DNA of 64,000 nucleotides, taken from the NCBI GenBank assembly GCA_027488815.1, contig JAIYAX010000025.1, positions 1-64,000 of the forward strand, in the 5' to 3' direction. Source of the stretch: Cytophagaceae bacterium (GTDB lineage: Bacteria > Bacteroidota > Bacteroidia > Cytophagales > JAIYAX01). The position numbers and the translations under genes are program-made. Position 1 is the stretch's first letter. Every line of letters starts with the position of its first letter. This document shows, one piece after another, positions 1-64,000 of the stretch. Under the pieces are notes generated by a model. That model was not told the DNA's origin. It was given only the letters and a program-made list of their open reading frames with translations, and ran no database searches.

Positions 1-541
1 ACCAACAAGGTACTGATACGCTTTCCCTTGTTGGTGTTGTGGGCAAGCCTTTCGGGCAGCTCACCAACAAGATTCGTTTTATCATCAACATTTCGATTAT
101 AACCTAGCCCTTGTTGGTGTTGCGGGTGGCAAGTGGGTGGATCACCAACAAGGTACTGATTCGCTTGCCCTTGTTGGTGTTGCGGGAGGTAAGCGGGCAG
201 CTCACCAACAAGATTCGTTTTATCACCAACCTTTCGATTACCCTCCCTTGTTGGTGGGGCTAACGCACTAAACCCAAGTTAACACCAACAAGGGCCTTGA
301 GTTCACCAACAAGATTCGTTTTATCATCAACATTTCGATTATAACCTAGCCATTGTTGGTGTTGTGGGTGGCAAGTGGGTGGATCACCAACAAGGTACTG
401 ATACGCTTGCCCTTGTTGGTGTTGTGGGAAAGCCTTTCGGGCAGCTCACCAACAAGATTCGTTTTATCACCAACCTTTCGATTATAACCTAACCTTGTTG
501 GTGGGACTAACGCACTAAACCCAAGTTAACACCAACAAGGG
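1..541. repeat. Array of alternating inverted repeats with a ~243-bp higher-order period
   Basis: A 10-12 bp core, CACCAACAAG(GG), occurs nine times (starts about 1, 62, 143, 203, 283, 304, 385, 447, 530). Its reverse complement CTTGTTGGTG occurs seven times (27, 110, 170, 247, 352 with one mismatch, 412, 494), almost strictly alternating. The spacers fall into classes that recur in order: C (after 62 and 304), D (120, 362), A (after 1, 143 and 385), B (37, 180, 422), C' (after 203 and 447) and E (257, 504). Blocks 62-294 and 304-541 are therefore near-copies 242-247 bp apart, and positions 1-61 are the tail of an earlier copy. Each core can pair with either neighbour, giving hairpins with 11-bp stems. 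No reading frame crosses the array, and no other copy was found in the window. The array continues off the left edge. Confidence 0.93.
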
Positions 542-547
542 CGTAGT

Positions 548-1690
548 TTAACCTCCAAGAGCCTGGCTAAGGTCTTCGATCAAGTCTTCCACATCTTCTA
601 CCCCTACACTAAGTCTAATGAGGGAGTCCATAATCCCGGCGGATTCACGCTCGGCTTTTGGAATGCTTGCATGAGTCATGGTGGCCGGGTTGCTGACCAG
701 TGATTCTACACCGCCCAACGATTCAGCCAAAGCAAACAGCTGAAACCTTTTAAGTACTTTTCTGGTATTGGCTTCGGAGTCGTCTTTGAGGGTAAATGAA
801 ATCATCCCTCCAAAGTCTCTCATTTGAGATTTTGCTATTTGATGGTTGGGATGATCGTCGAAACCGGGCCAGTAAACTTTTGCCACTGCGGGATGTGATT
901 TAAGGAACTGGGCGATTTGCTTTCCGTTCTCACAGTGGCGTTGCATTCTAAGATGCAGCGTTTTGATTCCTCTGAGCACCAGAAAACTATCCATAGGCCC
1001 CGGTACGCCTCCGGTAGAATTCATGATAAAATGAAGCTTGTCAAAAAGTGCTTTATCATTCATCACCAAGGCACCCATCACCACATCTGAATGTCCTGAC
1101 AGGTACTTGGTTACTGAGTGCATCACAATATGGGCTCCCAGGTCCAGCGGGTTTTGTAAATAGGGTGTTGCAAACGTATTGTCGACACAAAGAGTAAGTT
1201 TATGTTGCTGAGCAAGGGATGCCATTGCCCTGATGTCTACGATATTCATCAGTGGGTTGGTGGGGCTTTCGACCCAGAGCATTTTAGTCGCAGGGGTAAT
1301 ATGTGCCTTTATACTTGATGCATCCAGCATATCCACAAACTTGAATTTGAGACCCAAATCTTGAAATACCCGAACAAAAAGTCGGTAAGTACCACCGTAT
1401 AAGTCTTTGGTTGCGATGATTTCATCTCCCGGTTTGAAGAGTTTAAGCACACTGTCCACTGCCGCCATGCCGGATGAAAAGCAAATGCCATAGTTCGCAT
1501 TCTCAAGGGCTGCGATGCTGTCCTGAAGGCATTTACGGGTTGGATTTTTACCACGGGCATATTCATAGCCTTTGTTTACGCCGGGTTCCTCCTGTACATA
1601 GGTAGATGTTTGGTAGATTGGGGTCATGATCGCTCCAGTTACCGGATCAGGATGTACCCCTGCATGAATTGCTTTTGTTCCAAACTTCAT
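548..1690 (-). CDS. Trans-sulfuration PLP enzyme (cystathionine gamma-synthase/lyase family)
   Basis: A 380-aa protein of the Cys/Met metabolism PLP-dependent family, which makes or cleaves cystathionine in the cytosol. Visible family features are the YEYARGKNPTR substrate/PLP segment, the Schiff-base lysine in SVTKYLSGHSD, the DNTFATPYLQ segment and the C-terminal LGGVESLVSNPATMTH and RLSVGVED blocks. I chose the ATG at 1690 because the family normally begins at KFGTKAIHAG; an upstream in-frame ATG at 1723 would add 11 unrelated residues. Sequence alone does not separate MetB (synthase) from gamma-lyase or a homocysteine-forming sulfhydrylase. The stop codon lies 7 nt from the repeat array. 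The VTT gene diverges 58 nt away. Confidence 0.93.
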   Translation of the reverse strand: MKFGTKAIHAGVHPDPVTGAIMTPIYQTSTYVQEEPGVNKGYEYARGKNPTRKCLQDSIAALENANYGICFSSGMAAVDSVLKLFKPGDEIIATKDLYGGTYRLFVRVFQDLGLKFKFVDMLDASSIKAHITPATKMLWVESPTNPLMNIVDIRAMASLAQQHKLTLCVDNTFATPYLQNPLDLGAHIVMHSVTKYLSGHSDVVMGALVMNDKALFDKLHFIMNSTGGVPGPMDSFLVLRGIKTLHLRMQRHCENGKQIAQFLKSHPAVAKVYWPGFDDHPNHQIAKSQMRDFGGMISFTLKDDSEANTRKVLKRFQLFALAESLGGVESLVSNPATMTHASIPKAERESAGIMDSLIRLSVGVEDVEDLIEDLSQALGG

Positions 1691-1748
1691 AAATGCTTCT
1701 GTTATCTTCGTTCTATGGTTCAATGAAGGGGCAATTTATAAAAAGCCA

Positions 1749-2447
1749 ATGGACTTAAGAGCAGGGGTTAGAATTGCCAGAAAGCTTATCAAGACATCTC
1801 CCTTGCAAGGGCTTTGGTTCCTATTGGTTTGGCTCAGTCCGGTATTTTCCTCGGCTTCCTTGTTTTACCTTTCTTACCAATACCGTTCCTTGACTCTGGA
1901 TCAGCCGGTCTTGCTCTACCTATTCTTATTTATGAGTATTCCCTTGCTAGCTTCCGGCTTATTGGTCTCCACCAGCCTTTGTGTAGCCATGGGATATCTT
2001 CAAGGCTGGACAGCCCTTTTTTACTTGTTTCCAGCTTATCTGGCAGCTGCCTTTGTAGGTCGATGGATCTTTGGAAAATGGTGGGAGCCTGTATTTCAGG
2101 CCTTGTTGGCAGAGATTCCCAATCTGGAACGTGAGATAAAGTTTTTTCATTTCAACGCCTTCCTGACGGTTCTGTCCACGAGGGTGATGCCTGTCTTACC
2201 GTTTGCCCTGATGAATGTGGCCTATGTGTTTTTAAAAATTCCTGGCAATGCTTTTTACATGGGTTCCGCAGTTGGCATGCTTCCAAGAGCGGCCTTGAGT
2301 GTGTGGGCTGGTGCCCTTGCCTATGAGGCACAACAAGATCCGGGTTACTTTCTGTCACACAAATGGTATTCTTTGGGGCTGTTCTGTTTGTTTTGTCTTG
2401 CATTTTTAGGAATGATCATCATTTTAAAACAAAGAAATAGGAGATAA
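1749..2447 (+). CDS. TVP38/TMEM64 (VTT/SNARE-associated) family membrane protein
   Basis: A 232-aa polytopic inner-membrane protein with about five hydrophobic segments (roughly residues 22-42, 50-78, 85-110, 140-165, 205-228). The GYLQGW segment near residue 82 and the RVMPVLPFALMNVAY segment near 145 match the conserved glycine-rich and R-x-x-P-x-x-P-x(4)-N motifs of the VTT/DedA superfamily, which is linked to lipid scrambling and membrane homeostasis. The substrate is unknown. It diverges from the trans-sulfuration gene and is followed 37 nt later by the DUF5723 gene, so the two may be co-transcribed. The start is the first ATG and leaves a short positively charged N-terminus. Confidence 0.8.
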   Translation: MDLRAGVRIARKLIKTSPLQGLWFLLVWLSPVFSSASLFYLSYQYRSLTLDQPVLLYLFLFMSIPLLASGLLVSTSLCVAMGYLQGWTALFYLFPAYLAAAFVGRWIFGKWWEPVFQALLAEIPNLEREIKFFHFNAFLTVLSTRVMPVLPFALMNVAYVFLKIPGNAFYMGSAVGMLPRAALSVWAGALAYEAQQDPGYFLSHKWYSLGLFCLFCLAFLGMIIILKQRNRR

Positions 2448-2484
2448 CAAGGCTCATGTATAAACTTGCATTCAAACTAAGCCC

Positions 2485-3954
2485 ATGAAAAAAGTACTTG
2501 CCTTCATCACCGCTACAATTTGCTCCATTACTGGGCTTTATGCTCAGCAGGAGTTTAGCTCATTTACGGCCACAGGACGTGCCGGTGTCTCCACCACGAT
2601 GACGACCGACTACCAGTCTATCGGGATCAACCCAGCCAATATGGCGTTTAAAGGGCGGTATAAAGAGAAGTCCATCGCAATTGGTTTTCTTGAAGTGGGC
2701 TCCTCCATTCATTCAAGGGCACTTACCCGTTCACAACTAGCCCAATCCACATTTGATTTTGACCAAACAGATTTTAACCTCAAGCAAAAACTTGAAGCCG
2801 CCAAACAGTTTGCCGATAACCCACTGGCAATCAATTTAGATGCCGCCGTTCTGGGTTTTTCAATACAGTTGCCAAAGATTGGTGCTTTTGGGTTTACAGT
2901 ACGTGATCGGTTTCAATGGTATTCAAGGTTCAGTACCCAAATGTCCGATATTGTATTTGCCGGCTACAACAGCCAGTATTTTGATACCCTTGTGCTTAGC
3001 AACGGAAACGCCATCCTGAACAATCCCAATCTGGCCGACAGTCTGAGAAACCAGGTAACCAGAGGAATTACAGGCAACCCTTTGCAGCTGGGAACCATTC
3101 TGGATGGTGCCAGAGTGAATTTTTCATGGGTAAGGGAGTACAATTTCAGCTATGCCAATAAAGTATTGGAAACGGATAACCTTCAATTGATGGCAGGGGT
3201 TGGTTTTAAGTACATCCAAGGCTTTGCCGGGATAGACATCAGGGGCGAAGCGGGAGCCGCTACTCTTGGTTATGCCAGTCTTTCACCAGCTTTTGGGGTG
3301 AGTTTCGGGGATGCAGAGAAGAATAACCCTAACAAACTGACCGGCGGAGGCTTACAAAGCACAGGTACCGGATTCGGTGCTGACTTTGGGTTAAATCTGG
3401 TTTATAAAGAAAAGCTGAAAATGGGTTTCTCGGTCACCAACTTAGGCTCTATGACCTGGAAATACAATTTGTACGATCTCCAAAATTCACAAGTGATTGA
3501 TGTGACCTCCAATGGTTTTGAGAACTACAATATCTTTACACAGGCCGGTGAGTTTACAGGAGATGAAGGCATCTTCAATTGGACAGCAGCAGCATCTAAA
3601 ACCGTAGCACTACCTACATTGGTTCGTGCAGGAGCAAGCTTGCTGATCAATGATCTGGCTGAGGTAGGCGTAGATGTGGTGATGCCGGCAAATCAGGAAG
3701 TGGGTAGCTTTGAAAGAGCCATCATCTCTGCAGGTGGTGACCTGTATGCCTTACCTTGGTTAAGACTTTCTTCAGGATTTACCGTTGGAGGCAATTTGGA
3801 GCAGCGTCTGAACATGCCCATCGGTGTCACATTTGTTCTGGGAGATCAAGGTTCTTATGAAGCCGGTATTGCTTCCAGAGACGTACTTACCTATTTCTTG
3901 CAAGACGGCCCAACACTTTCAGTGGCTTTTGGCTTCCTGCGCTTTAGGCTCTAG
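2485..3954 (+). CDS. DUF5723-type outer-membrane/envelope protein
   Basis: A 489-aa exported protein with a signal peptide ending near residue 20 (ITGLYAQ|QEF). The segment just after it (FTATGRAGVSTTMTTDYQ, then IGINPANM) is typical of the Bacteroidota DUF5723 family. The rest is rich in alternating aromatic/polar beta strands with many glycines, and it ends in an aromatic-containing FGFLRFRL, consistent with an outer-membrane beta-barrel of the FadL/PorV-like kind. No function is established for the family. The stop codon overlaps that of the convergent gene in a CTAG tetranucleotide (3951-3954). It follows the VTT gene by 37 nt. Confidence 0.75.
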   Translation: MKKVLAFITATICSITGLYAQQEFSSFTATGRAGVSTTMTTDYQSIGINPANMAFKGRYKEKSIAIGFLEVGSSIHSRALTRSQLAQSTFDFDQTDFNLKQKLEAAKQFADNPLAINLDAAVLGFSIQLPKIGAFGFTVRDRFQWYSRFSTQMSDIVFAGYNSQYFDTLVLSNGNAILNNPNLADSLRNQVTRGITGNPLQLGTILDGARVNFSWVREYNFSYANKVLETDNLQLMAGVGFKYIQGFAGIDIRGEAGAATLGYASLSPAFGVSFGDAEKNNPNKLTGGGLQSTGTGFGADFGLNLVYKEKLKMGFSVTNLGSMTWKYNLYDLQNSQVIDVTSNGFENYNIFTQAGEFTGDEGIFNWTAAASKTVALPTLVRAGASLLINDLAEVGVDVVMPANQEVGSFERAIISAGGDLYALPWLRLSSGFTVGGNLEQRLNMPIGVTFVLGDQGSYEAGIASRDVLTYFLQDGPTLSVAFGFLRFRL

Positions 3955-6692
3955 GGGAGCTGAAGGCTATTACTCAACACTTGGCGATTGCTTCTGGTTT
4001 TTATCAGGAGATTTTTTGACTTGTGGTCGATGAGCATGTCCGCATGTGTCCCAGACACCTTCTTTCGTGTCACCTTACTTTTATCTGAGTGAACAAAGAC
4101 CTCTGTCTCATTGGTCAGGGTGTTGCTGATGATCAGGATATGCACATTGTCGGTTTTTTCAAATCGAATCGAATTGGTTTCGGTGATGAACAGGCTTTCA
4201 GCATATAGAAGATTTCCTTTTTCATCGTACCATTCCAGACCTTTGGACGACAATTGCAGGAAGCCCCAGTTGCTTTGCTGCTCATTTCTTAGGTGAATAA
4301 AACGACTATCCCGGTCTTGACGAGGCAACGTTTTGGTCAGTAGCTCCTGTCCTTTCAGGCTTACACGGTAAAATATGCCCAGTTCGCTGATGATGTTTAT
4401 GCTGGATCGCTCTTCATCGCTTCCGGCTCTTAAAACAGGACTTTGTAAAAACCGACCTTCCAGCTTTACAGGGAAGCCTTTGATGGGCTCTCCTTTTCGG
4501 TTAAATGCATATAGATGGCCTTTTTCTCCGAGACAAACCAGGTAGTCCTTTCCTCGCACCCTTATGTTTTTTGCCGGACTGACAGATTTATCTTCCAGTT
4601 TTTTAGGGTTCCAACCTTCTAATGCCTGTCCATTCAAATCGAAAAGGTAAAGCTCACCCGACTCAGTTGAAGCAGAAATGCGGTAATTGCCACTTTGATC
4701 ATAATCGATTAGTTCCAATGGTTTCTTTCGAAGAACTGTTGTAAACTGAATGACTGAGTCAAGGGCTTTTCCATCCCAATCAAGAAATTGTAGCCCCTTG
4801 CCTAGTTGAATCATAAATGCACCCTGCTGTTTTTTGGGAAGCAAGAAAGGTTTTAGGCTAATTGGGTCTGAAAGCGTTTTCTCCCAGACCACTTTCCCGG
4901 CAGGATCAAGCATCCTGAATGTTTGCATAGAGTCTTGAACCATAGTCACTTCAGTGGCTTTATTTTTCATTTTAAACACAAAAGGTCCGGCAATCAGCGG
5001 ATGAGAAAGCTCAACAGCCAATGGTCCTTGATCCACCTCTGAAGTGCTCACTGAACTTCTTTTTTCAAATGGGATATTCAGGCTAAGATATTGGTGCTCT
5101 TTGGTTTCATTGGAAAAGGCAAGGAAAAAGTAAGGGACATCAAAACCAACTGGAACCGACTGTTTAATCACCCCGAAAAGCGAGCTATCAGAGACCTGTG
5201 AAAACAAATCATCCAGAAAAGAAGCGCTGAAATAACTGAAGTAGTTCAAAGAACCGGCATGCTCGATCAGCTCATTTTTGTAATAAGTGTCACGGAACCA
5301 GTTCAATTCGGAGTCATGGCATTCCAGCAAAGCCTTAATCGTTTCGCTATTGTTTGCCAGTAGAAGTACATCCTCACTTATGCACCAATACGTCACTGGA
5401 AAACCGGTGATCGGCAGGCCAAAAAGTTTTTGGGGCAATTCATTTATGTCCAGAAAATGGATGGTTTCATTCTTGAACAGTTCATTATGGATACTATCAC
5501 CTTCTGAAAGAGGGCTATACTCCTCAAGTTTTTTCATGGCACCGGCCATCTCTTCCGGTTTTATCTTAATCAAAACAGCCAATTCAGGATCATTTTCTTC
5601 GACAGGTTTTAGTTCCAGGTATGCGATTTCGTTTTTGATGCATTCGAAGAAAAGCCCGGGTGATAGCCTGTAGGTTTGGGTTAACTCATTCCATTTTGAC
5701 CGCACAGGATGTACAGATGCCGAATCAGCAGCAACAAGTTGCTGATAGAATTCTTCTCCTGAATTAAACATCCATAGCTGGAGCTGCTTGCAATTGATGG
5801 GGAAATAATTCCACAATTGAGGTTCCTGTGGCCGATTGGCAATGAGGTACTTTGACAACGTATGGGTACCCACAGATGAAGTGAAGCCTGCCCAGAAAGC
5901 TGTGTTTTTGTAGGATTGGGCATCCAACACAAGGGGTTGAGCATATTGCCCCAAACCAAACCAACTCATAGGGCTTGAAGGAGCCGATTTCCTGAGATGA
6001 GAGAGCAATGCTGGTAGATTGACATGCATCCTGACGGGCAGTTCCTGACTCAGATTTAAATTATGCTCCTGATAGGATCCAAATGGGAATTTTTTAAGCC
6101 CGGAAGACTTTTGACTTCGGATGATATCTTCAAGATGGAATGAGTTACGGGAGCCAATAAGCCAGTTTTTTAGAAAAATGAAGTGAAAGATCTTTTGATT
6201 TTGTTTTTTCAACTCATGAATTTCCACATCCTGATACCTCCGCTTTGATACGGTGAAGGATTTTTCCTCAAGCACTCTTTTGATCCATTCATTCACCAAA
6301 GCAGACTGTTCTTGCTGCAACAGCTCAAGGTAATACACTTCTTCTATGGATTGGTTTGGGTCAGAGTGGGCTGAAACATAAAACCTTTCACCTACGAGTG
6401 TATTGAGCTCTTTGGCCCAATGAACATAGCCCTGAGCCAATGACCAGTCCCTGAGACCCTTTAGCTGATTTGTCGAATGCATGAAAAAGCGCATCGATAA
6501 TTGCGCTGCCGACTGCGAAGTTGAATCGAACAATACCTTTCCTGCACGTATATCCAGAACCACCAATGCCTGGGAGGGCACTAAATCTTGAATGCTGATT
6601 GTTTTTTCCCGAAAAGAGGGATACAGAAAATACAAACCGGCAGATAAGACGAGGACGAATACAAGGGCAATAGAGACAAAGCGTAGCTTCAT
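3951..6692 (-). CDS. Large membrane-anchored envelope protein of unknown function, propeller-like C-terminus
   Basis: A 913-aa protein with one N-terminal hydrophobic segment (about residues 5-25) that acts as a signal anchor or uncleaved signal. Residues 30-560 form a globular region with no motif I can name; parts loosely resemble DUF3352-type periplasmic proteins. Residues 565-890 carry repeated strand patterns of the form GELYLFDLNG and GHLYAFNRKGEP, separated by about 45 residues, as in WD40/PQQ-like beta-propellers. No catalytic motif is seen. It is convergent with the DUF5723 gene, sharing the CTAG stop overlap, and divergent from dtd 56 nt away. The reading is one unbroken frame from an ATG. 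Confidence 0.7.
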   Translation of the reverse strand: MKLRFVSIALVFVLVLSAGLYFLYPSFREKTISIQDLVPSQALVVLDIRAGKVLFDSTSQSAAQLSMRFFMHSTNQLKGLRDWSLAQGYVHWAKELNTLVGERFYVSAHSDPNQSIEEVYYLELLQQEQSALVNEWIKRVLEEKSFTVSKRRYQDVEIHELKKQNQKIFHFIFLKNWLIGSRNSFHLEDIIRSQKSSGLKKFPFGSYQEHNLNLSQELPVRMHVNLPALLSHLRKSAPSSPMSWFGLGQYAQPLVLDAQSYKNTAFWAGFTSSVGTHTLSKYLIANRPQEPQLWNYFPINCKQLQLWMFNSGEEFYQQLVAADSASVHPVRSKWNELTQTYRLSPGLFFECIKNEIAYLELKPVEENDPELAVLIKIKPEEMAGAMKKLEEYSPLSEGDSIHNELFKNETIHFLDINELPQKLFGLPITGFPVTYWCISEDVLLLANNSETIKALLECHDSELNWFRDTYYKNELIEHAGSLNYFSYFSASFLDDLFSQVSDSSLFGVIKQSVPVGFDVPYFFLAFSNETKEHQYLSLNIPFEKRSSVSTSEVDQGPLAVELSHPLIAGPFVFKMKNKATEVTMVQDSMQTFRMLDPAGKVVWEKTLSDPISLKPFLLPKKQQGAFMIQLGKGLQFLDWDGKALDSVIQFTTVLRKKPLELIDYDQSGNYRISASTESGELYLFDLNGQALEGWNPKKLEDKSVSPAKNIRVRGKDYLVCLGEKGHLYAFNRKGEPIKGFPVKLEGRFLQSPVLRAGSDEERSSINIISELGIFYRVSLKGQELLTKTLPRQDRDSRFIHLRNEQQSNWGFLQLSSKGLEWYDEKGNLLYAESLFITETNSIRFEKTDNVHILIISNTLTNETEVFVHSDKSKVTRKKVSGTHADMLIDHKSKNLLIKTRSNRQVLSNSLQLP

Positions 6693-6748
6693 GCAGTAAA
6701 AAAAGGGATAATTTGCAGGAGTATAAAGGAAAGAGGAAATCGCATTTG

Positions 6749-7198
6749 ATGAAAGCAGTAGTACAGCGTGTTTCTTGGGCTAAAGTGAGTGTTGGAAGAG
6801 AGGAAATTGCAAGAATCGATCAGGGATTTATGATTTTACTTGGGGTAGGAGTGGAGGATGATGAGCAGGAAGCAAAAAAACTGGCTGAGAAAATCATTAA
6901 GTTGAGGTTGTTCAACGATGAGCAGGGAAAAATGAATCGAAGCATTAAAGAAGTTGAGGGGGAAATTTTATGCATTAGCCAATTTACGCTATTTGCTGAT
7001 ACCAGAAAAGGCAACAGACCCTCATTTACCGGGGCAGCACCGGGCGAGAAAGCCTCTGAATTGTATCGGTCGTTCTGTAAGTTTCTGGAAGAGTTTTTGG
7101 GCAAATCCATTCAGACAGGCCGATTTGGTGCTGACATGAATGTAGAATTACTGAATCAGGGGCCGGTTACGATTTTAATCAACACACAAGAATCATGA
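6749..7198 (+). CDS. dtd: D-aminoacyl-tRNA deacylase
   Basis: A 149-aa protein that hydrolyses D-amino acids (and glycine from mischarged tRNA-Ala) off tRNA, giving chiral proofreading in the cytosol. Both signature motifs are present: SQFTLFADTRKGNRPSF in the middle and NQGPVTILINT at the C-terminus, the second being the Gly-Pro motif of the chiral pocket. The length fits the family (about 145-150 aa). The start is the ATG at 6749, preceded by AAAGGAAAGAGG; an upstream ATG at 6713 would add 12 residues outside the family. The end overlaps the next gene by ATGA. Confidence 0.96.
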   Translation: MKAVVQRVSWAKVSVGREEIARIDQGFMILLGVGVEDDEQEAKKLAEKIIKLRLFNDEQGKMNRSIKEVEGEILCISQFTLFADTRKGNRPSFTGAAPGEKASELYRSFCKFLEEFLGKSIQTGRFGADMNVELLNQGPVTILINTQES

Positions 7199-7524
7199 GC
7201 ATCGAAGAGTATCAGCAGCAGGTTGACCAATGGATACAGACGATTGGAGTGAGGTATTTCAATGAACTTACCAACTTGGCATTGCTTACAGAAGAGGTGG
7301 GTGAGGTTGCCAGAATCATTGCCAGGCGCTATGGCGAACAATCTGAAAAAGAGAATGATATCGAAATGTCCCTGGCTGATGAACTTGCTGATGTCATCTT
7401 TGTAGTCACCTGCCTAGCCAACCAGACAGGGGTAAATCTCAACGAAGCACTTGAGGCCAACATGAAAAAAAAGAGCAGCAGAGATCGTTTAAGACATATC
7501 TCTAATCGTAAGTTAAAGCGATGA
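7195..7524 (+). CDS. MazG-like nucleotide pyrophosphohydrolase
   Basis: A 109-aa all-alpha NTP pyrophosphatase. The metal-binding residues of the MazG/dUTPase-like fold are visible in LLTEEVGEVAR and, about 35 residues later, SLADELADVIF (the E-x-x-D pattern). The family hydrolyses nucleoside triphosphates to monophosphates, commonly for house-cleaning of damaged nucleotides. It is the short, single-domain form often found next to dtd in Bacteroidota. It is translationally coupled to dtd through an ATGA overlap. The promoter of the next operon begins about 18 nt after its stop. Confidence 0.85.
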   Translation: MSIEEYQQQVDQWIQTIGVRYFNELTNLALLTEEVGEVARIIARRYGEQSEKENDIEMSLADELADVIFVVTCLANQTGVNLNEALEANMKKKSSRDRLRHISNRKLKR

Positions 7525-7541
7525 ATTGTCTGGCAGGGATA

Positions 7542-7571
7542 TTGCAAGGTTGTTTTAATTGAATACTTTTG
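7542..7571 (+). promoter_or_regulatory. Bacteroidota-type promoter for the YfiR/TPR/Sia operon
   Basis: TTG at 7542-7544, exactly 19 nt, then TACTTTTG at 7564-7571. This is a full match to the Bacteroidota -33 (TTTG/TTG) and -7 (TAnnTTTG) elements. It lies 27 nt upstream of the TTG start at 7598, leaving a leader of about 20 nt. Confidence 0.65.
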
Positions 7572-7597
7572 CCATTCAATAGCGGAATACGATCCAA

Positions 7598-8182
7598 TTG
7601 CTGAATTACATTAGTCTAAATAAGCGAACCCAAAGAATAATTCCTTCGTTAAGAAGGTATTTATCGCTATTTTTGATCGTACTTATCACCTTAACCGCAA
7701 CTTCATTCGCTCCAAGTCGAATGCCTGACCCCAACAATAAGATTAGAATGTTGTATATTTGGTCATGTACTCAGGCCGTTCAATGGCCCGAAACGTCAAA
7801 CAATTCAGCGGAATTCACTATTGGTGTATATGGGGAGTCAGAGCTTTTCTCTGAAATAAGCACAGCGATTGGCCCCAGAAAAGTTGGAACTAAACCGGTA
7901 CTTGTCAAATCTTTTGAGAGCCTTTCTAAAGTAGATCAGGTTCAAATTCTATATGTAACTCCTGAACGAAGCAGCGATATTCCTGCTTTGGTAAACAAGT
8001 TTGCAGGTAAAGGTGTGTTGATTATCTCTGAAAAAGAGGGAATGGCAAAGAAAGGTGGATCAACCATTAATTTCATATTCAAGGAAAGTAAGTTAAAATA
8101 CGAATTCAATAAAAGTAATGCTGAGAAGTTTGGGCTGAAATTAGGCCTTCAGCTAGCCACTTTAGGAGTTGAAGTAAATTGA
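7598..8182 (+). CDS. YfiR-like (DUF4154) periplasmic protein
   Basis: A 194-aa exported protein of the YfiR family. The N-terminus carries a basic stretch and a hydrophobic segment (about residues 20-40), and the mature part has the family order: an IRMLYIWSCTQAVQWP helix, then FTIGVYGES, then VQILYVTPERSSDIP, GVLIISEKEGMAKKGG and INFIFKESKLKYEFN. In Pseudomonas, YfiR is a periplasmic inhibitor of the diguanylate cyclase YfiN. No cyclase is nearby here. The start is TTG; no in-frame ATG precedes the signal segment. Its end overlaps the TPR gene by TTGA. Confidence 0.85.
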   Translation: MLNYISLNKRTQRIIPSLRRYLSLFLIVLITLTATSFAPSRMPDPNNKIRMLYIWSCTQAVQWPETSNNSAEFTIGVYGESELFSEISTAIGPRKVGTKPVLVKSFESLSKVDQVQILYVTPERSSDIPALVNKFAGKGVLIISEKEGMAKKGGSTINFIFKESKLKYEFNKSNAEKFGLKLGLQLATLGVEVN

Positions 8183-9366
8183 AGAAGCTTAGCTACATAT
8201 TGACCCTTCTTATTCTGACTGTGGCCTACAGCCAGGCACAGGTGATCAATCTCACTCTGGCAGAGAAACTACATTCTGAAGGGAAACTTGAGTTGGCTAA
8301 ATCAGCAATAAATGAGGCGGCACTAAATAGTCAAACCCTGAACAATCCAAGGACCTGGTACGTACGATTGTTTATCTATAAAGACCTGTTCAAAGAGGCG
8401 AAAGGATTTAAAGAAAGAATAGCAGAGGCTGAGAATAACAGGAAAATCGCTATCGAGAGCGGTAGAAAATGTATTGACTTGGACACCAAGAAGGAGTACA
8501 ATAAAGAGTGTTACCAGATTATCAACTTCCTGAGGAGTTCAATCCTTTCGGATGGATATACTTCATTCAAAGCAAAAGACGATAAGAATGCGATCCGATT
8601 GCTTGAAGAGTTCATGTTAATCACCAATTCATTTACCAATACGCAGGAAGATGCTCAAGCCAATTTTATCGCAGGGGTAGCATGTTACAGGTCAAATGAA
8701 CTTCTGAAAGCAAGTAACTTTTTATCGAAAGCCGTTATGCTCAATTATCCTGACGGAGCACTTTATGTATATCTGGCCAAAGTATTGTGGTTGCAAAATA
8801 AACAAATGGAGGCTGTTCTTACTCTTGAAAAAGGATTTGAGCGCTATCCAAAGATGAAGGAAATAGTCTCTAATCTTTATGAGTTCAATAAAGAACTGAA
8901 GAGATATGAGAACAACAGACAAGTGTTGACGAAGGCAACCGTCAACAATCCTGCTGATATTGATTATTGGATACTCCTTGCCATCACATATGAAGACCTG
9001 GCAGAATTGAAATCTGATTTGGACAAAAACAATGTTTTGGATAGTGCAAAGATTGCCTATAAGAAAGCGCTGGAGCTTAATCCAAATGATGATGTGGCCA
9101 GTTCTAATTTGGGAATCTTGTTATATAATCAAGGGGTTAATATCATCAATACCGTAAGTATTGATACAGATATCGTTGGTATTGGAGAAATACAGGGCAA
9201 GGCATTGGTAATGTTTAAAGAATCACTACCCTACATGCTCAAGGCTTTCGAATTGAATCCCAAGCGCAAGGAAACCCTCAAGGGATTGGAGAACATCTAC
9301 CACATCATTGGTGAGTTCGATAAGTCCAATCAGTTCAAGCTGCTTTATCAAAAAGAGTCTGAGTAG
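8179..9366 (+). CDS. Periplasmic TPR-repeat protein
   Basis: A 395-aa exported protein with the signal peptide MKKLSYILTLLILTVAYSQA, cleaved before residue 21. Helical hairpins with TPR spacing run over residues 25-390; the clearest are near residues 155-260 (ANFIAGVACYRSNELLKA, AVLTLEKGFERYP) and 290-390 (AYKKALELNPNDDVASSNLG, MLKAFELNPKRKETLKGLE). TPRs act as protein-binding scaffolds. The TTG start overlaps the YfiR stop (TTGA) and gives a perfect signal peptide, so it is secure. The operon places it between a periplasmic YfiR protein and a membrane phosphatase, so it may link periplasmic sensing to that phosphatase; this is inference. Confidence 0.8.
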   Translation: MKKLSYILTLLILTVAYSQAQVINLTLAEKLHSEGKLELAKSAINEAALNSQTLNNPRTWYVRLFIYKDLFKEAKGFKERIAEAENNRKIAIESGRKCIDLDTKKEYNKECYQIINFLRSSILSDGYTSFKAKDDKNAIRLLEEFMLITNSFTNTQEDAQANFIAGVACYRSNELLKASNFLSKAVMLNYPDGALYVYLAKVLWLQNKQMEAVLTLEKGFERYPKMKEIVSNLYEFNKELKRYENNRQVLTKATVNNPADIDYWILLAITYEDLAELKSDLDKNNVLDSAKIAYKKALELNPNDDVASSNLGILLYNQGVNIINTVSIDTDIVGIGEIQGKALVMFKESLPYMLKAFELNPKRKETLKGLENIYHIIGEFDKSNQFKLLYQKESE

Positions 9367-9443
9367 TCTGACAAGATGATAGGAAATATTTTTTTTCCTG
9401 TGCATCATATGCCAAGTAAACTTATTTTTGGGTCTATAAACCT

Positions 9444-11279
9444 TTGAAATTGAGGTACAGACTAACCATAGGACGGAAAATTGGGATCGGTTTTGGTATC
9501 CTTATCTTCCTGACTCTCATCAACTTCGTACTCACGCTGGATACGGTCAACAAAAGTACTGACCTTAACAACAGCATCAATACCATCTACACGCCTTCTG
9601 TGCAGTTGTTTGAACGGCTCAATTACATGCTGCTCAGATCAAATAAGTACATCGAAAACTGGGTGGCAAGAGATGTAGAAGCTCCGTCTTCACCTGTCAA
9701 GGAACCCCTGCGCAAAATCATCAATGTAGAGTATCCAGCCCTGAAAAAGCAAATCAGGGAAATGAGTAAGTATTGGCCTGAGAAGGATCAAAAAAGAGTT
9801 GATACGCTTATTATTAAGATTGATGCTCTTTTTCATGACCACTATTCACAAGTGATGAATGGCCTGAACTCCTATGAAAGTTATCAGGATCCGATCATTA
9901 AGTTCATGTGGTCAGACTATGTCTACGCAGCAACCATTCCAGTTGAAATTGAGCAAATCCAGAAAGAACTCTCAGCGATCATAGAGTACGAGCGAAACAA
10001 TGCCGACAAAGCCAGCAATCAAATGGTGGACTCGTTTGACGTGCTGCAAACGGTAGTAAGGAACTCAGGAGTATTGCTCGTTATCGGAGGTATTTTGATT
10101 GCCTTCTTCACTATTCGCACCATTGTAAAACCAATCAAAGAGCTTCAGGGAGTTATTCAATTGCTTGGGAAAGGTATTTTCCCCAAAGAGAACATCATCA
10201 AAGGCAATGATGAGATTGGTGAAATGTCGATTGCGCTTGAAAACCTGATCAATGGCTTAAAGCGAACAACAGATTTTTCAAGAGAAATAGGAAATAGCAA
10301 TTTCAAAGCACATTATGATCCACTTTCCGCACAGGATGTTTTAGGACATGCCTTGCTTAAAATGCGTGGTCAGTTAAAAGAAAGTGAACAGCGCTTGGAA
10401 GCTAAAGTGTTAGAGCGTACTCAGGAGGTCATCAAACAGAACAAAGAGATACAGAAGCAGAGAGATGAGATCGAGGAGAAGAATAAGAGTTTACAGGTTC
10501 TTTATCAAAATGTAACGGATAGTATTCGCTATGCCAAGCGAATACAGCAATCCATTCTTCCTCCGATTGAAGTGGTCAGAGAGGCGTTACCAGAGTCATT
10601 TGTGCTATACAAACCCAAAGATATTGTTTCCGGGGATTTTTATTGGATGGATGATAGCATGAAGGATATTACCTGGATCGCTGCAGTTGACTGCACAGGT
10701 CATGGTGTTCCCGGGGCATTTATGTCCATCATTGGTTATAATTCACTTAACCAGATCATCGTTGAGAATAAGCCTTCGGTATCTGCAGCAGCAGTGCTCA
10801 ATAGGCTTAAAGCATTGGTTAGCCAATCCTTGAGGCAAACCCAGGATGGTGAGTCTTCCAAAGATGGAATGGACATCGCACTTTGTAAAATTGATAAAAA
10901 GAAGAAAGTGATTGAATTTGCCGGTGCTTTCAACCCCTTGCTTTATATCAAAACCTCACAAAGCAATGAACTACTGGAGATAAAAGGAAACAAATTCCCC
11001 ATTGGTATCTACATGCAGGAGGAAGATGAGCAGTTCACCAATCATCAGATCAAAATTGATGACGGCGACTCCTTCTACATCTTCTCCGATGGCTATGCAG
11101 ATCAGATCGGTGGACCAAGGAATAAGAAATTCCTCATTAAGAACTTTAGAAACCTGCTTTGCGAAATATATATGGAAAGTATGGAAAGGCAAAGGCAGAT
11201 CCTTAATGAAACTCTGGAGGAGTGGAAAGGTGAGCACGATCAGGTAGATGATATTCTTGTAATTGGTTTCAGGCTATAA
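9444..11279 (+). CDS. SiaA-like membrane PP2C (SpoIIE-type) phosphatase with HAMP domain
   Basis: A 611-aa inner-membrane protein. The order is TM1 (about 13-32), a helical periplasmic sensor (33-205, four-helix-bundle-like), TM2 (207-227), HAMP (228-280), a charged coiled coil (318-365) and a SpoIIE/PP2C domain (380-611). Metal-binding acidic residues are D398 in SGDFYW, D416 in DCTGHGVPGAF, and D602/D603 near the end. In Pseudomonas, SiaA dephosphorylates SiaC. The TTG start is needed to include TM1; the next in-frame ATG is at residue 62. A -7-like TATTTTTG at 9423-9430 lies just upstream without a good -33, so the gene may also have its own weak promoter. SiaB- and SiaC-like genes follow. 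Confidence 0.88.
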   Translation: MKLRYRLTIGRKIGIGFGILIFLTLINFVLTLDTVNKSTDLNNSINTIYTPSVQLFERLNYMLLRSNKYIENWVARDVEAPSSPVKEPLRKIINVEYPALKKQIREMSKYWPEKDQKRVDTLIIKIDALFHDHYSQVMNGLNSYESYQDPIIKFMWSDYVYAATIPVEIEQIQKELSAIIEYERNNADKASNQMVDSFDVLQTVVRNSGVLLVIGGILIAFFTIRTIVKPIKELQGVIQLLGKGIFPKENIIKGNDEIGEMSIALENLINGLKRTTDFSREIGNSNFKAHYDPLSAQDVLGHALLKMRGQLKESEQRLEAKVLERTQEVIKQNKEIQKQRDEIEEKNKSLQVLYQNVTDSIRYAKRIQQSILPPIEVVREALPESFVLYKPKDIVSGDFYWMDDSMKDITWIAAVDCTGHGVPGAFMSIIGYNSLNQIIVENKPSVSAAAVLNRLKALVSQSLRQTQDGESSKDGMDIALCKIDKKKKVIEFAGAFNPLLYIKTSQSNELLEIKGNKFPIGIYMQEEDEQFTNHQIKIDDGDSFYIFSDGYADQIGGPRNKKFLIKNFRNLLCEIYMESMERQRQILNETLEEWKGEHDQVDDILVIGFRL

Positions 11280-11366
11280 TTAAGCAATGAAAGAGAAAGA
11301 TTGTAACTTTGAGTTTGGCAATTACCCAATAAACATGGTGAACCCAACTCGTATAAACTAAGCCAC

Positions 11367-11918
11367 ATGATTGACCTATACAGTTTATATGAAAGAATGC
11401 ATGATAACAACATCATGCTGTCTTTTAAAGGCGAGGTTACTTTTGATCTGATCGACTCTATCTTAAAGATTATAGAAGGTCGTTTGGACAAAATGGAAGA
11501 CGACCGAAAGACCATGAAAAAAGTCTACAATATTTTGGTTGAGTGTTTGCAGAATCTTTGCCATCATGTTGACTCAATTGAGATGGATGAGACCATGGCA
11601 AACATGAACAGAACAGCAATACTTATCATTTTTAGTGATGAGCATGCCTATCATGTAGTTACGGGTAACTATATCCAGAATGAGAATGTGACACCATTAC
11701 GCTCCTGGTTAGATCAGATAAACTCTAACACCAAAGAGGAGCTAAGGGAGTTGTACAAGAAAATCCTAAACAACGAGCAGTTCTCAGCCAAAGGTGGAGG
11801 TGGGTTGGGCTTTATTGATATTGCCCGTAAATCCGGACAGAAGTTGCTGTACAATTTTCAGCCTGTCAATACCAAGTATTCATTTTTTAGTTTTCAGATC
11901 AACATACCTAAACAGTAG
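11367..11918 (+). CDS. SiaB-like (DUF6272) GHKL-fold protein kinase
   Basis: A 183-aa cytosolic protein with a HATPase (GHKL) fold like SiaB and anti-sigma-factor kinases. An N-box-like segment NILVECLQNLCHH gives E59 and N63, and a glycine-rich lid GGGGLGFIDIARKSG lies at residues 143-157. In Pseudomonas, SiaB phosphorylates a threonine of SiaC, opposing the SiaA phosphatase. The length and motif order fit the SiaB family. It lies 87 nt after the phosphatase gene; that gap contains TAACTTTG (11304-11311), a perfect -7 element without a recognisable -33. The SiaC-like gene starts 13 nt downstream. Confidence 0.85.
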   Translation: MIDLYSLYERMHDNNIMLSFKGEVTFDLIDSILKIIEGRLDKMEDDRKTMKKVYNILVECLQNLCHHVDSIEMDETMANMNRTAILIIFSDEHAYHVVTGNYIQNENVTPLRSWLDQINSNTKEELRELYKKILNNEQFSAKGGGGLGFIDIARKSGQKLLYNFQPVNTKYSFFSFQINIPKQ

Positions 11919-11931
11919 TATAGATACTGCC

Positions 11932-12312
11932 ATGGAGCCACTTATTATAGAACCATCAAATACCACACCTAAAGTTAAGTTTGATCCTGCAACCGGGGTT
12001 ATGCTACTAAGCGGCAGGTCTACTCCTGAAAACTCAGTCGAGTTTTACAAACAGATGTTGGACTGGCTTGACGAGTATGCAGGCAGACCTTGTCAGCGAA
12101 CGGAACTCAATATCAAACTTGAGTATTTTAATACCTCATCATCCAAATGCCTTCTTGATATTTTCAAAAGCTTCAATAATCTGCATAAAGCAGGTAATGA
12201 CGTGATTGTAAAGTGGTATTATGAGGAAGAGGATGAAGATATGCAAGAGGCCGGTGAAGATTACTCCGACTTACTAAATGTTCCATTTGAGATCATAGAG
12301 GTAAAGGAGTAA
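11932..12312 (+). CDS. SiaC-like (DUF1987) phospho-switch protein
   Basis: A 126-aa cytosolic protein of the DUF1987/SiaC family. The hallmark segment LEYFNTSSSK is present, with threonine at residue 68; from memory, Thr68 is also the residue phosphorylated in Pseudomonas SiaC. Upstream features are PKVKFDPATGVMLLSGRS and ENSVEFYKQMLDWL; an acidic EEEDEDMQEAGEDY stretch precedes the C-terminal strand. The start is the ATG at 11932; a longer frame opening at 11794 would run through the SiaB coding region. Dephosphorylated SiaC activates the cyclase SiaD in Pseudomonas; the partner here is unknown. The next gene starts 1 nt after its stop. Confidence 0.88.
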   Translation: MEPLIIEPSNTTPKVKFDPATGVMLLSGRSTPENSVEFYKQMLDWLDEYAGRPCQRTELNIKLEYFNTSSSKCLLDIFKSFNNLHKAGNDVIVKWYYEEEDEDMQEAGEDYSDLLNVPFEIIEVKE

Positions 12313-12313
12313 G

Positions 12314-12796
12314 ATGAAGAAAAGCGAGATCTTCGAGAAGGAAGGCAATTATGTAGAGGAGCTTAGAGAGTATTGCGATATGCAATCGGCCAATGTACCC
12401 GAACTGAGGACCAAGCTTCTTGAGACTGTCAACCATTATGAAGAGCTCATCAACCAGGCGCAGCTTATTACCAAAGTAAGTGACCGCCTTCAGCACAAAC
12501 TCAATAACCTGAATGACAAACTTAATGTCAAAAACATTGAGCTTCAGGAAACCATTGATGAATTAACCAAGGCAAGGGCAAGCCGTAAGGCCACCACGAT
12601 CGTTCTTGTGGTAGCGATAGCTCTTTTCTTTTTCTCTGAGGCCTTGCTAGAGCCTTACATCGAGACACATACAAGTAATTTTTACCTGGGTTTTGCAGCC
12701 AAGTTTGGACTCATGTTGCTCCTCAAACCTATTGATTTTGTGATTGAGAAATGGTTGTTGCAAGATGCCCTTAAAAAAGCCGGCAAAACCGGTTAG
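12314..12796 (+). CDS. Small coiled-coil membrane protein, last gene of the Sia-like operon
   Basis: A 160-aa protein that I cannot assign to a characterised family. Residues 1-90 are highly charged with heptad-like leucines (ELINQAQLITKVSDRLQ, KLNNLNDKLNVKNIELQ), predicting a cytoplasmic coiled coil. Two hydrophobic segments follow, at about 94-113 and 122-146, and a basic tail ends the protein. It occupies the place that the diguanylate cyclase SiaD holds in Pseudomonas siaABCD. The spacing of 1 nt from the SiaC-like gene implies co-translation. A role as the membrane output or partner of the SiaC-like protein is inference from context. It is convergent with comB, with a 3-nt gap. Confidence 0.75.
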   Translation: MKKSEIFEKEGNYVEELREYCDMQSANVPELRTKLLETVNHYEELINQAQLITKVSDRLQHKLNNLNDKLNVKNIELQETIDELTKARASRKATTIVLVVAIALFFFSEALLEPYIETHTSNFYLGFAAKFGLMLLLKPIDFVIEKWLLQDALKKAGKTG

Positions 12797-12799
12797 GAG

Positions 12800-13510
12800 T
12801 CAGATAACTAAAGCCTCCCCATTAAAGTACGGGACAACAGGGTAAAGATCCTCGGAGAGGCAAAATTCTATATCCCGCTCAATTCCAAGGCCTTGTAGCC
12901 TTTTCACATGCGAACTTTTTTGGATAAGCTCCCATTTGTTCAGCATTGACTGTTGATACAGGCTCAAAGCAAGCAAATTGTCGTCAGTGGATGAGCTGAA
13001 ATGAGGCAGTAGTTTATGAAGAAGTGCGCCTGTAAAAAGCGTATCCTCGATGTTTGGCTTACCTTTCCAGGCGGCGCACAAAAGCAAAGTGTCTTGATTT
13101 TTCTCGATCAGGAATTTGCTTAAAGCAGTGATGTTTAAAAAGCCCCCGATTAGGATCAATGAAGCACTTGAAGATTTACTGATCGCTTCTGTTCCATTTG
13201 TAGTGGTGAAAACGATGGTTTTTCCTTTAAGCTCCTCTGCCATGTAGCTGAATGGAGAGTTACCAAGATCAAATCCCTCTGCTTTTTTGCCATCTCGCTC
13301 TGCTGCAGTGATGAACCCAAGCCTTTTGTAGGCCTCGCATTGCTCTAGTTTAGCCACTGGTATGATACCAGCAACCTCATGAGCCAAGGCTGTAATAATG
13401 GTAGACGTTGCCCTCAAAACATCAACTATGACCACCACTCTGTTCTGAAGAGGATACAAATGTAGAAGCTGCGGAGAAAGGCAAACTTCTACGTTAGGCT
13501 GCGCATTCAT
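12800..13510 (-). CDS. comB: 2-phosphosulfolactate phosphatase
   Basis: A 236-aa Mg-dependent acid phosphatase of the ComB family, which converts 2-phosphosulfolactate to sulfolactate. Family blocks are [17 protein letters not shown] near residue 28, [20 protein letters not shown] near 68, [12 protein letters not shown] near 98 and [20 protein letters not shown] near 143. In methanogens it serves coenzyme M synthesis. In Bacteroidota the product's use is not established, so the in vivo substrate is uncertain. The ATG overlaps the gcvT stop (ATGA, 13507-13510), making gcvT-comB a coupled pair. Confidence 0.9.
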
Positions 13511-14595
13511 TTTTTTATAAAGGGCAAAGTGACCACAGTAGCAGACTGTAACTGTCCTCTTATGCTGATGTAAATTGAATTTCCTATCTCAGCCATAGGT
13601 GTTGGCACATACCCCATGCCTATCCCTTTTTGTAGCACTGGTGATTGGGTGCCACTTGTTACCTTTCCTATCACATTTCCCTGAGCATCGCAAATGGGGT
13701 AATGCGCTCTGGGAATTGACTTTTCCTGCATCTCAAATGCAACAAGCTTTCGTTTAACTCCTTCTTCTTTTTGTTTTTTTAATGATACACTATTGTTGAA
13801 CTCCTTACTGAATTTGGTGATCCAGCCCAGTCCTGCCTCAAGGGGAGAGGTGTTGTCGTCTATATCATTGCCATACAGGCAAAAGCCCATTTCTAGCCTC
13901 AAAGTGTCTCTTGCACCTAGTCCGATGGGCTTGATGTCAAAGGCTTTTCCAGCTTCAAAAATGGCATTCCATACTTTAACGATGTCCTTGTTTTTTACAT
14001 AGATTTCAAAGCCACCTGCTCCGGTATATCCGGTTGCAGAAATTAGTACGTTCTCAACCCCGGCAAATTCCCCTATTTTAAAGGTATAGTATTCCATAGA
14101 AGCCAGGTCAACGGAGGTTAAAGTGGAAAGAGCAGCGGTAGCTTTGGGCCCTTGTACTGCAAGCAAGGAGGTTTCATCTGACACATTGGTCATTTTGACT
14201 CCATGCTGGTTAAACTTGGAGATCCAATCCCAATCTTTTTGAATGTTGGAGGCATTCACCACCAGGTAATAACTGTTTTCCGATAGGCGATAGACCAATA
14301 AATCGTCAACAATGCCGCCAGATAGGTTAGGCAAACAGGAGTATTGCACCTTACCATCATAAAGTTTTGAAGCATCGTTTGAGCTTACTTTCTGTATCAG
14401 GTCAAGTGAACCCGGTCCTTCCAGAATAAATTCACCCATATGGGAAACATCAAAGACTCCAACGCTATTGCGCACCTTCATATGCTCCTCAATATCAGAG
14501 CTGTAACGCACGGGCATGTTGTAGCCTGCAAAGGGTACCACTTTAGCACCCAGTGCCTGATGGATGTCGTTCAAGGCGACTATTTTTAGTTCCAT
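13507..14595 (-). CDS. gcvT: Glycine cleavage system T protein (aminomethyltransferase)
   Basis: A 362-aa folate-dependent aminomethyltransferase, the T component of the glycine cleavage complex. It releases ammonia from the aminomethyl-lipoyl H protein and forms methylene-tetrahydrofolate. Visible features are the N-terminal [23 protein letters not shown], the [15 protein letters not shown] block, [17 protein letters not shown] and the C-terminal [12 protein letters not shown] and GMGYV segments. The length is normal (about 360-375 aa). The gcvH and gcvP genes are not in this window. It lies 33 nt downstream of rnhB on the same strand, and no glycine riboswitch is visible in that gap. Confidence 0.96.
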
Positions 14596-14628
14596 ATGAG
14601 ATTGAATTTAAGGGCCAAAAATAGCAGA

Positions 14629-15246
14629 TTATACCTGCCTGCTAGCCTGTTGAGTTGATTTTGAGAACGAATTTATTACAGGAGAAAAGGAAAGGCGATG
14701 GTGGATGCAACTACCATGGGTTTCAAGGGCTTTTTGATGCTCTGCTGTAGCGTACCCTTTGTTTCTGTGCCAGCCATACTGCGGATATGCATGGTCCAGG
14801 TCCTTCATGATTTGATCCCGGTAGGTTTTAGCAAGAATGGAAGCTGCTGCCACATGCTGAGCCTTTTGATCCCCTTTGACCAGACAGGTGTGGTTGATAA
14901 AAGGAAAGGGTTTAAACCAGTTGCCATCAATAACTAAATGTACAGGCGACATTGATAATGCACTTACAGCTCTGTGCATAGCGATAAATGTGGCTTGAAG
15001 GATATTGTACCGGTCAATTTCTTCTACTGTAGCTTGCCCAATAGCCCAGGAAATTGCCTGTGATTTGATGATGGCGCCAAACTCTTCTCGCTGCCCTGCA
15101 TTTAAAAGCTTGCTATCGTTTAGTCCCTTTAGGCTGAATTTTTCAGGTAAGATGACCGCAGCAGCCACGACCGGCCCTGCAAGGCATCCTCTTCCGGCCT
15201 CATCAATTCCGGCCTCCGGTAACAAACCAGATACATTCGAAATCAT
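14629..15246 (-). CDS. rnhB: Ribonuclease HII
   Basis: A 205-aa nuclease that cleaves the RNA strand of RNA/DNA hybrids and single misincorporated ribonucleotides. The RNase HII signature GIDEAGRGCLAGPVVAAAV is near the N-terminus, and the later acidic catalytic residue lies in HLVIDGNWF. AASILAKTYRDQIM and YGWHRNKGYAT complete the family blocks. I chose the ATG at 15246; an upstream ATG at 15339 would overlap the divergent NUDIX gene and add 31 atypical residues. It is followed by gcvT and comB on the same strand. Confidence 0.95.
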   Translation of the reverse strand: MISNVSGLLPEAGIDEAGRGCLAGPVVAAAVILPEKFSLKGLNDSKLLNAGQREEFGAIIKSQAISWAIGQATVEEIDRYNILQATFIAMHRAVSALSMSPVHLVIDGNWFKPFPFINHTCLVKGDQKAQHVAAASILAKTYRDQIMKDLDHAYPQYGWHRNKGYATAEHQKALETHGSCIHHRLSFSPVINSFSKSTQQASRQV

Positions 15247-15287
15247 TCTATTCTCAGTTAAATAGACGAATTTGGCGAAAAAAAGGA

Positions 15288-15851
15288 ATGACCCCTGATC
15301 CCTATAAAAATCCTTGGAAAACCCTTGCCAGCAAGCCAATATATGAGAACCCCTGGATCAAGGTCCGTGAAGATCAAGTGCTTAACCCCTCCAACAAACC
15401 CGGGATTTACGGAGTGGTGAGTTTCAAAAACAAAGCTATCGGGATAATTCCTATTGATCATGAGGGCAATACATGGCTGGTAGGGCAATATCGATATGCA
15501 TTAAAGGAATACTCATGGGAAATCCCAATGGGAGGGGGACCTGTGCAGGAGGATATTCTGCTTTCTGCCCAAAGGGAACTGAAAGAGGAAACAGGTCTTT
15601 CAGCAGGTTCCTGGGAGCTGATCATGCGGATACATACCTCTAATTCAGTGACCGATGAAGAGGGTTTTGTCTTTTTGGCCAGAGATTTAAGGGAGGGGAG
15701 GCCTGAGTTCGAAGAAACTGAAGACCTGGCAATACGAAAACTCCCATTTACGGAGGCATTGCAAATGGTTATGGACCAGAAGATTACAGATAGCCTAAGC
15801 ATTGCAGGCATATTAAAAGCTTCAGTACTTCTGCAAATCAACTTAAGCTAA
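15288..15851 (+). CDS. NUDIX hydrolase (ADP-ribose pyrophosphatase-like)
   Basis: A 187-aa pyrophosphohydrolase. The full NUDIX box G-x5-E-x7-RE-U-x-EE-x-G-U is present at residues 82-104, with E88, R96-E97, E100-E101 and G103. The preceding VGQYRYALKEYSWEIP is typical of the ADP-ribose/NDP-sugar pyrophosphatase branch, which makes ADP-ribose hydrolysis the likeliest activity. The ATG follows an AAAGGA ribosome-binding site. It diverges from rnhB (41-nt gap) and converges on the OmpA lipoprotein gene with a 3-nt gap. Confidence 0.9.
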   Translation: MTPDPYKNPWKTLASKPIYENPWIKVREDQVLNPSNKPGIYGVVSFKNKAIGIIPIDHEGNTWLVGQYRYALKEYSWEIPMGGGPVQEDILLSAQRELKEETGLSAGSWELIMRIHTSNSVTDEEGFVFLARDLREGRPEFEETEDLAIRKLPFTEALQMVMDQKITDSLSIAGILKASVLLQINLS

Positions 15852-15854
15852 ACC

Positions 15855-16841
15855 TTATTCCAGAATTTTGAAAAGGTCGTCAAGCCTTGGTGTCAGGATC
15901 AATTCAGTTCTGCGGTTCTTTTGTCGTGCTGCGCTATTTTTTGCTGAATCAATGGGGCTGTATTGGGAGCGACCAGCAGCAGTCAGGTTTTCGGCAGGCA
16001 CTCCTTCATTTTGAAGAATTCGCACGATTGCATTTGCCCTGAGCACACTCAAATCCCAGTTATCCTGCATCCCTGCTGTTCCTTTTGTAATCGGAACATC
16101 ATCTGTATGGCCTTCAACCAATATAATTACTTCTTTGTGGTTTTTTAGCACGCCGGATACCTTTTTCAGAGCATCTTTTCCTTTATTGTCAACAGAGTAT
16201 GATCCTGATTTGAAGAGTAAATCTTCGCTTAACGACACATATACCTTCCCATTTTTTATCTGCACAGTAAGGTCGCTTTCTTTAAAACTTAACAAGGCAT
16301 CGGATATTTGAGCACGAAGGGCATTCACCGATTTTTCTTTTTCTGATAAGATGTTTTCAAGCTCTTTCATTTTCTTTTCTCTTGCCAACAGGTCATCATT
16401 CAGTTTTTTTACTTTTTGCTGTGCTTCAACAAGATTGGCCTCAATTGCCATAATTTCCTTTTCTCTAAGAGCTAGGTCCTTTGATAGTTTACTTTGCTCT
16501 GCAGTACTATTAGATGCCAGCCGTTCATGGTTTTTAAGCAAGCTTTCATATGTAGCATTGAGTTCTTTGTAAAGTTTTTGAGCTCGATCAAAATCCACAG
16601 CCATGGTTGCAGAGTCATTTGTAAGTCTACCCAGGCGCTTATTCAGCCCAGCCAATTCTTCATTGGCCTTTTGAAAATCAGCAGTAAGCTTGTCAATGTC
16701 TTTTCGACATTGCTCACTTTCACCCTGGTATTTTATCTTTTCAGCATTTAGCCGCTCATATTTATTTGCCGATACACAACTGCCCAATAAAACGAGAAAG
16801 GCAAAAGCGGATAAGGTTGAAAGCCGGATATGGTTTGTCAT
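15855..16841 (-). CDS. OmpA-family lipoprotein with long coiled coil
   Basis: A 328-aa outer-membrane lipoprotein. The signal peptide ends in the lipobox LLGS|C at about residue 21. A long coiled coil follows (about 25-180, with many Lys/Glu/Leu heptads such as LSKDLALREKEIMAIEANL). Residues 190-320 form an OmpA C-terminal peptidoglycan-binding domain with VEGHTDDVPI, the NWDLSVLRANAIVRIL helix and RQKNRRTELILTP. It would tether the outer membrane to peptidoglycan. The start at 16841 gives a proper lipoprotein signal; the upstream ATG at 16898 would not. It diverges from the SDR gene. Confidence 0.9.
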   Translation of the reverse strand: MTNHIRLSTLSAFAFLVLLGSCVSANKYERLNAEKIKYQGESEQCRKDIDKLTADFQKANEELAGLNKRLGRLTNDSATMAVDFDRAQKLYKELNATYESLLKNHERLASNSTAEQSKLSKDLALREKEIMAIEANLVEAQQKVKKLNDDLLAREKKMKELENILSEKEKSVNALRAQISDALLSFKESDLTVQIKNGKVYVSLSEDLLFKSGSYSVDNKGKDALKKVSGVLKNHKEVIILVEGHTDDVPITKGTAGMQDNWDLSVLRANAIVRILQNEGVPAENLTAAGRSQYSPIDSAKNSAARQKNRRTELILTPRLDDLFKILE

Positions 16842-16943
16842 AATAATGGATCGATGGTATTGAAAATATTTAGTAAAACTACTTTTCCTGAAACGCAAAG
16901 TCTATACCTTGCGAGCGGTAAGATATAAACATCTGATACAATT

Positions 16944-17819
16944 ATGCTGGATAATAATGAAATGATGATTAAAGAGGTTGCCTTGAAGGGTAAGATCGCC
17001 TGGGTGACCGGAGGTGGAACAGGATTGGGCAAATCCATGACCGAAGGATTTCTGAGGGCAGGAGCTAAGGTGGTGATCAGTTCCAGAAAAATCGAAGTGT
17101 TAGAGCAAACAGCGGAGGAACTAAGACAAATCAATGGTGCCGAGGTTTTGCCAATTGCCTGCGATGTGAGAAAGTACGAAGAAATAGAGGCCCTTCTGGC
17201 TCAGGTTAAAATTCAATGGGGTAAGGTGCCGGATATTTTATTGAATAACGCTGCAGGAAATTTCATCAGCCCAACGGAACGCCTCAGCCACAAGGCGTTT
17301 GACATCATTGTCGATATTGTTTTGAAAGGAACCTATAATTGCACACTTGCCATTGGTAAAGAGTGGATATCGGCTTCCACTCCGGGTGTATTGCTTAGTA
17401 TAGCCACCACGTATGCGGACACAGGTTCTGGCTATGTGGTGCCTTCAGCATGTGCCAAGGCAGGTGTTGTTGCCTTGACGAAGTCTTTGGCTTCAGAATG
17501 GGCCAAGTATGGAATAAGAAGTAATGCGATTGCTCCCGGTCCATTCCCGACTGAGGGTGCTTGGAGCAGATTATTCCCACAGGCATTGATTGATAAGATT
17601 GATCCACTGAAACGAATTCCATTGAAAAGGTATGGCAAGCATGAAGAGTTGGCCAACCTGGCAGTCTACCTGGTTTCTGATTATGCAGCGTATATCACAG
17701 GTCAGGTAATCACCATTGACGGTGGCGAAACGCATTACAATGGAGGGGAGTTCAATCATTTGGATGTGATTCCCAATGCCATGTGGGAGGCCATCGAAAA
17801 GCAAATTAGAGGCAAATAG
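16944..17819 (+). CDS. SDR oxidoreductase, 2,4-dienoyl-CoA reductase-like
   Basis: A 291-aa Rossmann-fold short-chain dehydrogenase. The cofactor motif TGGGTGLG is at residues 22-29 and NNAAG near 107. The usual YxxxK motif is replaced by S168-x3-K172 (SACAK), with a tyrosine at 157, eleven residues before the serine. This is the arrangement in DECR-type 2,4-dienoyl-CoA reductases (TYA-x-TGSGYVVPSA...), which remove double bases of unsaturated fatty acyl-CoA during beta-oxidation using NADPH. Assignment as DECR is therefore likely but untested. It lies between two OmpA-family genes transcribed toward or away from it, so it is probably monocistronic. Confidence 0.85.
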   Translation: MLDNNEMMIKEVALKGKIAWVTGGGTGLGKSMTEGFLRAGAKVVISSRKIEVLEQTAEELRQINGAEVLPIACDVRKYEEIEALLAQVKIQWGKVPDILLNNAAGNFISPTERLSHKAFDIIVDIVLKGTYNCTLAIGKEWISASTPGVLLSIATTYADTGSGYVVPSACAKAGVVALTKSLASEWAKYGIRSNAIAPGPFPTEGAWSRLFPQALIDKIDPLKRIPLKRYGKHEELANLAVYLVSDYAAYITGQVITIDGGETHYNGGEFNHLDVIPNAMWEAIEKQIRGK

Positions 17820-17823
17820 CTGA

Positions 17824-19830
17824 CTAGGGAAGTATTCCAAATTCAACCCGTCGGTTTTTTTGACGGGCATCAGGATCGTTGGTATTGTAGATGGGCTGTT
17901 TACCGCCATGCCCGATGATTTCTATGCGTGATTTGGCAATGCCACGCTCAACCAAATATTGCTTCACTTTAGCAGCTCTTTGGGTTGAGAGCCGTTTGTT
18001 GTAGGCAGTATTTCCACCAGGCTCTGTATGGCCGTGAACGGCTATTCTTAAATCCGGAAACTTCCTAAGCCAGTCCAGCAGGAATGATAAGTTATTTTCT
18101 GAGCCGGAAATCAATTCGTCTTTATCATATTCAAAAAGCAGATTTTCGAGTATAGCTCTTTCACCGGGCAGGCACCATTTTAGGTATAGCTCTTTTTCTC
18201 CCGGTTTGTCAGTAAATAAGGTATCAGTAATGAACCCGATATAAGGATGTTGTAATTCAATGACTAAATAGTGGCCGGCTGCATAGAGAACAGATATGAC
18301 AGAGTCAAACGTCTCGTTTTCAGCTAAAATAAAATCACCAATACGAATCCTCAACTTAACCGCTTGCGTTACTTCGGACCTCATGTTCCACCGAAAGGTT
18401 TGCGGGTACGTTTTAAGGCTATCCGGGATCAGTTCGGTGGGAACCGGCAAGCATTCCATCGCTTGGGATGTAGGTGCTTTGGAAATGTAGAAATCACCAT
18501 AATTAACCCGACTATTTCGTGTGCTGCTAAAGATAAACGAATCCGGCTCCGACAGCCACCTGAAATAACCCTCAAAGTATTCTGTATTGACCTTTGGGCC
18601 TAAATTTTCTGGCTCTGACCATTCCTTCCAGGTAGGTCCTTTGCGTTTTGAAACGTACACATCGGCTCCTCCATAGCCGGCGAAACCATAGGATGAAAAG
18701 TAAAGTATCTGTTTATCTTTACTTAGATAAGGTGCGAATTCAAAGCCAGCCGAATTGATCGAAGGCCCCATATGCTGAGGCGCAGCATATTGACCGTTGG
18801 GCTGCCTGAGGCTAACGTACAGGTCGGTTTTACCATAACTGTCTTCTCTCGACAGTGACATTAAGATGACTTGCTCATCCGGGCTGACCCATACCGTGTT
18901 TTCTCGTTCATCAAGGCTATAAAAGTCTGCAATGGAAACCGGCTTAGGGTCTGCCCATTCTCCGGTGGCTAGTTTTTGACTTAATAAAATGGATTTTATT
19001 TTTCTGTCCCCTTCCAACCTGGACTTCCCACTGAGGTAAAGTCTTTGCCCATCGGATGAAAGTCCGTAGAGCTCATTATCATCATAGGTATTCAATCTTG
19101 GCGATAGGGGTTTAGCAGCTATCCATTGACTATCTTGAAATTTACTGTAATAAAGGTCCCCGCTGTTAGGGTTTAATCCTTCGGCATTGCTGTTACAGTT
19201 TTTTCTAGAAAACAGAAGTGAACCTGTGTTTGAGTCGTAGATTGGCCCTAGCTCATCGCAAGAGGTGTTCGTTACCATGAAAGGCTCAGTCAGATAGGCA
19301 TCCATCTGATTATGCTGGGATATTTTGGCCTCTATGGGTGACCCACTTTCACTTACCCCGACAGCATCAAGTTGTAAGATGTTTTTAGAAAATCGGGTGT
19401 TGAAACGCAGCTTCAGGCCAAGCAGATCACTTATGGGTTGCTTCAAATTGATCCGAAGTATTTTTTTAGAATCAGCAATCGGAAAGGCCTCATTTACATT
19501 GACCTCTATTGTTTTTCCATTGCTGAGAATGGCCTGAATGCCTGAGAAAGAATGGGCTCCACTATTGATAAATACAGCAATTTGTTTAGCCTTTAAAGCT
19601 TTTTCAAAACCCAGGATGATAAAGGGGCTCAGGTCATTGCCTGCAGGCGCCCAAGAACAGCCATTAACTTGATGGTTGGGGAACACATTGGGTTTTCCTA
19701 ATGCCTCAGTTGCTTTGTAAAGCTTTGGGGAGAAAGAAGAGGATGCAGAAAAAACCTTAGTTGCCCAATAGGTTTGACCCAGAGAAGAGAACGAAAAAGC
19801 CAACAGGCAGCACAACATGCAAAGACGCAT
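17824..19830 (-). CDS. OmpA-PD40 envelope protein with N-terminal jelly-roll-like domain
   Basis: A 668-aa exported protein. The signal peptide covers residues 1-19 (ending SSLG|Q). Residues 22-170 are beta-rich and resemble a discoidin-like carbohydrate-binding domain (ATEALGKPNVFPN, then WAPAGNDLSPFIILGF). Residues 185-445 carry PD40/WD40-like repeats (LYLSGKSRLEGD, ILYFSSYGFAGYGGADVYVS, FIFSSTRNSRVNYGDFYIS). Residues 560-668 form an OmpA peptidoglycan-binding domain (HGHTEPGGNTAYNKRLS, RQKNRRVEF). The layout recalls the T9SS component PorE, but the TPR part is missing and no lipobox is seen. The start at 19830 gives the signal peptide; the ATG at 19875 does not. It converges on the SDR gene with a 4-nt gap. 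Confidence 0.82.
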   Translation of the reverse strand: MRLCMLCCLLAFSFSSLGQTYWATKVFSASSSFSPKLYKATEALGKPNVFPNHQVNGCSWAPAGNDLSPFIILGFEKALKAKQIAVFINSGAHSFSGIQAILSNGKTIEVNVNEAFPIADSKKILRINLKQPISDLLGLKLRFNTRFSKNILQLDAVGVSESGSPIEAKISQHNQMDAYLTEPFMVTNTSCDELGPIYDSNTGSLLFSRKNCNSNAEGLNPNSGDLYYSKFQDSQWIAAKPLSPRLNTYDDNELYGLSSDGQRLYLSGKSRLEGDRKIKSILLSQKLATGEWADPKPVSIADFYSLDERENTVWVSPDEQVILMSLSREDSYGKTDLYVSLRQPNGQYAAPQHMGPSINSAGFEFAPYLSKDKQILYFSSYGFAGYGGADVYVSKRKGPTWKEWSEPENLGPKVNTEYFEGYFRWLSEPDSFIFSSTRNSRVNYGDFYISKAPTSQAMECLPVPTELIPDSLKTYPQTFRWNMRSEVTQAVKLRIRIGDFILAENETFDSVISVLYAAGHYLVIELQHPYIGFITDTLFTDKPGEKELYLKWCLPGERAILENLLFEYDKDELISGSENNLSFLLDWLRKFPDLRIAVHGHTEPGGNTAYNKRLSTQRAAKVKQYLVERGIAKSRIEIIGHGGKQPIYNTNDPDARQKNRRVEFGILP

Positions 19831-19962
19831 AGAGCCAAAATAACGGAATTTTACATAAGCAAAGACAATTGCCATTTTTCGGTTGAACTTTGTTAGGCGG
19901 TTTTCAGTTTAATCCCTTAAACTCATTAACTTTAACAGTCTTTTCTACTGCCACGACATTCC

Positions 19963-22545
19963 ATGACAAATAGATCTTCCGCAGTTATGCGATTATTCAC
20001 AATTCTGTTCTGTTCTTTCTTTGCTTTATCACTTCAGGCTCAGGAATGGGTCACCAAAATGCAAGACGGAAGAACCAATTTCTATGAAGTGCAAAATGCT
20101 TTTTACCGCTATTGGGAGCAAAACCCGGAGGCTGAACGCAAGGGAAAAGGCTACACACAGTTTAAGCGTTGGGAGTGGATCATGGCACCCAGAGTGTACC
20201 CTAGCGGCAATAGACCGGATCCAGAGGCAACAGCCAAGGTGCTTGCCATGATCAAAAGGGAAGAAACAGCTTCAAAAATTTCTCAGACCTTTCCAAGTTG
20301 GAATATCATTGGGCCTACACAAATTCCTTTTGCCAATGGCATAGCACAACAGGGAGGAATGGGAAGGGTAAATTTTGTCACTTTTCACCCTGCCAGCCCG
20401 GACACTATTTTTATTGGAACTCCTGCCGGAGGCTTATGGAAATCAACCAATGCCGGTGTGACCTGGACCCCGCTCACTGATTTTCTAAGTGTAATAGGTT
20501 GCTCTGATTTGGCTATTGACTCAGTCAACCCACAGGTAATGTACCTCGCAACCGGAGACCGCAATAGCACTGATACTTACAGCATTGGTTTGTTAAAAAC
20601 AACTGATGGTGGTCAAACCTGGAACACCACAGGATTAAACTGGACAGTAACACAAACCCGTACCGTAAGAAGAGTGCTTATCAATAAGGCTAATCCCAAC
20701 ATCATTGTGGCAGGTACCAGTGAAGGAATATTTTATTCAGGAAACGGGGGTAATTCATTTTTGCAGCGATCGCAAACGGCTGTTTTTGATATGGAGTTTG
20801 CACCCAACACTTCCAATGTAATCTATGCAGCAGGTAATCAGTTTCTAAGATCTGTCAATAATGGATTGAATTGGACAGCAGCCTTTCAAACACCAACAGG
20901 ATGGCCAGCCATTGGGGCTACTCGTATTGAACTGGCAGTAACTCCGGCTGATAGCAATGTGGTGTATGCTTTGCTTGCGGGTACCAACAACGGCTTTGGA
21001 GCTTTGGTAAGATCATCAGACAGGGGCCTAAGTTTTACGACCATGTCGACTACCCCAAATATTCTTGGATGGAGCCCTACGGGTGGAGACATCGGAGGGC
21101 AGGGCTGGTTTGACCTTGCACTGGCTGCCTCTCCATTAAACGCAAACCTGATTTTTGCTGGTGGGGTAAATGTTTGGTCTTCATCAAACGGTGGGGCTAA
21201 CTGGACCATCAGAGGTCAGTGGCAAGGGTCAGGTGCTCCACATATTCATGCTGATATACATTGGCTTCAGTTCATTCCGGGACAGGGAAACAACCTCATT
21301 TGTGGAAATGATGGAGGGATATATAAGCTTATGAATAATTCCGGGAGCTGGATTGATTTAAGTACTGGGCTGGCAATCAAACAGATTTACAAAATGAGCC
21401 AGAGCGTACAAAACGGAGCCATCATCGCAACCGGCACACAAGACAATGGAAGCAACCTGCGTGATCCCAACGGATCCTGGAAATTGGTTTGGGGAGGAGA
21501 TGGAATGGATAACTCAATCGATGCACAGAATCCTTCCAACATCTATGTGTCCTCTCAGTATGGAAACCTGGGCAGGTCAACCAATGGCGGACTGAATTTC
21601 TTCAACATTAAGAACAATGGAATCACAGAGACAGGTGCTTGGGTGACACCCATTGACGTGAGTAAGGTCGATCCTGACCGGATAATTGCCGGATACGATA
21701 ATCTCTGGGTCTCAGATGACAAAGGAAACAGCTGGTTTAAGGCAACAAACTTTTCCATTGGTACTAAGTTCGATCATTTGGTTTTTGCTTCCACCAGCCG
21801 CAACCTTGCTTATGCTGCGAGAGGATCTACCTTGCTCAGGTACGATAATGTGTTGAATGGGACTAGTGTAAACATTTCCGGAGGATTACCTAATCTGGCA
21901 ATTTCTTCCATTACCGTTCATCCTACAGACTCGGCTACCTTATGGATAACTGTGTCAGGTTATACCTCAGGACAAAAGGTGTATCAATCAACCAACATGG
22001 GCGTTTCATGGACCAACTTATCATCTAACCTGCCCAATCTGCCTGCAAATGCTTTTGCATTTGATCCTAATGCTGTTCAGGCAATGTATGTAGGTACGGA
22101 TGTAGGAGTATACTACAGAGACAACCAAAGCAGCGGATGGCAGAAGTACTCTGTTGGATTACCCAATGTTATTATCAACGAACTCGAAATACATCAAGGT
22201 TTGCAAAAGCTTAGAGCTGCAACTTATGGCAGAGGAATGTGGGAGGTAGATTTGTACAACGTGGCCCTCCTTGGTACTCCTACCAAGCCTGATTTACAAT
22301 ATGCAGATGATTATGTGCTCTATCCTAACCCCAGTTCAGGGCGTTTGTTTATCGATCAGATTGGAGACCAAATCAAGGAGGCACATTTCAGCCTGTTTGA
22401 TTTAAGTGGAAGACAGGTTTTTGAAAGACAAATCAACCAGCTAGTCAATGAACTTGATATTGAAGGATTAGGTGAGGGTGTTTATTTATTCAGGATCAGC
22501 AGAGAAGGGGTTGAAAAGAGGGGTAAAGTGGTTATCCGACGCTGA
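19963..22545 (+). CDS. T9SS-exported Asp-box (sortilin/sialidase-like) beta-propeller protein
   Basis: An 860-aa secreted protein. A signal peptide ends near residue 26 (ALSLQA|QEW). At least nine Asp-box (S-x-D/N-x-G-x-x-W/F) repeats occur across residues 160-740, for example STNAGVTW, TTDGGQTW, SSNGGANW, SDDKGNSW and STNMGVSW. They indicate one or two large beta-propellers of the VPS10/sialidase/GH74 type. The last ~80 residues form a T9SS type A sorting domain (YPNPSSGRLFID, FDLSGRQVF, GEGVYLFRI), so the protein is exported to the surface or medium. No catalytic residues of a glycosidase can be assigned. It converges on the methyltransferase gene with a 14-nt overlap. Confidence 0.87.
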   Translation: MTNRSSAVMRLFTILFCSFFALSLQAQEWVTKMQDGRTNFYEVQNAFYRYWEQNPEAERKGKGYTQFKRWEWIMAPRVYPSGNRPDPEATAKVLAMIKREETASKISQTFPSWNIIGPTQIPFANGIAQQGGMGRVNFVTFHPASPDTIFIGTPAGGLWKSTNAGVTWTPLTDFLSVIGCSDLAIDSVNPQVMYLATGDRNSTDTYSIGLLKTTDGGQTWNTTGLNWTVTQTRTVRRVLINKANPNIIVAGTSEGIFYSGNGGNSFLQRSQTAVFDMEFAPNTSNVIYAAGNQFLRSVNNGLNWTAAFQTPTGWPAIGATRIELAVTPADSNVVYALLAGTNNGFGALVRSSDRGLSFTTMSTTPNILGWSPTGGDIGGQGWFDLALAASPLNANLIFAGGVNVWSSSNGGANWTIRGQWQGSGAPHIHADIHWLQFIPGQGNNLICGNDGGIYKLMNNSGSWIDLSTGLAIKQIYKMSQSVQNGAIIATGTQDNGSNLRDPNGSWKLVWGGDGMDNSIDAQNPSNIYVSSQYGNLGRSTNGGLNFFNIKNNGITETGAWVTPIDVSKVDPDRIIAGYDNLWVSDDKGNSWFKATNFSIGTKFDHLVFASTSRNLAYAARGSTLLRYDNVLNGTSVNISGGLPNLAISSITVHPTDSATLWITVSGYTSGQKVYQSTNMGVSWTNLSSNLPNLPANAFAFDPNAVQAMYVGTDVGVYYRDNQSSGWQKYSVGLPNVIINELEIHQGLQKLRAATYGRGMWEVDLYNVALLGTPTKPDLQYADDYVLYPNPSSGRLFIDQIGDQIKEAHFSLFDLSGRQVFERQINQLVNELDIEGLGEGVYLFRISREGVEKRGKVVIRR

Positions 22546-23332
22546 TTGATCGTTGCCTTAGTGCTTCAAAAACAAGAATGCTTAAAGCGTTGGCCACATT
22601 TAAAGAGTCAACCTGACCTCGCATTGGAATTCGAACCGGCTTCATCTCCTGGCTTCTCCATTTTCCACTTAAGCCGTGAGCCTCAGAGCCCATCACGATG
22701 GCTGTAGAAGATCTGAAGTCGGATTGAAAGTAAAGTTCCTTAGCCTCAACGATTGCAGGGTATATCTGAAAGTGCTGATCAGTTAGCCACTGCTTAATGA
22801 CTTCTGATCGGTCAACGATAAGCTTAAGGCTAAAGACACTACCCAGACTAGCTCGAATCAGATTAGGATTGTAAAGGTCGGTTAACGTATCTGCAAGGAA
22901 TACTGCATCCACACCGGCTGCATCGCAAGTACGAAGTATGGCTCCGGCGTTCCCTGGTTTTTCAACCTGTTCGAGTACGACAACCAGAGGCTTCTCTTTC
23001 AATCTTAAGTCTTGCAGCCTATGTTCTTTTGCTTTTATCAGACCAATTAAACCATCGGAGCCTTCACGGTAGGCTAGTTTCTCAAAAACCTGAGAACTAA
23101 GAGTTATGGGATCTTTGCCAACAAATTGACTAAGCTCATTGGCATTGTGTTTTTTATAGAAAACTTCCTCGCAGACGTACAACTCCGCTAGCTCGTAGTG
23201 ATTGTCTACAGCCAGTTTAAGTTCTCTAAATCCTTCAGTAACGAATTGGCCGGTTTGCTTCCTTTCAGAAGATTTCTCCAGACGTTGAAGAAATTTTATC
23301 CTTGGGTTTTGCAGACTGCTGATATGCTCCAT
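22532..23332 (-). CDS. SpoU/TrmH-family RNA 2'-O-methyltransferase
   Basis: A 266-aa knotted (SPOUT) methyltransferase that uses S-adenosylmethionine to methylate ribose in rRNA or tRNA. The N-terminal substrate-binding domain has QNPRIKFLQRLEKSSERK and FVTEGFREL. The catalytic domain has motif 1 (EKPGNAGAILRTCDAAGVD), motif 2 (IVMGSEAHGLS) and motif 3 (IPMRGQVDSLNVANA). Its exact RNA target cannot be read from sequence; 23S rRNA is common for this subgroup. The ATG overlaps the typA stop by one base (TAATG), so it is coupled to typA. Confidence 0.92.
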   Translation of the reverse strand: MEHISSLQNPRIKFLQRLEKSSERKQTGQFVTEGFRELKLAVDNHYELAELYVCEEVFYKKHNANELSQFVGKDPITLSSQVFEKLAYREGSDGLIGLIKAKEHRLQDLRLKEKPLVVVLEQVEKPGNAGAILRTCDAAGVDAVFLADTLTDLYNPNLIRASLGSVFSLKLIVDRSEVIKQWLTDQHFQIYPAIVEAKELYFQSDFRSSTAIVMGSEAHGLSGKWRSQEMKPVRIPMRGQVDSLNVANALSILVFEALRQRSISVG

Positions 23333-25137
23333 TACTGTTCTTTGCCACTCATTCGCTTGCGCTCGTTTTCATTGAGGTAGATTTTACGCATTCGGATAGC
23401 TTTTGGAGTGATTTCCACATACTCGTCCTTCTGTATGTACTCAAGGCAATCTTCCAATGAGAATTGCTTCTTGGGAGTGATGATCACGTTTTCGTCAGTT
23501 CCGGAAGCTCGCATATTGGTCAGTTTTTTACCCTTTAAAACGTTTACGACAAGGTCATTCCCTCGGGTATGCTCTCCGATTACTTGTCCTTCATAAATCT
23601 CATCACCAGGGTCGATAAAAAATATACCCCTGTCTTGAAGCTTATCAATAGCATAGGCAGTGGAGTCTCCGGTTTCCATTGAGATCAATGATCCTGCTAT
23701 ACGTTCTGGGATGTTTCCCTTGAAGGGTTGGTATTCTTTGAAGCGATGAGTCATCACTGCTTCTCCGGCGGTAGAGGTAAGCACATGGTTCCTTAGTCCG
23801 ATCAGGCCTCTGGATGGGATGATAAACTCCAAATGCTGAAGGTCACCTTTAGGTTCCATGATCTGTAGTTCTCCTTTTCTTTGAGTTACCAGATCGATGA
23901 CCTTGCCTGCCGACTCTTCTGGCACATCGACCACAAGAGTTTCAATTGGTTCATTCTTTTGTCCATCGATCTCTTTGAAGATTACTTGTGGCTGACCTAC
24001 CTGTAGTTCATAACCTTCACGGCGCATGGTTTCAATCAGGATGGAAAGGTGCAGAATGCCTCGTCCAAACACCAAAAAGCTGTCTTCACGGCCCGTTTCA
24101 TGGATTCTCAGGGCCAGGTTCTTTTCAGTTTCTTTTATCAGGCGGTCACGGAGGTGGCGAGAGGTGACAAACTTGCCATCTCTGCCGTAAAAGGGAGAGT
24201 TGTTAATGGTAAACAACATGCTCAGTGTGGGTTCATCAACAGCGATTCGGGTAAGCGCTTCCGGTTTTTCCGCATCTGCAATCGTATCACCAATTTCAAA
24301 TTCTTCAAGCCCCGTCACAGCGCATATATCACCAGCATCAACTTTTTCTACTTTGACTTTTCCCAGTCCTTCAAAAACCTGAACCTCTTTTATCTTCATT
24401 TTCTTGAAGCTGCCATCGGCTTTACATAAGGCAATCATGCTGCTTTCTTTGATGCTGCCTCTGTGTACCCGGCCTATACCGATCCTGCCGACATAGGAGT
24501 TGTAATCCAAAGAGGTGATTTGCATCTGAAGTGGACCTTCTGACACTTTTGGCGGTGGTATTTCGGATACGATGGTATCCAGCAAAGGTTGAATATCCTC
24601 TGTTTTCACCTTCCAGTCCTCGCTCATCCATCCGTTTTTGCCGGAGCCGTATAGAGTTTTGAAGTCAAGCTGATCGTTGTTGGCACCCAGGTTAAAAAAC
24701 AAATCGAAGATTTGCTCATGCACCTCATCAGGTCTGCAGTTTTCTTTATCTACTTTGTTGATCACAAGGATGGGCTTAAGGCCAAGTGCCAAAGCTTTGC
24801 TCAACACAAATCGAGTTTGTGGCATGGCTCCTTCAAACGCATCTACAAGAAGAAGGACACCATCAGCCATTTTGAGCACACGCTCTACCTCTCCTCCAAA
24901 GTCGGCGTGGCCGGGGGTATCGATGATGTTGATTTTAACATCCTTGTACCTTACAGATACATTTTTGGAGACAATGGTGATTCCACGCTCTCGCTCCAGA
25001 TCATTGTTGTCAAGGATGAGATCATCGAATTGCTGATTGTCTCTAAAAAGCTTGGAGGCATGGATAATTTTATCTACGAGAGTAGTTTTTCCATGGTCTA
25101 CGTGTGCAATAATGGCGATATTGCGTATCTGCGTCAT
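23332..25137 (-). CDS. typA: Ribosome-associated GTPase TypA/BipA
   Basis: A 601-aa translational GTPase that binds the ribosome and aids 50S assembly and stress adaptation. G motifs are AHVDHGKTT (G1, residues 10-18), GITI (G2), DTPGHADF (G3) and NKVD (G4). EF-G-like domains II, III and V follow, then the BipA-specific C-terminal domain (TNMRASGTDENV). The length is normal. The -7 element TACCTTTG sits 19 nt upstream of the ATG. The methyltransferase gene is coupled downstream. Two long antisense frames inside it are shadows. Confidence 0.97.
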   Translation of the reverse strand: MTQIRNIAIIAHVDHGKTTLVDKIIHASKLFRDNQQFDDLILDNNDLERERGITIVSKNVSVRYKDVKINIIDTPGHADFGGEVERVLKMADGVLLLVDAFEGAMPQTRFVLSKALALGLKPILVINKVDKENCRPDEVHEQIFDLFFNLGANNDQLDFKTLYGSGKNGWMSEDWKVKTEDIQPLLDTIVSEIPPPKVSEGPLQMQITSLDYNSYVGRIGIGRVHRGSIKESSMIALCKADGSFKKMKIKEVQVFEGLGKVKVEKVDAGDICAVTGLEEFEIGDTIADAEKPEALTRIAVDEPTLSMLFTINNSPFYGRDGKFVTSRHLRDRLIKETEKNLALRIHETGREDSFLVFGRGILHLSILIETMRREGYELQVGQPQVIFKEIDGQKNEPIETLVVDVPEESAGKVIDLVTQRKGELQIMEPKGDLQHLEFIIPSRGLIGLRNHVLTSTAGEAVMTHRFKEYQPFKGNIPERIAGSLISMETGDSTAYAIDKLQDRGIFFIDPGDEIYEGQVIGEHTRGNDLVVNVLKGKKLTNMRASGTDENVIITPKKQFSLEDCLEYIQKDEYVEITPKAIRMRKIYLNENERKRMSGKEQ

Positions 25138-25156
25138 GTGTTTGGTAAAATTTGGG

Positions 25157-25164
25157 CAAAGGTA
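25157..25164 (-). promoter_or_regulatory. Candidate -7 element for typA
   Basis: On the minus strand this reads TACCTTTG, a perfect TAnnTTTG. It is 19 nt upstream of the typA ATG, leaving a leader of about 13 nt. No TTTG/TTG is found at the expected -33 distance, so the call rests on the -7 alone. Confidence 0.45.
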
Positions 25165-25210
25165 GGAATATTAAACCGCTTATCGGGGAAAGCCTCAAGC
25201 TAGCGGACAC

Positions 25211-25954
25211 TCATTTGAGAATTACCTCGATTTGCAGGAGATTTTCGGCGTTTTTTACTTGATTAACCTGCTGAGGCTTGACTAGCCTTGCACCCTGTGG
25301 ACTGTTTTTTGATTTGACCCTGAAGATTCGGTATCCATTTAAGAGATACGGATGCGAGCCATGCACTTTGACTTTCAGCATGAGTAGGCTTTTGCTTGCT
25401 TCCACAGTAAGGTAGTACTGATTGATGGGCGGGCTGAGCGTATCCGTTACCAGTAAGTACATTGTTTTTTTGCCGGTATTTTTAAGTACAATTTGGGTGA
25501 AAGGGACTGGATGACGTAGCTCTTCAGAGGGGTCAAAGTCTTTTAGGGTAAGGGTTTCAAAAGGATACTGCATCTCACGCCTATTGCTCACAAACCCATT
25601 CTCATCAAAGTTTACCCATTCCTGAAACCACTGAATACCGCCATCGGGATGCGAGCTGAAATAAACTTCACTTACACCACCATTTGCATGGTATTTCACC
25701 TCAATCGAGGCATGACCGGCTACTTTTCTAAGACCCCAGAATCGGCTGGTATCCCCCTTTGTCGTGTAAACCACTGCGATTCCCCAGTACTTATTCTTAT
25801 CCCAGCATACTTCCAAAGACTTCTGACCTGACCGGTATTTGGACACATTGCATTCGCTATATCTCTCCTGTGCCAGGGCCGGGAGCATAAGGCATAAAAA
25901 TGCCAGTAGAGCCCAAGTGAATTTAGTATAAGCTATGTGGAATTTGATCGACAA
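25211..25954 (-). CDS. Exported protein of unknown function
   Basis: A 247-aa protein with a clear signal peptide (residues 1-29, ending LPALA|QERY). The mature part is beta-rich with many aromatic residues (KNKYWGIAVVYTTKGDTSRFWG, PDGGIQWFQEWVNFDENGFV), and two cysteines lie near the N-terminus. I do not recognise a family. The start must be a TTG that directly abuts the stop of the upstream gene (TAA then TTG), so the two genes are translationally linked. The end is 73 nt from the typA ATG. Confidence 0.6.
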   Translation of the reverse strand: MSIKFHIAYTKFTWALLAFLCLMLPALAQERYSECNVSKYRSGQKSLEVCWDKNKYWGIAVVYTTKGDTSRFWGLRKVAGHASIEVKYHANGGVSEVYFSSHPDGGIQWFQEWVNFDENGFVSNRREMQYPFETLTLKDFDPSEELRHPVPFTQIVLKNTGKKTMYLLVTDTLSPPINQYYLTVEASKSLLMLKVKVHGSHPYLLNGYRIFRVKSKNSPQGARLVKPQQVNQVKNAENLLQIEVILK

Positions 25955-27379
25955 TTAAACTTCCTGTCCCTCAGGAATTTTGTAGTCAAAAAGGCACTTT
26001 TCTTTGATTGCCTTGCTCACTTTGGCTGGCACTTTTTCTTCCCAACCGCCTTTGCCTTGCTGAATTCGGCTTAATACATCATCTGAGATGATGGAGAGTA
26101 TGTCCAGTCTTGCATTTTGTATATCTTCGATTTTGTTGTTGGCATGCATATGTTCGTAAAGCTTGATCAGTTTGTCAGAGACTTCCATGGTTTTTGAAGT
26201 AATGACGGCTCCTGTTTTGGGATCAAGTGCAGGATACACATACAGCTTCACGTTATGGCCAAACAAGTGTCCAAAAGCCTCCAGTATGCCTCCTTTTAGA
26301 TTTTGATAATAGCTTTCGTTAAAAATACTAATCAGGTTAAAGACCCCAAGTATAATTCCGATCTTCCTTTTTCGGGTAAAGGAAGTGAGGTAATTGACCA
26401 GCTTGTAATACTCATAATAATTTGAAATCATTACATTTTGACCCATGGAGCAAAGGATGTCCACTCGATTTAGAAAGTCTTTGTCTCTGATTTCGTCATT
26501 GTCAATTTTCAAATCCTGCAGCGTTAACTCTACTAGGATCGAAATGTTTTTTTTCTCCACATCGGGCTCATTTTTGTATTGTCTGAACCCTTTGATGATC
26601 ATGTCTACATTCACCAAAGTTACCGGTCGGAACCGACCTCTGATAACGAGTATATTTTTTCGATAAAGAGCTTCTGATGGCTGGAGTACATTACCATCCG
26701 GGCCAAACATGGCAGCTTTGGTGAGGCCATTTTTAACCAGCTTCAATGAGAGAAGTCTGTTGTCAACTTCATCAAAATCAGGCCCTTTCAGGCGCATCAT
26801 ATCGATCTCCACACTCCCCGGATACAGGTTGTCAAGCAGAGAGTTCATCATTGTTTCAGCATCCTGATTTAAATAGTAGCAGGCATAGATCAGATTAACC
26901 CCTACTGTGCCTATTGCTTCTTGCTGACGTATGTTGTCGCCGTCATGCAGGTAGATATGCAAGATGCACTCATTCCAAGGACCGTGAGAACGAAGTTGGA
27001 ATCGAAGCCCAATCCAGCCATGCCCCTGATTAGTTTTTTGAAAATTAAGTGCCTCTACAGTGTTGGCAAAAGCAAAGAATTTTGAAGCTGAGGCACGGTG
27101 AACGAGCCGTTCTTCAAGCAACTCATATTCGTGATCAAGCATAAGTTGAAGTCTGGACTCGCAGACATATCGTTCACTTTTCCCATAAATGGCATCACTG
27201 AAGGACATGTCATAAGCTGACATGGTTTTGGCAATGGTTCCCGAGGCTCCTCCTGCCTTGAAAAAATTAGCTGCTACTTCCTGTCCTGCACCGATCTCAG
27301 CAAAGGAGCCATACACCGCAGTATCTAAATTGACTCTCAGGGCTTTTTCCTTGGTGCTTAAAATCCGATCGCTAAACAT
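25955..27379 (-). CDS. Conserved Bacteroidota protein of unknown function
   Basis: A 474-aa soluble protein with no signal peptide or membrane segment. The N-terminal block (residues 1-70: RILSTKEKALRVNLD, YGSFAEIGAGQEVAANFF, GGASGTIAKTMSAYDM, FSDAIYGK) looks very strongly conserved and matches a family that I recall only in Bacteroidota, where annotations vary and include nicotinate-nucleotide adenylyltransferase. I see no (H/T)xGH nucleotidyltransferase motif, so I do not adopt that name. The middle has LRSHGPWNECILHIYLHD and a late YYEYYKLVNYL helix. It is first in an operon with the exported protein gene and diverges from metG. Confidence 0.7.
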   Translation of the reverse strand: MFSDRILSTKEKALRVNLDTAVYGSFAEIGAGQEVAANFFKAGGASGTIAKTMSAYDMSFSDAIYGKSERYVCESRLQLMLDHEYELLEERLVHRASASKFFAFANTVEALNFQKTNQGHGWIGLRFQLRSHGPWNECILHIYLHDGDNIRQQEAIGTVGVNLIYACYYLNQDAETMMNSLLDNLYPGSVEIDMMRLKGPDFDEVDNRLLSLKLVKNGLTKAAMFGPDGNVLQPSEALYRKNILVIRGRFRPVTLVNVDMIIKGFRQYKNEPDVEKKNISILVELTLQDLKIDNDEIRDKDFLNRVDILCSMGQNVMISNYYEYYKLVNYLTSFTRKRKIGIILGVFNLISIFNESYYQNLKGGILEAFGHLFGHNVKLYVYPALDPKTGAVITSKTMEVSDKLIKLYEHMHANNKIEDIQNARLDILSIISDDVLSRIQQGKGGWEEKVPAKVSKAIKEKCLFDYKIPEGQEV

Positions 27380-27533
27380 GGTTCTGGTTGTCTTGAACGA
27401 TTTGAAATGTTCAAATACTGTGCAAATTACGAATTGCTAACGCTCCTCTTGGTAATTTGTTGCATTCTTTGGCACATAAGCCGGGATTATTTCATCCCTT
27501 TTGATTGCCTAACTTGCGTCCTAAATCTTAAGC

Positions 27534-29624
27534 ATGCCATCGAGCTTTAAACGCACTACGGTTACCGCTGCGTTGCCCTATGCAAATGGGCCACTCCATA
27601 TCGGTCATTTGGCCGGGTGCTATATCCCCGCTGATATTTATGTACGCTACCTTCGTTCACAAGGGGAGGAGGTACTCTTTATTTGCGGGTCAGATGAACA
27701 CGGTGTAGCCATTACCATCAAGGCCAGGAAAGAGGGGCTGAGTCCTCAACAATTGGTCGATCAATACCACCGTTTGATGAAGGAGACCTTTCGGTCTTTT
27801 GATGTGTCTTTTGATTGGTATTCCCGCACCTCATCAGCTATACATCACGAAACGGCTTCCGAATTTTTTAGTCATATCGCTACCCATAGTGATGCGTTGG
27901 TAAAGAAGGAAACCATGCAGTTTTATGATGAGCAGGAGCAACAATTTCTCGCTGATCGATACATTGAAGGGACCTGCCCGGTATGTGCTTACCCTAAAGC
28001 TTATGGTGATCAGTGTGAAAATTGCGGATCTACTTTGAGTCCATCAGACTTGATAGACCCTGTTTCGAAACTTTCAGGTACAAAACCAGTCAGGAAAGAA
28101 ACAAGCCATTGGTTTCTGGCGTTGGATAAGTATACAGATTGGCTGAAAGATTATGTGCTCAATCAACATTCGGATTGGAAAACCAATGTTTTAGGGCAAT
28201 GCCGATCCTGGTTGGAAAGTGGAGAAGGCCTTCAGCCAAGATCCATGACAAGGGATATGGATTGGGGTGTGAAAGTCCCGTCTATGCTCTCTGGATCAGA
28301 GGGGAAAGTGTTATATGTATGGTTTGATGCGCCAATTGGGTATATATCCGCCACGAAAGAGTGGGCTATCGACGCTGGTAAAGATTGGAGACCCTGGTGG
28401 CAGTCAGTAGATACACGTTTGATACACTTCATTGGAAAAGACAATATCGTCTTTCACTGCATCATCTTTCCGGTCATTTTAAAGACACATGGAGACTTCA
28501 TTTTACCTGATCAGGTACCGGCCAATGAATTTCTGAACCTGGAAGGTCAGAAGATCTCCACCTCTCGAAACTGGGCGGTTTGGGCTCATGAATACCTGAC
28601 TGATTTCCCTGGTATGCAGGATGTACTCCGATATGTGCTAACGGCAAATGCTCCTGAAACCAAAGACAATGATTTCACCTGGAAGGAATTCCAGACCAGA
28701 AACAACAGCGAGTTGGTGGCCATCCTTGGCAATTTTATCAACAGGGTGATGGTACTTTGTCACAAGTATTATGAGGGTAAAGTTCCTGTTGAACAAAGAG
28801 AATTTGTGGCTGAAATGCCCATCACTCAAGAACTGTGGCAGAACGTAAACCAGGAACTGAAGGCGATGGATAAGAACCTGAGAGGCTTTAAGTTCCGGGA
28901 TGCACTGGCATGTTGGATGAACATCGCCAGACTGGGAAACAAATACCTGACAGAACTTGAGCCATGGAAAAAGTACAAAGCAGGTGAAGAGAATGCTGAA
29001 GTTGCAGGGATATTATGTGTATGCCTGGAAATTACCGCTATTCTTTCTGCCAATGGGGAGCACTTTTTACCAAGAACATGTGCTAAAATCAACCAAATGC
29101 TTTCACTAGAAAGTCAGGTTCTTAGAACTGAAAACATAGGAAAACCTTTATTTACCTCAGGACATCAACTCGGCACAGCAGAGATTTTGTTCCGTAAAAT
29201 TGAAGATGAGGAAATTAACCAACAGACCGATAAGTTGAAAATGATGAGCGAAGTATCCAAAACCGAAGAAAAATCTGATAAGGAAGCCAATAAGAAGCAA
29301 ATATCGTATGACCATTTTGCCCAGCTGGAACTAAAGACCGCAAGAGTAATCGCTGCTGAAAGGGTTCCAAAGACCGATAAATTGCTCAAAATCACCCTGG
29401 ATGCTGGGGAAACTGAACTACGTACAGTAGTCAGTGGCATTGCAATGTCCTATACTCCTGAAGAAATCATCGGCAAAGAAGTGATGCTGTTGGCTAACCT
29501 TGAGCCAAGAAATATTCGGGGTATTACTTCCCATGGGATGTTGTTACTTGCGGAAGATGAGAATGGTAAGCTTGCCTTTATGAGCCCTGAGCGGAGCCTG
29601 GGCCCGGGTAACAAGATCAGTTAG
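27534..29624 (+). CDS. metG: Methionyl-tRNA synthetase with C-terminal tRNA-binding domain
   Basis: A 696-aa class I aminoacyl-tRNA synthetase that charges tRNA-Met and initiator tRNA. The HIGH motif is PLHIGHLAG near residue 21, the zinc-binding cysteines are in CPVCAYPKAYGDQCENC near 148, and the KMSKS-type motif is KISTS near 341. An anticodon-binding helical domain follows. Residues 595-696 form an EMAP/Trbp111-type OB fold (FAQLELKTARVIAAERVP, GMLLLAEDENG), which usually also dimerises the enzyme. The first ATG is used. Its TAG stop overlaps the pth stop (TTAG). Confidence 0.97.
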   Translation: MPSSFKRTTVTAALPYANGPLHIGHLAGCYIPADIYVRYLRSQGEEVLFICGSDEHGVAITIKARKEGLSPQQLVDQYHRLMKETFRSFDVSFDWYSRTSSAIHHETASEFFSHIATHSDALVKKETMQFYDEQEQQFLADRYIEGTCPVCAYPKAYGDQCENCGSTLSPSDLIDPVSKLSGTKPVRKETSHWFLALDKYTDWLKDYVLNQHSDWKTNVLGQCRSWLESGEGLQPRSMTRDMDWGVKVPSMLSGSEGKVLYVWFDAPIGYISATKEWAIDAGKDWRPWWQSVDTRLIHFIGKDNIVFHCIIFPVILKTHGDFILPDQVPANEFLNLEGQKISTSRNWAVWAHEYLTDFPGMQDVLRYVLTANAPETKDNDFTWKEFQTRNNSELVAILGNFINRVMVLCHKYYEGKVPVEQREFVAEMPITQELWQNVNQELKAMDKNLRGFKFRDALACWMNIARLGNKYLTELEPWKKYKAGEENAEVAGILCVCLEITAILSANGEHFLPRTCAKINQMLSLESQVLRTENIGKPLFTSGHQLGTAEILFRKIEDEEINQQTDKLKMMSEVSKTEEKSDKEANKKQISYDHFAQLELKTARVIAAERVPKTDKLLKITLDAGETELRTVVSGIAMSYTPEEIIGKEVMLLANLEPRNIRGITSHGMLLLAEDENGKLAFMSPERSLGPGNKIS

Positions 29625-30184
29625 CCGTTGTACTTATTCATGGCCTGATCTGCACCCTCAAGTGCGAAACTGAGGGTTTGGTCGGCTGCTTTTTCAATGA
29701 ATAAAGGCAGGCTTATTTGCTCATCAGGGCTGAAATTTCCCAAAACATAATCTACCTGCCTGCCTTTTGCAAAATCACTCCCCACTCCAAACCTCAGCCT
29801 ATGGTACTGATGGGATTGCAAGTGTTCTTCGATGCTTTTTAAACCATTATGACCTCCGCTGCTTCCCTGCTTTTTAAGCCTGAGTGATCCAAAGGGTAAG
29901 GCGATATCATCAGTAATCACCAATAAGTTTTCTACAGGAATTTTCTCCTGACTGAGCCAATGCTGAATGGCTTTCCCACTTAAGTTCATAAAGGTGGTAG
30001 GCTTGATCAACCAAAGGCTTTTACCTCGGGTTCGTAGTTCGCAGGAAAATGCCAATCGGCCGGTTTCAAATGAAATACCCTGCCTTCGGGCCAACTCTTC
30101 TACCACTTTGAACCCAATATTATGCCTGGTCTCCTTGTATTCCGGGCCTATGTTCCCAAGTCCTGCTATGAGATACTTTGTCAT
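29621..30184 (-). CDS. pth: Peptidyl-tRNA hydrolase
   Basis: A 187-aa enzyme that recycles tRNA from dropped-off peptidyl-tRNAs. The Pth signature GLGNIGPEYKETRHNIGF carries the conserved Asn and the catalytic His near residue 22. KPTTFMNLSG and ITDDIALPFGSLRLKKQGSSGGHNGLKS complete the active site. The length matches the family. A terminator (30193-30222) lies just before its start, so it is probably read from its own promoter or by read-through from rplY. Confidence 0.97.
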   Translation of the reverse strand: MTKYLIAGLGNIGPEYKETRHNIGFKVVEELARRQGISFETGRLAFSCELRTRGKSLWLIKPTTFMNLSGKAIQHWLSQEKIPVENLLVITDDIALPFGSLRLKKQGSSGGHNGLKSIEEHLQSHQYHRLRFGVGSDFAKGRQVDYVLGNFSPDEQISLPLFIEKAADQTLSFALEGADQAMNKYNG

Positions 30185-30192
30185 TTCTGCTT

Positions 30193-30222
30193 AAAAAAAA
30201 AGTCCTGCTTGCACAGGACTTT
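30193..30222 (-). terminator. Intrinsic terminator after rplY
   Basis: On the minus strand an AAGTCCTG stem, a loop of about 6 nt and CAGGACTT are followed by a run of T. It sits 24 nt downstream of the rplY stop and 9 nt before the pth start codon, separating prs-rplY from pth. Confidence 0.8.
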
Positions 30223-30245
30223 GATGAAACAACATATGCATAAGA

Positions 30246-30818
30246 TTAAGCTTCGCCTTCAGTTTTGCCTTTGAGAGCTCTTGGAATCTCGATGGTAGCC
30301 ACCGTTACTAATTTACTGTTCAAGATCACAAAATCTTTTTGAGGGATTTCACCCACTCTGATTGATTTACCCAGATCAAGATCAGAAACATTGAGCTCTA
30401 CGAAGTCAGGCAGATCTTTAGGTAATGCCTTAACTTTCACTTTGCGAAGTTTTTGAACCAATTTTCCACCTTTCAAAACGCCGGCAGCACTACCGGTGAG
30501 CTTTATGGGTATTTCCATTTTAACGGGTTTCTTATCTGATACTTCCATGAAGTCAGCATGCAGCAGCATGTCTGAAACCGGATGAAATTGAACCTCCTGT
30601 AGGATGGAGATATGCTTTGAGCCTTCGATATTCACCTCTACAAGATGTGCATTTGGAGTGTATACCACCTCTCGGAAAAGGATAGCAGGTACTTCAAAAT
30701 GGACTTGCTCTTTACCTCCGTAAAGTACACAAGGTACATTACCCTTTTCTCTTACGGATTTAGAGTCTGATTTACCGAGATTCGCTCTTTTAAACCCTAC
30801 AATCTCTACTGTTTTCAT
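30246..30818 (-). CDS. rplY: 50S ribosomal protein L25 (long, CTC/TL5 form)
   Basis: A 190-aa 5S rRNA-binding protein. The N-terminal L25 domain (residues 1-90) has GFKRANLGKSDSKSVREKG, VPCVLYGG and LQEVQFHPVSDMLLHADF. The C-terminal TL5/CTC extension (95-180) has IPIKLTGSAAGVLKGG and LPDFVELNVSDLDLGKSIRV. This two-domain form is the usual one outside gamma-proteobacteria. It lies 11 nt after prs and is presumably co-transcribed with it; the prs-rplY-pth order is common in bacteria. Confidence 0.96.
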   Translation of the reverse strand: MKTVEIVGFKRANLGKSDSKSVREKGNVPCVLYGGKEQVHFEVPAILFREVVYTPNAHLVEVNIEGSKHISILQEVQFHPVSDMLLHADFMEVSDKKPVKMEIPIKLTGSAAGVLKGGKLVQKLRKVKVKALPKDLPDFVELNVSDLDLGKSIRVGEIPQKDFVILNSKLVTVATIEIPRALKGKTEGEA

Positions 30819-30829
30819 GTTGATTTTTG

Positions 30830-31774
30830 TTAAATGAATAATGAACTGATGGATTCCCTGTTGTGAATTTTATCAATGGCCTGAGCAAACAGGGGTGCTA
30901 CAGACAATACTTTGATTTTGCTGCTTTCTTTTTTCAATGGGATGGTATCTGAAACAACTAACTCAAGGAGTGGGCTGTTTTCAATGTTCTCATACGCTTT
31001 TCCGGATAATACAGGGTGAGTACAAACAGCTCTTACACTTTTGGCACCCTTGTCCATGATGATTTGTGCGGCCTTGCTGATGGTCCCGGCAGTATCTGCC
31101 AGATCATCAACCAGAATAACATTCAAGCCTTCAACATCACCTATTACTTGCATACTGGCAATTTCATTTGCTCTGGGGCGGTGCTTGTCGCAGACCACAA
31201 TGTCTGAATTGAAATACTTGGCATAACTTCTGGCACGTGCCACGCCACCCACATCAGGGGATGCAAAAACGACATTTTCAAGCTCCAGACTTTTTAGATA
31301 AGGAACAAAAACACCTGACCCGTATAAGTGGTCTACAGGGAAGTCAAAAAAACCTTGAATTTGGCCTGCGTGCAGATCGCAGGTCATCAAACGGGTTGCT
31401 CCTGCTGCACTAAGCATATTGGCAACCAACTTAGCCGCAATAGCCACTCTGGGCCGGTCTTTACGATCCTGGCGAGCATATCCGAAGTATGGGATAATGA
31501 CCGTGATGTAGTGTGCTGAAGCCCTGCGTGCGGCATCAATCATGAGCAGAAGCTCCATGATGTTATCAGCAGGAGGGAAGGTTGACTGAATGATAAAGAT
31601 GTCGTTCCCCCGGATAGATTCATTGTAGCTTACAGAAAGTTCCCCATCGCTAAAACGGGTGCTGGTAAAATCTCCCAAGGGCTTACCATAATGCTTGGCA
31701 ATTAACTCAGCGAGATTTTCAGATGCCGTTCCGGCAAACAATTTTACATCTTCAACTCCTGTGAACTTTCCCAT
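30830..31774 (-). CDS. prs: Ribose-phosphate pyrophosphokinase
   Basis: A 314-aa class I PRPP synthetase. It makes 5-phosphoribosyl diphosphate from ribose-5-phosphate and ATP for nucleotide, histidine and NAD synthesis. Motifs are RGNDIFIIQSTFPPADNIME near 50, the flexible-loop/ATP region YARQDRK near 95, CDLHAGQIQGFFDFPVDHL near 125 and the PRPP-binding loop VDDLADTAGT near 217. It begins 49 nt downstream of tRNA-Gln, with a hairpin and T-run directly before the start codon and no promoter seen between. Confidence 0.97.
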   Translation of the reverse strand: MGKFTGVEDVKLFAGTASENLAELIAKHYGKPLGDFTSTRFSDGELSVSYNESIRGNDIFIIQSTFPPADNIMELLLMIDAARRASAHYITVIIPYFGYARQDRKDRPRVAIAAKLVANMLSAAGATRLMTCDLHAGQIQGFFDFPVDHLYGSGVFVPYLKSLELENVVFASPDVGGVARARSYAKYFNSDIVVCDKHRPRANEIASMQVIGDVEGLNVILVDDLADTAGTISKAAQIIMDKGAKSVRAVCTHPVLSGKAYENIENSPLLELVVSDTIPLKKESSKIKVLSVAPLFAQAIDKIHNRESISSLFI

Positions 31775-31778
31775 TGGT

Positions 31779-31813
31779 TTTTAAAAACTATCCCGACCAC
31801 GAAGGATCGGGAT
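31779..31813 (-). terminator. Hairpin plus T-run between tRNA-Gln and prs
   Basis: On the minus strand ATCCCGA(t)CC, a TTCGT loop and GGTCGGGAT are followed by AGTTTTT. It lies 9 nt after the tRNA 3' end and ends 4 nt before the prs ATG. It could terminate the tRNA transcript or attenuate prs. Confidence 0.65.
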
Positions 31814-31822
31814 TTAATTTTG

Positions 31823-31895
31823 TTGTCCGACTAGGGCTCGAACCTAGACTCTTCTGAACCAAAATCAGACGTGTTGCCAGTTACACTATCGGACA
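31823..31895 (-). tRNA. tRNA-Gln (anticodon TTG)
   Basis: A 73-nt cloverleaf on the minus strand. The acceptor arm TGTCCGA pairs with TCGGACA. The anticodon stem TCTGA/TCAGA encloses the loop TTTTGGT, so the anticodon is TTG (Gln). The T-arm contains GGTTCGAGCCC. CCA is not encoded: the discriminator A is followed by CAA. Confidence 0.95.
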
Positions 31896-31916
31896 ATGAC
31901 CGTTAAAAACGGAGTG

Positions 31917-31945
31917 CAAAAGTAATGCTTCTCTTGGATTGCAAA
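31917..31945 (-). promoter_or_regulatory. Promoter of tRNA-Gln
   Basis: On the minus strand TTTG (31945-31942), 17 nt, then TACTTTTG (31924-31917), a perfect -7. The tRNA begins 21 nt downstream. The spacing is at the short end for Bacteroidota promoters. Confidence 0.6.
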
Positions 31946-31970
31946 AAGGGCTGATGAAATTTTTATACAA

Positions 31971-34199
31971 TTACACAGTGCTGACCAATCCAAGCCTTTG
32001 TTCTAAAGATTGATCATAAATCGATTTGATCTCATCTATGCCAAATGAGAACAATCCTTCAGCCTCCATTCGATGGTATACAGTATGACCAATTAAATGA
32101 AATGCCTGTCCAGACTGCTTCAAATGAGACTCTACTTTTAACTGTTGATCCGATTTAACAGACACAATTGCTCGGCTTTGTGCTTCACCGAAAAGAAAGG
32201 CATCAGGGCGAACTCCGGATGGCACATTTATTTTAAATCCTATTTCTTTTTCAAAACTACACTCCGCAAGTGCAGCCCAAAGTCCACCGTCGGAAACATC
32301 CTGAGCATTGGATACCATCCGGTGATCAATTAAACTCAGTATGGTTTTTTGCAACTTAATCTCTTTGCCAAGCTCAAATTCAGGTGCAGGACTACCTTTA
32401 ATGTTATGCCAACTGTACAGGTATTCGCTGCAAGCAAGGTCTTCGCTAAGGTCACCTAGCAGGTAGATCAGTTCCCCATCAGATTTAAAGCTGATGGTTG
32501 TAAAATTTTTATCGTTTTCCAACAGTCCGATCATGCCTATGGTAGGCGTAGGGAATACAGGCCCACTTTCAGACTGATTGTAAAAGCTCACATTACCCCC
32601 GGTTACAGGTGTTTCAAGGGCTTCGCAAGCCGCTTTCATCCCTTTGATAGCACCGACGAATTGCCAATAAACCTCCGGGTTGTAAGGGTTGCCAAAGTTG
32701 AGGCAATTGGTGACTGCCAGAGGCACACCTCCGGAGCACACAATGTTTCTTGCGGCTTCTGCCACAGCGATGGAGCAGCCTTTTTCAGGGTCGGCGTGCA
32801 CATAGCGACTATTGCAATCAACAGACATGGCCACAGCTTTTTGAGTGCCTTTAATCTTGACAACGGAGGCAGCTGATCTTTCTGAACTATTCATGTTGAT
32901 CGTGCCTACCATGGAGTCATACTGTTCGTAAACCCATTTTTTTGAAGCGATATTGGGATGACTAATGATGAAACGGGCAACTTCGGCATAGTCTGTTGGC
33001 TCAGGAACCAGCTTATTTTGAAACTTCTTGTATTCCTGATAGTATGCAGGCTCTTTCCACTCTCTATGGTAAACAGGAGCGCCACCACCCAAAACAAGAG
33101 AGTGCGCAGGTACCTCGGCTTCAAGTTTATCTTTCATGAAAAAACGAAGCTGGCCACCCTTGGTCACCACTCCAATCTGACTGCAATTGAGGTCCCAGCG
33201 CTGAAAAATGGAAATGACCTTTTGTTCATTGCCTTTTTTCACCACCAAAAGCATCCTTTCCTGAGACTCACTTAGCAATAATTCCCAGGCTTTCATATTC
33301 GGCTGTCGGGTAGGTACCTTATCCAGCCAAATATCCATCCCATGTTCGCCTTTGGCGCTCATCTCAGAAGTCGAGCAAATGATCCCTGCTGCACCCATAT
33401 CCTGAATGCCAATGACATCTCCGGTAGCTATCACCTCAAGGGTGGCTTCCAGCAAGAGTTTTTCCTGAAAAGGGTCACCAACCTGAACTGCCGGGAGGTC
33501 TTCAGCGGAGTCTTTGGAAATATCCTTAGAAGCAAAGGCAGCACCCAAAATTCCGTCTTTTCCGGTAGCTGAGCCAACAATGAAAACAGGATTTCCTTCA
33601 CCGTATGAAATGGCTTTGGCCACCTTTCCTTTTTCCACCAATCCGGCTGAAAAGGCATTGACCAGAATATTGGTTTGAAATGACTCATCAAAGAATACTT
33701 CTCCACCCACAGTAGGCACCCCGAAAGCGTTCCCGTAATCACCAATTCCTTTCACGACACCCTTGATAAGATGCCTGGTATTCTCGTTTTCGGGCAATCC
33801 AAACCTCAAGGAGTTAAGTTGTGCAATAGGTCTTGCACCCATCGTAAATATATCTCGGTTGATACCACCCACGCCGGTAGCAGCACCTTGATAAGGTTCT
33901 ATGGCAGAAGGGTGATTATGTGATTCAATTTTAAAACTCATGGCTAAATCATCTCCGATGTCCACCAGGCCTGCGTTTTCTTCCCCTGCTTTGGCCAGCA
34001 TTCTGGGTGAGTCTTTGGGCAGTGTCTTGAGCCAGACAATGGAGTTTTTGTAGCTACAATGCTCGCTCCACATGCCTGAATAAATACATAGCTCAGTAAA
34101 ATTTGGCTTTCGCCCTAGTATTTCTACAATATGATTGTATTCTTCTGGCCTCAGACCAAGCTTAGAGGCAGTTTCGGAGGTAGGGAGTAGGTCTTCCAA
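31971..34199 (-). CDS. purL: Phosphoribosylformylglycinamidine synthase subunit PurL (small type)
   Basis: A 742-aa purine-synthesis enzyme. It converts FGAR, glutamine-derived ammonia and ATP to FGAM, working with separate PurS and PurQ subunits that are not in this window. Blocks are IYSGMWSEHCSYKNS near 40, KIESHNHPSAIEPYQGAATGVGG near 90, DMGAAGIICSTSEMS near 267 and TGGNVSFYNQS near 538. The length matches the Bacillus-type small PurL, not the 1300-aa fused form. The start is a TTG; the next ATG is 42 codons inside the conserved domain. A -7 element lies 17 nt upstream. Confidence 0.96.
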   Translation of the reverse strand: MEDLLPTSETASKLGLRPEEYNHIVEILGRKPNFTELCIYSGMWSEHCSYKNSIVWLKTLPKDSPRMLAKAGEENAGLVDIGDDLAMSFKIESHNHPSAIEPYQGAATGVGGINRDIFTMGARPIAQLNSLRFGLPENENTRHLIKGVVKGIGDYGNAFGVPTVGGEVFFDESFQTNILVNAFSAGLVEKGKVAKAISYGEGNPVFIVGSATGKDGILGAAFASKDISKDSAEDLPAVQVGDPFQEKLLLEATLEVIATGDVIGIQDMGAAGIICSTSEMSAKGEHGMDIWLDKVPTRQPNMKAWELLLSESQERMLLVVKKGNEQKVISIFQRWDLNCSQIGVVTKGGQLRFFMKDKLEAEVPAHSLVLGGGAPVYHREWKEPAYYQEYKKFQNKLVPEPTDYAEVARFIISHPNIASKKWVYEQYDSMVGTINMNSSERSAASVVKIKGTQKAVAMSVDCNSRYVHADPEKGCSIAVAEAARNIVCSGGVPLAVTNCLNFGNPYNPEVYWQFVGAIKGMKAACEALETPVTGGNVSFYNQSESGPVFPTPTIGMIGLLENDKNFTTISFKSDGELIYLLGDLSEDLACSEYLYSWHNIKGSPAPEFELGKEIKLQKTILSLIDHRMVSNAQDVSDGGLWAALAECSFEKEIGFKINVPSGVRPDAFLFGEAQSRAIVSVKSDQQLKVESHLKQSGQAFHLIGHTVYHRMEAEGLFSFGIDEIKSIYDQSLEQRLGLVSTV

Positions 34200-34216
34200 T
34201 GGGAAAAAATTTAGGG

Positions 34217-34224
34217 CAAAGCTA
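34217..34224 (-). promoter_or_regulatory. Candidate -7 element for purL
   Basis: On the minus strand it reads TAGCTTTG, a perfect TAnnTTTG, 17 nt before the purL TTG start. No clear -33 is seen, because the T-run of the preceding terminator occupies that region. Confidence 0.4.
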
Positions 34225-34237
34225 CATGATTGAGCAT

Positions 34238-34268
34238 AAAAAAAACCGCAGCCTTTTGAGCTCCGGTT
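34238..34268 (-). terminator. Terminator downstream of the 295-aa lipoprotein gene
   Basis: On the minus strand an imperfect hairpin (AACCG... paired with ...CGGTT, with an inner AGC/GCT stem) is followed by eight T. It lies between the lipoprotein stop (34294) and the purL promoter. Confidence 0.7.
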
Positions 34269-34293
34269 CCTCCATTTGTTTCCTATTGATTGC

Positions 34294-35181
34294 TTACCAG
34301 GTAGGTAGGACTAAGTTCAATGAGTTGCCATTCACGCCAGTATAAGTGACAGAAGCATCACAGTTGCCATTACCAAAATTGATGGAGCGTGTACCTCCGT
34401 CGGTGGTGATGGTTTTAGTACCGCTCACAGGATAACGGAAACGCTGACCCACCGGTGCACCTACCCAGCAACCTAGTTTGATCCTGATGTTGCTCAGGGT
34501 AGTGCTGAAATTGCTGCCTCCTCTTGAAACCCCGTTGGTATTTCCATTGATGATGTATTCGTCGTCAGCAAGAGCAGCCTGAACGGATGGTGAAGTAGGC
34601 CATGAAGTTTCTGAACCTTTGTCCCAAACACGGGTACGTGTTGAACTGAACGTAATCGCTGAGTTGTTCGAGAAGGTTAGTTTACCGTTTTGAACTATTA
34701 CCTCAAAAGTGATTTTGCCATTGGTTATCTTGCCTTTGTTGGTCACGGTTTTCGTGCCTTCAACCTTTACAAAGTCACTTGAACCTAGAGGTTTCACTTC
34801 GTAGTTGCTTAAGGTCGTCGTAATCACCGTCGCAGAGTCTCTGTACTTACCTGTGTATGAAATCGTGATGATTCCTTTGCGTGTTCTGCCATCAGTGCAT
34901 AGAGTACCCGTAGTTCCAAAGTCAATGGTTATCACTTTGGTATTGGTATTTATCGTGACTGTGCCACAACCGAGGGTGTTTTCGGTCCTCATCTGACCGC
35001 CTTTTTCTTCCATAGCGTCTTCGGTCACTGAAAGCAGGTCATCATATTCTGCCTGAGCCTGGCTTTCATTGTTGATTGATTCAACTTCCAATTCCGGTTT
35101 GACCTTGTCATCATCTCGGTTACAAGAAGCCAGAACCAGAAGGCTTACAGCAAAAAGTACTTTGATAAGATTTGTTTTCAT
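34294..35181 (-). CDS. Lipoprotein of unknown function
   Basis: A 295-aa exported lipoprotein. The signal peptide ends in the lipobox LLVLAS|C at about residue 20, followed by an acidic linker (NRDDDKVKPELEVES), which fits a surface-directed lipoprotein. The mature part is rich in Thr, Ser, Gly and short beta strands (TVTINTNTKVITIDFGTTGTLC, GIITISYTGKYRD, SINFGNGNCDASVTYTG), suggesting a beta-sandwich. No family is recognised. It diverges from the giant T9SS cargo gene across 150 nt and has its own terminator, so it is monocistronic. Confidence 0.75.
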   Translation of the reverse strand: MKTNLIKVLFAVSLLVLASCNRDDDKVKPELEVESINNESQAQAEYDDLLSVTEDAMEEKGGQMRTENTLGCGTVTINTNTKVITIDFGTTGTLCTDGRTRKGIITISYTGKYRDSATVITTTLSNYEVKPLGSSDFVKVEGTKTVTNKGKITNGKITFEVIVQNGKLTFSNNSAITFSSTRTRVWDKGSETSWPTSPSVQAALADDEYIINGNTNGVSRGGSNFSTTLSNIRIKLGCWVGAPVGQRFRYPVSGTKTITTDGGTRSINFGNGNCDASVTYTGVNGNSLNLVLPTW

Positions 35182-35260
35182 GATTTTTTGGGGGTTAAAA
35201 ACATGTATTGGATACGCAAGACTAATTAAGGTTTAAAAGGGATATGCAAACAAATAAAAT

Positions 35261-35290
35261 TTTGAAAAAAAACTTGGATGCCATACATTG
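35261..35290 (+). promoter_or_regulatory. Candidate promoter for the 2080-aa cargo gene
   Basis: TTTG at 35261-35264, 19 nt, then TACATTG at 35284-35290. The -33 and spacing are ideal; the -7 lacks one T of the TAnnTTTG consensus. It is 41 nt upstream of the ATG. Confidence 0.45.
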
Positions 35291-35331
35291 CACTGCTAAA
35301 CATTGTCCAACACTTTAAACTGTTCAGTTAA

Positions 35332-38300
35332 ATGAAACAACTGCTACTCTCCAAGCTATTGCTTGTTTTTCTATTTTTTGCACTTCCAGCCAAGTCACAA
35401 TATTGTACCACAAGCCTTTATTCCACAGGATGTAGTGCCGATGACAGGATAGATTTGTTTACTTTCAACACCATTAACAATCCCACAAGCAACTGTCCTC
35501 CAGGTGGATACTCTGATTTTACAAACCTAAGTACAAATGTATCCATTGGTCAGTCTTACACTGTCACAGTTGGTGCAGGTCCGTTTGGCAGCCAGCAGTT
35601 CGCTGTTTGGATTGACCTTAACAATAACCAGATTTTTGAAGCCTCTGAGTTTCTGTGGAATACCACCACCAGTGTTGGTTCCTTCGCATCTGCCACAGGT
35701 ACTATCACTATTCCGCTGACTGCCACTCCAGGCCCAAAAAGACTGCGTGTAAGGGGTAATTTTTCAACAGCCATCGTAGCAGGAAATGCATGCTTTCAAT
35801 ATACTTGGGGTGAAACGGAAGACTACACTGTTGTCATCAATAGCCTTTCTCCATACGATATTGGTCTTACTTCATTGGTTTCTCCTACTACTTTTTGTGG
35901 AGGCCTAGAAAACGTATCTGTAAGGATCAACAATTTTGGAACTGTTCAGATCACAAGTGCTACGGTAAACTGGAGCATGAATGGGATTCCTCAGGCACCT
36001 GCGGTATTTTCTGGTACGCTTGACACCGCTGGAGGAACAGGATCGAATAATGCAGTTGTTTCTTTGGGCCAGTTTAACTTTTTGCCAAATACAAACTATA
36101 ACCTTGTTGCATGGACTAGTAATCCCAATGGCTTTGCTGATACCATTTTCATTAATGATACCATCAGCAGAAGCCTTAGGTCTTCCCTGGCTGGAACGCT
36201 TACCATAGGTACAGGAGCAGGATTTGATTTCCCAAGTCTGGCTGCCGCAGCCTCAACATTGAGTCAATTTGGTGTTTGTGCGCCTGTAACCCTAAATATG
36301 GACTCAGCCTCAGGCCCGTATACAGGCCAGGTTAGTTTTGCCAATATTCTTGGAACTAACCCGACAAACACCATTATAATTAACGGAAATGGTTCGATCA
36401 TTTCATCCGGCACCACTACTGCCAATCGAGCGATTATCGGCCTGAACAATGCAGATTACATCACCTTCAATCGACTTAACATCGTAGGGACTGATATCAA
36501 TGGTGGCTTTGGTTTTCATTTAACAGGAGGTTCCGATTTTGTTACAATTCAGAATTGCGATATCAATTTGTCAGCCATTACGAGCACCAACTCAGTTACC
36601 TCTGGAGGGGTAGTTTCATCAGCCTCTGTTACAAGTTCGATAGATGACGGAAATAATGCCAATTACCTTACCATCCAAAACAATACTATTCGGGGAAGTG
36701 CTTCAGGAGGTCCTTACTATGGCATATACCTAAATGGTTCCGGCACCAATGGCTCGGCTGCAACCAATTGTCAGGTAATAAATAACACAATCAGGGATTT
36801 CTTTGCTCAGGGTGTTGTGTTGGACAAGACCGATAGTGCAAAGGTGATTGGAAATAATATCTCAAAGCCTCTGAATAACCAGTCTACCTTTACCGCTACT
36901 TTTTATGGTGTTTGGGTATTTGGTAATACTTCTGCAGGTATACAGATCGAGCGCAATGCCATTCACAATCCATTTGGAGGGTTTAGCGGCTCAACCTCTT
37001 TTGCTGCTGGAATCTTTATAAATGTAGATGCGCCGTTTGCTGCTCCTACCAGAGTAGTAAATAATGTGATTTATAACATGAATGGCATTGGCACGACCTA
37101 TGGCATTCAAAATACCGGAGGTGACAATTGTCAGATGTATTTTAATACGATCAATTTGAACGTGGTTCCTTCCACAGGGCTTACAAGAGGGTTTTTCCAA
37201 ACCACTCTTGCAACCGGAATTGACTTTAGAAATAACATAGTTAATGTAACCAGAGGAGGTTCAGGAGTTGCACACTGCTTGTACTTTAATACAACAACCT
37301 CAACAATTACAAGCAACCGAAATTTGCTTTATACTGCCAATGGGGCAAGTGTTGGATTCTATTCAACCTCACAAGCCACTCTAGCCAATTGGCAGACAGT
37401 GAATTCTTCTGCTTATGACCAAAACTCTGTATTTACTGACCCTTCCTTCATCAGTTCAACAGGACCATTATTAATTCCGAATGCTGGAGCTGCTAATAAC
37501 ATAGCTGCCCCAATCGCAGGTATTTCAACAGATTATCTGGGTCTAAGCAGGGATCCTGTTAACCCTGATCCGGGAGCATTCGAGTTTACTCCAGCGGCAA
37601 ATGATGCAGGAGCAATTGAAATATTACCCGTTTCATTTTGCCCTGGTCTGACCAACCTTTCGGTAAGAATTAGAAACTACGGTACTGCAGCATTGACCTC
37701 TGTTCAGGTGAACTTGTTAGTCAACGGTACGAATGCCGGATCAGCATTTTTTGTTGGGAATTTACCAACAGGCTCTGATACTCTTATTCCAGTTGGAAGT
37801 TTCAATTTTGTAACCGGCACAGTATATAATCTGGTGGCATTTACAGCTTTGCCAAATGGAAGCCCTGATCCAACAACTATCAATGATACCACTACCAGAA
37901 ATGGCTTAACTACTGCTCTTTCCGGAGTGATCACAGTCGGTGGCACAGGAGCAAATTATCCTACACTTGGGGCCTTTGCATCAGCCATTACTTCTGCCGG
38001 GGTTTGTGGTCCGATTGATGTCAATATCACAGGCAACACACTTGAAACAAGTTCAGTGGTATTCCCAACCATTCTCTCCGGTTTCCCAATCGTCATCAGA
38101 CCTGTAGGTGGTGCTTATACGATCTCAGGTAATGTGGCTGGAGGATTGTTGAGATTTAACGGAACGGATAGTGTAACCATCGATGGAAATAGTGGTGGAG
38201 TAAGATCCCTTACCATTCAGAATACCAGTACAGCATTAAACTCAGCAGCAATCTTTATTGCTTCTCCTTCTCCTTTAAATGGTTGTGTCAATTTCAAAGT

Positions 38301-41300
38301 AATGAACACAAATATTGAGGCGGGATCAAATACGGTTACATCCACCTTTGGAATTATTGCAGCAGGTACAAGTATCGGAACTTTTGTAAGCGGTAGTAAT
38401 CACGATTTCCTTAAGATTGAAAATAACCGTTTTAGAAATGCATACTATGGTATTTACGTAAGAGCCTTAACAGCTGATTTTTATGATAGCTTGCTTATCA
38501 GCCGAAATGTGATTGGGGATAGCCTAGCTTCTTCTTCAGTTTTATTCAGAGGTATAGATGTACAGAATGCGCCTGGAGCTCGAATCGTAGATAATGTAAT
38601 CACCAATATGGAGCTGACTAACTTCTCCAGTTTAGCAGCAATTGAAGTGGGAGGTTCACAGCCTGGAATTAGAATTGAAAGAAACAAAATCAATGGGTTG
38701 AGGCAAACGAACACAGGAGGTGCAGGTGCATATGGAATAAATCTGATTGGAGGTAATGATCATGTTATTGTAAATAATATGGTTACAAATGTGTCCACGG
38801 TGAATTCCTTTGGAACATCACTTTTCTCCAATGCTTTTGGTATCAGACTTACCTCTGGAACGGGACATAGAGTTTACTACAACTCTGTTAACATGACAGG
38901 AAATTATAGCAATACATCTTCTGGTGGTGCTGGAGCTGCCGCTTTTAGTGTAACCAGCACTTTAGTAAACAACATAGATGTTCGAAATAACATATTTGCT
39001 ATCAAAACGACTTCTACCAATAACACTGGTGCTGTCAATTTCATGGCAATGTGGTTTACGTCAGGCTATAACTTTGCAACCAATAACCTGAATAACAATG
39101 GTTATTTCATTCCGGCAGGATCAACACAGCATTTTGTAGGCAAAGTAGGAACAACAGCCAATAGCGGAAACTTCACAGACCTAAATGCCTGGAGAGCTAT
39201 ATCCCAAGTAGGCAATGCGACTAATGATGTCAATTCGCAACCTGCTAACAATGGTCTGGCTCCTTTTGCTAACGATGACTCATTGTTTATTCCGAATGGT
39301 ACCTTTACTCCTATTGAATCAGGAGGATCCACAGTGGCATTTTTAGGAACCCCTAATCTTGATGTTAACAATACACCAAGACCAGCTGGAACCGGAACTG
39401 CTCCTGATATCGGTGCTGCAGAGTTTAATGGTCAAGTAGGTGATTTTGTTGGTCCTGATATTGACACGGTATTCTTTAGCCCTGGCCCACAGGCACAGTG
39501 TATTGCTGCTGCAAGAATTGTCACAGCAGTAGTGCTTGATTTTACTGGTGTTGATACAGTTCAGATTGTTTACACAGTAAATTCTGGTGCACCATCAGTA
39601 GTTCCTATGACCTTTTCAGGCTTGAATACCTACCAGGGAATAATTCCTGCTCAGGGCAGTGGTAAAGTGAGTTTCAGAGTAAGGGCAGTTGACAGTTCAC
39701 CAGGTGCCAACTTTAGCCTCAGCAACTCATTCACCTTTCAAGATGAGATTATTGGAGATGGCTTAAGCGCAAGTACCACTACGCCAACCATCAATGTTGG
39801 AGATAGCGCAAGACTTTCGGTCTTCTCCCCATTACTCGGACAATTGAAAATAACTGAGTTTATATTGTTTAGAGGAGGAACAGGTACACAAAGTACATTC
39901 CCAAGCTATGTGCCGACAACTGCTCAAGATTTTGTGGAAATCACTAACCTGAGCACAGGGCCCGTGAATATCGGTGGGTTTCAGTTTAACGTTTATGGAA
40001 CCGGAGTTAGACCAACCTATACCTTCCCTGTGGGAACAACGGTACCTGCCTCAGGCGTATTATTGCTTCATGTTGGAACGGGTGCAGATGATCCTGCTAA
40101 TAATTACTACAACTCTGGTGGGCCAACAGATGGAATGTTTTCAGGTTCGGCAAATGGTTTTGTTCTACGCTCCTCAGCCGGAGGTGTGATTGATGCGGTA
40201 GCGGTTAATGCCTATACTTTTGTACCTGCAGATGGGGTTTCAAGCAGCGATTGGACAGGTACGGGAGTAAATAGTCCTAGTGGTGTAGCTGGAGCTTCAC
40301 TTACCGGTGCAGATCAAAACAGCAATGCCAACTGGGTTCCTGCAACAACTGCCACATCATCTCTTCCCATACTGAACCCAGGCTTAGTTACTTCTAATCC
40401 ATTGTCTGTGACATGGTTCTATAATGGGGTATCAATAGGCACTACAGCAAGTCTGACTACAAATCCGATTTTGACTCCTGGCTTGAATACATTTATCGTG
40501 GTGATATCCGACAGTGTATGTACAGCTTCAGATACAGTCCTTATCAATGTGATTTTCCCAACCATACCGGTGATAAATTTTGTGGCCTCTACTACGGTTA
40601 CGACAACAGGACAAACAGTTAACTTCACTGACTCCTCTACAAATTTACCGAGCAGTTGGACCTGGGTATTTTCGCCTTCAAATGTGACTTATGTGAACAG
40701 CACCACTGCAAATTCAAAGAATCCACAGGTGCAGTTTAACCTGCCGGGAGTTTACACAGTGACGCTAACGGCTGCAAACTCTGCAGGCTCTGCCTCATTG
40801 ACCAAGACCAACTATGTGACCGTGACCATCAGCTACTGTAGTATTGGGGCGAGCTCTCCAATTGACACAGACATTGGAAATGTAACATTGAGTAATTTGA
40901 ATAATGGAACAGGAACACCAACATTGAATAATCCGGGGGCAACAGGTACATACACAGATTTCACGGCTCTCCCACCGGCTGTTTTGATACGTGATTCGAC
41001 ATATACCATGTCGATGACACAAATTACAAGCGGAGGTACTTTCTATGATGCACATTGCAATGTGTTTATTGACTACAATGGAAACGGATTGTTTACAGAT
41101 GCGGGTGAGCGTGTGTTAAACGGGCCCACTACACAAACTGCCCCTACCGTATCTGGGCCGATTACCATTCCAGCCACTGCTACCCTGGGGCTTACAAGAA
41201 TGAGGGTATTACTGGATGAATCAGGTAGTGCAACTTCTTCACCTTGTACCGGATTTGTTTATGGTGAAGTGGAAGACTACACAGTGAACATCGCCCTTAC

Positions 41301-41574
41301 TTCAGGTATAGATCAGCAGACAGTTTCCAACCAACTGATGGTTTATCCTAATCCTTCAAGCAAAGAGGTTTATGTTACCCTTCCATTTGAAATTCCGAAT
41401 GATATGGGAATCCAACTCACAGATTTGACAGGTAAGTCAGTCAGGTTAAGTTCAGCCGTGAAGGCCGAGGCGAATGTTCTGTTACTTCCGGTTGACCAAC
41501 TAGCCGATGGCATGTATCTGCTGCAGATCAACCTCAAAGGCAGAGTTTACACAGCCAAGATTGTTAAGCGTTAA
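35332..41574 (+). CDS. Giant T9SS-exported multidomain surface protein (GEVED, beta-helix, LTD, PKD)
   Basis: A 2080-aa secreted protein with a signal peptide of about 22 residues. Order seen: GEVED domain (25-170, ending WGETEDYTVVI); CARDB-like domain (175-290); right-handed parallel beta-helix (315-730, many NNTI/NNII turns); second CARDB-like domain (760-870); second beta-helix (890-1320); a beta domain (1375-1470); lamin-tail domain (1500-1660); Ig-like domain (1686-1741); PKD (1743-1826); second GEVED (1833-1986, ending YGEVEDYTVNI); T9SS type A sorting domain (2003-2080, VYPNPSSKEVYV). This suits a surface adhesin or matrix protein; no enzyme active site is seen. A strong terminator follows, so the paralogue downstream is probably separately transcribed. 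Confidence 0.9.
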   Translation: MKQLLLSKLLLVFLFFALPAKSQYCTTSLYSTGCSADDRIDLFTFNTINNPTSNCPPGGYSDFTNLSTNVSIGQSYTVTVGAGPFGSQQFAVWIDLNNNQIFEASEFLWNTTTSVGSFASATGTITIPLTATPGPKRLRVRGNFSTAIVAGNACFQYTWGETEDYTVVINSLSPYDIGLTSLVSPTTFCGGLENVSVRINNFGTVQITSATVNWSMNGIPQAPAVFSGTLDTAGGTGSNNAVVSLGQFNFLPNTNYNLVAWTSNPNGFADTIFINDTISRSLRSSLAGTLTIGTGAGFDFPSLAAAASTLSQFGVCAPVTLNMDSASGPYTGQVSFANILGTNPTNTIIINGNGSIISSGTTTANRAIIGLNNADYITFNRLNIVGTDINGGFGFHLTGGSDFVTIQNCDINLSAITSTNSVTSGGVVSSASVTSSIDDGNNANYLTIQNNTIRGSASGGPYYGIYLNGSGTNGSAATNCQVINNTIRDFFAQGVVLDKTDSAKVIGNNISKPLNNQSTFTATFYGVWVFGNTSAGIQIERNAIHNPFGGFSGSTSFAAGIFINVDAPFAAPTRVVNNVIYNMNGIGTTYGIQNTGGDNCQMYFNTINLNVVPSTGLTRGFFQTTLATGIDFRNNIVNVTRGGSGVAHCLYFNTTTSTITSNRNLLYTANGASVGFYSTSQATLANWQTVNSSAYDQNSVFTDPSFISSTGPLLIPNAGAANNIAAPIAGISTDYLGLSRDPVNPDPGAFEFTPAANDAGAIEILPVSFCPGLTNLSVRIRNYGTAALTSVQVNLLVNGTNAGSAFFVGNLPTGSDTLIPVGSFNFVTGTVYNLVAFTALPNGSPDPTTINDTTTRNGLTTALSGVITVGGTGANYPTLGAFASAITSAGVCGPIDVNITGNTLETSSVVFPTILSGFPIVIRPVGGAYTISGNVAGGLLRFNGTDSVTIDGNSGGVRSLTIQNTSTALNSAAIFIASPSPLNGCVNFKVMNTNIEAGSNTVTSTFGIIAAGTSIGTFVSGSNHDFLKIENNRFRNAYYGIYVRALTADFYDSLLISRNVIGDSLASSSVLFRGIDVQNAPGARIVDNVITNMELTNFSSLAAIEVGGSQPGIRIERNKINGLRQTNTGGAGAYGINLIGGNDHVIVNNMVTNVSTVNSFGTSLFSNAFGIRLTSGTGHRVYYNSVNMTGNYSNTSSGGAGAAAFSVTSTLVNNIDVRNNIFAIKTTSTNNTGAVNFMAMWFTSGYNFATNNLNNNGYFIPAGSTQHFVGKVGTTANSGNFTDLNAWRAISQVGNATNDVNSQPANNGLAPFANDDSLFIPNGTFTPIESGGSTVAFLGTPNLDVNNTPRPAGTGTAPDIGAAEFNGQVGDFVGPDIDTVFFSPGPQAQCIAAARIVTAVVLDFTGVDTVQIVYTVNSGAPSVVPMTFSGLNTYQGIIPAQGSGKVSFRVRAVDSSPGANFSLSNSFTFQDEIIGDGLSASTTTPTINVGDSARLSVFSPLLGQLKITEFILFRGGTGTQSTFPSYVPTTAQDFVEITNLSTGPVNIGGFQFNVYGTGVRPTYTFPVGTTVPASGVLLLHVGTGADDPANNYYNSGGPTDGMFSGSANGFVLRSSAGGVIDAVAVNAYTFVPADGVSSSDWTGTGVNSPSGVAGASLTGADQNSNANWVPATTATSSLPILNPGLVTSNPLSVTWFYNGVSIGTTASLTTNPILTPGLNTFIVVISDSVCTASDTVLINVIFPTIPVINFVASTTVTTTGQTVNFTDSSTNLPSSWTWVFSPSNVTYVNSTTANSKNPQVQFNLPGVYTVTLTAANSAGSASLTKTNYVTVTISYCSIGASSPIDTDIGNVTLSNLNNGTGTPTLNNPGATGTYTDFTALPPAVLIRDSTYTMSMTQITSGGTFYDAHCNVFIDYNGNGLFTDAGERVLNGPTTQTAPTVSGPITIPATATLGLTRMRVLLDESGSATSSPCTGFVYGEVEDYTVNIALTSGIDQQTVSNQLMVYPNPSSKEVYVTLPFEIPNDMGIQLTDLTGKSVRLSSAVKAEANVLLLPVDQLADGMYLLQINLKGRVYTAKIVKR

Positions 41575-41584
41575 GACCTAAGAT

Positions 41585-41617
41585 GCGGGACAGCCAGATT
41601 GCTGTCCCGCTTTTTTT
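41585..41617 (+). terminator. Strong intrinsic terminator
   Basis: A perfect 10-bp stem GCGGGACAGC/GCTGTCCCGC with a 6-nt loop, followed by seven T. It lies 10 nt after the stop of the 2080-aa gene. Confidence 0.95.
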
Positions 41618-41658
41618 AACATACTGCCAATCATTTCTCAAACCAACTGTCAGTTCTC

Positions 41659-44600
41659 ATGAAAAAGACACTAAGCGTATTGGTCCTTCTGGTCTTGGGA
41701 TTAGTTGGACTAAAAGCACAAACGCCCCAATTTAGTAATGGAGGTCTGGGTACTTTCACATCCAGTAATGCATTCCCACTAAGTTCAACCACTTCAACGA
41801 GAGTTCAGTGGCTGCACCGACCAGCAGACTTTGGGGCACAAATTACTCCCGGTCTGATCACCAAAATCTACCTGGGCAGTCTTTCGACTGTGTCATCAAC
41901 CACTTTTACTAACTTAACCGTAAGTATTGGAGAGACCAGTATCGATACAGTCACCCCAACTTTTATTACCGGCCTCACACAGGCGTATCAGGCTCCAAGT
42001 ACGGTTTTTAACAATATTACCTCCGGAGGCTGGATAGAGATTACATTGCAAACCCCCATTTTTTACAGTGGAATTCAAAATCTGTTTGTTGATGTTTCTC
42101 AGAGCGGATACACCTCAGGTATCAGTATGGCTCAAAATAGCTCAACAGGACCAAGAAGAATTTGGGGAAATAACGCAGCAGCTACTGGGGCTGGAACCGG
42201 TTTGGTGCGATTTGGATTCGATCTCTTACCCAATCAGGCACAACATGATGCCGGTATTTCTTCCATTTTACAGCCACTCAACTTTTGTCCGAATACCTTC
42301 AACAATGTAAATGTCAGATTAAGGAATTACGGAAAGACCCCGCTTACTTCAGTTAACATTAACTGGACATTGAATGGTTTGGCACAAAATCCTTTCTTTT
42401 TCACCGGCTATCTGGACACCCTGCTTGGTTCCGGGCCTAAAGACACCGTTCTGACATTAGGGAATATTTTATTTACAGGAACAAACCCTTACACCATTTC
42501 AGCCTGGACCACTCTGCCTAATGGCTTCGCTGATACCGTATTTTTCAACGATACAGCCTACAGAGTAGTAGCACCAGCCCTGGCAGGTACAATCACGGTA
42601 GGCACTGGGGCAGGGTTTAATTACGCCAGCCTAGCAGACATGGCTGCAGCGATGTCAGCAGGTGGAGTTTGTGGGCCTGTGTTAGTCAATATCGATAGTG
42701 CTTCAGGTCCTTATTTTGGGCAGGTTAATTTCAACAACATTGTAGGGGCAAATGCAACCAACACGGTGACGATCAATGGCAATGGGGCGGTGATTTCAGC
42801 AGCACCTACCACAACCAATAAGGCCGTCATCTCTTTGAGTAACGCTGACTACTTCACATTCGATCGATTGAGACTGGTTGGCACAGACATCAACAATGGT
42901 TTTGGCTTTCACTTGAGGAACGGCTCAGACTTCGTAACCATCCAAAACTGTGACATTAACCTGTCAGCCATAACATCTACCTCAACTCTTAATTCAGCGG
43001 GTATTGTTAGCAGTAGTTCTACCGCCGGAACAACAGATGATGGCAACAACGCCAATTTCCTCACTATTCAAAATAATACCATCCGGGGAGGTGCTTCTGG
43101 AGGGCCTTTTTATGGCATATATCTTAATGGGTCTGGGAGCAGTGGGGTCACAGCAACCAATTGTAAAATTTTGAATAATAACCTGGTTGATTTTTATGGC
43201 CAGGGCATTTTGCTAGACAAAACCGATAGCTGCCTGGTATTTGGTAATTCTATTTCAAAGCCAACAATTAATACTACAACTTCAACTACTTTCTATGGAG
43301 TTTATTGCTTTGGTGCAAATACAGCAGGCGTAAGAATTGAAAGAAACTCCATACATAGCCCATTCTCTGGTTATCCTTCAAGCACTTCAGTAGCTTATGG
43401 TATTTGGATTGGAAATGATGCGGTTGCTGCAGCACCAACCCTTGTAGCGAATAATGTTATCTATAATATCAATTCAACAGGAACTGTATATGGCTTGTAC
43501 AATGGCAGCGCAGACCATTGCCGGATGGTTTACAACACGGTAAATCTGAATGTATTACCTAGCTCTGGAATTACAAGAGGATTTTACCAGTTGACAACAG
43601 CAACAGGTATCAGCTTTTTAAATAATATCATCTCTGTGACTAGAGGAGGTTCAGGCGCAGCCCATTGTATATATCTGGGAACAACGACTTCAACAGTCAC
43701 TAGTAACAACAACCTGTATTTTACAGCAAATGGAGCAAGCGTAGGATTTTTTACCTCATCCTTTGCCACATTAGCCAATTGGCAGACAGCCAACAGCAAT
43801 GCTTATGATCAGAACAGTGTGTTTACGGATCCATCCTTTGTTGGTGCAGGGCCATTACTGATCCCGAATGCAGGTTTAGGAAACAATATAGCCATCCCTC
43901 AGTCAGATGTAAGCACTGATTTCCTTGGCAATCCACGAAATGCAACCAACCCTGACCCAGGGGCTTTTGAGTTTACACCTGCTCCAAATGATGCCGGAGC
44001 TATCGCTATCCATCCAGTTGCCTTCTGCCCCGGTAATACACCGTTGTTTGTGAGGGTTAGGAATTTTGGAACAGCCAATCTGACCTCAGTACAAGCAACT
44101 CTTGTGATCAATGGCTTAACAGCAGGATCCGGAACTTTCATTGGAAGTTTAGCTACCGGACAGGATACGTTGGTTTCAGTTGGAAGCTATAACTTCCTGA
44201 ACAACACCAACTATAACATCATAGCATACACTTCCCTTCCAAATGGTGTACCTGATATCACCAACTTGAATGATACTACAAGCAGGTTGAATGTGCAGGC
44301 GGCCCTTAGTGGCATTGTAACCATAGGAGGGGCAGGGGCAGATTTCGCTACGTTGGGTAGCCTTGGTTCCATCATCGCTTCTTCCAGCCTTTGTGGGCCA
44401 TTAGAGATACAAATCACCGGTAATACGGTTGAAACCACTGGGTTGATTTTGCCTACAATACCTGGAAATTTCCCGATTACGATAAAGCCGGTTGGCGGGG
44501 TCAGGACCATTTCAGGGTCAGTGGCCGGGGCACTTATACGCTTGAACGGCACAGATCAGGTGACCATAGATGGAAACATAGGTGGAGTTCGTAGCCTCAT

Positions 44601-47217
44601 CATTAACAACACCAATTCGTCTGCTAATTCGGCCGGTATTTTTGTTTCTTCTCAGGGACCAGCAAACGGTTGCGAAAGAGTAGCAATCAGGAACGTAGAA
44701 ATACAAGGAGGATCAAACGTTACCACTTCCACATTTGGGATAATTGCGGGAGGTACTGCAATTTCAACCACTTCGCAAGGGGATAACAACGACTTCCTGC
44801 TTATCGAAAACAACCTGGTACGAAACAGCTACTTTGGAATTTTTACAAGGGGAACCATTGGAGGTCTATTGGATAGTTTAATCATCAGAAACAATAGTGT
44901 CGGAGATACTTTACTTGCAAACTCTGTAACGTTTAAAGGTATTGACGTGCAAAACTCAACAGGTGGATTAATTACTGGCAACCTGATCCGAAATATGGAG
45001 CTGACTACTTTTGTAAGCATAGCAGCCATTGAAGTCGGTGGATCAGGAAATGGAAATGCGATTTCCAGAAACAGGATAATTGGGGTAAGACAACTTTCAA
45101 CAAGTGGCTATGGGGCTTATGGGATCAATTTGATCGGAGGGTCCAACCATTTGGTGGTGAACAACATGATATCAGGAGTTCATACGCTTAACTATTCCAC
45201 TACTTCCACCACTTTCAATGGTTTTGGAATCAGGATAACATCTGGAACAGCCCATCAGATTTACTATAATTCGGTAAATATGTATGGCAACTATTCCAAT
45301 ACAACTGCCAGCGGGGCAAGCAATGCGGCCTTTTGTATCACCTCAACAGTTGTAACAGGTATCGATGTACGCAATAATATTTTTGCCAATAAGACCGTAA
45401 GTAGCAACACTACCGGTGCTGTTAATTTCATGTCAGTCTGGCTACCCTCCGGTTATACTTTTGGCACAAGTAACTTCAATCATAATGCTTATTTTATTCC
45501 TTCCTCCTCAATACAGCATTTCATTGGAAAGGTTGGATTAACAGCGGGAGCAGGTAATTCTGTAGATCTAAATGCCTGGAGGCTGGTGACTCAGGTAGGC
45601 AATCCGCTTAATGATGTTAACTCTCAACCGGGAAATAATGGAAGCCCTTTGTTTGTTTCGGATGACTCTCTGGATTTTGCTTCTGGAACATTAACCCCCG
45701 CTGAATCAGGTGGCTCTCCAATCGCTTCATTAGGAACCCCCAACATTGACTTCAGAGGAATTTCCCGACCGGCAGGCACAGGCTCAGCACCCGATATCGG
45801 GGCACTGGAGTTTAGTGGGCTATTGGGTGATTTTGCTGGTCCTGTGATCGATACCGTTTTCTTTAGTCCAACAGGCTCACAGTGTATAGGCACCGCACGC
45901 ACTGTTACGGTACAGGTAACGGATTTAACTGGTATTGATACAGTTCAAATCATTTACACTGTAAATGCTGGAGCTCCTATTGTTGCGCAAATGACCCTCA
46001 GTGGCTTAAATACCTATGCAGGTACTATTCCAGTACTTGGTAGTTCTTTGATCAGTTTTAGGGTTAGAGCTGTCGATAGTTCGCCGCTTGCAAACTTCTC
46101 CATATCAACCAGTCGGCAGTATCAAGATGAGATCATCGGTGATGGCTTAGCAGCAAGCACTACGACTCCTACCATCAACGTGGGAGATAGCGCAAGGCTT
46201 TCAGTCTTCTCTCCTTTGTTGGGTCAATTGAAAATTACTGAAATTGTCATGTTTAGGACAGGCACGGGGGCAACCAATCCATATCCTGCCTACATTCCGA
46301 CAGGTCCTGATGATTTTGTTGAGATTTCAAACCTTTCAACTGGTTCAGTCAATCTTTCCGGATTTGTATTTGAGATTTATGGCTCAGGTGCCAGGCCACC
46401 CTATACATTCCCGTCCAGCGCCATTATTCCTGCTGGATCAGTTTTAGTACTTCATTTGGGAACGGGCACTGACAATCCTTCCAACTTGTATTTTACCACA
46501 GGAGGTTCATCAAATGCAATTTCCTCAGGCGGAGCAACTGGAATAGTATTAAAAAATTCAACCGGAGTAGTTATTGATGCTGTAGCTTTTAATGGATACA
46601 CTTTTACAGCTATTACCGGAGTGACATCTGCTAATTGGAATGGTCCTGGAGCACCTAGCCCCTCTGGAAATGCTGGCTCTCAGCTTTTAGGAGCTGACCA
46701 AAACAGCTCAGCCAATTGGTCTGGCACAGCAGTTACACCAGGAACACTAGGCACATTTAACACTGGCCTTGTTACCAGCAATCCTCTGTCTGTAAGTTGG
46801 TTTTATAATGGAGTGAATATAGGTAGCTCTGCAAGCCTGACGACAAACCCTATTCTTATTGCAGGTCAAAACGCATTTATCGTAGTGGTTTCTGATAGTT
46901 TGTGTTCTGCAAGTGATACAGTGATCGTTAATGTCGTTATACCTAGCGGAGTTTCTGTTCATTTTTCATCTTCAAAAGTTATCTTTTACCCTAATCCTGC
47001 ACGAGAAGATGTATTGATTAGTCTCCCTCATGAGTTCATTGGCAACCCTGGAATTACTTTGACTGATTTAAGTGGGAAACTTCATACCCCAGTATATACA
47101 CTTGCCCCAAATAACAAGGAGATCAAACTAGATCTTCGAAGATTGGCTTCAGGGTTGTATGTTGTTAAAATATTAGTGGACGAAGAAGTCTACACTATTA
47201 AAATAGCCAAGGAGTAA
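41659..47217 (+). CDS. Giant T9SS-exported paralogue (beta-helix, LTD) with a different N-terminal domain
   Basis: An 1852-aa secreted protein with a signal peptide of about 20 residues (GLVGLKA|QTP). Residues 21-195 form a beta domain unrelated to the GEVED of its neighbour. From about 196 onward it parallels the 2080-aa protein: CARDB-like (196-304), beta-helix (311-748), CARDB-like (776-884), beta-helix (891-1348), beta domain (1394-1490), lamin-tail domain (1519-1694), Ig-like (1704-1762) and a type A sorting domain (1772-1852, FYPNPAREDVLI). It lacks the PKD and C-terminal GEVED. Shared stretches such as TPTINVGDSARLSVFSPLLG are nearly identical in protein but differ at synonymous sites, so the duplication is not recent. 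Confidence 0.9.
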   Translation: MKKTLSVLVLLVLGLVGLKAQTPQFSNGGLGTFTSSNAFPLSSTTSTRVQWLHRPADFGAQITPGLITKIYLGSLSTVSSTTFTNLTVSIGETSIDTVTPTFITGLTQAYQAPSTVFNNITSGGWIEITLQTPIFYSGIQNLFVDVSQSGYTSGISMAQNSSTGPRRIWGNNAAATGAGTGLVRFGFDLLPNQAQHDAGISSILQPLNFCPNTFNNVNVRLRNYGKTPLTSVNINWTLNGLAQNPFFFTGYLDTLLGSGPKDTVLTLGNILFTGTNPYTISAWTTLPNGFADTVFFNDTAYRVVAPALAGTITVGTGAGFNYASLADMAAAMSAGGVCGPVLVNIDSASGPYFGQVNFNNIVGANATNTVTINGNGAVISAAPTTTNKAVISLSNADYFTFDRLRLVGTDINNGFGFHLRNGSDFVTIQNCDINLSAITSTSTLNSAGIVSSSSTAGTTDDGNNANFLTIQNNTIRGGASGGPFYGIYLNGSGSSGVTATNCKILNNNLVDFYGQGILLDKTDSCLVFGNSISKPTINTTTSTTFYGVYCFGANTAGVRIERNSIHSPFSGYPSSTSVAYGIWIGNDAVAAAPTLVANNVIYNINSTGTVYGLYNGSADHCRMVYNTVNLNVLPSSGITRGFYQLTTATGISFLNNIISVTRGGSGAAHCIYLGTTTSTVTSNNNLYFTANGASVGFFTSSFATLANWQTANSNAYDQNSVFTDPSFVGAGPLLIPNAGLGNNIAIPQSDVSTDFLGNPRNATNPDPGAFEFTPAPNDAGAIAIHPVAFCPGNTPLFVRVRNFGTANLTSVQATLVINGLTAGSGTFIGSLATGQDTLVSVGSYNFLNNTNYNIIAYTSLPNGVPDITNLNDTTSRLNVQAALSGIVTIGGAGADFATLGSLGSIIASSSLCGPLEIQITGNTVETTGLILPTIPGNFPITIKPVGGVRTISGSVAGALIRLNGTDQVTIDGNIGGVRSLIINNTNSSANSAGIFVSSQGPANGCERVAIRNVEIQGGSNVTTSTFGIIAGGTAISTTSQGDNNDFLLIENNLVRNSYFGIFTRGTIGGLLDSLIIRNNSVGDTLLANSVTFKGIDVQNSTGGLITGNLIRNMELTTFVSIAAIEVGGSGNGNAISRNRIIGVRQLSTSGYGAYGINLIGGSNHLVVNNMISGVHTLNYSTTSTTFNGFGIRITSGTAHQIYYNSVNMYGNYSNTTASGASNAAFCITSTVVTGIDVRNNIFANKTVSSNTTGAVNFMSVWLPSGYTFGTSNFNHNAYFIPSSSIQHFIGKVGLTAGAGNSVDLNAWRLVTQVGNPLNDVNSQPGNNGSPLFVSDDSLDFASGTLTPAESGGSPIASLGTPNIDFRGISRPAGTGSAPDIGALEFSGLLGDFAGPVIDTVFFSPTGSQCIGTARTVTVQVTDLTGIDTVQIIYTVNAGAPIVAQMTLSGLNTYAGTIPVLGSSLISFRVRAVDSSPLANFSISTSRQYQDEIIGDGLAASTTTPTINVGDSARLSVFSPLLGQLKITEIVMFRTGTGATNPYPAYIPTGPDDFVEISNLSTGSVNLSGFVFEIYGSGARPPYTFPSSAIIPAGSVLVLHLGTGTDNPSNLYFTTGGSSNAISSGGATGIVLKNSTGVVIDAVAFNGYTFTAITGVTSANWNGPGAPSPSGNAGSQLLGADQNSSANWSGTAVTPGTLGTFNTGLVTSNPLSVSWFYNGVNIGSSASLTTNPILIAGQNAFIVVVSDSLCSASDTVIVNVVIPSGVSVHFSSSKVIFYPNPAREDVLISLPHEFIGNPGITLTDLSGKLHTPVYTLAPNNKEIKLDLRRLASGLYVVKILVDEEVYTIKIAKE

Positions 47218-47236
47218 CCAATAGACGTATCTCTAA

Positions 47237-47276
47237 GCAGGGAGAGCTTATTGCTTTCCCAGCATTTTTATTTTTT
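47237..47276 (+). terminator. Intrinsic terminator after the 1852-aa gene
   Basis: A stem GC-GGGA-AGC paired with GCT-TCCC-GC around a TTATT loop (one A-A mismatch and one G-T pair), followed by ATTTTTATTTTTT. It lies 20 nt after the stop. Confidence 0.8.
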
Positions 47277-47338
47277 ATTGCCAAAAGCATTTTCAGAGTT
47301 CCTGCTTAATTTTGTTATTAAGATAAAACAACCAAATT

Positions 47339-49201
47339 ATGAACCTAATTACCAAAAAGACGCTATTTAATGCCGTGGCATTGTTTTTATTCCTACAGCT
47401 GCCTGTTTATGTGTCTCTGGCTCAGCCCCGACTTTCAGAAACACAAACAATTAGCTGCAGTGGAACAGCAGGCTTGGCAAATTCAGAACCCCGTTGGACG
47501 CCCAGGCTTACCAGCATGAACTCCAGGGTACACCGGACCCCAGATGCAGAGTTCATCAGAGAGATCAAAAAAAGATCAAAGACCTACCAGAATGAAGCCA
47601 CAGAGGCAAATCGTGTCTCAGGCATACAGAGCCCCATTATTGGTACGAATTTCGAAGCGAACTGGTCACTTAATTCTACGCCACCAGACAATACCATGGC
47701 CATTTCGAATGGTGGGCAGATTGTGACTTGCAATAATGATGGTATTGAGTTTTACACCCAGACGGGCACATTTAGAGGGGTACTTGGGTGGAGTGGTTTC
47801 TTTAATGATCCCAATTTAAACTCATCTCTTTACGACCCTGTGGTCATTTACGACAGTGACGCTGATCGGTTTGTCATGGTAGTCCTTCATGGGTTTACTT
47901 TTGCTACTTCAAAAGTGCTGCTGTGTTATTCCAAATCAAACGATCCATTTACAAATGGTTGGTGGGTATATCAGATCAACGGTAATGTATTGAACAATAA
48001 CTGTTGGTTTGATTTTCCGGTGATTGGGATCACTAGTTCAGAAGTCATCGTTACAGGCAACCTTTTCAACAACAGCAATCAGTTTAATCAATCTGTGATT
48101 TTGCAAATTGACAAGGCTCCCGGCTATTTGGGAAATACCATCAATTGGAACACCTGGAGCAATATCAACGCAACTCCTTTTACCCCATTTACTTTGGTTC
48201 CAGCTTCCTCTGGCAAGCAGGGGAACGTAGGGCCAGGAATCTACCTTTTGGCAAGCAATTCTGGAGGGGGAAATGCATTACGATTGTTTCATTTGACCAA
48301 TGTGAGAACGGCTAGTCCTCAACTGCTCAATTTTACGATTAATTGTCCGACCTATGCTCCGGTGTCTGATGCTGCCCAACCGGGAACAGCAAATATGTTG
48401 GATAACGGAGATTGCAGAATGCAGGATGCTTTTTTCCAGGACGGATTTGTGCATTATACTTTTCATACAGATATCGGTGGCAACTATAACGGCATAAGGT
48501 ATGGGCGCATTTGGGTAGCCAACCAAAGCCATCAGTCAGCCAATTTTGGTTTCCAGGGAGTTGCTGACTGCGCTTATCCGGCTTTAGCTTCAGTTTCAAC
48601 TGATCCCAACAACCAAAGTGTTGTGATTGCATTTACCCGGGCATCTGCTAATATTTTCCCGGAGCTTAGAGTGGTCAGTGTAAACCATAATCTTCAGTTT
48701 TCAACCTCTACTCTGGTCAAAGCAGGAAATGCCTTCGTGGACATCTTATCCAGCAACGATGAGCGATGGGGTGACTATACAGGAGCAGCAAGGCGCTACA
48801 ACGCCACCAACCCAACCATATGGGTAGCGGGCTGCTATGGTACCAATATCGTTGGGCAGCGCAACAATACTTTTGTTACCTGGGTATCTGAAATTACAGG
48901 TGGGGCTACAACAGTTGGTGTTAGCAATGAGGTAATCGAAAAGGGCAAGACCAGCGTTTTCCCCAACCCGATTTTAGATTTCTTTCAATTGGAGTTTGAA
49001 CTTAAGGAAAGGGTAGAGTTACAAGTTTACTTAAGCGATGTGCAGGGTAAAAGGATAAAGCTCCTGTTTCAGGATAGTCCTATGCCCGGCAACTACCGTT
49101 TCTCTTTTCACAAAGGAGATCTGAAGCCGGGAATTTATTTTCTAAGCATACAGGGTGATCAAAAAATGCTACATCATGAGAAAATCGTTATTGAGCCTTA
49201 G
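47339..49201 (+). CDS. T9SS-exported secreted protein
   Basis: A 620-aa secreted protein. The signal peptide ends near residue 29 (VYVSLA|QPR). Residues 95-520 form one beta-rich region with propeller-like character (PDNTMAISNGGQIVTCNNDGIEF, SDADRFVMVVLHG, NCWFDFPVIGITSSEVIVTGN, SSNDERWGDYTGAARR); no catalytic family is assigned. The last 75 residues are a T9SS sorting domain (SVFPNPILDFFQL, KPGIYFLSIQG). A -7-like TAATTTTG (47307-47314) precedes it, without a -33. Its last 26 nt overlap the next small lipoprotein gene. Confidence 0.85.
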   Translation: MNLITKKTLFNAVALFLFLQLPVYVSLAQPRLSETQTISCSGTAGLANSEPRWTPRLTSMNSRVHRTPDAEFIREIKKRSKTYQNEATEANRVSGIQSPIIGTNFEANWSLNSTPPDNTMAISNGGQIVTCNNDGIEFYTQTGTFRGVLGWSGFFNDPNLNSSLYDPVVIYDSDADRFVMVVLHGFTFATSKVLLCYSKSNDPFTNGWWVYQINGNVLNNNCWFDFPVIGITSSEVIVTGNLFNNSNQFNQSVILQIDKAPGYLGNTINWNTWSNINATPFTPFTLVPASSGKQGNVGPGIYLLASNSGGGNALRLFHLTNVRTASPQLLNFTINCPTYAPVSDAAQPGTANMLDNGDCRMQDAFFQDGFVHYTFHTDIGGNYNGIRYGRIWVANQSHQSANFGFQGVADCAYPALASVSTDPNNQSVVIAFTRASANIFPELRVVSVNHNLQFSTSTLVKAGNAFVDILSSNDERWGDYTGAARRYNATNPTIWVAGCYGTNIVGQRNNTFVTWVSEITGGATTVGVSNEVIEKGKTSVFPNPILDFFQLEFELKERVELQVYLSDVQGKRIKLLFQDSPMPGNYRFSFHKGDLKPGIYFLSIQGDQKMLHHEKIVIEP

Positions 49202-49388
49202 TATTGCTTTTGCAATGACTTTGCCCTCATGTAAAACAGGGCAGTCGGCAGATGGCCAGAAAACAGAGACAGGAAAAGCCAGCCCTACAGAAATCAAAGG
49301 AGGAAGAGGTGTCACAAACAAAGACAGCGTTTATAAAGCCAATCCCCAACCCATGCGTGAAGCCCCTAAGCCGGGTAGGCCCAACTAG
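49176..49388 (+). CDS. Small lipoprotein
   Basis: A 70-aa protein starting at the ATG 49176 inside the end of the preceding cargo gene. The N-terminus MRKSLLSLSIAFAMTLPSC is a lipoprotein signal with a plausible lipobox (TLPS|C). The mature 50 residues are hydrophilic and low in complexity (Gly, Lys, Pro, Thr), ending EAPKPGRPN. No family is recognised. The overlap suggests translation coupled to the T9SS cargo gene. The stop overlaps the convergent hydrolase stop (CTAG, 49385-49388). A longer start at 49155 is less likely because it would spoil the signal. Confidence 0.6.
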   Translation: MRKSLLSLSIAFAMTLPSCKTGQSADGQKTETGKASPTEIKGGRGVTNKDSVYKANPQPMREAPKPGRPN

Positions 49389-50266
49389 TTTTTGATGTTT
49401 TTTAGGCGGGCAAAAGCTTCGATGAGATGATTGTGACCTGCAGGCAAAATGACTAGTCTCAGGCAAGGAAGCTTTCGGATAAAGAACCTCAGGTTTTTCT
49501 CTGTTATGATTTTATCGAATCGGCCCAGATAAAGGTCAATCGGCACACGATGTTGAGCCAGCTGACTGATCAACCTATCCGTTGGTACTGAAATGGTTTT
49601 GTAACACACCCAGGTTTTGTACAATCGCCATCGCTTGGCTTCTGAATTCATTTGGGTTTGTGCAAACCGGATGATGCCTTTATCAACCAATCGGAAAAAC
49701 CTAAACACGGCTACCAGAAGGTGAAAGATCCGGGGCTTGAGGACAATGTGTTTTAATACATCTCTGAAAAACAGCGGGTAGGTCGCAAGGCTATACCAAA
49801 AGCTGGTTTTTATTCCATCAGGTGCCAAAAGGATCATTTGTTCAACCCTATCCGGATAACTTGATGCCAAAGAAAGTGCTATTTTACCACCAAGAGAAAA
49901 TGCAAGAACACTAAACCGATGATGTCCCAAATCAGTACACAGGTTTATAAGTGCATTCAGGAGTTCATCTTTATCGATAGTCACCTCATCTGCCTCGTTC
50001 CATTCACTTTCACCATGAAAAAAATGGTCAAAACTGAACAAAGTGAATTGCCCACCTAGGGGGCCTTCTAGCAAATTGAAATTGGCCTTGTCCAACCCAT
50101 ATCCATGAAAACATAGAAGCAATCGGGGACCAGAGCCCTTTTTTTGATAAGTCATAAATGAAGACCCAACCTGGAGCTTTTCATGTGTCAGTTGTGATTT
50201 TTGAATACGACCCCCACCCTTTGCCATTGTTCCCAATTTTGATTTGCTAGTTAACAAATTTGGCAT
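49385..50266 (-). CDS. Alpha/beta hydrolase
   Basis: A 293-aa hydrolase of the alpha/beta fold. The oxyanion-hole region is LLLCFHGYGLDK near residue 50. The nucleophile elbow AFSLGGK gives Ser124, preceded by a DHFFHGES segment. The late acidic residue is in LGRFDKI and the catalytic His in AGHNHLIEAF near the C-terminus. The substrate is unknown. The ATG at 50266 or the one at 50227 (residue 14) could be the start; the second gives the more typical N-terminus. There is no signal peptide. It is convergent with the small lipoprotein gene, sharing a CTAG stop overlap. Confidence 0.85.
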   Translation of the reverse strand: MPNLLTSKSKLGTMAKGGGRIQKSQLTHEKLQVGSSFMTYQKKGSGPRLLLCFHGYGLDKANFNLLEGPLGGQFTLFSFDHFFHGESEWNEADEVTIDKDELLNALINLCTDLGHHRFSVLAFSLGGKIALSLASSYPDRVEQMILLAPDGIKTSFWYSLATYPLFFRDVLKHIVLKPRIFHLLVAVFRFFRLVDKGIIRFAQTQMNSEAKRWRLYKTWVCYKTISVPTDRLISQLAQHRVPIDLYLGRFDKIITEKNLRFFIRKLPCLRLVILPAGHNHLIEAFARLKNIKN

Positions 50267-50379
50267 CTTTTATAAATGCAGACTGCGGAAGCTAAGGAAG
50301 TTTAAAAAGTTTCCGTCGTATTAAGACGGCTAAATGAAGAGTTGCCAAAGTTGAAACAAGAGCAAAGGACATAAGAAGG

Positions 50380-50671
50380 GGTAGCATTGCTTTTTGGCGG
50401 TATGGTACAAAGAGCATCACGATGGTTGAAATCGCATTTCAATTAGGTATTTCAAAAAAGACCCTTTATCTGCTTTTCAAAGATAAGAATGACATTGTAC
50501 TAAAAACGGCGCATTATCATATCTCCCAAACGCATGGTCGGATGTGCGAGTTTCATCATGAGGCGAATGATCCAATTCATGAACTTATTCTGGTCTCCCA
50601 ACATACCAGTTCCGTTTTTGCCAAACTGAGTGAAGTCCAATAAAGGATTTTACCGTCCAGACATCACCTAA
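50380..50671 (+). pseudogene. Decayed TetR-family regulator
   Basis: Residual TetR coding: SIAFWRYGTKSITM (50383-50424) runs into VEIAFQLGISKKTLYLLFKDKND, a typical helix-turn-helix, and continues to a stop at 50641-50643. A second fragment in another frame, KGFYRPDIT (50642-50668), matches the C-terminal segment of TetR proteins of this type. The core between them (about 40 codons or more) is missing, and the start region has no usable initiation codon. It sits beside the RND remnant, as in an intact TetR-RND efflux locus. Confidence 0.8.
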
Positions 50672-50910
50672 AGAAACTCTAAAGAATACGGGTCAAGGAG
50701 GTTAGCGTGAGCCTTGTTATCCAAATGGTTGGAGGAGGTAAATAAGGAGTATGAGATGTCCAGCTCCATCTGTGGATTAGTGAAGCGAAAAAACCTAAAG
50801 GGGATTGACTACCATCTTTCTAACTCACTTAGGGGTTATTACCTAGCCAAGATTTTGATGAAATCAGCTACTTTTAGCTGAAAACAATGTGTCTGTCAGA
50901 GTAGTATATG

Positions 50911-51538
50911 CAGGCAAAAGAATTGGCCTTTTTGAGCTCAGTACTTTTATTCGTCGTATTTTAGATCTTATTTATTAAGGTTGCTCAGTTCAACATGATT
51001 ACGGGGTCTTTCATCATTATTGAATCAGTTTTATTCGCAACTATTGTTCTCATTCTGGGATAAGCCTTCTTTAGAATGGACTTTGAAATCATCATCACTT
51101 CGATCGGTATCGCATCACTTGCCGGAATTTTGTTGAACAATGCCATCTTATTTGTTGACTTTATAGATATAAGTCGCAAGCGAAAAGATAGAAGAGTTTG
51201 GTGAAGATCTAACATTTCATGAGATGAAATAGGCCATTCTTGCAGGAGTAAAGGCACATTTACACTCAACATTTCAAACTGCCAGAACGACAGTTCTGGG
51301 CTTGATCCCACTTGCAGTCAGCCGTAACATCGATTTCATCGGCTTCTTTTAAACCTATAATCCAACGTTTTACATAGGCGGAGACAATGCCATTTTTTGG
51401 GCCCCAATGTCCTTGATCATCATTTTTGGCTTGACTTTTGCTACCTTCCTAACGTTAGTTATTGTGCCGGTGATGTATATCCTGGCAGAATACATCGGAA
51501 TGAAATTTTCGAAACAAAGAAATAGGGTGAATAGTTAA
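50911..51538 (+). pseudogene. Decayed RND efflux pump permease, C-terminal part
   Basis: Fragments of the C-terminal membrane domain of a HAE1-type RND transporter. Frame 1 (50911-51204) reads FIIIESVLFATIVLILG, then IIITSIGIASLAGILLNNAI and LFVDFID; it is broken by TAG at 50962, TAA at 51061 and TGA at 51202. After a frameshift, frame 2 reads AILAGVKAHLHSTFQTARTT, LGLIPLAVSRNIDFIGFF, YNPTFYIGGDNAIFW and LTFATFLTLVIVPVMYILA to a TAA ending at 51538, with stops at 51230 and 51350. The periplasmic domains and membrane-fusion protein are absent. Confidence 0.88.
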
Positions 51539-51570
51539 TTTTCATATTTGGTTAAGGTTTAGTTTGTATA

Positions 51571-51605
51571 AAAAAGGTTCAGGGTCTTCCCTGAACTTTT
51601 TTTTT
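51571..51605. terminator. Bidirectional terminator
   Basis: A perfect 8-bp stem GTTCAGGG/CCCTGAAC with a TCTT loop, flanked by A-runs on the left and a T-run on the right, so it can act on either strand. It separates the pseudogene island from the metallophosphoesterase gene. Confidence 0.92.
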
Positions 51606-51625
51606 AACGTTTCTCAACTCGCAAC

Positions 51626-52870
51626 ATGTCTTCTAAATTCCTGATTATCATCATCAGTCTCCTATTGGTTCTGTTGATTGATTTTTACGTTTTTCAATCG
51701 GTCAGAACAGTCTTTTCAGAACATAGCCTGCCAAGAAAAAGGTTGGTTTATGCCCTTTTTTGGTTGATTTCGGCCTTGGTCATTGCGGCCATTTTGGTGT
51801 TTCAATTGGCACCTTCAGGCAAGCTGCCAACCTCCATACGTGGCTTTTTGGCGACTGGAGTTTTTATGGTCACATTCTCCAAACTGTTTGTTGTTGTATT
51901 CCTGTTGATTGATGATTCGGGCAGGGTGTTGAAATGGTTCTATTCCCTGATCGCCAAACCCGAGCCTCCGGTTGATCTTTCAAGGTCTGAGTTTTTGGCC
52001 AAGGCTGGTATGGTGACCGCCACAGTGCCTTTGGTTGCTATGACTTATGGCATAGTGTCAGGAGCACATGATTACCATGTTCACAGGGTTAGGCTTCGGG
52101 TACCACAGTTACCTAAGGCATTTGATGGGATACGCATTGCTCAGTTGTCTGACATTCATAGCGGCAGCTTTTTCTCCAAAACAGCAGTAAAGGGAGGCAT
52201 CGAAATGCTGACCAGGGAAAAAGCTGATCTAATTTTCTTCACCGGAGACCTTGTAAACAACAAGGCAGATGAAATGATTGGATGGACTGAAATGTTCGAC
52301 AAGGTCAAAGCCCCATTAGGTGTGTACTCCATTTTGGGTAACCATGACTATGGAGACTATGCCTATTGGAGCAGTCCTGAAGCAAAGGCTGCCAACCTCA
52401 ACGACCTGAAAGCTGCTCATAAGGCCATGGGCTGGAATTTGTTAATCAACGAGCATAAGTATCTGACAATTGAAGGAGATCGCCTTGCCTTGATCGGTGT
52501 TGAAAACTGGTCTGCCAAGGGGCGTTTCCCAAAGTATGGCAACCTGAAAGCAGCCCATTCTCAAACTGAAGCTGATTATAAAATATTGCTTTCGCATGAC
52601 CCCTCGCATTGGAGAGCGGAAGTTTTGACTGGCTTTCAGGACATTGATTTAACGCTCAGTGGACATACCCATGGCATGCAGTTTGGGATCGAAATAGGTG
52701 ATTTCAAATGGAGCCCTGTGCAGTACATGTATCCGGAGTGGGCCGGACTTTATACAGAGGGAAAGCAAAATCTGTACGTTAACAGAGGATATGGATATAT
52801 CGGTTTTCCAGGCAGGATTGGTATCCCTCCGGAGATTACCATTATTGAGCTAAGCAGGTCAGCCAGTTAA
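51626..52870 (+). CDS. Membrane-anchored calcineurin-like metallophosphoesterase
   Basis: A 414-aa protein. Three hydrophobic segments lie in the first 100 residues (about 4-24, 38-58, 70-92), then a Lys-rich linker. From residue 165 comes a metal-dependent phosphoesterase domain with all motifs: LSDIHSG, TGDLVNN, GNHDYGD, LSHDPSHW and SGHTHGMQFG. It belongs to the YkuE/YaeI-like branch; substrates there include lipid or nucleotide phosphates, and the one here is unknown. The ATG follows the strong terminator, so its promoter lies in the short leader or is not visible. Its TAA overlaps the TerB-like stop (TTAA). Confidence 0.9.
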   Translation: MSSKFLIIIISLLLVLLIDFYVFQSVRTVFSEHSLPRKRLVYALFWLISALVIAAILVFQLAPSGKLPTSIRGFLATGVFMVTFSKLFVVVFLLIDDSGRVLKWFYSLIAKPEPPVDLSRSEFLAKAGMVTATVPLVAMTYGIVSGAHDYHVHRVRLRVPQLPKAFDGIRIAQLSDIHSGSFFSKTAVKGGIEMLTREKADLIFFTGDLVNNKADEMIGWTEMFDKVKAPLGVYSILGNHDYGDYAYWSSPEAKAANLNDLKAAHKAMGWNLLINEHKYLTIEGDRLALIGVENWSAKGRFPKYGNLKAAHSQTEADYKILLSHDPSHWRAEVLTGFQDIDLTLSGHTHGMQFGIEIGDFKWSPVQYMYPEWAGLYTEGKQNLYVNRGYGYIGFPGRIGIPPEITIIELSRSAS

Positions 52871-53271
52871 ATCTGGTATTCAGCTAATACCAGAGGCTTG
52901 ATGTCTTTGATCGTAGGGTTGTCTTTAAATGCTCTAACGATCATACCTATAATTTCATCTCTGAAGCCCAGTTTTCGGGCTATATCCACACAAAGGTTAA
53001 ATTCAGATTGAAACAGCACCTTATCCGCTAACATGGTAGCCACACAATTAGTCATGTGCTGAAGCCTGGATTCTGGGTTATCGGGCAGGCTAAAATCCTC
53101 AGATCCTTTTGACTCAATCATGAGGTCAGCTTCTTCAAGTGGGATGTGATTTCGTTCTGCGATCCTGTGAAGCAAGATCAGCTCTCTTACATCCAGATGA
53201 CCATCTTTCTTTGCAATAAACACTAAGTTTTGAAAATGGCTTCGAACAGAAGGGTCAGAAGAATGGCTCAT
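52867..53271 (-). CDS. TerB-like protein
   Basis: A 134-aa all-helical cytosolic protein. The N-terminal part, FIAKKDGHLDVRELILLHRIAER, has the acidic pattern of the TerB fold (DGHxxxxE), and a second, matching region follows (LADKVLFQSEFNLCVDIARKLGF). TerB domains are named from tellurite resistance but mostly act in unknown stress or metal-linked roles. No other ter gene is nearby. It diverges from mraZ across 247 nt that hold the MraZ control region. Confidence 0.7.
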   Translation of the reverse strand: MSHSSDPSVRSHFQNLVFIAKKDGHLDVRELILLHRIAERNHIPLEEADLMIESKGSEDFSLPDNPESRLQHMTNCVATMLADKVLFQSEFNLCVDIARKLGFRDEIIGMIVRAFKDNPTIKDIKPLVLAEYQI

Positions 53272-53422
53272 AGAGGTTCAGAAACAGGCTTCGAATCACG
53301 GTAAAAAAACGATAACGGCCAATTTTTATGTTTAGAATACCAATGCCCAGCCTTTTGAGCTTAAGGCCAACTCGTACTATGGACTCACTTGTGGATAATA
53401 AACCTGTGTTTTTCAAAATATT

Positions 53423-53447
53423 GTGGGTGAAAGTGGGAAAAAGTGGT
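53423..53447 (+). promoter_or_regulatory. MraZ-box array (three direct repeats)
   Basis: GTGGGT, GTGGGA and GTGGTT start at 53423, 53433 and 53443, an exact 10-bp period. This matches the TGGGN-N5 direct repeats bound by MraZ in other bacteria. The third box overlaps the -33 element (TTG 53447) of the mraZ promoter, so MraZ binding should repress the dcw cluster. Confidence 0.82.
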
Positions 53448-53476
53448 TGATTTTTAACTGCAACTGGTTACCTTTG
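53447..53476 (+). promoter_or_regulatory. dcw cluster promoter (Bacteroidota type)
   Basis: TTG at 53447-53449, 19 nt, then TACCTTTG at 53469-53476, a perfect -7. It leaves a leader of about 35 nt to the mraZ ATG at 53519. Apart from this and the MraZ boxes, the 247-nt gap 53272-53518 shows nothing else. Confidence 0.75.
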
Positions 53477-53518
53477 CATAGGGTAGGGCAGAAGTTCAAC
53501 TGCTAAAGGACATTAAGA

Positions 53519-53986
53519 ATGGCTTTGTTTTCAAGTGAATACGAATGTAAGCTCGATGCAAAAGGCAGACTGGTATTACCTGCCAGGCTTAAGTCTGCCC
53601 TGCCGGAAATAGATCAGGGACGGTTGATGCTTCTGCGAGGATTTGAGCCCTGTCTGGTACTTTACCCAATGTCTTCATGGAGAACCATACTGGAGCAAGT
53701 AGCTTCTCTGAATGAGTTTAACGAACAGTACAGGCATTTTCAACGCAATTTTCTGAGAGGGAATACCGAAATAGAGCTTGACTCGGCAGGCCGTTTCATC
53801 ATCCCAAAATCGATGGCAGGCCATGCCGGATTGCAGAAAGAAGTGATCGTGGTAGGGATGGGAAATCGAATGGAGCTGTGGGACGAAAAGAAGTATCAGG
53901 ACGCATTAATCAAGGACAGCAAAGAGTTTTCAAGACTGGCACAGCAGTTTTTATCCCATGACAGTGGCCCAGGTAGTCTATCATAA
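53519..53986 (+). CDS. mraZ: Transcriptional regulator MraZ
   Basis: A 155-aa DNA-binding protein with two AbrB-like SpoVT/MraZ domains. The first has SEYECKLDAKGRLVLPARLK (residues 5-24) and the second IELDSAGRFIIPKSM near residue 80; the DxxGR loops are both present. It forms a ring that binds direct repeats in front of the dcw cluster and usually represses it. The repeats are visible upstream here. The length is normal. Its last 29 nt overlap the rsmH start. Confidence 0.96.
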   Translation: MALFSSEYECKLDAKGRLVLPARLKSALPEIDQGRLMLLRGFEPCLVLYPMSSWRTILEQVASLNEFNEQYRHFQRNFLRGNTEIELDSAGRFIIPKSMAGHAGLQKEVIVVGMGNRMELWDEKKYQDALIKDSKEFSRLAQQFLSHDSGPGSLS

Positions 53987-54875
53987 ACCTGTCATGCTTA
54001 AGGCATGCATCGAAGGCCTTGGTATCAAGCCGGATGGCATTTATGTCGATGTTACTTTTGGTGGGGGAGGGCATAGCAAAGCCATACTGGAGGGCTTGAG
54101 CACTGGTCATTTATTTGCCTTTGATCAGGATGCTGATGCTGCTAAGAATGCTGAAGGCTGGCCGTCTGATCGGTTTAGCTTTATCGCTTCCAACTTTCGG
54201 TTTATCTCCAAGCAGTTGAAGTTCAGGGGGTACAGTCAGATCGATGGCTTACTGGCAGATTTAGGAGTCTCCTCCCATCAGATTGATGAGGCTGACCGTG
54301 GTTTTTCTACCCGTTTTGACGGCCCTCTTGATATGCGAATGGACAAGCAGCAAAGCATTTCAGCTGCTGAGGTCATCAACACTTATTCAGTAAAAGAACT
54401 TCATCGCCTGCTCGGACAATATGGGGAAGTTCAAAATGCCAAAACCTTGGCAGAACTAATCGTAAAAGAGCGAAGTAGCCAAAAAGTAAAGACCACCGGC
54501 GAATTGGTGAAAATACTTCAGTACAAAGCCCCCAAAGGGAAAGAGTACAAGTATTTTGCTCAGGTCTTTCAGGCCATTAGAATGGAAGTCAATCAGGAGT
54601 TAACGGCTTTGGAAGATTTGTTGCTTCAGGCGGCTGACTTGATCAAACCCGGAGGCAGACTTGTGGTACTTGCCTATCACTCTTTGGAGGACCGCCTGGT
54701 CAAGCAGTTTATTCAAAAAGGGAAGTTTAAGGGAGAGGTTGAAAAGGACTTCTATGGGAATATGATCCGACCTTTCAGCCCTATGCACAGCAGTGCCATA
54801 AGCCCAGATGATGAGGAGCAATTGGCCAATCCAAGGGCCAGAAGTGCCAAACTGAGAATAGCAATCAAGAACTGA
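53958..54875 (+). CDS. rsmH: 16S rRNA (cytosine1402-N4)-methyltransferase RsmH
   Basis: A 305-aa Rossmann-fold methyltransferase that modifies C1402 in the ribosomal P site using S-adenosylmethionine. The SAM-binding region is YVDVTFGGGGHSKAIL near residue 29. LLADLGVSSHQIDEADRGFS and GPLDMRMD near 95-120, and VLAYHSLEDRLVKQF near 235, are the RsmH signatures. The ATG lies within the mraZ end; this overlap gives coupled translation. The next gene starts 1 nt after its stop. Confidence 0.97.
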   Translation: MTVAQVVYHKPVMLKACIEGLGIKPDGIYVDVTFGGGGHSKAILEGLSTGHLFAFDQDADAAKNAEGWPSDRFSFIASNFRFISKQLKFRGYSQIDGLLADLGVSSHQIDEADRGFSTRFDGPLDMRMDKQQSISAAEVINTYSVKELHRLLGQYGEVQNAKTLAELIVKERSSQKVKTTGELVKILQYKAPKGKEYKYFAQVFQAIRMEVNQELTALEDLLLQAADLIKPGGRLVVLAYHSLEDRLVKQFIQKGKFKGEVEKDFYGNMIRPFSPMHSSAISPDDEEQLANPRARSAKLRIAIKN

Positions 54876-54876
54876 A

Positions 54877-55269
54877 ATGGCACAGAACTCTCTTAAATCG
54901 GCACCTTCAAACTCCTCAAGCAACACAGGTTCCGCAGGTGTCTCTATGTTTTCGTACATCGAGCGTTTCCTCAATCTGGAGGCTGTGGTCAACTCAGGCC
55001 TGCCGGAGAAGCATTTGTTCCGAATTCTCTTTGTGATCGTCATTGCCATCGTATACATTGCCAACACACACATGGCCGAGCGTAACGTGCGCATGCTAAA
55101 CAGCATGAAAAGTGAAGTAGAGGACTTAAGGGCAGATTACACCACTTTAAAGTCGGAGTTGGTGGTAGGCCTCAAGCAGTCTGAAGTAGCCAGAAGGGTG
55201 GCCTCCATGGGTCTTGAAGAAAGCCAGTCCCCTCCAGTCAAAATCAAACTCGAGGAAGATGAACATTAA
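54877..55269 (+). CDS. ftsL: Cell-division protein FtsL
   Basis: A 130-aa bitopic membrane protein of the divisome FtsQLB complex. A basic and serine-rich cytoplasmic tail (1-45) precedes one TM helix (about 50-68, RILFVIVIAIVYIANT), then a periplasmic coiled coil (NVRMLNSMKSEVEDLRADYT) and a short tail. FtsL proteins diverge strongly; the assignment rests on topology, size and position between rsmH and ftsI. The end overlaps the ftsI start. Confidence 0.85.
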   Translation: MAQNSLKSAPSNSSSNTGSAGVSMFSYIERFLNLEAVVNSGLPEKHLFRILFVIVIAIVYIANTHMAERNVRMLNSMKSEVEDLRADYTTLKSELVVGLKQSEVARRVASMGLEESQSPPVKIKLEEDEH

Positions 55270-57361
55270 AAAATCCATTCTTCTTAGGGCAAGGATTGCT
55301 TTTTTGGCGGTGATGATTTTTGCCGCAGCCGTGTTGTACCGCATTGTCAACATTCAAATGGTGGAAGGCAAAAAATGGCGTTCCATGGCAGAAAAACAGG
55401 TTTATAGATACCTTGATGTGCCTGCCATCCGAGGAAACATTTACGCTGCTGACGGAAGCTTATTATCAACTTCATTGCCATTTTATCAGGTTCTTATTGA
55501 CCCTACAGTTGCCAATGATGAATTGTTCAAGTCAGAAGTAGATAGCCTCAGTTGGCACCTGGCTCGTTTTTTTGGAGAACGATCCGCCAACGAGTACGAG
55601 AGAAAGATAACCGATGCCCGACTTTCGGGTAAGAAATATCTGAGACTGAGCAACCGCAGCATCACTTATCAGGAAAAGAAAAAGCTAAGCACCTGGCCTC
55701 TTTTCAGAGCCGGGAAAACGAAAGGAGGAGTCATTTTTGATCGGATTGATAAACGTTTCAGACCTTTCAATGAATTGGGACTGCGCACAGTAGGTTTCGT
55801 CAACGAGCTAAAGCAAGGGGTAGGGCTCGAGTATAGTTTTAACAAAGAACTCAGTGGACAGCAAGGCAGGGCTTTGTTTCAGCGAATGTCAGGCAGTACA
55901 TGGAAACCCATCCTCGATGGGACAGAAGTGAAGGCCGAAGAGGGATATGATGTCGTCACCACCCTTGATATCAATCTGCAGGATGTGGCTCAGGCTGCTT
56001 TAAAGAAACACCTGATGGAACATGAAGCTGATTTTGGAGCAGTTGTCCTTATGGAAGTGAAAACGGGGCATATCAAAGCCATGGCCAATCTAGGTAAAAA
56101 TCAGGAAGGAGCCTATATCGAGAAGTACAACTATGCCGTTGGTCATCAGGGAGTAACAGAACCCGGGTCTACCTTTAAACTGGCATCCTTAATGGCATTG
56201 CTTGAGGAGAAGCATGTCAAACTCAGTGACAGCATTGAGACCGGCAAGGGAACGTATCTGTTCTATGATCGCAAAATGACCGATGCCAAAGAGGAGGGCT
56301 ATGGAAAGATCACAGTGAAGGAAGCCTTTTCGAAGTCATCCAATATTGGCATTTCCAAATTGGTGCATGACTGCTTTCATGAACGGCCGGAGCGTTACCT
56401 TAAGTATTTGGAACAGTTTCACCTTACCCAGCCAATACCCTTCCAAATGGCTGCTGACATACGACCTTATATTAAGCGACCCTCAGACAAGTCTTGGAGT
56501 GGCATCACCCTGCCCTGGATGTCAATTGGCTATGAAGTACAGCTTTCACCCCTCCAAATGCTCACGTTTTATAACGCCATTGCCAATGAGGGTAAAATGA
56601 TCACTCCTATCATTGTAAAGGAATTAAGGCAGGCCGACCAGGTAGTAAAAAGTTTTGAGGCTCAGGTCATTGACCGAAAGATATGCTCAGACCGAACGCT
56701 ACAGGAAGTGAGAAAGGCCTTGCTGGCAGTGGTTGAAAATGGTACTGCACGTAATGTGAAAAACAAAGCTTACCTGATAGCTGGTAAGACAGGCACCGCT
56801 CAGAAAGTTAAAAACCGTCGCTACACCAAGTCCTACTACACCTCCTTCATAGGTTACTTCCCTGCTGACGCACCCAAGTACAGCTGTGTGGTGATCATCG
56901 ATAGTCCCAAAGGCTTTAGACAATACGCAACGGATGTGGCAGCCCCTGTTTTCAAAGAGATCGCCGATAAGATCTACGCCGTAGATTTAAAACTACATCA
57001 ACCAATGGTATTTGAGCGTAAGCCTGCAGATGGCACCTTTCCCGTCGTGAGAGCAGGATATTATGAAGACCTAAACAAACTTTGTCATGAGCTAGGGGTG
57101 TCCAATCACCTTAAGAAAGATGCAGACTGGGTAGCGGCCAGGCCAGTAAGCCGAGCCATCCAATGGTCTGTGCGAGATGCTCCCGAAGGGCTTATGCCGG
57201 ATGTGACCGGTATGAACATGAAAGATGCCCTTTTCCTGCTCGAGAACAGGGGACTGATTGTTCAAACCCAAGGAAGAGGTCGTGTAGAAACACAAAGCAT
57301 CCGTCCGGGAGTAAGGATTTCCTCAGGTAGCCGTGTATATCTCTCATTTAACTCCATATGA
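55259..57361 (+). CDS. ftsI: Division transpeptidase (PBP, FtsI/PBP3 type) with PASTA domain
   Basis: A 700-aa septal peptidoglycan transpeptidase (class B penicillin-binding protein). One TM helix (9-30) is followed by the dimerisation/pedestal domain and then the transpeptidase, with S304-x-x-K307 (GSTFK), S360-S-N362 and K510-T-G. Residues 640-700 form a C-terminal PASTA domain (MPDVTGMNMKDALFLLENRG), as in PBPs of Bacteroidota and Gram-positives. The start is the ATG at 55259, preceded by CGAGGAAG; an upstream ATG at 55214 would add 15 residues. It overlaps ftsL by 11 nt and murE by ATGA. Confidence 0.95.
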   Translation: MNIKKSILLRARIAFLAVMIFAAAVLYRIVNIQMVEGKKWRSMAEKQVYRYLDVPAIRGNIYAADGSLLSTSLPFYQVLIDPTVANDELFKSEVDSLSWHLARFFGERSANEYERKITDARLSGKKYLRLSNRSITYQEKKKLSTWPLFRAGKTKGGVIFDRIDKRFRPFNELGLRTVGFVNELKQGVGLEYSFNKELSGQQGRALFQRMSGSTWKPILDGTEVKAEEGYDVVTTLDINLQDVAQAALKKHLMEHEADFGAVVLMEVKTGHIKAMANLGKNQEGAYIEKYNYAVGHQGVTEPGSTFKLASLMALLEEKHVKLSDSIETGKGTYLFYDRKMTDAKEEGYGKITVKEAFSKSSNIGISKLVHDCFHERPERYLKYLEQFHLTQPIPFQMAADIRPYIKRPSDKSWSGITLPWMSIGYEVQLSPLQMLTFYNAIANEGKMITPIIVKELRQADQVVKSFEAQVIDRKICSDRTLQEVRKALLAVVENGTARNVKNKAYLIAGKTGTAQKVKNRRYTKSYYTSFIGYFPADAPKYSCVVIIDSPKGFRQYATDVAAPVFKEIADKIYAVDLKLHQPMVFERKPADGTFPVVRAGYYEDLNKLCHELGVSNHLKKDADWVAARPVSRAIQWSVRDAPEGLMPDVTGMNMKDALFLLENRGLIVQTQGRGRVETQSIRPGVRISSGSRVYLSFNSI

Positions 57362-58830
57362 GCAAGATACTCTCCCAACTCCTTTACAAAGTACCTCTGG
57401 AACAAACCTCCGGAGACATGAACCTGTTGGTCGAAGGATTGACTTTTGATAGCCGCAAAGCAACAATTGGGATGGTTTTTATTGCCATACAGGGGACACA
57501 GACGGATGGACATGACTATATCGGGCAGGCGATTGCCACCGGTGCCACTGCCATTGTACATCAAAACGACCTTCCAGAAAAACAACCCGGGCTTACCTAC
57601 ATCAGAGTGAAAGACAGTGCTTTTGCACTTGGCCAGATGGCTGCCCATTTTTTTGACAACCCTTCTGAGAAACTTATTGTCGTTGGGGTCACAGGTACCA
57701 ATGGTAAAACCACAACGGTTACTTTGCTTTACCAGCTTTTTCGTAAGATGGGGTATGGAACAGGCATGTTGTCCACCGTTCAAAACTGGATTAATGAGAC
57801 TGCTTACCCCAGCACGCATACCACCCCTGACCCCATACAACTGCAATCCATGATGGCGCAGATGCTTCTCGCCGGTTGTACCCATTGTTTCATGGAGGTA
57901 AGCTCTCATGCATTGGTCCAGCAAAGGGTAGCAGGGATCAAATTCGCCGGGGCGGTATTCACAAATATCAGTCACGATCATCTTGATTTTCATCAAACAT
58001 TTGACAAGTACATTGCAGCGAAAAAGCTCTTGTTTGATCACTTGCCTTCCAAAGCATTTGCACTGACGAATATTGACGATAAAAGAGGAATGGTGATGGT
58101 GCAAAACTGTAAAGCAAGCCTACATACCTATGCTCTTTTGAAGGATGCCGCCTTCAGAACCCGATTTCTTTCACATACGCTACAAGGCATGGAGCTGGAG
58201 ATAGAGGGGCAGCCGGTCTGGTTTACGCTTACCGGTAAATTCAACGCTTACAACTTGCTATGTGTGTATGCTGTTGCCAGGCTTCTAGGCCTTGAGGCAG
58301 AGGACACATTGACTCAACTTTCCATCGTGAAGCCAGCACCCGGCAGATTTGAACTGATCACGGATCGGGCCATGCAGCGATTTGCGATCGTTGATTATGC
58401 TCACACTCCCGATGCTCTTCAAAATGTGCTTGAAACCATTGCAGAGCTTCGCACCCGAAATGAGCAAGTGATTACCGTAGTTGGCTGTGGAGGAAACCGG
58501 GACAAAGCCAAGCGGCCGGTGATGGCTTCCATTGCCTGCGCCTTTTCTGATAAAGTGATCTTCACCAGCGATAACCCCAGAGACGAAAACCCGGATGAGA
58601 TCCTTGATGAAATGATGGCAGGGGTATCAGCAACGGAATACCGCAAGGTGCTTAGAGTCAGTGACAGAAGAGAAGCCATCCGCACCGCTTTTATGATGTC
58701 AGGCAAAGGAGACATTATCCTGATTGCCGGAAAGGGTCATGAAAACTACCAGGAAGTTAAAGGGGTCAAACATCCTTTTGATGATAGGGCTTTTGCCAGA
58801 GAATTGATGAACGAAACTGAAACCAACTGA
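57358..58830 (+). CDS. murE: UDP-N-acetylmuramoyl-tripeptide synthetase MurE
   Basis: A 490-aa Mur ligase that adds the third amino acid to the peptidoglycan precursor. The ATP loop is [11 protein letters not shown] near residue 112, with VSSHAL near 180 and the [10 protein letters not shown] and [10 protein letters not shown] blocks in the C-terminal domain. The DNPR motif at residues 405-408 is the signature of meso-diaminopimelate-adding enzymes, as opposed to the lysine type. The ATG overlaps the ftsI stop (ATGA). mraY follows 1 nt after its stop; murF is not between them. Confidence 0.97.
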
Positions 58831-58831
58831 T

Positions 58832-60040
58832 ATGCTCTACTACTTGTTTCGATTTTTAGATCAGCATTTTGACCTGCCCGGAGCAGGGGTATTCCAGTAT
58901 ATTTCTTTCCGGGCTACTATGGCGGCAGTTTTATCATTGGTCATCTGTCTGATCTTTGGGAAGTCACTCATCGCCATGCTTCGCCGAAGGCAAGTGGGTG
59001 AAAGCATCCGTGATCTGGGCCTTGCCGGTCAGTTGGAAAAGAAAGGGACACCAACCATGGGAGGCCTGATCATGATTGCCGGTATTCTTATTCCAACCTT
59101 GCTTTTTGCACGCCTGCAAAGCATTTACATCATCGTGCTGGTAGTGACTGTCGTATGGCTGGGAATCATCGGCTTTTTAGATGATTACATCAAAGTTTTC
59201 AAAAAGAACAAAGAGGGTCTGGCAGGAAAGTTTAAGGTAGTGGGTCAGGTTGGGCTGGGTTTATTTGTAGGCTTAATGCTGTACTTCAATAGCCATGTGG
59301 TGGTGAGGCAATACCTCAGTCCCGAGCATGAACCGGTGGATTATGTCACACCAACCTATGTTGACGTAAAGTCACCAGTGACCACCATCCCTTTCATGAA
59401 AAACAATGAATTTGATTATAGTGCTCTTAATTTGGGGCTGGGAGAAGCATCAACGGCTGCAGTATATGTATTACTAGTCATCTTTATTATTACCGCTGTC
59501 AGCAATGGGGCCAATATCACCGATGGAATTGATGGTTTGGCAGCAGGTACATCAGCCATCATTGCCCTTACTCTGGCTATCCTTGCTTATGTGTCGGGCA
59601 ACGCCATTTTCGCTGATTACCTGAACATTATGTACATCCCCAACTCCGGAGAACTGGTGATTTTTTGTGCAGCTTTTGTAGGAGCCTGTATTGGTTTTTT
59701 GTGGTACAACTCTTTCCCTGCACAGGTTTTTATGGGGGATACAGGCAGTTTGGTATTGGGTGGATCACTAGCTGTTATGGCGATCTCCTTGAGGAAGGAA
59801 TTACTGATCCCTATTTTATGCGGTATCTTTTTGGTTGAAAATCTGTCAGTTATTATTCAAGTGTACTATTTCAAATACACTAAGAAAAAGTACGGGGAGG
59901 GCAGAAGAATTTTCAAGATGTCGCCCCTGCACCACCATTACCAAAAGCTTGGCTATCATGAGGCCAAGATTGTCACCCGATTTTGGATAGTTGGTATTTT
60001 ACTGGCCATCGTCACGCTCGCCACCCTTAAACTACGATAG
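58832..60040 (+). CDS. mraY: Phospho-N-acetylmuramoyl-pentapeptide transferase MraY
   Basis: A 402-aa polytopic inner-membrane enzyme with about ten TM segments. It transfers phospho-MurNAc-pentapeptide to undecaprenyl phosphate, making lipid I. Family motifs are [12 protein letters not shown] near residue 69, [21 protein letters not shown] near 115, [13 protein letters not shown] near 230 and [10 protein letters not shown] near 297, plus HHHYQKLG near the C-terminus. The length is typical of Bacteroidota, which carry an insertion near residues 150-200. A DUF1232 gene, not murD, follows after 2 nt. Confidence 0.96.
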
Positions 60041-60042
60041 AC

Positions 60043-60441
60043 ATGAGTAAGCGTAAGAAGCTCGAGGCAAGAATCAAAGAAGCAAGGCTTGAAGCGTTAG
60101 CCCTTTACGTTTGCACCCGTGACCCTAGAGTTCATTGGTTTCCCAAAGCCATCATTTGGTTGGTGGTGATGTATGTACTTAGTCCCATAGATGTTATCCC
60201 GGATTTCATCCCCTATATCGGATACCTCGATGACATGCTGATTGTGCCATTGGGTACATGGATTGCCCTTAAAATGGTTCCGGCAGATATCATGGAAGAA
60301 GCTCGCAGAACGGCAAGGCTGGTAAAAATCAAAGAAGGTCCGATTACCTGGATTTTGCAGATTTTAATTACCCTGGTCTGGCTTGCAGCAGCATTGTTTA
60401 TTGCCATCAAAATCAGAAAGACCATTCTTCAGGAGGCATGA
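60043..60441 (+). CDS. DUF1232 (YkvA-like) membrane protein in the dcw cluster
   Basis: A 132-aa protein with the DUF1232 core MYVLSPIDVIPDFIPYIGYLDDML (residues 44-68 contain the PIDVIPDFIP and LDD motifs). Two or three hydrophobic segments flank it (about 34-50, 65-82, 105-125), and the N-terminus is strongly basic. The biochemical function of the family is unknown. It starts 2 nt after mraY and overlaps murD by ATGA, so it is translated with the cell-wall genes. Such a gene is not a standard member of dcw clusters. Confidence 0.88.
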   Translation: MSKRKKLEARIKEARLEALALYVCTRDPRVHWFPKAIIWLVVMYVLSPIDVIPDFIPYIGYLDDMLIVPLGTWIALKMVPADIMEEARRTARLVKIKEGPITWILQILITLVWLAAALFIAIKIRKTILQEA

Positions 60442-61808
60442 TGATCAGTCCATCAGTTGTTATCATTGGTGCTGCAGAAAGTGGAATAGGTGCAGTGCTG
60501 CTTGCAAAAAGGCTGGGACATCAGGTGTTTGTATCTGATGGAGGTAAAATCAAGACCGATTATCGGGAGCTCCTGCAATCTCAAGGAATTGATTTTGAAG
60601 AATCAGGGCATAGCCTCCATCGGCTGGGCGAAGCAAGTTTATGTATCAAATCTCCAGGGGTGGCAAATGAGGCAGAAGTCATAACAGCACTAAAACAAAA
60701 AGGAATACCTGTTATATCGGAAATTGAATTTGCAGCTACCCAGTTCCAAGGCAAAAGCATTGGAATCACCGGTTCAAACGGAAAAACGACCACCACCTTA
60801 CTCACTCATCACCTGTTGAGTGAAGCCGGTATTTCTGCCGGACTTGCCGGAAACGTAGGTAAAAGTTTTGCCGCCGCCATTGCTGAAGGAGGCTCGGAAC
60901 CCATTTATGTATTGGAGGTCAGTAGTTTTCAGTTGGATGACTGCTATACCTTTCATCCTCATATCGCCATGATCCTCAACATTACCCCTGATCATCTGGA
61001 TAGATATGGCTATGTATTTGAACGGTACGCTGATGCCAAGTTCCGCATTGTCCAGAACAGCAATGAGGAGGATTACTTTATTTATCATAAAGAGAATCCG
61101 GGTATTAAGGAGGGATTAAAAAGGCACCAGGTAAAAGCTCGGCATTTGCCATTGAGTCTTTTTCCATTGGAAGGGGAAGGGGCCTGGTGTGACCACAGTC
61201 ATTTGCATTTTCAATTGGACTCATTGCCAGGAGGATTGATTTCTATCCCCTACGAGGGATTGCCATTGGAGGGTCAGCACAACCAGTTGAATATGATGGC
61301 CGCAGGACTGGCCGCCTTACTCAGCGGACTGAACCCAGATCAGTTAAAGTTTGGTCTTAAGAATTTCAAAAATGCACCCCATCGAATGGAGCCAGTAGGT
61401 GAGCTGAATGGGGTTAGTTATGTGAACGACTCTAAAGCAACAAATGTCGACTCAGTGTTTTATGCCCTGGGAAGTATGAAGAAGCCGGTGGTATGGATTG
61501 CCGGAGGGGTTGACAAAGGCAATGATTACAGCCAAATCGAAGCATTGGTGAAAGACAAGGTCAAGGCCCTTGTATGCATGGGAACCAAGAATGAGCCCCT
61601 AATCTCCTATTTCAGCGGAAAAGTACCCACGATCAAAAGCACAGCATCATTGGCCGAAGCCTTGACTAATGCTCATGCTCTCGCTGCCCCTGGCGACATA
61701 GTACTTTTATCTCCGGCCTGCGCCAGTTTCGATTTGTTTAAAAATTATGAAGACCGGGGCGATCAGTTCAGAGCAGCGGTTCAATCTATGATACAATCAG
61801 CACCATGA
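60438..61808 (+). CDS. murD: UDP-N-acetylmuramoylalanine-D-glutamate ligase MurD
   Basis: A 456-aa Mur ligase that adds D-glutamate to UDP-MurNAc-L-alanine. The N-terminal Rossmann-like domain begins VVIIGAAESGIGA. The ATP loop is ITGSNGKTTTT near residue 113, with LEVSSFQLDD near 158, LNITPDHLDRYG near 180 and VNDSKATNVDSV near 327. The Bacteroidota form of the C-terminal domain has LLSPACASFD. The start could be the ATG at 60438 or the adjacent one at 60441; AGGAGG at 60431-60436 favours the second. It overlaps ftsW by ATGA. Confidence 0.97.
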   Translation: MMISPSVVIIGAAESGIGAVLLAKRLGHQVFVSDGGKIKTDYRELLQSQGIDFEESGHSLHRLGEASLCIKSPGVANEAEVITALKQKGIPVISEIEFAATQFQGKSIGITGSNGKTTTTLLTHHLLSEAGISAGLAGNVGKSFAAAIAEGGSEPIYVLEVSSFQLDDCYTFHPHIAMILNITPDHLDRYGYVFERYADAKFRIVQNSNEEDYFIYHKENPGIKEGLKRHQVKARHLPLSLFPLEGEGAWCDHSHLHFQLDSLPGGLISIPYEGLPLEGQHNQLNMMAAGLAALLSGLNPDQLKFGLKNFKNAPHRMEPVGELNGVSYVNDSKATNVDSVFYALGSMKKPVVWIAGGVDKGNDYSQIEALVKDKVKALVCMGTKNEPLISYFSGKVPTIKSTASLAEALTNAHALAAPGDIVLLSPACASFDLFKNYEDRGDQFRAAVQSMIQSAP

Positions 61809-62944
61809 GAACAGATGAAATCAAAGAATGGGCATCAAAAAATCTAAAAGGAGATCCGGTGATCTGGTTCATCTGTTTTGCACTTTCTATACTCAGCATT
61901 TTAGTGGTATACAGTGCCACCGGCCCGCTGGCTTTTAAAATGAAAGGTGGAAATACAGAGTATTACCTCCTCAAACACAGTACGCTTATCTTCCTGGGCA
62001 TAGTGCTGATGTGGGCGGCACATAAGATTGACTACAAATACTATTCAAAGCTTAGTCGATATGCTTTGATCGCTTCTGTGCCATTGTTATTGTATGCCTG
62101 GCTCTTTGGTACCAGTGTGAACGAAGCCTCCCGTTGGATTAACATTCCCTTCATCAATCAGTCCTTTCAGCCTTCGGATCTTGCAAAACTGGCCCTGATC
62201 GCAAATCTGGCCAGTATGCTCGCCAAGCGACAGCAAAACATTGAGGATTTTAAAGAGAGCCTGATCCCTGTATTGGTATGGTGCGGACTTATCTGCGGAT
62301 TGATTGCACTGACAAACATTTCTACGGCCGTATTGCTTTTTGCCACCTGCATGCTGCTGATGTTTATCGGAAGGGTGCCTGTTCGTTATCTGGCCATGTT
62401 GGTATTGGTCGGTTTGCTCTCAGGAAGTGTTGCACTAAGCATAGGCCAAAGATTAAATACTGCCATCTCCAGGGTGACAGCTTTTCTGGATAAAGACCAG
62501 TTGCCCTACCAACTGCAACAAGGCTACATCGCCATGGCAACAGGCGGTGTCGTAGGTAAAGGTCCCGGTCAAAGCGAACTAAGGAACTTTTTACCCTACC
62601 CACATTCTGACTTTATCTATGCCACCATTATTGAAGAGTATGGAATGGTAGGAGGAGTTTTGGTTGTTTTTCTATACCTCGCCCTGCTCTACCGGGGCAT
62701 GGTTACCGTTGCCAACAGTGACCGTGCATTTGGTGGCCTGCTTTCAGCCGGGCTTAGCTTTGCCTTGGTCGTGCAGGCATTTATCAACATGGGAGTTGCC
62801 GTTGGATTAGGACCGATCACCGGTCTTTCCCTTCCACTGCTTAGCATGGGAGGCACTTCAATTCTGTTCACTTGTCTCACCCTGGGCATTATTCTATCGG
62901 TAAGCCGTGGAGACCAGGAAGATCTTGACACTTCCAAAGGATAA
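61805..62944 (+). CDS. ftsW: Septal peptidoglycan glycosyltransferase FtsW (SEDS family)
   Basis: A 379-aa SEDS protein with about ten TM helices. It polymerises lipid II at the septum together with FtsI. Motifs include SEASRWINIPFINQSFQPSDLAKLALI-type sequence (here VNEASRWINIPF then QPSDLAK, near residues 100-125), the GGVVGKGPGQSELRNFLPYPHSD loop pieces near 245, with the catalytic acidic residue region, IIEEYGMVGG near 275 and the LLSMGGTS C-terminal motif. Position between murD and murG, and not near mreC/mreD, supports FtsW over RodA. murG follows 1 nt after its stop. Confidence 0.94.
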   Translation: MRTDEIKEWASKNLKGDPVIWFICFALSILSILVVYSATGPLAFKMKGGNTEYYLLKHSTLIFLGIVLMWAAHKIDYKYYSKLSRYALIASVPLLLYAWLFGTSVNEASRWINIPFINQSFQPSDLAKLALIANLASMLAKRQQNIEDFKESLIPVLVWCGLICGLIALTNISTAVLLFATCMLLMFIGRVPVRYLAMLVLVGLLSGSVALSIGQRLNTAISRVTAFLDKDQLPYQLQQGYIAMATGGVVGKGPGQSELRNFLPYPHSDFIYATIIEEYGMVGGVLVVFLYLALLYRGMVTVANSDRAFGGLLSAGLSFALVVQAFINMGVAVGLGPITGLSLPLLSMGGTSILFTCLTLGIILSVSRGDQEDLDTSKG

Positions 62945-62945
62945 G

Positions 62946-64000
62946 ATGCAGGCCCGGGAGAACTATCGCTTTATTTTATCAGGGGGAGGTACCGGAGGTC
63001 ATATTTTCCCGGCCGTAGCTATTGCCGATGCATTGCGGGAAAAGTACAAAGCTGAAATTTTGTTTATCGGTGCAGAGGGTCGCATGGAAATGGATCGTGT
63101 CCCGGAAGCTGGCTACCCCATCATCGGTTTGCGAATGGCAGGGCTGCAACGTAAGCTCGATTGGAAAAACCTCAAACTTCCATTTTTATTGATGATCGCA
63201 GTATGGAAAGCTGTAAAAACAATCCGGGAATTTAAGCCCCATGCTGTTGTAGGAGTGGGAGGATATGTATCAGCTCCGGTGATGATTGCAGGTGTTTTTA
63301 CAGGGGTTCCTGTTTTTATTCAGGAGCAGAATGCATTTGCAGGACTTACCAATAAGGCTTTAGGACGGTTTGCACGCCGTATTTATGTCGCTTTTGATGG
63401 CATGTCTCGGTTTTTTCCAGCATCAAAGCTGTCCTTAAAAGGCAATCCTATTCGCAAAGAACTTATGAAACCATTGGCTGATCGGGTACAATCCCTGGCA
63501 CATTTTGGTTTAGCTGTTGACAAACCTACGCTACTCGTTGTCGGTGGTAGCCTGGGGGCACCTGCCATCAACAGGGCAATGGGGGATGCGATTACAGGCT
63601 TGTCAAAAACGGGGATCCAGGTCATTTGGCAAACAGGAAAGGGAGGCATTGATCTGGCCATTCAAAAAACACAAGAATTAAGTGGTGTGGTAGTCAAGGC
63701 CTTCATCAGAGAGATGCCTCAGGCGTATGCTTCTGCCGATGTAGTGGTCTCAAGGGCCGGTGCATTGGCTTGTTCAGAGATTTGCGCTCAGCATAAAACC
63801 GCTCTGCTTATTCCTTCCCCCTTTGTTGCTGAAGACCATCAAACAGTCAATGCCAGAAATCTCGAAAAACACGGGGCAGCAGTCGTGTTGGCAGAGTCAC
63901 ATCTCTCTAAAAGTTTTGAGAAAGAAGTTCATCGGTTGCTGACAGACCCGGAATTACGTCAAAAACTTGCCCATGCAGCTACCAGACTTGCCCTACCCGA
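62946..64000 (+). CDS. murG: UDP-GlcNAc transferase MurG (partial, runs off the right edge)
   Basis: The first 351 codons of MurG, which adds GlcNAc to lipid I to make lipid II at the cytoplasmic membrane face. It begins 1 nt after the ftsW stop, with ATG at 62946. The N-terminal glycine-rich donor/acceptor loop SGGGTGGHIFPAVAIADAL (residues 13-31), GVGGYVSAPVMIAG near 103, QEQNAFAGLTNK near 126, VVGGSLGAPAINRAM near 198 and SRAGALACSEIC near 264 are the family blocks. The frame is open to the window edge, so only the very C-terminus is missing. Confidence 0.97.
   Translation, partial: MQARENYRFILSGGGTGGHIFPAVAIADALREKYKAEILFIGAEGRMEMDRVPEAGYPIIGLRMAGLQRKLDWKNLKLPFLLMIAVWKAVKTIREFKPHAVVGVGGYVSAPVMIAGVFTGVPVFIQEQNAFAGLTNKALGRFARRIYVAFDGMSRFFPASKLSLKGNPIRKELMKPLADRVQSLAHFGLAVDKPTLLVVGGSLGAPAINRAMGDAITGLSKTGIQVIWQTGKGGIDLAIQKTQELSGVVVKAFIREMPQAYASADVVVSRAGALACSEICAQHKTALLIPSPFVAEDHQTVNARNLEKHGAAVVLAESHLSKSFEKEVHRLLTDPELRQKLAHAATRLALP

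Follow-up and report, generated by a model that had tools for sequence, protein, structure and literature searches.

A probable Sia-type partner switch in a Cytophagaceae bacterium with a membrane domain in place of a diguanylate cyclase

SiaC has so far been studied only as the activator of one diguanylate cyclase. In Pseudomonas aeruginosa, it binds the stalk of SiaD at a motif present in two copies, where SiaC T68 bonds SiaD S82 and Q86 and the residues I81, D83, R84 and Y85 lie around the contact (PMC8457831). The one open-access paper found to mention DUF1987 goes no further than suggesting that these proteins modulate their neighbours (PMC8457831). The open-access literature, a scope that leaves aside subscription papers and preprints, yielded no description of SiaC-type switches in Bacteroidota. 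The operon described here lies in a 64,000-nucleotide window of a Cytophagaceae genome (assembly GCA_027488815.1, contig JAIYAX010000025.1, positions 1 to 64,000). It probably encodes a Sia-type partner switch whose output protein retains the SiaD docking stalk and bears a membrane domain where SiaD has its diguanylate cyclase.

Six open reading frames, YfiR-TPR-SiaA-SiaB-SiaC-P6, follow one another on the + strand at 7598-12796; P6 denotes the sixth operon protein, a coiled-coil membrane protein. The operon begins with a YfiR/HmsC-like periplasmic protein (DUF4154; 7598..8182, +; PF13689, 2.2e-25), a putative input regulator that aligns with its syntenic relatives. Its start codon is uncertain (TTG at 7598), and the signal peptide lies inside the reading frame. 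A secreted TPR protein, identified by TPR models and an N-terminal signal sequence, is the second putative input component (8179..9366, +) and scores 520-570 bits at the same operon place in six complete operons. The SiaA-type phosphatase (9444..11279, +) is laid out as TM, extracytoplasmic helical bundle, TM, HAMP, coiled coil and PP2C, with the HAMP domain at residues 222-273 and SpoIIE at residues 410-610 (3e-17) in Pfam/NCBIfam scans. The SiaB-type, GHKL-like kinase follows (11367..11918, +; SiaB_fam_kinase 5.8e-47, over the NCBIfam subfamily cut-off; DUF6272 7e-40), and then the SiaC-type phosphoprotein (11932..12312, +; PF09345 2.4e-44). A longer 172-aa frame from 11794 appears for siaC in the list of reading frames; the ATG at 11932 agrees with relatives. 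P6 closes the operon (12314..12796, +) and matches nothing over cut-off in Pfam and NCBIfam scans.

With every reading frame present on the same strand and the domain matches in place, the six-gene order of the original prediction stands. Its description of the order as tight fits yfiR-TPR, which overlap by 4 bases, and siaB-siaC-P6, separated by 13 bases and 1 base, and does not fit the gaps of 77 bases before siaA and 87 bases before siaB. A promoter-like TTG-N19-TAnnTTTG sequence of the Bacteroidota type lies 5' of yfiR (7542..7571, +), a pattern match only and one of five such on the + strand of the window.

The catalytic and phospho-acceptor residues of the switch are retained. SiaA residues 333-610 align to the PP2C domain of P. 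aeruginosa SiaA (6k4e, 3e-39) and keep its GDF, VDCxGHG, SDG and DDI motifs, including the metal-binding Asp residues. SiaB aligns to P. aeruginosa SiaB (6kko) and retains the catalytic-site Glu of VE..QN. In SiaC, Y65, N67, T68 and S69 align with the P. aeruginosa protein, and the N67-T68-S69 motif is intact (T68 codon at 12133-12135, +). By analogy, SiaB would phosphorylate SiaC, SiaA would dephosphorylate it, and unphosphorylated SiaC would bind the stalk.

Judged by sequence, P6 corresponds to SiaD: the ~85 residues at its start are homologous to the N-terminal part and stalk found in SiaD-type cyclases, and a predicted two-helix membrane domain replaces GGDEF. The original prediction rightly saw a coiled-coil membrane protein in SiaD's place; this protein is not an unrelated filler, since it carries SiaD's stalk with a different output domain. 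P6 residues 54-60 read KVSDRLQ, and the Pseudomonas SiaD counterpart reads ISDRYQ. The putative SiaC-docking motif SDRLQ (residues 56-60; 12479..12493, +) equals SiaD S82-D83-R84-Y85-Q86. Among 22 P6 homologues collected without regard to this motif, conservation reaches 95% at S56, 100% at D57, 91% at L59 and 100% at both Q60 and K62, against a stalk mean of 56%.

With a profile of P6 N-termini, five SiaD-type or stalk-kinase proteins from proteobacteria reach E-values of 2e-7 to 1.7e-3, and four stalk-histidine kinases score better still (4e-17 to 2e-14). Coiled coils inflate similarity scores. All nine matches outrank 1000 shuffles and more than 900 background ORFs, coiled coils included (best background 0.022). 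The reading of P6 conservation as that of a mere coiled coil was rejected, both because the docking motif is among the most conserved stretches and because the profile ranks genuine SiaD-type proteins ahead of shuffled sequences and of coiled coils in the background set. The Paraburkholderia alignment takes in the N-terminal domain and the stalk in full (P6 profile 5-75). Plasmid-borne SiaD-type loci used for comparison have the orders siaA-siaB-siaC-GGDEF in Caballeronia and siaA-siaB-siaC-HK-DGC in Azospirillum, the latter with the stalk motifs KISDRLQ and KISDRMQ. Compared with PDB sequences, P6 gives coiled-coil matches only, nothing meaningful. The full P6 profile does not recover P. aeruginosa SiaD there at E <= 10, and the NCBIfam SiaD model matches P6 members weakly (14 of 22, best 0.0023), so the link between P6 and SiaD runs through other SiaD-type relatives.

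The original prediction had proposed checking how far the six-gene order is conserved, and the exact order recurs on one strand in seven further genomes (G008, G043/L118, G064/L142, G132/L124, G105/L122, G091/L134 and L125); it is therefore not due to chance. The window genome belongs to family f1 and the labelled syntenic genomes to f9 and f20, at least two further families. Genes 3' of the operon (ComB-like, GcvT, RNase HII) also look common to L118 and the window. Across the loci of the other genomes, the genes downstream of P6 include no recurrent partner from which the membrane target could be named.

The core of the operon is siaB-siaC-P6. Of 23 cases gathered purely through similarity to P6, 16 have SiaC directly 5' of P6 or fused to it; the other seven P6 genes have no neighbouring siaC. 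The same pairing holds in 46 of the 52 named loci, drawn from Cytophagales, Bacteroidales and Kapabacteria by a search that selected for the docking motif; the presence of the motif there is not counted as evidence. Three Reichenbachiella loci place P6 after siaB with no siaC between them. Marinoscillum furvescens and Ekhidna lutea carry siaB-siaC-P6 with neither a yfiR nor a TPR gene next to it. Natural fusions include SiaB-SiaC followed by P6 (L086, L087) and SiaC-P6 in one chain of 324 aa (L097). The input side varies: YfiR-TPR with a SiaA of ~610 aa, a Reg_prop/Y_Y_Y beta-propeller SiaA (L126), TPR-SiaA (L121), and a receiver-PP2C-SiaB fusion (L143).

Searching the stalk profile across the phylum reveals the same N-terminal stalk on other proteins. 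The gene directly 3' of siaC encodes a stalk-HisKA/HATPase protein in L206, L214 and L218, stalk-GGDEF in L209 and L210, a stalk-class III cyclase in L213 and L217, and stalk-SpoIIE (PP2C) in L221; a stalk-HK lies one gene further from siaC in L215. These loci mark the stalk as a portable adapter, whose outputs number at least five: GGDEF, histidine kinase, class III cyclase, PP2C and the membrane domain. In the SiaC tree, enzyme-linked and membrane-linked SiaCs separate into two groups; the label changes 7 times, compared with 13.7 on average after shuffling. The membrane type looks like one old, Bacteroidota-centred group that has been kept mostly vertically, so no recent rewiring event is evident. 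Where the original prediction spoke of a rewired switch, an output independent of cyclic-di-GMP is upheld, and the implied direction of change is unsupported.

The membrane domain of P6 (about residues 87-155; 12572..12778, +) comprises two hydrophobic helices and is the putative output. An alignment of 21 rows, which includes receiver-linked proteins, holds A93, F105, E109, K130 and P139 invariant (P6 numbering), and no Pfam or NCBIfam family matches the domain over cut-off. The AlphaFold2 monomer (mean pLDDT 80.9, pTM 0.40) predicts a helix at 3-22, a helix at 28-119 that forms the stalk and continues into TM1, and a helix at 123-159, with a loop of only a few residues between the two predicted TM helices. 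A Foldseek search with this predicted fold returned nothing usable. The same domain ends the receiver proteins L098, L099, L101 and L102 and the TPR proteins L176/L224, and also stands behind receiver-PAS parts. Its placement behind receiver, receiver-PAS and TPR parts is what would be expected of an output domain. In L098 (genome G007), it lies beside a CHASE8-HAMP-HisKA-receiver kinase and a YfiR gene; YfiR input and P6-type membrane output therefore also occur around a histidine-aspartate relay. A wider proposal, given slightly less than an even chance, is that this domain may be a new kind of output domain, a small two-helix inner-membrane effector shared by switches that are themselves unrelated, namely SiaC docking, receiver phosphorylation and TPR. 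It would let Bacteroidota without cyclic-di-GMP act directly on a membrane process by protein docking. The SiaC-binding stalk would then be a general adapter that exists in at least five versions, SiaD being one.

On the input side, gene order makes YfiR and the TPR protein a plausible periplasmic input: the two always accompany one SiaA subtype, predicted to have a four-helix-bundle sensor. YfiR finds no match among PDB sequences and stays below the YfiR equivalog cut-offs of NCBIfam. For the SiaA sensor (about residues 31-205), an extracytoplasmic four-helix bundle is predicted; with weak E-values, it comes nearest to the ligand-binding domains of NarQ, Vc1313 and MCP2201, and TorS-TorT is also among its structural matches. 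In TorS-TorT, a periplasmic protein controls a helical-bundle sensor, and this pair may offer a precedent for YfiR and TPR acting on SiaA.

These features suggest a path from periplasm to inner membrane. YfiR and the TPR protein would read a signal in the periplasm and so alter the four-helix-bundle sensor of SiaA. HAMP would then relay the change to PP2C, which would oppose SiaB in setting the phosphorylation of SiaC T68, a step suggested by the conserved catalytic motifs and by Pseudomonas biochemistry. Unphosphorylated SiaC would dock on SDRLQ of a dimeric P6 stalk and clamp the stalk dimer; stalk homology, motif conservation, gene pairing and the natural SiaC-P6 fusion all point to this contact. 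Docking would reach the membrane helices because the stalk helix is predicted to run unbroken into TM1. By twisting or stiffening these helices, it may change how P6 acts or binds in the inner membrane, without a second messenger.

As the original prediction stated, no GGDEF domain lies in or next to the operon, and the genome search that it proposed found none in the whole 3.37-Mb assembly either, nor any EAL or PilZ domain (99.6% complete; positive controls matched). GGDEF is likewise absent from 22 related genomes checked for carrying P6, SiaC or related genes. With the synteny also kept, the proposed cyclic-di-GMP-independent output is supported. Across the order, only 1 of 148 genomes has a GGDEF match, while SiaC occurs in 95, DUF4154/YfiR in 76 and a P6-like sequence in 47. 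The absence of the cyclase therefore characterizes the group as a whole, in agreement with a 2005 census in which diguanylate cyclases were absent from the Bacteroidetes sequenced by then (PMC1183210), and a local loss of GGDEF was rejected. An ordinary Sia system with a diverged diguanylate cyclase, or another maker of cyclic dinucleotides that escapes the search, might still be imagined, given that profiles may overlook very diverged domains and that the assembly is split into 30 contigs. Against the genome-wide, order-wide and census results, it is extremely improbable.

Two other readings keep the switch and change the part played by P6. It could be a passive membrane anchor or sink for unphosphorylated SiaC, the true effector being another SiaC target encoded elsewhere in the genome, such as a kinase or transporter. 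The domain scans, which find no recognisable catalytic domain in P6, suit this reading. So do the second siaA-siaB-siaC set elsewhere in the same genome (L077), which adjoins an ABC-2 transporter, and the free-standing stalk-histidine kinases found away from siaC in related genomes (L103-L106). The transporter beside the second SiaC was examined for a stalk, and none was found. Yet P6 is the only stalk protein that the stalk profile finds in this genome, and its membrane domain, with invariant A, F, E, K and P, is more conserved than an anchor needs and is attached to receiver, PAS and TPR modules as well; an anchor role is thus unlikely. Signalling in the reverse direction, with P6 sensing the membrane or periplasmic state and controlling SiaC availability, is less likely still. 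Two predicted TM helices, a short external loop and a cytoplasmic stalk would also suit a sensor, and a feedback arm is possible since SiaA already has an input domain. But all other fusions found have their stalk on the N-terminal side of an output enzyme, the membrane domain takes the effector's place C-terminal to receiver domains, and the predicted loop between the helices has only a few residues. An output role for P6 remains the preferred reading.

These findings make the DUF1987 suggestion concrete: the adjacent protein often carries one docking stalk with a variable output. That output may be cyclic-di-GMP synthesis, phosphotransfer, a class III nucleotide cyclase, a phosphatase or an action on the membrane. 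The findings offer a possible explanation for SiaC, and perhaps YfiR, in an order with almost no GGDEF.

Among described and newly found systems, the YfiBNR system of P. aeruginosa (PMC4655355) similarly encodes a DUF4154/YfiR periplasmic protein with an inner-membrane HAMP signalling protein. Unlike YfiBNR, the six genes here include neither YfiN (CHASE8-HAMP-GGDEF) nor the outer-membrane lipoprotein YfiB, and the membrane partner is SiaA, which has HAMP and a predicted four-helix-bundle sensor but no CHASE8 or GGDEF. The L098 locus, a single example, combines YfiR-type input with the same membrane output domain, whereas the place of SiaA/B/C is taken there by a histidine-aspartate relay from the CHASE8 histidine kinase to a receiver domain. 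Azospirillum SiaABC (L169) has the SiaC-stalk pairing and its motifs, and indicates that one SiaC operon can bear two kinds of stalk output; in contrast to P6, one is a soluble histidine kinase and the other a diguanylate cyclase. Closest is SiaABCD of P. aeruginosa (PMC7647112, PMC8457831), with the same order siaA-siaB-siaC-target, a HAMP-PP2C phosphatase, a GHKL-like kinase, a SiaC with N67-T68-S69, and a target with a SiaD-type stalk and an [IV]SDR[YL]Q docking motif. Here, yfiR and TPR genes stand 5' of siaA, and a two-helix membrane domain takes the place of GGDEF in an organism without cyclic-di-GMP enzymes. Since the likeness extends up to the stalk and stops at GGDEF, the defining feature of SiaD, the operon does not count as a SiaABCD system when the term is taken strictly.

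The genome that carries the operon (G000) holds a second SiaA-SiaB-SiaC set (locus L077, contig C20, about 173-181 kb). Its SiaA is a 1111-aa protein with a HAMP-GAF-PAS-PP2C arrangement, and the gene after the set encodes an ABC-2 transporter whose N-terminus is TerB-like and in which no stalk, the SiaC-docking N-terminal part of SiaD-type proteins, was detectable. In the window, two proteins with OmpA-type C-terminal domains, recognized by eye, are encoded on the minus strand (15855-16898 and 17824-19875); they lie near the operon and, as far as seen, outside it.

The membrane domain of P6, the operon's sixth protein, also occurs outside Sia operons. At L098 (genome G007, contig C1, 228-240 kb), it forms the end of a receiver-coiled-coil protein, encoded together with YfiR and an adjoining CHASE8-HAMP histidine kinase-receiver. 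At three further loci (L099, L101, L102), it terminates receiver-PAS-like proteins, with no SiaC gene nearby.

Some MAG contigs with Bacteroidota-type operons (L131, L134, L156) bear the record titles Thalassovita, Bifidobacterium breve and Rickettsiales, which look mislabelled. At three Reichenbachiella loci (L161, L163, L164), P6 directly follows SiaB without an intervening siaC, which seems to have been lost or relocated. In family f14 of the order (G046, G101), a single genome has 27 SiaC matches, a large expansion of the Sia-type switch. Four stalk-histidine kinases (L103, L104, L105 and L106), bearing the motifs KVSDR, RVSDRLQ, KVGDKLQ and KISDRLH, stand alone without an adjoining SiaC and are candidate distant targets for the numerous SiaC copies.
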